Virus record (IMG/VR): IMGVR_UViG_3300032323_001847
Span: 1 to 25,280 of that record
Source of the DNA: a virus
Reading direction: 5' to 3' (one strand)
DNA length: 25,280 nt
Below, piece after piece: positions 1 through 25,280 of the stretch. Made by a program: the position numbers and the translations under genes. The notes below the pieces were generated by a model. The model worked only from the letters and a program-made list of their open reading frames with translations, was not told the DNA's origin and searched no databases. Position 1 is the stretch's first letter, and each line of letters begins with the position of its first letter.

Positions 1-2064
1 CCCTACACTGTAAACCGTGTAACTAGAATATTGTCCAAAGACGACACTCGTAGATTCTGCTTGTGGAATCAATACCCCAAAGGTCGTACATTTGAACGCT
101 TTGGCAATGAGAGTCAGACCTATGACTTGATCGGTCGTGTACACATGGACTATATGCAACTGTATCGCAAATATACCTACGAAGAGCGACACAGCTACAG
201 TCTAGATGCTATTCTTGAGTACGAAGGACTGGAAGGTAAAACCAAGTTTGAAGGAACCCTGGATGCACTATACAATCAGAACTTCAAAAAGTTTATTGAA
301 TATAACCGGCAGGACGTTAATGGACTGGCGCAACTGGACAAAAAATTAAAATTTTTAGATCTAGCCAATACCTTGGCACACGAGAATACTGTGTTGCTAC
401 AGACCACCATGGGTGCTGTGGCTGTGACCGAGCAGGCCATTATCAATGAAGCACACGAACGTGGCCTGGTAGTGCCCAATCGCAAAGAACGCTATTCAGA
501 CGAGGACACACAGGCCGCAGGCGCTTATGTAGCATACCCACGCAAGGGCATACATGAGTATGTGGGGTCAATAGACATCAACTCACTTTATCCGTCGGCT
601 ATTCGAGCACTTAACATGGGACCAGAGACCATTGTGGGACAACTGAGGCCTGTGATGACTGATCGATACATCAGTGACAAGATGCGTTCTGGATCAAGTT
701 TTGCAGCCGCGTGGGAAGGTCTGTTCGGCAGTTTAGAATATACCGCGGTCATGGAACAACAACGTGGTACAGAGATTACTATTGACTGGCAGGACGGGGA
801 AGAAAGTGTACACAGTGCCGCCGATGTATGGCGCATGATTTTTGACTCAAATCAGCCTTGGATGATCACTGCCAATGGTACCATATTTACTTACGAGCGT
901 GAAGCAGTTATTCCCGGTTTGCTAAAACGCTGGTATGCTGAACGTAAAGACATGCAGGCTCGACTCAAAGAATGTACCACACCCGAAGACGAAGAATATT
1001 GGGACAAACGTCAGCTTGTTAAAAAGATTAACCTCAACAGTTTGTATGGTGCTATTCTTAATCCTGGTTGCAGATTTTTTGACAAGCGCATTGGACAATC
1101 AACAACACTCACTGGTCGTGCTATTGCCAAGCACATGGATGCTTATGTAAATGAGTGCATCACAGGCAAATACGATCATGTGGGCGAATCTATAATCTAT
1201 GGTGATACAGATTCCTGTTATTTCACTGCTTATCCTGTGCTCAAGACAGAAATTGAAGCCGGTAACATGACTTGGAATCGAGAAATTGCTGTACAGCTAT
1301 ACAACAGCATTGCTGACCAGGTCAATGAAAGTTTTCCAGGATTTATGGAACAGGCATTTCATTGTCCGAGAGACATGGGTTCAGTGATCAAAGGCGGACG
1401 AGAAATTGTGGCCAGCAAAGGCTTGTTTATCACCAAGAAGCGTTATGCTGTCATGTACTATGACAAAGAGAACAAACGTGTGGACACACATGGCGAACCT
1501 GGCAAGGTCAAAGCCATGGGATTGGATCTCAAAAGGTCAGATACTCCCAAGGTCATTCAAGATTTTCTTAGCGAAATTTTAAACGATGTGCTCACAGGCC
1601 AAACACGTGAACAAATCATTGAAAAGATCCGCAAATTCAAATATGAATTCAAAGAGAGACCAGGTTGGGAAAAGGGCAGTCCTAAGCGTGTGAACAATTT
1701 GACCAAGTATGCCAAAGAAGAAGAGCGTCTGGGCAAAGCCAACATGCCAGGGCATGTGCGTGCGGCCATAAACTGGAACAACTTGCGTAGGATGAACTCG
1801 GACAAGTATAGCATGCAAATTGTAGACGGTATGAAGACCATTGTGTGCAAGTTAAAATCTAATCCACTGGGATGGACCAGCATAGGTTATCCCACAGACG
1901 AAACTAACTTGCCAGTTTGGTTTAAAGAACTGCCATTTGACGATACCGACATGGAACAAACTGTGGTGGATCAAAAGATCAACAACTTGCTGGGAGTGTT
2001 AGATTGGGACCTAGGGTCAGCTACCAACACAGAAAATACATTCCAAACCTTGTTTGAGTGGTAA
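1..2064 (+). CDS. 43: Family B DNA polymerase, T4 gp43-like (5' end cut by window edge)
   Basis: This is the replicative phage DNA polymerase with 3'-5' proofreading. The frame is open from base 1 and reads PYTVNRVTRIL, which resembles the T4 gp43 sequence just after the Exo II motif. The first candidate start inside the window (TTG at 31) is therefore not the true start, and roughly the first 220 residues lie upstream. In the 687-residue fragment I see Exo III (YNRQD, about 101-105), motif A (DINSLYPSAI, about 192-201), motif B (KKINLNSLYGAI, about 341-352) and motif C (YGDTDS, about 400-405) with both catalytic aspartates. Thumb-region sequence follows to the C-terminus, and the length agrees with the remainder of a roughly 900-residue gp43. 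The next gene starts 1 base after the stop. I am confident of the family. The split-polymerase arrangement seen in some phages cannot be excluded because the upstream part is missing. Confidence 0.97.
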   Translation, partial: PYTVNRVTRILSKDDTRRFCLWNQYPKGRTFERFGNESQTYDLIGRVHMDYMQLYRKYTYEERHSYSLDAILEYEGLEGKTKFEGTLDALYNQNFKKFIEYNRQDVNGLAQLDKKLKFLDLANTLAHENTVLLQTTMGAVAVTEQAIINEAHERGLVVPNRKERYSDEDTQAAGAYVAYPRKGIHEYVGSIDINSLYPSAIRALNMGPETIVGQLRPVMTDRYISDKMRSGSSFAAAWEGLFGSLEYTAVMEQQRGTEITIDWQDGEESVHSAADVWRMIFDSNQPWMITANGTIFTYEREAVIPGLLKRWYAERKDMQARLKECTTPEDEEYWDKRQLVKKINLNSLYGAILNPGCRFFDKRIGQSTTLTGRAIAKHMDAYVNECITGKYDHVGESIIYGDTDSCYFTAYPVLKTEIEAGNMTWNREIAVQLYNSIADQVNESFPGFMEQAFHCPRDMGSVIKGGREIVASKGLFITKKRYAVMYYDKENKRVDTHGEPGKVKAMGLDLKRSDTPKVIQDFLSEILNDVLTGQTREQIIEKIRKFKYEFKERPGWEKGSPKRVNNLTKYAKEEERLGKANMPGHVRAAINWNNLRRMNSDKYSMQIVDGMKTIVCKLKSNPLGWTSIGYPTDETNLPVWFKELPFDDTDMEQTVVDQKINNLLGVLDWDLGSATNTENTFQTLFEW

Positions 2065-2065
2065 C

Positions 2066-3010
2066 ATGAAACTTAGTGATTTAATTGCCTATCGCAACAT
2101 GCTTCAAGAAACCAGTGCGGTTGACATTGGAAAAGCAACTGATTTGAGCTTACAAAAAATATCGCATTTGGTTGCAACAAACGCAATACAACTTCCTGAT
2201 TTTTTAGAAAATATAAAAAAACAACAACGTAGTATACAACAAAACTTTGAAGATTTTGAAAATCTTCTTGGCCAGCTTAGAGCACACATTGACACACAGA
2301 TTTCACAACGGGAATCCGCATGCTTGGCTGAAAGTTATAGGCTGTATGAAGAAGAAATGTGTCATGAAACTTCCGAATATATTCTTAAACGCAACTCTCC
2401 AATGTCGCCGGAGTCTCGTATTGCTTTGCAAACCAGATTGTTAAACTACACAGATTGGCAACATGCTGGCATGATTATTCGTCCTGCACTTGAAAGTTTT
2501 GTGTTTGACATGGTCAGTTTAGATCCGTTGTACATTGTAGATGAAAACTATGAATTGCTAGAACCTTTGATTTCAAAATTTCCAGAACAATATCAACGAA
2601 GACTTAGACCCTATGTCATCAACGAAAGATCAGGCGAGCCCATGATGTCTAAGATACCAGATTCACAGTTTGGATTATGTTTGGCCTATAACTTGTTTAA
2701 TTTTAGACCATTGGAAATAATCAAACAATACCTGACCGAAATTTATCAAAAACTCAAACCGGGAGGTGTGTTGATCATGACCTTCAATGACTGCGACCGA
2801 GAAAAAGCAGTGATGTTGGTGGAATCTAGTTTTGCTTGCTATACCCCGGGCGAATTGGTAAAGAATTTGGCACAAAGTTTAAATTATGAAGTTTTGTATT
2901 CCTGGCACGATAATGGACCCAGTACCTGGTTAGAATTACGCAAACCTGGCACACTGACCACTTTCAAAGGCGGGCAAAGTTTTGCCAAAGTTGTTGCATA
3001 TCCAAATTAA
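2066..3010 (+). CDS. SAM-methyltransferase-like protein, degenerate cofactor motif
   Basis: The protein has 314 residues starting at ATG 2066; a TTG start 12 bases earlier is possible but would overlap gp43. The N-terminal 130 residues are helical and partly coiled-coil-like, rich in Gln and charged residues. The C-terminal half looks like a class I methyltransferase fold. A LYIVDENYELLEPL stretch resembles strand 2 with its acidic residue, and LKPGGVLIMTFND resembles the post-IV strand of SAM methyltransferases. The glycine-rich motif I expected before LYIVD is not recognisable (it reads ESFVFDMVSLDP), so SAM binding may be weak or lost. It sits between polymerase and clamp, but no replication role can be read from the sequence. 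Target and activity are unknown. Confidence 0.6.
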   Translation: MKLSDLIAYRNMLQETSAVDIGKATDLSLQKISHLVATNAIQLPDFLENIKKQQRSIQQNFEDFENLLGQLRAHIDTQISQRESACLAESYRLYEEEMCHETSEYILKRNSPMSPESRIALQTRLLNYTDWQHAGMIIRPALESFVFDMVSLDPLYIVDENYELLEPLISKFPEQYQRRLRPYVINERSGEPMMSKIPDSQFGLCLAYNLFNFRPLEIIKQYLTEIYQKLKPGGVLIMTFNDCDREKAVMLVESSFACYTPGELVKNLAQSLNYEVLYSWHDNGPSTWLELRKPGTLTTFKGGQSFAKVVAYPN

Positions 3011-3022
3011 ACACTGTATAAT
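2994..3022 (+). promoter_or_regulatory. Candidate sigma70 promoter for the sliding clamp gene
   Basis: TATAAT at 3017-3022 is a perfect -10 box. It is preceded after 17 bases by TTGCAT (2994-2999), a weak -35. Transcription would start near 3029, at the clamp gene's ribosome binding site AAGGAG (3029-3034). That leader would be very short, so a start slightly upstream or a longer read-through transcript is also possible. Confidence 0.5.
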
Positions 3023-3042
3023 TAACTCAAGGAGAATCACAC

Positions 3043-3765
3043 ATGAAAGATCATTTATTAGACTTAGTAGAACACACGCTAAAACTGGGCGGCATTGACC
3101 TGGTAAAGATTACCGGCGATGACAAATCCACTGTAATTGGTGGCATAGCTGAAGATCGTAGCGTGGTAGTAGAAGGTGCCTTTACTGCACCGGTGGCCGA
3201 TTTTATTGGTAATTTTGGCATGCCTAACTTGCCCAAGTTGCGTGTTTTATTGAGCTTGTCGGAATATCAAGAAAATGCCAAACTCACAATCACAAGAAAA
3301 GATTCCGGCGTGCCAGATGGTATCAACTTTGAAAATGCCGCCGGCGACTTCAAGAACAACTACAGATTCATGGCTTCTGAAATTGTAAACGAAAAACTCA
3401 AAACTGTAAAATTCAAAGGTGTAAACTGGAACATTGAGTTTACTCCGACTGTGGCAGCTATTCAGCGACTCAAAATGCAGGCGCAGGCCAATGCTGAAGA
3501 AGTAAACTTCACTGCCAAGACTGACGGCGGCGATCTCAAGTTCAGCTTTGGCGATCATTCCACGCACTCGGGTAACTTTGTTTTTCATCCAGGTGTAACA
3601 GGCACACTCAAACGTGCATGGGCTTGGCCTATTTCAACTGTGATCAGTATTCTTGACCTGACCGGCGACAAGACATTCCGCATTAGCGATGATGGTGCTG
3701 CTATGATCACTGTGGATTCAGGTCTGGCTGTTTATAACTACATTCTTCCAGCACAATCTAAATAA
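3043..3765 (+). CDS. 45: DNA polymerase sliding clamp (T4 gp45-like)
   Basis: This is the probable processivity clamp that tethers gp43 to DNA; in T4-like phages the clamp also activates late transcription. The 240 residues fit the gp45 length (228 in T4). The C-terminal segment FRISDDGAAMITVDSGLAVYNYILPA has the alternating beta pattern seen at the end of gp45-type clamps. The sequence is otherwise divergent, so the call rests on length, the C-terminal pattern and the position just downstream of gp43. The start is ATG 3043 with a strong AAGGAG eight bases upstream, the best ribosome binding site in this part of the window. A candidate promoter lies directly before it. The following gene begins 3 bases after the stop. 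Confidence 0.8.
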   Translation: MKDHLLDLVEHTLKLGGIDLVKITGDDKSTVIGGIAEDRSVVVEGAFTAPVADFIGNFGMPNLPKLRVLLSLSEYQENAKLTITRKDSGVPDGINFENAAGDFKNNYRFMASEIVNEKLKTVKFKGVNWNIEFTPTVAAIQRLKMQAQANAEEVNFTAKTDGGDLKFSFGDHSTHSGNFVFHPGVTGTLKRAWAWPISTVISILDLTGDKTFRISDDGAAMITVDSGLAVYNYILPAQSK

Positions 3766-3768
3766 TAG

Positions 3769-5343
3769 ATGACTCAAGACAACTTAACTGCCAAGCAGAA
3801 TGATTATGCAGTCTTTCTGCCGGCCATCTCGGGCTTCTATGCTACATTTGTGGGCAAGCAACGTGATCCTGTAAACGGGCCTTATGTAGATCCTGCTCGC
3901 ATGCCTGCTGGCATACAGGACATGGAACAGATGAACTGGCTCAATGATCAAAAGGGCCTGTTCCCTTACAAGTGGAGTCTGTATTCAGGCGGTCATGCCA
4001 ACTTGGATTTAAACAAGCAGGACTGGTCCGAAGACATGGTTCGCAATCGCGATCCCAACACGCTGATGCTGGGTGACTCGGGCGGATTCCAGATTGCCAA
4101 GGGCCTGTGGGAAGGTGATTGGAAGGCCAACTCGGGTTGTCTCAAAGCACAGAAGAAGCGTGAAGCTGTGCTTAAATGGTTAGACAATATCAGTGACTAT
4201 TGCATGACATTGGATATTCCAACCTGGGTCATTCATGATAAAAATGCCAGTGACAAGTGCCAGATCAGCACGCTACAAGAAGCTGTAGACGCTACCAAGT
4301 ACAACAACGAATACTTCATGGCCAATCGCAAGGGCAAGCATAATGGTGGCACTAAAATCTTAAACGTGCTACAAGGTGCCAATCATGCCGATGCCGATCG
4401 TTGGTATGACATTATGAAACACTATTGCGATCCTGTCCAGTATCCAGACACTCACTTTGATGGCTGGGCCATGGGTGGTCAAAACATGTGTGACGTACAC
4501 TTGGTACTAAAAAGATTAGTAGCACTACGCCATGACAACTTGTTACAAGAAGGTGTGCATGATTGGATGCACTTCTTGGGTACAAGTAAACTAGAGTGGG
4601 CAGTGTTGCTTACCGATATACAGAGAGCAATAAGAAAATATGTTAATCCTTCTTTCACTATTAGTTTTGATTGTGCTTCGCCGTTCTTGGCAACGGCAAA
4701 TGGGCAAGTCTATCACCACATAGATCTTCCACACAACGACAAGTGGTGCTACCGTATGAGTCCTATTGTGGATGACAAAAAGTATGCCACAGACACACGT
4801 CAGTTTGGCCCTGCAGTGCTGGCCGACGGTCTGATCAGTCATTTTGATGAAAGTCCAATCAGTCAGCAGTTGCAAATGAAAGACATCTGTATCTACAAAC
4901 CAGGTGATTTAAACAAGATTGGTAAAGAAGGTAAAACCAGTTGGGATAGTTTCAGCTATGCCTTGTTGATGGGACACAATGTTTGGATGCACATCGAAGC
5001 GGTACAACGTGCCAATCGTGAATACGACAACGGTTCTTGGCCTGCCATGATGTGGAATCAAAACGGAGACCATGCCCGATTCAAAGACATTGTGGATGCT
5101 ATATTTGCCACTCCGAACCGTGAAGAAGCCGAAGCTATAATTGAACATTATGACCGTTATTGGATGGACATTGTGGGCACACGTGGATTCAAAGGCAAAA
5201 AAGCCAAAAATGCACACAGTCAATTCAATGCTTTGTTCGAAACCGTTGACGATTCCGAGGAAGATAGTGTACAATTAGATGAAGACTTTAGCCCGGACCA
5301 ACAGGCCCGATTAGATCAACTCGAACATGATCAAATACAATGA
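3769..5343 (+). CDS. dpdA: DpdA-like 7-deazaguanine DNA transglycosylase (TGT superfamily)
   Basis: The protein has 524 residues and TGT-fold signatures in the right order. GDSGGFQ (102-108) carries the substrate-binding Asp103, TLDIPTW contains Asp149, LQG is at 201-203 and GWAMGG at 232-237. SFDCASP (299-305) places Asp301 at the nucleophile position of tRNA-guanine transglycosylase. The CxCxxC zinc motif of bacterial and archaeal TGT is absent, which argues against an ordinary tRNA enzyme. TGT paralogues of this kind (DpdA) exchange guanine in DNA for a 7-deazaguanine base, and folE, queD and queE for making that base lie further on in this window. The C-terminal 30 residues are very acidic. 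The ATG lies 3 bases after the clamp stop with no clear ribosome binding site, suggesting coupling to gp45. The family is well supported; DNA rather than RNA as substrate is inferred. Confidence 0.85.
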   Translation: MTQDNLTAKQNDYAVFLPAISGFYATFVGKQRDPVNGPYVDPARMPAGIQDMEQMNWLNDQKGLFPYKWSLYSGGHANLDLNKQDWSEDMVRNRDPNTLMLGDSGGFQIAKGLWEGDWKANSGCLKAQKKREAVLKWLDNISDYCMTLDIPTWVIHDKNASDKCQISTLQEAVDATKYNNEYFMANRKGKHNGGTKILNVLQGANHADADRWYDIMKHYCDPVQYPDTHFDGWAMGGQNMCDVHLVLKRLVALRHDNLLQEGVHDWMHFLGTSKLEWAVLLTDIQRAIRKYVNPSFTISFDCASPFLATANGQVYHHIDLPHNDKWCYRMSPIVDDKKYATDTRQFGPAVLADGLISHFDESPISQQLQMKDICIYKPGDLNKIGKEGKTSWDSFSYALLMGHNVWMHIEAVQRANREYDNGSWPAMMWNQNGDHARFKDIVDAIFATPNREEAEAIIEHYDRYWMDIVGTRGFKGKKAKNAHSQFNALFETVDDSEEDSVQLDEDFSPDQQARLDQLEHDQIQ

Positions 5344-5864
5344 ACCGAGATGGACACAAAGCAGTTAGCTTCTTTGTAGGAACCGAAGTAGAGCATAGTC
5401 CGGCATATGGATTAAAAACTTTGTTTGTGGTGGGCATACAAGATCCAGCACATATACAGGCTCAGGCCCTGGCACACAAATGTGATCACATTTATTTTGG
5501 AGCCAATCAAAGTTTTCCAAACAATGGTACTGCAAATTGGAAAGCCTGGGAAAACATGATTGTGCCCATGCTCAAAAGTGGACAAGGTGAAGGACACACT
5601 TATCTGTGTACCTTGGATCTGGATGTGGCTGTAGTGGAAGATTTGCTCGACGGGCCGTTGGTTGAATTCCACAATTTTATTCCCATGATTAGTGTTAAAT
5701 TACCTTATATCAAACAACTAGGATACAATGCTACTCTCAAAATTGATGACAAAGATTTCCAAGCAACAAATCCCGGCGTCTGGTGCCATAGCCTACATGA
5801 CTTACAAAAACGTGAGGTGTTTACTAACTGGTCTAAATACATTCAAGACGAGATCATTAAATGA
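5340..5864 (+). CDS. Conserved phage-type protein coupled to dpdA, function unknown
   Basis: I do not recognise a family for this 174-residue protein. It is soluble, with no signal peptide or membrane segment. It has an acidic LCTLDLDVAVVEDLLDG stretch near residues 87-105 and a conserved-looking C-terminal block (ATNPGVWCHSLHDL). Its ATG overlaps the dpdA stop by 4 bases (ATGA), and its own stop overlaps the next start in the same way. Translation is probably coupled, and a role linked to the transglycosylase is possible but is inferred only from position. Confidence 0.75.
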   Translation: MNRDGHKAVSFFVGTEVEHSPAYGLKTLFVVGIQDPAHIQAQALAHKCDHIYFGANQSFPNNGTANWKAWENMIVPMLKSGQGEGHTYLCTLDLDVAVVEDLLDGPLVEFHNFIPMISVKLPYIKQLGYNATLKIDDKDFQATNPGVWCHSLHDLQKREVFTNWSKYIQDEIIK

Positions 5865-6190
5865 TTAGATGGTTATGGAGTCGTATGATGAAGTGGGGTT
5901 GGGACTACGGCCGCAACGTTGAGGATGATGGCCTGATTCCTATTTCACGGCACAAATTTTCACGCAGTAGAAACGAAACTCTGTGCATTGATGACATAGA
6001 GTCGGGCATTGATCTTACCAATCCCATCAGCTTTCGTGTACAGGCGGTAAGTGGAGGCACTTTGATAGAAACACGCTGGTATGATCCAAAAACTGACAAC
6101 AATGATCGCAAGTTGCATATTGTGACCGAAGATGAAAATTTGGCAGAAGCTGTGGGTAAAATTGTAACCATGGAGTTATTGAAACGATGA
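5861..6190 (+). CDS. Small conserved phage protein, function unknown
   Basis: The protein has 109 residues. The N-terminus is basic and tryptophan-rich (MIRWLWSRMMKWGWDYGR). The rest is a small alpha/beta pattern with a RVQAVSGGTLIETRWYD strand pair and a terminal helix (LAEAVGKIVTMELLKR). It overlaps both neighbours by 4 bases in ATGA junctions, which supports it as a real gene. No catalytic motif is visible. Confidence 0.7.
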   Translation: MIRWLWSRMMKWGWDYGRNVEDDGLIPISRHKFSRSRNETLCIDDIESGIDLTNPISFRVQAVSGGTLIETRWYDPKTDNNDRKLHIVTEDENLAEAVGKIVTMELLKR

Positions 6191-6630
6191 TACAAAGCGA
6201 AAGAGAAACTATAGAGCGTATCTGTGAATCTGCAGATCGTAAAATTTGGATCACATTCAGACGAGAGGGTATACACCGTTACCCGGCTGCCGCAACAGAT
6301 CCTGCGTTATGCACAGCCGGCGAGTATGATGTATCGTTTTTGGCCAATGCACACAGACATATTTTTCATTTTAGAGTGTGGATTGACATATTTCACAACG
6401 ATCGTGACATTGAGTTTATTCAATTCAAACGCTGGCTAGAAAGTCTATACAGCAAAGATATTTTACAGTTGGATTTTAAAAGTTGTGAAATGATTGCAGA
6501 TGATCTATATATAAGTATTGCAGAACGATATCCCAATCGTGCTGTGTGGATTGAGGTAGCCGAGGATGGCGAGAACGGCTGCCTTATCAAGTATGAACTT
6601 TCTCGCCCTAATTTATCAATCAAATATTAA
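6187..6630 (+). CDS. Conserved phage protein, possibly T-fold (QueD/QueF/FolB-like topology)
   Basis: The protein has 147 residues. The central block HRHIFHFRVWIDIFHNDRDIEFIQFKRWL has the layout of T-fold enzymes: a strand with histidines, then an acidic turn, an xxIEF strand and a helix. This compares with the genuine QueD in this window (DDRNWVMDFGGLKAF). The later SCEMIADDLY helix and the WIEVAEDGENG strand match the second half of the fold, where T-fold enzymes carry a conserved Glu. From memory, T4-like cyanophages carry similar proteins of unknown function. The position three genes after dpdA makes a link to deazaguanine or pterin chemistry attractive, but the fold call is inference. 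The start overlaps the previous stop by 4 bases. Confidence 0.7.
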   Translation: MIQSERETIERICESADRKIWITFRREGIHRYPAAATDPALCTAGEYDVSFLANAHRHIFHFRVWIDIFHNDRDIEFIQFKRWLESLYSKDILQLDFKSCEMIADDLYISIAERYPNRAVWIEVAEDGENGCLIKYELSRPNLSIKY

Positions 6631-6639
6631 GGAAACAAA

Positions 6640-6861
6640 ATGGGTAAGCGTGAACATCGTCCCAGTGCTCGTGCCGTACAAACCTCAGAGGATCTAGGCA
6701 ACTTTTTAGAATTCTGTCGAGATTATGGTTACAGATTTCGCGAGGAGGATCTTTACAATTTCAAGGCCTATGCTTGGCAACAATACAACAAGTTCAGCCA
6801 AGGCAAAAATGCCAAGAACATGTGGGTAGAAGATGCTCGCAGACTGGGACGTATCATATGA
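6640..6861 (+). CDS. Small conserved phage protein, function unknown
   Basis: The protein has 73 residues and is basic at the N-terminus (MGKREHRPSARAVQ), followed by helices rich in aromatic and charged residues (FLEFCRDYGYRFREEDLYNFKAYAWQQYN). It has its own ribosome binding site (AAGGAA, 8-9 bases before ATG 6640), unlike its 4-bp-overlap neighbours. It ends in an ATGA overlap with the glycosyltransferase. Similar small proteins are, from memory, common in T4-like phages. The function is unknown. Confidence 0.75.
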   Translation: MGKREHRPSARAVQTSEDLGNFLEFCRDYGYRFREEDLYNFKAYAWQQYNKFSQGKNAKNMWVEDARRLGRII

Positions 6862-8063
6862 GACGACTGTTCTATATGGGTCTAGAGAGCTACGAAGCTC
6901 GCTATACCTTGCAACTCACAGAATGGAATCGTCGCGTGTTTGACCGTCGTGGCATTGAGGTAATATATGTGCCTGGTGCTGCTATCGATAACACAAAAAG
7001 TATCAGTGTAGGGCAAGTGCTAGATGCACATGGACGTAGTTATTTTGGCATGAGTCAAATGATGAATCTAGTTCAGATGATGCGCAACGGCGAAGTTACT
7101 CACGAAGACGTTGTGTATTTTGAAGACATGTTTCAACCCGGAATTGAAAGTCTGCCCTACATCATGGATCAGGTTGAATATTATCAACGTCCAAAAGTCT
7201 GGGTACGTTGCCTAGCCCAGGCCATTGACCCAGATGATTTTGTTCATGTGTGGGGCATGGCCAAATGGATGGGATTGTATGAACAAATGGTCAATGAGTT
7301 TGCCACAGGTGTGTTGGCCACCAACGAGGAAATGGTAGCTCACATGCGTATTGCTGGATGGAAGGCTCCAATTTACAACATCAGCGGGTTGGCATTTGGC
7401 AAACAAGAAGTACTTGAACGCATCGGCGGCGCAGCCAACATCAAACCTTTTGCAGATCGTAAAATGCGTGTGGGCTTTGCTGCAAGATTTGATCAGGAAA
7501 AACAACCCGGTTTTTTCATGGACTTGATTGAAAAGATTAAATCTCAACCCAATGGCCAAAACATTAGTTTTGCTATCTACCAAGGTGGTACGTTACGCAG
7601 TAACAATCCTGAGTATGTAGCACGTGCTCGACAATTGCAACAACGAGGTCATTTAGAGATTTTTGAAAATCTTGACAAAAATCGTTATTATGAACTGCTG
7701 AATGACACTCGTGTATTGTTTAATTGTGCATTACAAGACTGGGTCAGTAACACAGTCAGCGAGGCAGACACTCTTGGTTGCAATGTGTTATATCCTGCAT
7801 ATCGCAGTTTCCCAGAAACCTTTGCCAATGATCCTAACCGCCTGTATGTACCGTGGTCGATAGATGATGCCGAGCATAAACTGTATAACTTGCTGGAACA
7901 GCCACATCACAACATGGGTTTGATCAGTGACTGGAACGACGGCACTGTTGATCGTATTTGCGATATCTTGACTGGTCACGGCGAGCAATGGAATCGATCT
8001 GGAAATCGTTACCGAGATCATGTTGCAAATGCAAAATATCAAGTAACTAAGGTGGAATCATGA
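6858..8063 (+). CDS. GT-B fold glycosyltransferase (GT4-like)
   Basis: The protein has 401 residues from ATG 6858, which overlaps the previous stop by 4 bases; an upstream in-frame ATG at 6774 would run through most of the previous gene and is rejected. The C-terminal half has the GT-B donor-binding pattern. A VGFAARFDQEKQPGFFMDLI strand-loop-helix opens the domain, and a REYYELL-type helix reads NRYYELLNDTRVLFNCALQD. The EADTLGCNVLYPAYRSFPE segment corresponds to the E-x7-E region that contacts the nucleotide-sugar in GT4 enzymes. The N-terminal half is the acceptor domain and is more divergent. It likely transfers an activated sugar to a glycan, DNA base or protein; the acceptor is not evident. 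It opens a chain of five coupled sugar genes. Confidence 0.8.
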   Translation: MRRLFYMGLESYEARYTLQLTEWNRRVFDRRGIEVIYVPGAAIDNTKSISVGQVLDAHGRSYFGMSQMMNLVQMMRNGEVTHEDVVYFEDMFQPGIESLPYIMDQVEYYQRPKVWVRCLAQAIDPDDFVHVWGMAKWMGLYEQMVNEFATGVLATNEEMVAHMRIAGWKAPIYNISGLAFGKQEVLERIGGAANIKPFADRKMRVGFAARFDQEKQPGFFMDLIEKIKSQPNGQNISFAIYQGGTLRSNNPEYVARARQLQQRGHLEIFENLDKNRYYELLNDTRVLFNCALQDWVSNTVSEADTLGCNVLYPAYRSFPETFANDPNRLYVPWSIDDAEHKLYNLLEQPHHNMGLISDWNDGTVDRICDILTGHGEQWNRSGNRYRDHVANAKYQVTKVES

Positions 8064-9007
8064 GAGTAATAGTCACCGGCGGTGCTGGGTACATTGGAGG
8101 TCAAACAGTATTGAAACTGTTGGACCATGGGCACAGTGTGTTTGTTATTGATCGTGCTACTGCACCAGATCATCTGGAACACTGTGGATGCAAATGGATG
8201 CAAGCAGATTTTGCAGACCAGCTCAGTCTTGGAGCCATTGCACAATTTAGACCCGATGCCATTATTCATTGTGCAGGCACCAGTCTTGTTGGACCCAGTA
8301 TAACCAATCCAGAAGAATATTACAACAATAACTTTGTAAAAACTAAAACGTTGTTGGACTTTTTGATAACGCTTGATCAATGTCCAAAATTTATTTTTTC
8401 AAGTTCAGCAGCCACCTATGGCAATCCTGTGATGACTCCTATCAACGAAGTTGATCCAACTGAACCAATCAGTCCCTACGGTCAAAGCAAACTCATGATT
8501 GACTGGATGCTACAAAGTTATCGCCGTGCTTATGAGTTAGATTTTGTAAGTTTTAGATACTTTAATGCATGCGGTGCCGACCCACAAGTACGTCACGGAC
8601 AAGCACCAGGTGGTACACATCTTATATCTCGTGTGCTCGAAAGCATGCGTGACAGTCAACCTTTTACCTTGTACGGCACCCAGTATCCTACTGAGGACGG
8701 AACCTGTGTTCGAGACTATATCCACGTGGCAGATTTGGCCAATGCTCATGTCACAGCAATGAACAGTCAAATACCGTCTGGCATTTACAATCTTGGCACA
8801 GATACCGGTACCAGCAATGCCGAAATCATTGATGTTGCTAAAACCATCACAGGCAAGTCAATTACTGTAATAACAGGAGAGCCCAGAGCAGGAGATCCTG
8901 CAATACTTACTGCTGATGCCAGCAAGTTTATGGCAGCAAGTGGATGGAAGCCCGAACATGATTTAAAAAGTATTATTTCCCATGCGTGGGCATGGTATAA
9001 TAAATGA
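8060..9007 (+). CDS. galE: UDP-glucose 4-epimerase-like SDR (GalE family)
   Basis: This extended short-chain dehydrogenase has 315 residues. TGGAGYIGG (6-14) is the NAD-binding GxxGxxG loop, FSSSAATYG carries the catalytic Ser region, and SPYGQSK gives Tyr140 and Lys144 of the YxxxK pair. The segment YPTEDGTCVRDYIHVADLA is highly characteristic of GalE. It is slightly shorter than the usual 335-345 residues. The expected reaction is interconversion of UDP-glucose and UDP-galactose (or the N-acetyl forms), feeding the glycosyltransferases around it. Start and stop both lie in 4-bp overlaps. The substrate cannot be fixed from the sequence alone. Confidence 0.9.
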   Translation: MRVIVTGGAGYIGGQTVLKLLDHGHSVFVIDRATAPDHLEHCGCKWMQADFADQLSLGAIAQFRPDAIIHCAGTSLVGPSITNPEEYYNNNFVKTKTLLDFLITLDQCPKFIFSSSAATYGNPVMTPINEVDPTEPISPYGQSKLMIDWMLQSYRRAYELDFVSFRYFNACGADPQVRHGQAPGGTHLISRVLESMRDSQPFTLYGTQYPTEDGTCVRDYIHVADLANAHVTAMNSQIPSGIYNLGTDTGTSNAEIIDVAKTITGKSITVITGEPRAGDPAILTADASKFMAASGWKPEHDLKSIISHAWAWYNK

Positions 9008-10167
9008 CATGGTCGATTCGTCAGCACTGGGATCCTCTTCAAGTATGTGTGGTAGGTCGTAGTTATCCCCCTGAATTTTATAGTTGGATCACCAACTCAC
9101 GTGTGCGCAGTTTATTCGAAACAATTGCCGAAGAAACCGAAGAAGACTATCAAGCTGTAATTCAAAAACTTGAAAGTTTTGGTGTTGAAATCTTGCGACC
9201 CAACCTTCCAGACCAGCCCATGGTTGATGGAAAATATATAAAACCTCCAATGAGTCCCCGCGACTATACTGCAATGATTGGTGAAACATTCTATTTTAAT
9301 GATTATGAAAGTTTCCCTGCAGACATTGCACAAATGTATAACAATGTACGAGATCACAGTTGGCCCGATTGCGCATCCTGGACAGAGTTTGAACAGCTAC
9401 CCACAGAAATCAAAAACGAATGTATGATTCTGCATCGCTTTGATCAGTATCGAGACACAGTTTTTCCTTTGCATTTACAAGGCTGTTATGATCATATTCT
9501 AGATCGCATACACTCTCAAGGCAATCAGATCAAACATAATCTTCATGAGCTGGTCAATGGAGCCCAAGTGACTCAGCTTGGACGAGATCTTTTTTTTGGA
9601 AATGATTGCTATGAAAGAAACTGGGATCAATATCAACAGCTTTTGGATCAAGAGTTTGTCGACACTAGAAATCACATTGTCAACACACAAGGTCATAGCG
9701 ACGGAGTTTATTGTGCAGTGGCACCTGGGTTAATTATAAGTTCGCCGTACCTCGATGATTACAGTAAACTTTATCCAGGATGGGAAGTAGTCCGACTAAC
9801 AAATATGAATCAAACACTGTTGGATCAGTACACTAAACTTAAAAATAAAAATCAAGGACGCTGGTGGATTCCAGGATTCGAGCACGACGACGACCTCATC
9901 AACCTGATAGAAACAAATTTGCAACATTGGACGGGCAACGTAGAGGAAACTATATTTGATGTAAACATGTTGATCATCGATCCCAAGAACGTGTTGATGT
10001 TTACATACAACAAACAAATAGTTTCTGCGCTGGATCGATATGGCATTACCACTCATGTGGTTCCTTTTAGACACAAGTTTTTTTGGGACGGCGGAGTACA
10101 TTGTTTTACCAGTGATTTGCATCGCAAAGGTGTGGCACAAGATTACTTTACAGAAAGCACGCAATGA
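9004..10167 (+). CDS. AGAT/StrB-like amidinotransferase
   Basis: The protein has 387 residues in the amidinotransferase branch of the guanidino-group-modifying superfamily. The catalytic set is visible: Asp195 in GRDLFFG (GKDLF in glycine amidinotransferase), His231 in GHSDGVY (HIDGTF in the vertebrate enzyme) and Cys367 in GGVHCFTSDLHRKG (GGFHCWTCDVRRRG). Members move an amidino group from arginine onto an amine: glycine in creatine synthesis, or an amino-cyclitol in streptomycin synthesis (StrB). The gene is coupled (4-bp overlaps) to a GalE-like epimerase before it and a DegT/StrS-like aminotransferase after it, so an amino-sugar acceptor is plausible. The acceptor is inferred. An arginine deiminase-like hydrolase is less likely given the C-terminal motif. 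Confidence 0.85.
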   Translation: MTWSIRQHWDPLQVCVVGRSYPPEFYSWITNSRVRSLFETIAEETEEDYQAVIQKLESFGVEILRPNLPDQPMVDGKYIKPPMSPRDYTAMIGETFYFNDYESFPADIAQMYNNVRDHSWPDCASWTEFEQLPTEIKNECMILHRFDQYRDTVFPLHLQGCYDHILDRIHSQGNQIKHNLHELVNGAQVTQLGRDLFFGNDCYERNWDQYQQLLDQEFVDTRNHIVNTQGHSDGVYCAVAPGLIISSPYLDDYSKLYPGWEVVRLTNMNQTLLDQYTKLKNKNQGRWWIPGFEHDDDLINLIETNLQHWTGNVEETIFDVNMLIIDPKNVLMFTYNKQIVSALDRYGITTHVVPFRHKFFWDGGVHCFTSDLHRKGVAQDYFTESTQ

Positions 10168-10742
10168 GTTTTAAAGCATTATTTGACTTTGAACAGGCCT
10201 TGGCCGACTATACAGGTGCTCCTTATGTGGTGGTCACAGATGGTTGCACTCACGCCTTGGAGTTGTGCTTTAGATATGATTGTATTGAACAAACTCAATT
10301 TACTGCTTATACCTATCTCAGCGTGCCCATGCTTATGAGTCATTTGGGAGTACACTATGCCCTAACTGATCAAATCTGGTCAGGTGAATATCAATTTGAA
10401 AACACCAGAATTTGGGACAGCGCCAGAAGATTAGAACACAACATGTATCGCCCAGGACAGTTTCAATGTTTGAGTTTTGGCTGGACCAAACCCTTGCAGT
10501 TGGGCAAGGTAGGGGCAATCTTGTTGGACGACTACGACGCTTACAAAAAATTTAGCCGTCAACGCAGTGATGGCAGAGATTTGCATATACCATGGGAACA
10601 GGAAACCGAACTAATTTTGGGCTGGCACTATTGTCCTACTTTGGAAAGTTGCGAACGAGGATTAAAATTATTGCCAGAGATTCAACCGCAGTGTCAAACT
10701 GCATGTTATCCAGATTTGAGAACCATCAATCTTGACCTATGA
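10164..10742 (+). CDS. Half-size DegT/DnrJ/EryC1/StrS-like aminotransferase
   Basis: The protein has 192 residues with the core of the PLP-dependent sugar aminotransferase family: VVVTDGCTHALEL (about 22-34), FTAYTYLSV, Asp85 in WDSARRLEH (the EDAAQ position that contacts the PLP ring) and Lys109 in SFGWTKPLQLGKVGAILL (the Schiff-base lysine). Normal members have about 370 residues; here the PLP domain is kept and the C-terminal small domain is almost absent. This could be a minimal enzyme that works as an oligomer or with a partner, or a reduced relative with another role. It is coupled to the amidinotransferase upstream and to the next gene downstream. The sequence shows no frameshift or interrupted reading frame. 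Confidence 0.75.
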   Translation: MSFKALFDFEQALADYTGAPYVVVTDGCTHALELCFRYDCIEQTQFTAYTYLSVPMLMSHLGVHYALTDQIWSGEYQFENTRIWDSARRLEHNMYRPGQFQCLSFGWTKPLQLGKVGAILLDDYDAYKKFSRQRSDGRDLHIPWEQETELILGWHYCPTLESCERGLKLLPEIQPQCQTACYPDLRTINLDL

Positions 10743-12508
10743 AAAAAATTACCATTAGAAACAACAACATTGTATGGTACAATGCTTTACATTTTGGGTA
10801 TGATATTCTTACCAACCCAGATCAAATTTTAGATCAAATTTCCAGAGATCTACAGGACAGTGAACTGGAGTTTGACTCCATGCGTGACAAAAAATTGTTG
10901 GTAAACTTTGTAGGCGAAGGGCATGATCCAAGCACTGTGCAACCTTTAATCCAACAGTTGAACACATGGCCGGTGTTGGATCGTGTGATTGTGTTTAGCA
11001 GTTCTATAGACACACATGAGCTTGATTATACAGCATGGTCATTTGATGACCTTATGATCAATCACGGTAGATGGTTTGATTGCATAAAGGTACTGGATGC
11101 AAGTCTTCAAGTCGATTGCAAATTTTTATGTCTTATGCGTAGACCTAGTATTAGTCGTGCAAGACTGGCCAATGATCTATTAAACAAGATTCACAGTATG
11201 CAATTGAGTTTTGGTTGTATGAGCACCGCAGAAGTATTAGCCAACTACCAAGCTCATATCCCAAATCACGCATTGCCTGTCATTGTTGATGGCATAACAG
11301 ACCGCAATCATGGACCCAGTGAACATGATCAATCCAGTAGTGTTTTCCGTCATTGTTTGTTTAACATAGTGGTAGAAAGCAGCAGTCAAACTGATCCAGG
11401 CATTTGGCGTAGTATTTTTATCACAGAAAAAACCTTCAAGGCATTTGGTCTTCGACAAATTCCTATCTGGATGGCAGTGCCTGGCTTGGTTGCTCGTGTA
11501 AGAGCCATGGGCTTTGACATGTTTGATGATATCATTGACCACAGTTACGACAACATTATTGATGAAGATCTTAGACGACAAAGTGTTGTAGATCAAATAC
11601 AACAATTGAATCAACAGTTTGATCTGGATCAATGTCAAACCTTAAGAAACAGTTTGAAGACCAGATTAGAAAACAACTATCAACTATTGATCACAAGATA
11701 TCACGATAGTAGTATCAAGTTTAACAACATGCTTGAACAGTTTGCAGATTTTGTTCCGCCACAGTTGTTGATCTTTGGCGACTCATGGCCACATGGTGAC
11801 GAACTACAGATTCATGACATTGCCTATGGAGAACTGTTGGCACAACAGTTAGGCATTGCTACGGTAAAAAATTATTCCGAACCCGGCACCGGCATAGGTC
11901 ATATGATTCTACAATTGCAAACAGCCATGCAATCCAATGCGCACACCACTGGAAAAAAAATTGCAGTATTTTTTCTCAGTGGTCAAGAAAGGCATCTGTG
12001 TTACTGTGATGACAAAATTTTAAATTTAAATATTCGCGGCCCCAGAATCAATCCAGAAAACGATCCACACATGGCCGAGTTGGTCAACAACATGTACTAT
12101 AAGTATTTTTATTCAGACCAGATGCGTGATTTTTACATGAATACGCATGTACTGGCCTTGCAGTCTTTGTGCCGTTATCATGAAATTGATGACTATTACA
12201 TTGCTGGGTGGCAATCGTTTGATTTCTGGCCCGAAATAGATCTAGAACGAATTTATGATCGGGGTCGTACCAGTTGTCGCGAACTATTGAACATGGAGTT
12301 TGACAATCGCGACGGTGTGGTGTTTGACAATGTGTACTTTAGCCCAAATCGGTCACATCCAAATCAACTGGGCCATCAGAAGATAGCAGACTGTTTGTAT
12401 GATTGGATAAAATCAAAATCTCTTGACACTGACCTAAATAACCTTTACAATAGCAACAAGACTGGTCATCCTCGACCACAACAAATAACTCGGAGAATTA
12501 CAAATTGA
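10739..12508 (+). CDS. Two-part protein: glycosyltransferase-like N-terminus plus C-terminal SGNH hydrolase
   Basis: The protein has 589 residues. Residues 1-340 contain an ITEKTFKAFGLRQIPIWMAVPG block followed by GFDMFDDIIDHSYD. This pattern is familiar from phage glycosyltransferase/fucosyltransferase-like proteins, though the exact family is uncertain. Residues 343-580 form an SGNH/GDSL-type domain: FGDSW with Ser349 (block I), GTGIGH (block II-like Gly), and NRSHPNQLGH with His540 (block V), where Asn replaces the usual Asp. SGNH domains remove or add acyl groups on glycans. A transferase fused to an esterase would fit modification of one sugar product. Both ends lie in 4-bp overlaps (TTGA with folE). 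A candidate folE promoter lies inside its 3' end. Confidence 0.75.
   Translation: MKKITIRNNNIVWYNALHFGYDILTNPDQILDQISRDLQDSELEFDSMRDKKLLVNFVGEGHDPSTVQPLIQQLNTWPVLDRVIVFSSSIDTHELDYTAWSFDDLMINHGRWFDCIKVLDASLQVDCKFLCLMRRPSISRARLANDLLNKIHSMQLSFGCMSTAEVLANYQAHIPNHALPVIVDGITDRNHGPSEHDQSSSVFRHCLFNIVVESSSQTDPGIWRSIFITEKTFKAFGLRQIPIWMAVPGLVARVRAMGFDMFDDIIDHSYDNIIDEDLRRQSVVDQIQQLNQQFDLDQCQTLRNSLKTRLENNYQLLITRYHDSSIKFNNMLEQFADFVPPQLLIFGDSWPHGDELQIHDIAYGELLAQQLGIATVKNYSEPGTGIGHMILQLQTAMQSNAHTTGKKIAVFFLSGQERHLCYCDDKILNLNIRGPRINPENDPHMAELVNNMYYKYFYSDQMRDFYMNTHVLALQSLCRYHEIDDYYIAGWQSFDFWPEIDLERIYDRGRTSCRELLNMEFDNRDGVVFDNVYFSPNRSHPNQLGHQKIADCLYDWIKSKSLDTDLNNLYNSNKTGHPRPQQITRRITN
12423..12451 (+). promoter_or_regulatory. 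Candidate sigma70 promoter for folE
   Basis: TTGACA (12423-12428), 17 bases, TACAAT (12446-12451): a perfect -35, a five-of-six -10 and ideal spacing, placed inside the end of the preceding gene and 54 bases before the folE start. The spacer also contains CTAAATA (12434-12440), which resembles the core of the T4-type late promoter TATAAATA. Transcription would start near 12458. Confidence 0.6.
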
Positions 12509-13233
12509 CAGATAAACAAACAGCACTAGACGGCGGGTACAAAGAATCATATCTGGGCGATGCTATTCGCTCTAAGATGAAACGTGAAGGCAAGCGTTTC
12601 TGGGCAGGAGACAACATTTCTGCCTATGTCTCAGAAGAAGACAAATCACAACTGATCGACGAAGCTACCGAAGCATTTGAAACAGTGTTAGATAGATTGC
12701 TGATTGATCGTGAAAATGATCCAAACTCTAAAGGCACAGCAAGACGCTTGGCCAAGATGTACTTTAACGAAATCATGGGAGGTAGATATGATCCAGCACC
12801 AGATGCAACAGCTTTCCCAAATGATAGCCAAGATAGATATGAAGGCATGCTTGTGGTTCGTAGCGAATTGCGTAGTATGTGTAGTCACCATCATCAGCCT
12901 GTATCTGGCGTTGCTTACATTGGTATTATTGCTGCCAACAAACTTATTGGCTTATCTAAGTACACTCGTATTGCTCAGTGGTGTGCTCGTCGCGGTACTT
13001 TACAAGAAGAACTCTGCAACGACATTGCCAGAGAAATAAGCCGAGCCACAGATTCCTCAAACATTGGTGTATACATTCAAGCCACACACGGATGTTGCGA
13101 AAACCGAGGAATAATGGCCCACTCCAGTCTAACACAGACCACAGTGTTGCGTGGTGTGTTTAGCACAGACCCAGCAGTTAAAAAAGAGTTCATGGACAAT
13201 ATCAAACTACAACAGGAGTTTGCGCCAAGATGA
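12505..13233 (+). CDS. folE: GTP cyclohydrolase I
   Basis: The 242-residue FolE converts GTP to 7,8-dihydroneopterin triphosphate, the first step toward 7-deazaguanines and folate. Zinc ligands are visible: Cys126 and His129 in SMCSHHH and Cys197 in HGCCENRG. IGLSKYTRIAQWCARR and LTQTTVLRGVF are core FolE motifs, and the length fits the family. The start is TTG 12505 in a TTGA overlap with the preceding stop. GGAG at 12492-12495 at good spacing supports TTG, and no in-frame ATG lies near it. With queD and queE in the same window its likely job is to feed CDG synthesis for DNA modification rather than host folate. The HIT gene follows by a 4-bp overlap. Confidence 0.95.
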   Translation: MTDKQTALDGGYKESYLGDAIRSKMKREGKRFWAGDNISAYVSEEDKSQLIDEATEAFETVLDRLLIDRENDPNSKGTARRLAKMYFNEIMGGRYDPAPDATAFPNDSQDRYEGMLVVRSELRSMCSHHHQPVSGVAYIGIIAANKLIGLSKYTRIAQWCARRGTLQEELCNDIAREISRATDSSNIGVYIQATHGCCENRGIMAHSSLTQTTVLRGVFSTDPAVKKEFMDNIKLQQEFAPR

Positions 13234-13598
13234 CCCTAGTCGAAGCACAACAAGCGGGCATTGCTCCTTGGGATCAACAAGTAGATGAAAAGCCTATGAC
13301 CGTGGTTTATCTTGACTGTTATCCATGTACACCCGGACACAGATTGTATGTGCCCAAGGACAACGACAATGCCAACTGGGTAGTCAGAGCTTTTGAAGAT
13401 GCCTTGTGTGATGGCAACTGGATGGTTGAACAGGGTGAATGCGACGGGTTCAATATTGGCTTAAACATGGGAGTAGTTGCCGGGCAAACTGTGATGTACC
13501 CGCACGTGCATCTTATACCCAGACGTGCAGGGGATGTCGAAGATCCTGTGGGCGGAGTCAGAAATACTATACCCGGCAAAGGCAACTATCGTAAATAG
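13230..13598 (+). CDS. HIT-family protein (nucleotide hydrolase/transferase)
   Basis: The protein has 122 residues with the HIT fold signature: CTPGHRLYVPK near residues 33-43, NIGLNMGVVAGQTV (the usual G-x-N-x-G-x-x-A-G-Q segment), and YPHVHLIPRR. The last corresponds to the triad H-x-H-x-H, with Tyr90 in place of the first His while the central nucleophile His92 and His94 are kept. The tail GDVEDPVGGVRNTIPGKGNY matches bacterial HIT hydrolases. Family members cleave nucleoside phosphoramidates, Ap4A-like dinucleotides or related nucleotides. It is coupled to folE by ATGA. It may clean up a nucleotide by-product of the deazaguanine pathway, but that is only a positional guess. Confidence 0.88.
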   Translation: MTLVEAQQAGIAPWDQQVDEKPMTVVYLDCYPCTPGHRLYVPKDNDNANWVVRAFEDALCDGNWMVEQGECDGFNIGLNMGVVAGQTVMYPHVHLIPRRAGDVEDPVGGVRNTIPGKGNYRK

Positions 13599-13629
13599 CA
13601 ACACAGCGGTCTCTATGGCGTCATCCCGC

Positions 13630-13658
13630 TCGACAAATTCTGCCGCCTATGCTAAAAT
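13630..13658 (+). promoter_or_regulatory. Candidate extended -10 sigma70 promoter for queD
   Basis: TCGACA (13630-13635), 17 bases, TAAAAT (13653-13658), with TG at 13650-13651 giving an extended -10. It lies in the 78-base gap between the HIT gene and queD, one of the few true intergenic gaps in this region. Transcription would start near 13665, and the ribosome binding site TAGGAG lies at 13665-13670. Confidence 0.6.
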
Positions 13659-13668
13659 CTAACATAGG
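13646..13668. repeat. Inverted repeat across the queD -10 box and ribosome binding site
   Basis: CCTATG (13646-13651) and CATAGG (13663-13668) are perfect inverted repeats with an 11-base centre that contains the -10 box. The right arm overlaps the ribosome binding site. It could be an operator for a repressor. Most of the left arm lies upstream of the predicted transcription start, so an RNA hairpin would form only in read-through transcripts. Confidence 0.45.
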
Positions 13669-13676
13669 AGATAATT

Positions 13677-14201
13677 ATGGCAACTTACGTTTCAACAAAA
13701 ACATATGGCAATGATAGAGGTCTAAGCTGTTGCTTTAGACAATGGCGTAGTACCCACAGTCATTGCTCACTACTACACGGATACTCAATTGGTATCAAAT
13801 TAATCTTTGAATCAGAAACATTGGATGACCGCAACTGGGTCATGGACTTTGGTGGGCTTAAAGCGTTTAAAGAATGGTCAGAATACATGTTTGATCATAC
13901 CTTGGTTGTTGCAGAAGACGATCCCCATTTAAAAATGTTTGAAATCATGGCTGCCATGGGCTTGCAAGATCAAGGCGGTGTGTGTGATTTAAGAATTGTT
14001 CCTGGTGTGGGTTGCGAAAAGTTCAGTGAGCTGGCATATTGGGAAATGAAACATATTCTTGAAACATTTCAGCGAGGCAAAGAGTACACAGTACCAAATG
14101 GCCAAACATTTTCTGCACGTTATCCGGTTGGGCTTGGAGTGAAATTACGCAGTGTAGAAGTATTCGAGCACGCTGGAAATTCCGCCATCTATGAAGGATA
14201 A
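13677..14201 (+). CDS. queD: 6-carboxytetrahydropterin synthase-type T-fold enzyme (QueD)
   Basis: The 174-residue protein is expected to turn dihydroneopterin triphosphate into 6-carboxy-5,6,7,8-tetrahydropterin. HSHCSLLHGYS (27-37) holds the catalytic Cys30 and metal-site histidines 27/29 and 34, followed by WVMDFGGLKAF (the xxxDFxxLK strand and helix) and EYMFDHTLVV (the LDH motif of QueD). The third zinc ligand is normally the second His of HGH; here it is Tyr36. I believe this HGY form recurs in a phage and bacterial QueD subgroup, so it need not mean inactivity. The start ATG 13677 has TAGGAG at good spacing and a dedicated promoter. It acts between folE and queE in the CDG route. Confidence 0.88.
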   Translation: MATYVSTKTYGNDRGLSCCFRQWRSTHSHCSLLHGYSIGIKLIFESETLDDRNWVMDFGGLKAFKEWSEYMFDHTLVVAEDDPHLKMFEIMAAMGLQDQGGVCDLRIVPGVGCEKFSELAYWEMKHILETFQRGKEYTVPNGQTFSARYPVGLGVKLRSVEVFEHAGNSAIYEG

Positions 14202-14211
14202 TATTGATTCA

Positions 14212-15024
14212 ATGACAAATCTCTATCAAATCTCTGTGTTACTGCCCACTAGAGGTAGAACAACTGCACTGACCAACAGCATAGAAAGCCTGGTAACAAA
14301 CTGCTCCAACACAGACAATATAGAAATATTGTTAGGGCTGGATCAAGATGACACAATTGGACGCGATCATTTTTTAACCCAGATCAAACCATATCTTGAC
14401 AATGCCGGAGTGGCTTATTGTGCTATAGAATTTGAACCCATGGGTTATACTGGACTCAATCGCTATTACAACGGTCTGGCCGAAAAATCACAGGCAGATT
14501 GGTTGTTTGTGTGGAACGACGATGCTGTGATGAACACCCAGGGATGGGATCAAGTGGTTGATCAATACCAAGGACAGTTTAGGTTGTTGAAAATACACAC
14601 CCACAACGAACATCCTTACAGCATATTTCCAATTTATCCACGCGAATGGTATGACCTGTTTGGATTCCTAGCCAGACATCAAATGATTGATGCCGAACTT
14701 AGTCAGATAGCTTACATGTTGGATCTAATGACCATTGTTGAAATCTATGCCACGCACGATCGTGCCGACTTGACGGGCAACAACAAAGATAGCACATTCC
14801 AAGACAAAGTGATCTATGAAGGCAATCCAGACAATCCTTTGGATTTTCATCATGTCAATTACACCACAGCTCGCAAGCAAGATTGCGAAACCATCAGTCA
14901 ATACTTGCAAAACAAAGGTCATGACATGAAATTTTGGCAGGCAGTCAAAGCTGGAACTCAGAATCCATGGGAAAAACTTCGTGCCAACGACATCAACAAC
15001 CAATGCGTGCAAAGGGCCACATGA
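14212..15024 (+). CDS. GT2-type (GT-A fold) glycosyltransferase
   Basis: The protein has 270 residues from ATG 14212, just after the queD stop. An in-frame ATG at 14191 overlapping queD would add 7 residues and lacks a ribosome binding site, whereas AAGGAT lies upstream of 14212. ISVLLPTRGR begins a GT-A fold, LGLDQDD follows at strand 2, and WNDDAV gives the Asp103-Asp104 metal- and sugar-binding motif (DxD-like). The middle and C-terminus, with several His and acidic residues, are less typical. The acceptor is unknown. It is coupled by ATGA to a nucleotide-sugar dehydrogenase-like gene and is probably part of the same sugar assembly route. Confidence 0.8.
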   Translation: MTNLYQISVLLPTRGRTTALTNSIESLVTNCSNTDNIEILLGLDQDDTIGRDHFLTQIKPYLDNAGVAYCAIEFEPMGYTGLNRYYNGLAEKSQADWLFVWNDDAVMNTQGWDQVVDQYQGQFRLLKIHTHNEHPYSIFPIYPREWYDLFGFLARHQMIDAELSQIAYMLDLMTIVEIYATHDRADLTGNNKDSTFQDKVIYEGNPDNPLDFHHVNYTTARKQDCETISQYLQNKGHDMKFWQAVKAGTQNPWEKLRANDINNQCVQRAT

Positions 15025-15791
15025 ACCTAGGAGTAATAGGCAAAGGAACTGTAGGAAGTGCTGTGTATGATGGGTTACAACAACTAGATCATCGCATGTG
15101 TTTTTTTGATCCTGCTGTGGCCGTCAGTCGATTTGAACATGTACTAGACACTCAGTGTGTTTTTATTTGTGTTCCTACCAATCAAAATGCCAACGGCGAT
15201 TGTGATGTCAGCATAGTTGAGTCAGTGATCAAACAGTTAAGTCAGCATAATTATTCAGGACTGGTGGCTATCAAAAGCACAGTGATTCCGGGTACCACCG
15301 ACCGACTCAGCCAACAATACAAGAATTTAAAAATCTGCAACGTGCCAGAATTTCTACGTGCCAGACTGGCCTTGGAGGATTTTGTTGATCAAGATGTATT
15401 GGTTATAGGCAGCACTTGTGGTGAAGATTATGAACTTGTAACAGAAATACACGGACATTATCCCAGACAGGTCAGTTGTGTAACACCTGCAGAGGCAGAG
15501 ATTATCAAATATTTCAACAATGTGAATCACAGTGTGCAAATTATATTTGCCAATATCATGTTTGAAATTTGCAAGAAATTTGGTGCCGAGTATCAAAATG
15601 TGTATGATACCATAGTACAACGTGATTGTTTTAACAGTGCCTATCTGGACTGCAATGATCAAATGCGTGGATTTGGCGGCCACTGCTTGCCCAAAGATAC
15701 TTCTGCCCTGTCTAACTTGATTAATCAACTGGGACTGGATTATGATTTGATCAGGGCAACCATAGCAGACAATCAAAAATTATCCAAATGA
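15021..15791 (+). CDS. Short UDP-glucose/GDP-mannose dehydrogenase-like protein
   Basis: The protein has 256 residues from ATG 15021, chosen because it overlaps the previous stop by ATGA and begins with the Rossmann loop GVIGKGTVGSAV. FICVPTNQN and IKSTVIPGTT match the NAD-domain motifs of UDP-glucose 6-dehydrogenases, AEIIKYFNN matches the central helix, and GFGGHCLPKD carries the catalytic Cys222. The family normally has 390-450 residues with a C-terminal nucleotide-binding domain. That domain is missing, the frame ends cleanly, and the next gene starts at once. It may work as a reduced oxidase forming a sugar acid, or with the longer dehydrogenase encoded at 18176. Activity is uncertain but the catalytic Cys is present. 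Confidence 0.8.
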   Translation: MNLGVIGKGTVGSAVYDGLQQLDHRMCFFDPAVAVSRFEHVLDTQCVFICVPTNQNANGDCDVSIVESVIKQLSQHNYSGLVAIKSTVIPGTTDRLSQQYKNLKICNVPEFLRARLALEDFVDQDVLVIGSTCGEDYELVTEIHGHYPRQVSCVTPAEAEIIKYFNNVNHSVQIIFANIMFEICKKFGAEYQNVYDTIVQRDCFNSAYLDCNDQMRGFGGHCLPKDTSALSNLINQLGLDYDLIRATIADNQKLSK

Positions 15792-16675
15792 GCAAAATAC
15801 TTTTAACTGGCGGAGCAGGCTTGTTGGGGCGAGAACTGTGCCAACAACTGATGAATCAAGGACACGAAGTTTGGATCATTGATAATCTCAGCCGCAGTCA
15901 GATCATTCCAGACTGCACCAAGTTTATCAAGGCAGACATTAGCGACAGTCAAACCTTTGCGTTTTTGCCCACAGATTTTGAGTATATCTATCATTACGGT
16001 GCTATCAATGGAACCTCTAATTTTTATGACAGGCCCAATCAAGTATTGACTTCTAACTTTACAGGCGATATCAAAACTTTTGAGTTTGCTGAACGTTGTT
16101 ACAATCTTATCAGAATAGTCTATGCCAGTAGCAGTGAAATACCTGCCGGCGAGTCTGGTGCTATACCAGAGCTAGTAGATGTCCGAATCAACAACATACA
16201 CAATCCCAGATGGAGTTATAGACTGGCCAAAATTACCAGTGAAAACTATTTGGCCAACAGTGCGTTGCCTTATGTGATGATTAGATATTACAATGTGTAT
16301 GGTGCAGACGATGCCCCTGGTCACTTCCTGCCCGATCAAATTGCCAAAATCAAATCTGGTGTGTTTGAAATTGTAGGTGGCAATGAAACCAGAAGTTTTT
16401 GCCACGTGGAAGACGCTTGCCAAGCTACCATTTATTGTGCAGAACACACCAACCGACAATTGATCAATATAGGAAATGATGTTGAAACCACAGTAAGTGA
16501 TGCTGCACAAACTATTGCTCACGCATTGGGGCACAGCAATCCTATTTGGACTCATTTACCAAGTCGACCTGGGTCTACTCCAACTCGATGCCCAGACATC
16601 AGCAGATTAAAAAATATCATGCCACATTTTGATCCCAGAACGTTTGAGCAAGGTATACGGCAAATATTGAGTTGA
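15788..16675 (+). CDS. NAD-dependent epimerase/dehydratase (extended SDR)
   Basis: The protein has 295 residues. LLTGGAGLLG is the GxxGxxG NAD-binding loop (Gly8, 11, 14), ASSSEI is the Ser region, and WSYRLAK gives Tyr144 and Lys148. MIRYYNVYG and RSFCHVEDACQA are typical of nucleotide-sugar SDRs such as UDP-glucuronate decarboxylases, dTDP-glucose dehydratases and GDP-sugar epimerases. The 4-bp overlap with a UDP-glucose-dehydrogenase-like gene suggests the two act in sequence on a UDP-sugar acid, but the exact product cannot be read. It is distinct from the GalE-like gene at 8060. Confidence 0.85.
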   Translation: MSKILLTGGAGLLGRELCQQLMNQGHEVWIIDNLSRSQIIPDCTKFIKADISDSQTFAFLPTDFEYIYHYGAINGTSNFYDRPNQVLTSNFTGDIKTFEFAERCYNLIRIVYASSSEIPAGESGAIPELVDVRINNIHNPRWSYRLAKITSENYLANSALPYVMIRYYNVYGADDAPGHFLPDQIAKIKSGVFEIVGGNETRSFCHVEDACQATIYCAEHTNRQLINIGNDVETTVSDAAQTIAHALGHSNPIWTHLPSRPGSTPTRCPDISRLKNIMPHFDPRTFEQGIRQILS

Positions 16676-16700
16676 TTATTTGCACAAAGTTGTGTATAAT
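16672..16700 (+). promoter_or_regulatory. Candidate sigma70 promoter for the phosphoribosyltransferase-queE unit
   Basis: TTGATT (16672-16677), 17 bases, TATAAT (16695-16700), located in the 53-base gap after the SDR gene. CTAAATA follows at 16701-16707 and resembles the core of T4-type late promoters. Transcription would start near 16707, 22 bases before the gene. Confidence 0.55.
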
Positions 16701-16728
16701 CTAAATATATTACTCTTTTGAATTTAAC

Positions 16729-17265
16729 ATGAAAAAAATCTATCATACTTGGCAAGACGTTGAAGGTCAAACGCAGGAAATTTTGCGTCAACTTGTGCAG
16801 TCCAACTGGCGTCCAGATTATGTAGTTGGGCTCACACGTGGAGGTCTGGTGCCAGCTAATTTAATCAGTCAATATCTTGAGTGCAGAATGGAAACATTAA
16901 AAGTCAGTCTGCGTGATAGCGAGCAACAAGAAAGCAACTTGTGGATGGCTGAAGATGCGTTTGGATATTCTACTCATGATCCAATGGCATCAGGCGACGG
17001 ACGTAAAAATATTTTGATTGTTGATGATATCAACGATACCGGTGCCACATTGAACTGGATCAAACAAGATTGGGAAAACAGTTGTTTGCCCAAAGACAAA
17101 CGTTGGAAACAAGTTTGGGGCAACAATGTGCGTGTGGCCTGCTTGTATGACAACGAGTCAAGCAAGAGCAAATTGGATGTTGCCTATTCGGCTGTGACTA
17201 TCAACAAAGCCGCAGAGAATGCATGGATAGTTTTTCCATGGGAAAACTGGTGGCAATCTAAATAA
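16729..17265 (+). CDS. Purine-type phosphoribosyltransferase
   Basis: The protein has 178 residues. The PRPP-binding motif ILIVDDINDTGATL (95-108) with paired acidic Asp99-Asp100 is diagnostic of type I phosphoribosyltransferases. VVGLTRGGLVPANLIS is the N-terminal PPi-loop region (RGG). The C-terminal AENAWIVFPWENWW resembles the hood end of xanthine/guanine or hypoxanthine enzymes. It likely salvages a purine base to its nucleotide; the base (guanine, xanthine or possibly a deazapurine) is not fixed by the sequence. There is no clear ribosome binding site before ATG 16729, although a candidate promoter lies close upstream. queE follows after 23 bases and is probably co-transcribed. Confidence 0.85.
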   Translation: MKKIYHTWQDVEGQTQEILRQLVQSNWRPDYVVGLTRGGLVPANLISQYLECRMETLKVSLRDSEQQESNLWMAEDAFGYSTHDPMASGDGRKNILIVDDINDTGATLNWIKQDWENSCLPKDKRWKQVWGNNVRVACLYDNESSKSKLDVAYSAVTINKAAENAWIVFPWENWWQSK

Positions 17266-17288
17266 AGTTACAAAAACAAAGGTCAGAG

Positions 17289-18179
17289 ATGAGTAAAATT
17301 AAAGTTTCAGAAGTATTCTACAGTCTACAAGGCGAAGGTCGATTTGTGGGTGTTCCCAGTGTGTTCTTACGCACTTATGGTTGTAACTTTACCTGTAGTG
17401 GATTTGGATGTAAGCCGGGTGAAACTAGCACAGGTGCAGACGAAGTTGCCAAGTCAGTGGAGTTGTACAAAACATTCAACGACTTGCCATTGGTAGAAAC
17501 CGGTTGTGACAGTTATGCATCGTGGCATCCGGCCTACAAACACCTGAGTCCAACACAGACCACAGAAGAACTGGTAGAACGTATGTTGGCGTTGACTCCC
17601 AACAATGCGTGGGCACAGAACAATGGCAACGACGTACATCTTGTGATCACTGGCGGAGAACCTTTGCTGGGCTGGCAACGTGCTTATGCAGAATTGCTAA
17701 GTCATCCTCGCATGGCAGACCTAAAGAACATTACATTCGAAACCAATGGCACTCAAGAATTACACAAAGACTTTAGCCATTATTTGCTTAACTGGACACT
17801 AAATTCTAAAACATATAGTGGTAACGTAGCACGTGGTCCCGAAGCATTGACCTTTAGCGTTAGTGCTAAATTGTCAGCAAGTGGTGAAAGTTGGGAAGAA
17901 GCAATTCGCCCAGATATTGTAATGAGTTATGCTAATATTGGCCACACTTATTTAAAGTTTGTGGTCGAAACTGATGAACATATTAGAGACGCCATTCGTG
18001 CCACTGATGAGTATCGTCGTGCAGGATTTAAAGGAGTTATTTATTTGATGCCGCAAGGTGGCGTAGTTGAGCCATACGACAAAAACAAATTGCGTATTGC
18101 TAACATTTGCGTAGAGCAAGGCTGGTATTACAGTCCTAGACTGCATGTAGATCTCTGGGGCAACGGATGGGGCAAATGA
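17289..18179 (+). CDS. queE: 7-carboxy-7-deazaguanine synthase-type radical SAM enzyme (QueE)
   Basis: The 296-residue protein is expected to convert 6-carboxytetrahydropterin to CDG using a [4Fe-4S] cluster and SAM. FYSLQGEGRFVGVPSVFLR is the QueE start motif. Cys32 and Cys36 (CNFTC) are the first two cluster ligands. The CD(S/T) ending of the usual CxxxCxxC reads TGCDSYASW, so the third ligand is probably Cys73, 36 residues after Cys36, with the intervening insert carrying an extra Cys41. ITGGEPLLGW is the GGE motif for SAM, and FETNGTQ is a further QueE motif. The start ATG 17289 has AAAGGT about ten bases before it. The end overlaps the next start by ATGA. The call is firm; the insert appears to be a phage-type variant. 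Confidence 0.92.
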   Translation: MSKIKVSEVFYSLQGEGRFVGVPSVFLRTYGCNFTCSGFGCKPGETSTGADEVAKSVELYKTFNDLPLVETGCDSYASWHPAYKHLSPTQTTEELVERMLALTPNNAWAQNNGNDVHLVITGGEPLLGWQRAYAELLSHPRMADLKNITFETNGTQELHKDFSHYLLNWTLNSKTYSGNVARGPEALTFSVSAKLSASGESWEEAIRPDIVMSYANIGHTYLKFVVETDEHIRDAIRATDEYRRAGFKGVIYLMPQGGVVEPYDKNKLRIANICVEQGWYYSPRLHVDLWGNGWGK

Positions 18180-19417
18180 TCAATATTGGATTTATAGGGT
18201 TAGGAAAATTAGGCTTGGATGCCGCCGAAGTGTTTGCTGACCACTACACAGTTCGAGGCTACGACATACAACCGCGAGTCAGCGACACTGTAAAAGTTTG
18301 CGATATTCAAGAAGTGGTTGAACTCAGTGATTGGATATTTGTTGCTGTGCCTACTCCGCACCTGGAAGGGTATGATGGATCTACTCCCAGCAGTCATCTT
18401 AGCCCCAAAGATTTTTTACACGAAGCAGTACAAGACAGCTTGATCAAGATCAATCAGTATGCTACCAATCCAAAAAAGGTGGTAATAATCAGTACAGTGT
18501 TGCCCGGAACCACACGTCATAATTTTGCTGGATTGCTCAGTAACCAACATCAGATCTTGTACAATCCTTATTTGATTGCTATGGGCAGTGTGAAATGGGA
18601 CATGGTCAATCCAGAAATGATCATGATTGGAACCGAATACAGCAATCAAACAACTCTGGCGCAAGAACTTGTAAATCTTTATCAGCCCATGGTCAAAAAT
18701 AATCCCAGATATGAGATTGGAACTTGGGAAGAATGTGAAGCCATTAAAATATTCTACAACACATTTATCTCAGCCAAGATTGGTCTGGTCAATATGATAC
18801 AAGATTTTGCTCAGCGCATAGGCAATATCAATGTAGATGTTGTCACAAATGCTCTTGCACAATCAACTATGCGTATCATGGGACCCAAATACATGACTGC
18901 AGGCATGGGCGATGCAGGTGCATGTCATCCACGCGACAACATTGCTCTGCGTTGGTTGGCAGAAGAATATGAGCTGGGCTACGACATGTTTGATACAATC
19001 ATGCATGCTCGAGAAATACAAGCAAAAAATCTAGCAGAATTTCTAGTGGTCAAAGCACAAAAACACAATCTTCCTATTGTTATTCATGGCAAGGCCTACA
19101 AGCCAGATGTTCCTTATTGCATCGGTAGCTATTCTGTCTTGGTTGGGCATTATGTTAATCAGACTGGTCATAAAGTTTGTTATGTTGATCCCTTGGCCGA
19201 TGATCCCAAGGATGTAATTGTCGGCATCGATCGGTCTGCTGTGGTGTTAATGGCTCACAATCGTGCTGTTACCTATAGTAATGTAGACAGTGATCATTCT
19301 GATCACTTTTATTATAACATTGCGCCCGGTAGTGTTATTGTGGATCCTTGGCGTAAACTTCCACTTGACCTGGACGGCATGACTGTTGTACACTATGGAA
19401 ATACTCGAGCATCATGA
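18176..19417 (+). CDS. UDP-glucose/GDP-mannose dehydrogenase family protein, full length
   Basis: The protein has 413 residues from ATG 18176; an in-frame ATG 9 bases earlier exists, but the ATGA overlap with queE favours 18176. GFIGLGKLGL is the Rossmann loop, VAVPTPHLEGYDGSTP and ISTVLPGTTRH are NAD-domain motifs, and the central domain leads to GDAGACHPRDN, whose Cys aligns with the catalytic Cys of GGxCxPKD. VIHGKAYKPDVPY matches the start of the C-terminal domain (LGLAYKPxxDD). It probably oxidises a nucleotide sugar to the uronic acid. Divergence in the catalytic block (GDAGAC for GFGGxC) leaves room for a different substrate. It contrasts with the C-terminally reduced paralogue at 15021. 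Confidence 0.82.
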   Translation: MINIGFIGLGKLGLDAAEVFADHYTVRGYDIQPRVSDTVKVCDIQEVVELSDWIFVAVPTPHLEGYDGSTPSSHLSPKDFLHEAVQDSLIKINQYATNPKKVVIISTVLPGTTRHNFAGLLSNQHQILYNPYLIAMGSVKWDMVNPEMIMIGTEYSNQTTLAQELVNLYQPMVKNNPRYEIGTWEECEAIKIFYNTFISAKIGLVNMIQDFAQRIGNINVDVVTNALAQSTMRIMGPKYMTAGMGDAGACHPRDNIALRWLAEEYELGYDMFDTIMHAREIQAKNLAEFLVVKAQKHNLPIVIHGKAYKPDVPYCIGSYSVLVGHYVNQTGHKVCYVDPLADDPKDVIVGIDRSAVVLMAHNRAVTYSNVDSDHSDHFYYNIAPGSVIVDPWRKLPLDLDGMTVVHYGNTRAS

Positions 19418-19647
19418 GTCCAATTCCAGAAAAAATAGATCGACTAGATGGTGCGTTTTATATGCGTGCCGATTGGAAATTGTGTCGTGTGATATGGCCA
19501 AAACGATGTTTGATCAGTAACAAAAGATTGTGGCCAGGTACCTTGGCCTATCGTGGTCGTGCGGTTTGGCACGGACCGGGAGAACCAGCACTTGAAGAAC
19601 ACTGGCACAATCCTCAGGAGCATCTGATATGGAGATTAAAGGAGTAA
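19414..19647 (+). CDS. Small conserved phage-type protein, function unknown
   Basis: The protein has 77 residues and is rich in Trp, Pro, Arg and His (WPKRCLISNKRLWPGTLAYRG, then WHGPGEPALEEHWHNPQEHLIW). There is no membrane segment or catalytic motif I can name. The start overlaps the dehydrogenase stop by 4 bases, and AAAGGAG for the next gene lies just inside its 3' end. It is likely real because of the tight packing and biased composition. Confidence 0.7.
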   Translation: MSPIPEKIDRLDGAFYMRADWKLCRVIWPKRCLISNKRLWPGTLAYRGRAVWHGPGEPALEEHWHNPQEHLIWRLKE

Positions 19648-19650
19648 CAA

Positions 19651-20037
19651 ATGGGATTATTAGATAGATTTTTTAAAAAGAAAAAACCAGAAACAAAAAG
19701 CGAGACCCCTAAAACTCGTAAAAAGTCAGAAAAGGAACTGGCCACAGAACGTGGCGAACCTTATGTGACCATACTGAGTATGGAAGTAGATGCAGAAAAC
19801 TTGCAATCGGGCAGTTTTGAACTAGACTGGAACGACAAGTTTGTGGCCAATCTTGTGCGTGCCGGTTATCAAATGGATGCCAAAGATACAGATGCAGACA
19901 TAGTGGATCGTTGGTTTACCGCAGTGTGTCGAAATATTGTTATGGAAACATTCGAACAGTATGAAGCCATGAACCCAGAGCGTGATCGATTGATCAAAAG
20001 TCGCAGTCTCGGAGATGGAAGGTCCGAAGTGTCATGA
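19651..20037 (+). CDS. Conserved T4-like phage protein, function unknown
   Basis: The protein has 128 residues. The lysine-rich N-terminus (MGLLDRFFKKKKPE, then a charged linker to about residue 38) precedes a compact domain with GSFELDWNDKFVANLVRAGY and DADIVDRWFTAVCRNIVMETFEQ and the ending LGDGRSEVS. I recall similar proteins in T4-like cyanophages, all of unknown function. A strong AAAGGAG lies before ATG 19651. The end overlaps the next start by 4 bases. Confidence 0.8.
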   Translation: MGLLDRFFKKKKPETKSETPKTRKKSEKELATERGEPYVTILSMEVDAENLQSGSFELDWNDKFVANLVRAGYQMDAKDTDADIVDRWFTAVCRNIVMETFEQYEAMNPERDRLIKSRSLGDGRSEVS

Positions 20038-20567
20038 TATTCAATCATATTAAACAATTACATGCCGACGGTAAAAAGATTGGTGTTACTTTTTCTACAT
20101 TTGACATGTTGCACGCTGGACACATTGCCATGCTTAGTGAAGCAAAAAATCATTGCGACTATTTGATTTGCGGGTTGCAAACAGATCCTACAATTGATAG
20201 ACCTGGCACAAAGAATCGTCCTGTGCAGAGCATTGTGGAACGTCAAATACAACTGGCTGCTTGTCGCTATGTGGATGAGGTAGTGGTATATCAAACCGAG
20301 CAAGATCTAGTCGACCTTCTGTTGATTTTGCCAGTTGATGTGCGTATTCTAGGCATAGAGTATGCCGACAAAGATTACAGCGGAAGACAAGAATGTTATC
20401 AGCGTGGCATTGAAATTGTGTTTAACGAACGGGATCATTCGTTCAGCTCTAGCAGTTTGCGCAAACGTGTTGCCCATGCCGAAAGCGAACGCCTGTTGAA
20501 AAATCAGCCAGCCGAACCTGATTTAGAATTACCAATCAATCCGCAAGAATATATTCAACTGAGATGA
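20034..20567 (+). CDS. Cytidylyltransferase-like nucleotidyltransferase (TagD/RfaE-C type)
   Basis: The protein has 177 residues. GVTFSTFDMLHAGHIAML carries the HxGH motif (27-30) that binds the nucleotide triphosphate. RPVQSIVERQIQLAACRYVDEVV matches the R-x-x-P...R region of glycerol-3-phosphate cytidylyltransferase-like enzymes. FSSSSLRKRV corresponds to the (I)SSTxLR(x)R motif. The reaction is NTP plus a phosphorylated alcohol or sugar giving an NDP-activated compound. In this neighbourhood it probably supplies an activated sugar or polyol for the surface or DNA glycan pathway. It is coupled by 4-bp overlaps on both sides. Confidence 0.85.
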   Translation: MIFNHIKQLHADGKKIGVTFSTFDMLHAGHIAMLSEAKNHCDYLICGLQTDPTIDRPGTKNRPVQSIVERQIQLAACRYVDEVVVYQTEQDLVDLLLILPVDVRILGIEYADKDYSGRQECYQRGIEIVFNERDHSFSSSSLRKRVAHAESERLLKNQPAEPDLELPINPQEYIQLR

Positions 20568-21280
20568 TTTTATATGTCAACGGTGACAGCCATGCTGCTG
20601 CCGCAGAATGTGTAAACACTCATGCTTGGGCGTGCGACGATGGATTGTATTGGAATCTAGGGCAGAGTCCACACCCTGACAACGAACGTGCCAGCTTTGG
20701 GTGCGAGTTGGCCAATCTTCTTGGCGCGGTATTGATCTGTGACGCTCAAGCTGGTTGCTCCAATCAACGAATTATACGAACTACTCGAGAGTGGATTGAT
20801 CAAAATCAATCTGCTTTACCCGACACATTCATGGTCATTCAATGGAGCACCTGGGAACGAGAAGAGTGGTTGCACAACAATGTTTATTACCAAGTAGGAG
20901 CCAGTGGCACCGATTCGGTTCCGCCGGAACTACAAGAACTATATCGGCATTTTATATTGAGACTTGATTGGACAGAAAAAACTCGCCTGGCGCATGATCA
21001 AATTTGGAAGTTTCATCAAGAACTCAATGAGCACGGTATTCGTCATGTAATGTTCAACGGAAACACAGATTTTAGTCAAACTCAAAATCGTATGGACTGG
21101 AACTCTAGTTATATAAAACCGTATGATACCGAATTTACCTATGATCGTGTGCTGAAAAGCAATGGATTCAAAACGGTAAACCCAGATAGTTGGCATTTTG
21201 GGCCCAAGGCCCATTGCTTTTGGGCAGAATATCTGTTACAATATGTTAATAACAACAAACTCTTAGGAAATGCCCAATGA
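20564..21280 (+). CDS. SGNH-hydrolase-like protein
   Basis: The protein has 238 residues. VNGDSHAAA places the candidate nucleophile Ser9 in a block I-like GDS motif. GCSNQRI supplies a block II Gly. NPDSWHFGPKAHCFWAEYL gives a C-terminal DxxH catalytic pair, as in SGNH esterases and acyltransferases. There is no signal peptide, so it would act in the cytoplasm on a sugar intermediate. It is the second SGNH domain in the window; the other is the C-terminus of the gene at 10739. It is coupled at both ends by 4-bp overlaps. The specific substrate is unknown. Confidence 0.75.
   Translation: MILYVNGDSHAAAAECVNTHAWACDDGLYWNLGQSPHPDNERASFGCELANLLGAVLICDAQAGCSNQRIIRTTREWIDQNQSALPDTFMVIQWSTWEREEWLHNNVYYQVGASGTDSVPPELQELYRHFILRLDWTEKTRLAHDQIWKFHQELNEHGIRHVMFNGNTDFSQTQNRMDWNSSYIKPYDTEFTYDRVLKSNGFKTVNPDSWHFGPKAHCFWAEYLLQYVNNNKLLGNAQ
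21214..21242 (+). promoter_or_regulatory. Candidate extended -10 promoter for the RNase H gene
   Basis: TTGCTT (21214-21219), 17 bases, TACAAT (21237-21242), with TG at 21234-21235. The same TGTTACAAT string occurs in the strong tRNA promoter at 23611-23619. It lies inside the end of the SGNH gene, 34 bases before the nuclease start. The weak -35 box keeps this tentative. Confidence 0.35.
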
Positions 21281-22287
21281 AGTATGTGCTTATAGATACC
21301 GCTAACATGTTTTTTCGTGCCCGCCATGGCGCATTCCGAGCCGCAGACACTTGGGAAAAATTAGGCTTTGCTTTGCATGTGACTCTGATGGCTGCCAACA
21401 AAGTGGCTCGTAGATTCGAGGCCGATCATGTGGTGTTTGCCTTGGAAGGCCGTAGCTGGCGCAAGGACATGTACAAACCTTACAAGAATAATCGTGCTGT
21501 GGCTCGTGCTGCATTGACCGAGCAAGAAGCTGATGAAGATAAAATGTTCTGGGAAACCTATGATGCTTTGACTAAATACTTGAGTGAGAGGACCAACTGT
21601 AGTGTTATACGGTGTCCGACCGCAGAAGGCGATGATATCATTGCTCGCTGGATTGCATTACATCCCCAAGATCAACATGTTGTAATTTCAAGTGATACCG
21701 ACTTTGTTCAACTGATAGCACCCAATGTCAAGCAGTACAACGGAATCACTGACGAATTAATTACCCTGGAAGGAATCTTTGATGCCAAAGGCAAATCGGT
21801 CATTGACAAAAAAACCAAAGAAGCAAAAACCATTCCGGACCCAGAGTGGCTGTTGTTTGAAAAGTGCATGCGTGGGGATAGCAGTGATAACGTGTTCTCG
21901 GCGTATCCGGGAGTCAGAACAAAAGGTACAAAAAACAAAGTCGGGCTTCAAGAAGCCTTTGAGGACAAAAACAAAAAAGGGTATGCCTGGAACAATCTGA
22001 TGTTGCAACGTTGGACTGATCCAGATGGTGTGGAACATCGTGTGTTGGACGACTATGAGCGCAACCGTACCTTGATTGATTTGACCGCACAACCCGATGA
22101 AGTCAGAGCTGTAGTAGATGCTTGTATTCTTGAACAAATTAGCCACAAAGACGTAGGACAAGTGGGGGTAAGGTTCATGCAATTTTGTGGCAAGTATGAA
22201 CTAAACAAATGCTCTGAGTCGGCTGAAAGTTTTGGTCGATGGATGAATGAAACATACAAAGGAGTACTCAATGACCATAGTAGCTAA
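21277..22287 (+). CDS. rnh: RNase H / 5'-3' flap exonuclease, T4 Rnh-like
   Basis: The 336-residue FEN-family nuclease (T4 RNase H has 305) removes RNA primers during lagging-strand synthesis. Acidic active-site residues are visible: Asp7 in YVLIDTANMFFR, Asp119-Asp120 in EGDDIIA, Asp140 and Asp142 in SSDTDF. RGDSSDNVFSAYPGVRTKG is the helix-hairpin-helix/H3TH DNA-binding region with a further Asp pair. At the position of T4 Asp71 this protein has Glu57 (FALEGRSWRK), which I believe is shared by cyanophage homologues. It overlaps the previous stop by 4 bases, and the next gene starts inside its 3' end. Confidence 0.9.
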   Translation: MKYVLIDTANMFFRARHGAFRAADTWEKLGFALHVTLMAANKVARRFEADHVVFALEGRSWRKDMYKPYKNNRAVARAALTEQEADEDKMFWETYDALTKYLSERTNCSVIRCPTAEGDDIIARWIALHPQDQHVVISSDTDFVQLIAPNVKQYNGITDELITLEGIFDAKGKSVIDKKTKEAKTIPDPEWLLFEKCMRGDSSDNVFSAYPGVRTKGTKNKVGLQEAFEDKNKKGYAWNNLMLQRWTDPDGVEHRVLDDYERNRTLIDLTAQPDEVRAVVDACILEQISHKDVGQVGVRFMQFCGKYELNKCSESAESFGRWMNETYKGVLNDHSS

Positions 22288-22735
22288 ACCTATTATAGAT
22301 AAACAGTTTTGGATCTTGCAAGAAAACAATCGCAAGATTGGTAATGTAGAGGCTTGTCAAGGCGGATATCAAGTTCGTATAAACAATCAAGTATCGCAGT
22401 TTAAAACCATGCGCATGGTAGAACAAAAAGCCAATGTTCAATTTGAAACTCATAAACATTTTGGAAATGTAGCGCCGATCAATCAAGTTCACGGATACCC
22501 AGTCGAGTCTCGCGCATACAATGGCATTTGGAACATACCACAAAAAATTCCCATGTTTACCAAAACAGTCAAGAGCAAAAGCTGGTATGCGGCAGGATGG
22601 TACCGAGTTCGTTGCGGTCGACAGTGGCAAACTGTGATGAGCCCAAAATTGATCATGCTTCAACGTTATGCATATCATGGACCATTTTACACCAAGGAGC
22701 AAGCAGATGAGTATTCACCTACAACGATTTGTTGA
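22271..22735 (+). CDS. Conserved phage protein, function unknown
   Basis: The protein has 154 residues from ATG 22271, chosen because AAAGGAG lies at 22258-22264; an in-frame ATG at 22247 would overlap the nuclease gene more and lacks such a site. It is basic and aromatic-rich: FWILQENNRKIGNVEACQGGYQVRINN looks like a small beta-sheet repeat, and SWYAAGWYRVRCGRQWQTVMSPKL is a second beta-rich block. There is no catalytic motif. The next gene starts inside it with its own ribosome binding site. Confidence 0.8.
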   Translation: MTIVAKPIIDKQFWILQENNRKIGNVEACQGGYQVRINNQVSQFKTMRMVEQKANVQFETHKHFGNVAPINQVHGYPVESRAYNGIWNIPQKIPMFTKTVKSKSWYAAGWYRVRCGRQWQTVMSPKLIMLQRYAYHGPFYTKEQADEYSPTTIC

Positions 22736-22919
22736 TCGAGTCAGGGGTTTTGAAGCCCGTGGCGCCCGAGAATTTACTATGAGCCTACAAGATGCCAAGG
22801 ATTTGCACGCAGATATCACACGTTTGCTGATAGATTTGCAAACATTTCGAGAAGAACGTGCTCAAAAAGAACAAGAACAAGATGTAATCAAGGTCGAAGT
22901 GGATGGCGGAGCATTTTAA
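22707..22919 (+). CDS. Small coiled-coil phage protein, function unknown
   Basis: The protein has 70 residues from ATG 22707, supported by CAAGGAG at 22693-22698. It is almost wholly helical and charged (MSIHLQRFVDRVRGFEARG, then LQDAKDLHADITRLLIDLQTFREERAQKEQEQ), suggesting a short coiled coil, with an acidic tail. It overlaps the previous gene by 29 bases in another frame. An upstream in-frame ATG at 22668 lacks a ribosome binding site. Such small helical proteins are common in T4-like phages. Confidence 0.75.
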   Translation: MSIHLQRFVDRVRGFEARGAREFTMSLQDAKDLHADITRLLIDLQTFREERAQKEQEQDVIKVEVDGGAF

Positions 22920-22936
22920 ATATACATATATTTTGG

Positions 22937-22944
22937 CATAAATA
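22937..22944 (+). promoter_or_regulatory. Late-promoter-like motif directly before a start codon
   Basis: CATAAATA differs by one base from the T4 late promoter TATAAATA. It sits in the AT-rich 30-base gap before ATG 22950. A start 5-7 bases beyond the motif would fall on or beside the ATG, giving a leaderless or nearly leaderless mRNA; no ribosome binding site is visible. Tentative. Confidence 0.35.
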
Positions 22945-22949
22945 AATGT

Positions 22950-23237
22950 ATGAGTAGACCCAAACCCCAAGTATTGATCGAACTGGCCAACAAGACCACT
23001 TACAAGGTCGAACAAGTATTGGCCAGCGAGGGAATCTGGGCTGTGTTTTATGACAACCAGCCCATCAACTTAAAAACCGCCAACCTCTTGGTTCAGTACC
23101 CAGGCCCCAAATACAAAAAAGTTTCATTTAGCAATCCAGGGCATGCCAAAAACTTGGCTCGCAAACTCAACACACAGTTCAAGACTGACAAGTTCACTGT
23201 GGTATTGTTGAAATCTGGAACTCAGATTTGTCCCTGA
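22950..23237 (+). CDS. Conserved phage protein, function unknown
   Basis: The protein has 95 residues. The N-terminal half is beta-rich (VLIELANKTTYKVEQVL, IWAVFYDNQPINL) and the C-terminal half basic (YPGPKYKKVSFSNPGHAKNLARKLN), which might bind nucleic acid, but no named domain is recognised. There is no ribosome binding site before ATG 22950; the motif before it may start a leaderless mRNA. An overlapping ATG at 22946 is in another frame. The next gene begins 1 base after its stop. Confidence 0.75.
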   Translation: MSRPKPQVLIELANKTTYKVEQVLASEGIWAVFYDNQPINLKTANLLVQYPGPKYKKVSFSNPGHAKNLARKLNTQFKTDKFTVVLLKSGTQICP

Positions 23238-23238
23238 T

Positions 23239-23610
23239 GTGCGCGACAAAAGAAAACTCACCCAACAACTAATCGATCTCTTAAACGAAGATCAACGTAT
23301 CAGCGTGGAATCGGCCATGCCTGTCTGGTGGTTCAATTTGAGAAAAAATGGTGGCATGCGATTGACTGCCACTGGTTACTATACCTTTGTGGAAAAGTTG
23401 GAACTGGAACACTACAGTTATCCCATTGACAATCCCATGTTGTTCAATCAACAGACCATATTGGATTTGGATAGAAAAATACAAATGCCTTACTACATAC
23501 ATGCTGCCAAGGGTGTACCCAAAAAAATTGTGTTCTTTGGCAGCCGCGAAGCAGTCATGGCCAATCTTTACGGCAATCTACAACAATTTCTTGACAACTA
23601 CAAGCCTTGA
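23239..23610 (+). CDS. Conserved phage protein, function unknown
   Basis: The protein has 123 residues with a GTG start at 23239, one base after the preceding stop; the ATG at 23237 is in another frame and ends quickly. A helical N-terminus (KLTQQLIDLLNEDQRIS) is followed by a mixed domain with WWFNLRKNGGMRLTATGYYTF and PYYIHAAKGVPKKIVFFGSREAVMANLYG. The pattern RLTATGYYTF resembles small phage proteins I recall from T4-like genomes. Function unknown. A strong tRNA promoter is embedded in its last codons. Confidence 0.78.
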   Translation: MRDKRKLTQQLIDLLNEDQRISVESAMPVWWFNLRKNGGMRLTATGYYTFVEKLELEHYSYPIDNPMLFNQQTILDLDRKIQMPYYIHAAKGVPKKIVFFGSREAVMANLYGNLQQFLDNYKP

Positions 23611-23619
23611 TGTTACAAT
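23591..23619 (+). promoter_or_regulatory. Sigma70-type promoter for the tRNA gene
   Basis: TTGACA (23591-23596, perfect), 17 bases, TACAAT (23614-23619), with TG at 23611-23612 (extended -10). The start point would fall near 23626, three bases before the mature tRNA. The -35 overlaps the end of the preceding coding region. Confidence 0.7.
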
Positions 23620-23628
23620 GTATATGTT

Positions 23629-23705
23629 GGGCCGTTAGCTCAGTTGGTCAGAGCAGAGGACTCATAATCCTTTGGTCCTAGGTTCAAGTCCTAGACGGCC
23701 CACCA
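23629..23705 (+). tRNA. tRNA with anticodon CAU (probably Ile2, possibly elongator Met)
   Basis: A complete cloverleaf of 77 bases. The acceptor stem GGGCCGT/ACGGCCC pairs perfectly, there is a D arm with AGTTGGTCA loop, the anticodon stem GAGGA/TCCTT has loop CTCATAA (anticodon 23663-23665), the T stem CTAGG/CCTAG has loop TTCAAGT, and ACCA is encoded. The GACTCATAATC arm and the TTGGTC variable region resemble bacterial tRNA-Ile2, whose C34 is changed to lysidine to read AUA, more than elongator Met. It is not an initiator tRNA by its acceptor stem. It has a strong promoter of its own. Confidence 0.93.
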
Positions 23706-23718
23706 TGCAGAGGTAAAT

Positions 23719-23898
23719 ATGAATACTATGGAACAGATCAAAAAACCCGTAGCTCAGTATTACTACTCTAAAGAGGAGTGGAATCGATTGGGGTGTGGTC
23801 CACTACCGCCAGAACGTGATCGTGCTCGGCAATTGCAAGACACAATGGCACGTGGAAATCCAGCCACTGACAACAACGTGATCAAAGGATACAATTAA
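23719..23898 (+). CDS. Small hypothetical protein (59 residues)
   Basis: An ORF just downstream of the tRNA, starting at ATG 23719 with AGAGGT upstream. It reads MNTMEQIKKPVAQYYYSKEE, then a hydrophilic segment GPLPPERDRARQLQDTMARGN, ending IKGYN. There is no membrane segment or known motif. The phage-like codon use, ribosome binding site and tight following ORF support it as real, but function is unknown. It could be co-transcribed with the tRNA. Confidence 0.6.
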   Translation: MNTMEQIKKPVAQYYYSKEEWNRLGCGPLPPERDRARQLQDTMARGNPATDNNVIKGYN

Positions 23899-23900
23899 TC

Positions 23901-23972
23901 ATGGAACCAGATTATAGTTTTGCTGTTGGCATTGTGGTTGTGGCCGTGGTATTCTTACTAGTTTTATTTTAG
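23901..23972 (+). CDS. Very small predicted membrane protein (23 residues)
   Basis: ATG 23901 to TAG reads MEPDYSFAVGIVVVAVVFLL followed by VLF. A short acidic head precedes one hydrophobic segment that could span a membrane. It starts two bases after the previous stop, with AAAGGA eleven bases upstream. Such tiny membrane proteins occur in phages, but at this length chance is a real alternative. Confidence 0.4.
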   Translation: MEPDYSFAVGIVVVAVVFLLVLF

Positions 23973-23975
23973 TTT

Positions 23976-23994
23976 CCACGTTCGTTAAACGTGG
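23976..23994. repeat. Hairpin after the small ORFs
   Basis: CCACGTT (23976-23982) and AACGTGG (23988-23994) form a perfect 7-bp stem with a 5-base loop, directly after the tiny membrane ORF. No T-run follows, so it is not a standard intrinsic terminator; it may mark an mRNA end or processing site before the tmRNA promoter. Confidence 0.45.
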
Positions 23995-24011
23995 TGGTGG
24001 GTCGGCTCTGT

Positions 24012-24040
24012 TTGACACATAAATAGGTGTGTCGTATAAT
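24012..24040 (+). promoter_or_regulatory. Perfect-consensus sigma70 promoter of the tmRNA gene
   Basis: TTGACA (24012-24017), exactly 17 bases, TATAAT (24035-24040): both hexamers match the consensus fully. Transcription should start near 24047, just before the tmRNA acceptor piece. The spacer contains CATAAATA (24018-24025), a T4-late-like motif, and a dyad GACACA/TGTGTC. Confidence 0.85.
24014..24033. repeat. Operator-like dyad inside the tmRNA promoter spacer
   Basis: GACACA (24014-24019) and TGTGTC (24028-24033) are a perfect inverted repeat with an 8-base centre, filling the space between the -35 and -10 boxes. A protein bound here would cover the promoter. It may also be a chance result of a short AT-rich spacer. 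Confidence 0.4.
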
Positions 24041-24046
24041 AACGAT

Positions 24047-24374
24047 ATTGTTGTAATTCCTTCCAAGTGAAGGCACTGTGGACGGGAGTTCGATTCTCCC
24101 CGGGTCCACCAAAAGTATATTGCGGGTGCGAGAACAACGCAGAAATGTGTTTGTTGATCCGGCAACTTGGAACGACTCACTCTTGTTGCGTTACAATATA
24201 CTTCTGATGGGCCCGACCGGTTTCGACATGGTGAGCTAGTGCGGACGGCAACAGGCAAGGCGAAGGACCTAATCCTAGCAACTCTATTAAATGCAAACGC
24301 ATCTAATGACGAGGTATTTGCCTTAGCGGCATGATCTCCGGGGCAACTATGCCTTGTTACTCAAAATAGTTCAG
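24047..24374 (+). ncRNA. ssrA: Circularly permuted, two-piece tmRNA gene
   Basis: tmRNA rescues stalled ribosomes and tags the unfinished protein. Here the gene is permuted: the acceptor piece comes first. It has the T arm GGGAG-TTCGATT-CTCCC and then CGGGTCC-ACCA at 24101-24111. The coding piece starts at 24209 with GGGCCCG, which pairs with CGGGTCC over 7 bp (one G-T pair) to rebuild the acceptor stem; AGTGC in the coding piece can pair with GCACT in the acceptor piece. A 97-base intervening segment (24112-24208) separates them. The tag frame starts at GCA 24293 and encodes ANASNDEVFALAA, stop TGA 24332-24334; the LAA end is the usual protease signal. The 3' end of the coding piece is approximate. 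The promoter and terminator are its own. A 119-codon reverse-strand frame across it is not a gene. Confidence 0.92.
24113..24203. repeat. Inverted repeat enclosing the tmRNA intervening segment
   Basis: AAGTATATTG (24113-24122) and CAATATACTT (24194-24203) are perfect 10-base inverted repeats right after the acceptor CCA and just before the coding piece. They would fold the removed segment into a stem that brings the two acceptor-stem strands together in the precursor. Confidence 0.8.
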
Positions 24375-24400
24375 AAAAGCCTGGTTTTCCAGGCTTTTTT
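24375..24400 (+). terminator. Intrinsic terminator of the tmRNA
   Basis: AAAAGCCTGG-TTTT-CCAGGCTTTTTT: a 6-bp GC-rich stem extended by A-T pairs, a tetraloop and a run of six T. It ends the tmRNA transcript and separates it from the following outer-membrane gene. Confidence 0.93.
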
Positions 24401-24401
24401 G

Positions 24402-24432
24402 TTCACACTTAGCTAAAACCACTAAATATACT
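24402..24432 (+). promoter_or_regulatory. Candidate promoter of the outer-membrane protein gene
   Basis: TTCACA (24402-24407), 19 bases, TATACT (24427-24432) would be a sigma70-like promoter with long spacing. CTAAATA (24422-24428) overlaps the -10 and resembles the late-promoter core, so early or late use cannot be told apart. Since a terminator lies just before, the gene should need its own promoter. Confidence 0.4.
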
Positions 24433-24451
24433 GTTGGGCGATCGTCCAGCA
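24432..24451. repeat. 20-base imperfect palindrome in the leader of the outer-membrane protein gene
   Basis: The sequence TGTTGGGCGATCGTCCAGCA is self-complementary apart from two G-T pairs, and lies 24 bases before the start codon. As RNA it makes an 8-bp hairpin with a GAUC loop, possibly at the very 5' end of the mRNA; as DNA it could be an operator beside the start point. Confidence 0.5.
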
Positions 24452-24475
24452 TTCTTTTAAAAGGAAATCTCAAGC

Positions 24476-25216
24476 ATGAAAAAACTATTAATCGCATTAG
24501 CTTTGTCCGCTGGCTTTGTGGCCTCGGCTCAAGCTCAACTCACCGGCAATTTAGGTTTGACCAGCGACTACCGTTTCCGCGGTGTTAGCCAAACCCAAAA
24601 TGCTCCTGCAGTTCAGGGCGGCATCGACTATGCACACAAGAGTGGCTTCTACGTTGGTAACTGGAACAGCTCGGTCTCTAGCCAAGTCTACACCAATGGT
24701 GCAGGCGTTGAAAGCGACCTCTACGCTGGTTACAAGAAAGAAATTTTCAAGGGCATTTCGATTGACATCGGTAGCTACAATTATTTCTATCCACGTGCAA
24801 CCACTTCTGCAGCCACTGGCAGCAACTTTGACACCTACGAAGGCTTTGTCGGATTAGGTTACAAGGACATTATCAGTGCCAAGTATAGTCAAACCTTGGG
24901 CAATGGTTACTTCGGTACCGCCAATGCTCGTGGCACCAGCTATACTCAAATTGACGGCAAGTTACCAGTTCCCAAAGTTAAGAATCTGGCTGTAGTTGCT
25001 CACTATGGTATGACCAATGTGGCCAACAGTTCGGCATATGATTACAACGACATCAACGCAGGCTTTGTTTATACATTGCCACACGAATTTGATTTGGGTG
25101 TCAAGTACTATACCAACACTGGCATGAGCAATGCTTTCCAGGCCTTTAACACTGTTAGTGGCCAGAAACTGTACAAAAATGCAGTTGTGTTTTCTTTGAC
25201 AAAAACTTTTAAATAA
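24476..25216 (+). CDS. Outer-membrane beta-barrel protein, Gcw_chp/TorF-type putative porin
   Basis: The protein has 246 residues. A clear Sec signal peptide (MKKLLIALALSAGFVASAQA, cleavage after AQA) is followed by LTGNLGLTSDYRFRGVSQTQNAPAVQGGID, the typical opening of the TIGR02001/Gcw_chp family of proteobacterial outer-membrane proteins, and by alternating aromatic/hydrophobic beta strands to the end. The ending SLTKTFK places Lys after the Phe that usually closes such barrels for BAM recognition. AAGGAAA lies 8-9 bases before ATG 24476. Its composition looks more GC-rich than the neighbouring phage genes, and it has its own leader and terminator, so it looks like a host-derived cargo gene. 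It may alter the surface or permeability of the infected cell; the actual role is unknown. Confidence 0.88.
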   Translation: MKKLLIALALSAGFVASAQAQLTGNLGLTSDYRFRGVSQTQNAPAVQGGIDYAHKSGFYVGNWNSSVSSQVYTNGAGVESDLYAGYKKEIFKGISIDIGSYNYFYPRATTSAATGSNFDTYEGFVGLGYKDIISAKYSQTLGNGYFGTANARGTSYTQIDGKLPVPKVKNLAVVAHYGMTNVANSSAYDYNDINAGFVYTLPHEFDLGVKYYTNTGMSNAFQAFNTVSGQKLYKNAVVFSLTKTFK

Positions 25217-25230
25217 TTTTAAAAGTAATT

Positions 25231-25256
25231 AAAAAAGCTCCTTCGGGAGCTTTTTT
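25231..25256 (+). terminator. Intrinsic terminator after the outer-membrane protein gene
   Basis: AAAAAAGCTCC-TTCG-GGAGCTTTTTT: 5 GC-rich pairs extended by six A-T pairs, a stable TTCG loop and a T-run, 14 bases after the stop. Its symmetry means it could also stop transcription from the other strand. After it the window holds only a TTGACA (25272-25277), perhaps the -35 of a following promoter. Confidence 0.95.
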
Positions 25257-25280
25257 GTTGACCAAACCAGGTTGACACAG

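What the first reader, a model, noticed from the sequence alone, without database searches (positions are those of the whole stretch)
24012..24400. Phage-borne circularly permuted two-piece tmRNA with perfect promoter and own terminator
The acceptor half (T arm plus CGGGTCC-ACCA) precedes the coding half (GGGCCCG...), and the two acceptor strands pair over 7 bp. Permuted tmRNA genes are known in alphaproteobacteria, cyanobacteria and some betaproteobacteria; a copy on a lytic-type phage with consensus promoter and terminator suggests the phage supplies its own ribosome rescue, or replaces the host's tag. The tag ANASNDEVFALAA is its own 13-residue variant.
Basis: partly seen in the sequence, partly recalled or inferred. 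Interest (0 to 1): 0.8.

Follow-up and report, generated by a model that had tools for sequence, protein, structure and literature searches.

The report
Phage two-piece ribosome-rescue RNA, own tag
A large virus of freshwater bacteria carries its own working-looking copy of the RNA that frees stuck ribosomes, built as two paired pieces and carrying a protein-marking tag not found in the bacteria sampled; its relatives have rewritten that tag much further and often carry the matching shredder genes, so these viruses may run their own protein-disposal line.

Summary
Window 23998-24400 is a permuted (two-piece) tmRNA gene: RF01850 124.5 bits (cut-off 84), RF04321 118.6 (47), ARAGORN tag ANASNDEVFALAA, a 12/12 sigma-70 promoter and a terminator hairpin. 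The contig belongs to a jumbo T4-like phage group whose host is probably a betaproteobacterium.

Phage-borne two-piece tmRNAs are already known (Melnitz and others), so the window alone is a new member of a known kind. In 119 related phage tmRNA genes the two acceptor strands pair 7/7 in 118, with compensatory changes, while the alanine signal G3-U70 is fixed. The gene looks functional.

Two things go beyond the known. First, the group has recurrent rewritten tags: the window's 13-residue form, and 24-31-residue families, one ending in LAV/FAV instead of LAA. None of 399 sampled Burkholderiales-order genomes has the 13-residue form; the main long family is absent from 50,697 phage records. Second, many of these phages encode full-length ClpX, and often ClpP. 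All four LAV-tag genomes with a known ClpX fall in one ClpX clade altered at residues that grip the ssrA tag. This suggests a private tag-and-degrade route, but the link is correlative, rests on one clade, and has two exceptions.

The parts
24012..24040 (+). sigma-70 promoter TTGACA-17 bp-TATAAT
   Evidence: 12 of 12 consensus letters; 30 of 119 relatives have 11 or 12 of 12 upstream of the gene, shuffled sequence never above 9
24049..24111 (+). acceptor piece: 5' part pairing with the coding piece, T arm (24084-24100), acceptor 3' strand CGGGTCC (24101-24107), A73 and encoded CCA (24109-24111)
   Evidence: cmscan RF04321/RF01850 alignment; sequence
24112..24208 (+). intervening sequence removed in the mature RNA; its ends AAGTATATTG (24113-24122) and CAATATACTT (24194-24203) pair and would extend the acceptor helix in the precursor
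   Evidence: end pairing in 80 distinct relatives: mean run 10.25 against 3.6 in shuffles
24209..24371 (+). coding piece: acceptor 5' strand GGGCCCG (24209-24215), GGTTTCGAC, pseudoknots, tag frame
   Evidence: cmscan, ARAGORN
24293..24334 (+). tag reading frame, ANASNDEVFALAA and stop TGA
   Evidence: ARAGORN; pN/pS 0.13 among relatives with this tag class
24339..24371 (+). pseudoknot after the tag (CGGGG/CCTTG and AACTA/TAGTT)
   Evidence: related sequences keep it with changed pairs (GTTAT/ATAAC, ATTAT/ATAAT, ACTAT/ATAGT)
24372..24401 (+). intrinsic terminator hairpin AAAAGCCTGG-TTTT-CCAGGCTTTT
   Evidence: fold -19.7 kcal/mol; terminator-like hairpin after the tag in 103 of 120 relatives

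Best explanation
The gene makes a functional two-piece tmRNA of the betaproteobacterial permuted type. One transcript runs from the promoter at 24012-24040 to the terminator at 24401. It folds so that the acceptor stem closes across the intervening loop, and tRNA-processing enzymes (RNase P and the 3' maturation enzymes) cut at about 24111/24112 and 24208/24209, leaving two paired pieces. Host alanyl-tRNA synthetase reads G3-U70 and charges it. Host SmpB and EF-Tu bring it to ribosomes stalled on broken mRNA, and ANASNDEVFALAA is added to the unfinished protein. Supported by sequence evidence: fold, charging signal, conserved tag frame, transcription signals. Inferred: use during infection, reliance on host SmpB, and the benefit, which is to keep ribosomes available while mRNAs are being cut and to choose the tag. 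In the wider phage group the tag has been rewritten several times and many members also encode ClpX and ClpP, so tagged proteins may be sent partly to a phage-encoded protease.
For: Full-length covariance-model matches well above cut-off. In 119 distinct phage tmRNAs with a located stem, 118 have all 7 acceptor pairs; positions 4-6 switch between G-C, C-G, A-T and T-A while pair 3-70 is G-U in 118. Pairing ends of the intervening sequence in 80 distinct copies. pN/pS of tag frames: 0.13 for the window's class, 0.26 for 10-residue tags, 0.09-0.24 for the SFTGN class, with the other two frames behaving oppositely in these classes. Present in 27 of 31 related phage records examined (26 over cut-off), although many are fragments. 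Phage gene context: family B DNA polymerase, 5'-3' exonuclease, QueD/QueE-like, GTP cyclohydrolase. No SmpB in 31 related records, the largest 320 kb.
Against: No RNA, charging or tagging data exist. The host is inferred only from the neighbouring TorF-family porin gene, whose best cellular relatives are Burkholderiales (best 46% identity). The window is a fragment, so its own ClpX/ClpP and SmpB status is unknown. The acceptor-stem search picked the best-pairing candidate, which inflates the count of full pairing somewhat, though not the fixed G3-U70. In the main long-tag class pN/pS is weak (0.75-0.80), and many of those copies were fetched with a pattern inside the tag.
Confidence: 0.8

Rival explanations
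1. The phage tmRNA is a brake, not a helper: like the tRNA-like-domain-only tmRNA of mycobacteriophage DS6A it titrates SmpB or blocks host trans-translation.
For: A phage tmRNA that inhibits host tmRNA is on record (PMC11915505, PMC4131195).
Against: Here the whole coding piece, pseudoknot, tag frame and stop are kept and the tag is under purifying selection, which a decoy would not need.
Confidence: 0.08
2. Passenger: a bacterial tmRNA captured by chance, or a leftover of integration into a tmRNA gene, with no benefit to the phage.
For: tmRNA genes are common integration sites (PMC11915505).
Against: Conserved across many contigs with compensatory changes and purifying selection. The sampled Burkholderiales-order genomes have other tags.
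Confidence: 0.07
3. The tag differences are neutral: any tag serves to free the ribosome, and the phage gains only rescue capacity.
For: Ribosome release needs a stop codon, not a particular tag (established knowledge). Tags vary widely within the group and acceptor types are shared by all tag classes, so modules recombine freely.
Against: Recurrent long families with conserved residues, and low pN/pS in the 13-residue and SFTGN classes.
Confidence: 0.3
4. Bacterial contig misfiled as viral.
For: The neighbouring TorF-family porin gene is otherwise bacterial.
Against: The window's genes are largely phage-like, the DNA polymerase is closest to jumbo phages, and the same tmRNA-porin pair sits in viral contigs up to 320 kb.
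Confidence: 0.02

Closest known systems
beta_tmRNA (RF01850) / tmRNA_permuted (RF04321), two-piece tmRNA of betaproteobacteria
   Same: gene order, acceptor pairing with G3-U70, GGTTTCGAC, pseudoknot after the tag, encoded CCA
   Different: 124.5 bits against up to 331 bits for bacterial copies; 13-residue tag; carried by a phage
Two-piece tmRNA of methylophage Melnitz and other aquatic phages (PMC9004378)
   Same: phage-borne permuted tmRNA, aquatic, foreign to the host lineage in Melnitz and perhaps here
   Different: Melnitz has an alphaproteobacterial-type gene with a glutamine riboswitch; here the gene is of betaproteobacterial type with a consensus promoter
Sinorhizobium jumbo phage AP-J-162 (PMC11242549)
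   Same: jumbo phage with one tmRNA and several Clp genes including clpX
   Different: the passages read do not connect tmRNA with ClpX or discuss the tag
Mycoplasma/Mesoplasma long ssrA tags read by Lon (PMC9382460)
   Same: long tag, altered C-terminus, known switch in protease there and a possible one here
   Different: different sequence, one-piece bacterial gene (own knowledge); the phages carry ClpX/ClpP

Membership tests
permuted (two-piece) tmRNA | acceptor half before coding half, strands pair | tested here: met
permuted (two-piece) tmRNA | alanine identity G3-U70 and A73-CCA | tested here: met
permuted (two-piece) tmRNA | tag frame with stop and a degradation-type C-terminus | tested here: met
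   ANASNDEVFALAA; purifying selection
permuted (two-piece) tmRNA | covariance-model score over the curated cut-off | tested here: met
permuted (two-piece) tmRNA | two mature RNAs, charged with alanine, working with SmpB | not testable with these tools
   needs RNA and biochemistry
phage-borne tmRNA | lies in a phage genome | tested here: met
private tag plus ClpXP route | ClpX and ClpP in the same genome as the tmRNA | tested here: inconclusive
   five relatives have all three; the window is a fragment
private tag plus ClpXP route | ClpX tag-binding residues change with the tag | tested here: inconclusive
   LAV tags 4 of 4 with both residues altered, LAA/MAA tags 2 of 10; altered ClpX is essentially one clade

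The most novel reading that the evidence does not exclude
Jumbo phages of this group run a private protein-disposal line: a phage tmRNA with a rewritten tag (up to 31 residues, ending LAV/FAV in one family) is matched to a phage ClpX whose ssrA-gripping residues (positions equivalent to E. coli Thr199 and His230) have changed, and to a phage ClpP, so that products of stalled ribosomes escape host ClpXP/SspB and are handled by the phage.
Probability: 0.3. Interest if true: 0.88.

Novelty: new variant of a known kind. Interest (0 to 1): 0.6.

Why it matters
Why phages carry tmRNA at all is an open question. The recurrent rewritten tags, and full-length ClpX and ClpP genes in the same phage genomes, make the idea of a phage-controlled tag-and-degrade route directly testable. 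They could also supply new degron/unfoldase pairs. A two-piece RNA in a phage of a host genus whose sampled genome has a one-piece gene (Achromobacter phage JWDelta) raises the further question of why phages favour the two-piece form.

Tried and rejected
Long tag as a piece of an HU-like or other known protein: no match in Pfam or PHROGs, none in solved structures better than E 0.1, and every confident ORF hit in the fetched loci was a tmRNA tag frame. A strict rule 'LAA tag goes with ClpX RKH, LAV tag goes with non-RKH', suggested by the first six genomes, failed when enlarged to 14: four LAA-tag phages have RKS or RKN. First test of pairing in the intervening sequence gave nothing because the allowed offset was too small; with the 4-5 unpaired bases next to the coding piece allowed it is strong. 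A phage-borne SmpB was sought and not found. Host identification through cultured phage relatives failed: closest DNA polymerases are in jumbo phages of other hosts at under 50% identity.

Full report
What is there. The window is a 25,280-base IMG/VR virus record. ARAGORN finds a permuted tmRNA with tag ANASNDEVFALAA. Rfam beta_tmRNA matches 23998-24400 end to end at 124.5 bits (cut-off 84) and tmRNA_permuted 24049-24334 at 118.6 bits (cut-off 47). The first piece ends in CGGGTCC-A-CCA at 24111 and the second starts with GGGCCCG at 24209. The promoter matches 12 of 12 letters, and a 13-pair hairpin ending in T closes the gene. All parts of the observation are confirmed.

Context. The neighbours are phage genes: family B DNA polymerase, 5'-3' exonuclease, GTP cyclohydrolase, QueD- and QueE-like proteins and sugar-nucleotide enzymes. 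The polymerase is closest (43-49%) to jumbo phages such as Sinorhizobium phage Phosso and Agrobacterium phage Atu_ph07. Directly downstream lies a TorF-family (Gcw_chp) porin gene. Its best full-range cellular relatives are Burkholderiales, at up to 46% identity, so a betaproteobacterial host is likely but not shown.

Is it functional? From viral contigs fetched through the exonuclease, the porin and two tmRNA patterns I extracted 120 distinct permuted tmRNA genes, the window's included. In 118 of 119 with a located stem, all seven acceptor pairs form. Pair 3-70 is G-U in 118 although the search did not score for it, while pairs 4 to 6 change in a compensatory way. The ends of the intervening sequence pair for 10.25 bases on average against 3.6 in shuffles, with varied sequences, so the precursor acceptor helix is maintained. 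The pseudoknot after the tag is found in 58% against 26% of shuffles, with compensated pairs. Tag frames are under purifying selection: pN/pS 0.13 for the window's class, 0.26 for 10-residue tags, 0.09-0.24 for the SFTGN class. The ratio is weak (0.75-0.80) for the main long class. Part of that class was fetched with a pattern inside the tag, and its codons are unusually uniform, so its evidence is weaker. 27 of 31 related records hold the gene. None of the 31 holds SmpB.

The tag. Tags fall into families. There is a 10-residue host-like set (ANDEQFALAA, ANDSVYSLAA). There is the window's 13-residue set (ANASNDEVFALAA, ANAANDEVFALAA). One 27-31-residue set follows the plan ANAS-TGEVTVSGKNVKFSARTVKAESFAV and ends in LAV or FAV. 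Another has the core SFTGN. Others begin TFEF or similar. No sampled Burkholderiales-order genome (399) has the window-type tag. Tags read from bacterial tmRNAs of that order were 10-residue AND-type forms, apart from a few odd ARAGORN calls such as L500. The main long tag has no match in 50,697 phage records, and neither it nor the other long tags tested matched Pfam or PHROGs. Acceptor types are shared across all tag classes, so the gene is modular and recombines.

Gene form and hosts. Of 27 betaproteobacterial genomes reached through the porin, 19 have a one-piece tmRNA over the cut-off. Permuted genes over the cut-off occur in two Rhodocyclales genomes, and in two assembled genomes that also have a one-piece gene. 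In 300 genomes of the same order 12 have the permuted form over the cut-off. Achromobacter phage JWDelta, an isolate, has a permuted tmRNA that is not annotated in its record; its tag reads ANDDYIRLAA in the alignment. An Achromobacter genome (A. aloeverae) shows only the one-piece gene. Tunturiibacter phage Tunturi_5 and Sinorhizobium phage Phosso also carry permuted genes.

ClpX and ClpP. Related phages encode full-length ClpX (467-519 bits, cut-off 371) and canonical ClpP (217-272 bits). Five records have tmRNA, ClpX and ClpP together: G028, G356, G361, G364 and G369. The eLife structure paper (PMC7652416) names Thr199 in pore loop 2 and Arg228 and His230 in the RKH loop among the residues that hold the ssrA tag. 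Among 151 phage ClpX sequences, Thr with RKH occurs in 104, while a changed residue 199 together with a changed residue 230 occurs in 34. Fourteen genomes give both tag and ClpX. All four with LAV tags are altered at both sites, against two of ten with LAA or MAA tags. By my arithmetic that is p about 0.015, but the split was chosen after seeing the data. In addition, the altered sequences form essentially one well-supported ClpX clade of 28 (26 altered at both sites, the other two at His230 only); all four LAV genomes lie in it, as do the two exceptions, so this is one evolutionary contrast, not several. Three tagged genomes with RKH (L540, L542, L545) do not appear in the printed tree. It is a lead, not a demonstration.

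What is known. Phage two-piece tmRNAs were described with Melnitz: of 133 unique phage tmRNA structures, 53 were two-piece, mostly aquatic (PMC9004378). The tmRNA database holds 79 phage sequences (PMC11915505). Huge phages were reported with tmRNA and SmpB (PMC7162821). Jumbo phage AP-J-162 has a tmRNA and several Clp genes, not connected in the passages read (PMC11242549). A library search for phage-encoded ClpX or ClpP by those phrases found nothing. Long tags read by Lon are known in Mollicutes (PMC9382460). No text on recurrent long phage tags was found in the open library, which lacks most subscription journals.

Verdict. The window's element is a genuine, probably functional new member of phage two-piece tmRNAs. 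The group it belongs to shows a new variant: rewritten tags, and phage ClpX/ClpP in the same genomes.

Noticed in passing
window 24476-25216: TorF-family (Gcw_chp) porin gene directly downstream of the tmRNA; closest matches in jumbo-phage contigs (up to 91%), cellular relatives far more distant and nearly all betaproteobacterial. Possibly a receptor-masking or membrane protein.
   Followed up: partly
L519 (Achromobacter phage JWDelta KF787094.1, 19736-20120) and L520 (Tunturi_5): permuted tmRNA genes not annotated in the deposited records
   Followed up: partly
L205 (Herminiimonas MAG G004:C102): second, permuted tmRNA on a bacterial-looking contig beside tRNA-Ala, with odd tag ANDANYLVQVYG, besides a one-piece gene elsewhere in the genome
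   Followed up: no
L204 (G021:C132): permuted tmRNA (tag ANDEMFDVRLAA) on a contig of a Burkholderiales MAG that also has a one-piece gene; may be a phage contig
   Followed up: no
L500 (G305:C1): chromosomal permuted tmRNA with a 28-residue ARAGORN tag not ending in Ala-Ala; may be a misread frame
   Followed up: no
several relatives, e.g. L084 and L098 T arm: T loop GGCAGAA or GGCGGAG in place of TTCGATT in a minority of the phage tmRNAs
   Followed up: no
window 12505-18179: GTP cyclohydrolase, QueD-like and QueE-like genes: possible 7-deazaguanine DNA modification pathway; the 524-residue protein at 3769-5343 has no Pfam or PHROG match and could be a transglycosylase
   Followed up: no
window 23629-23705: tRNA with anticodon CAT about 300 bases upstream of the tmRNA promoter
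   Followed up: no
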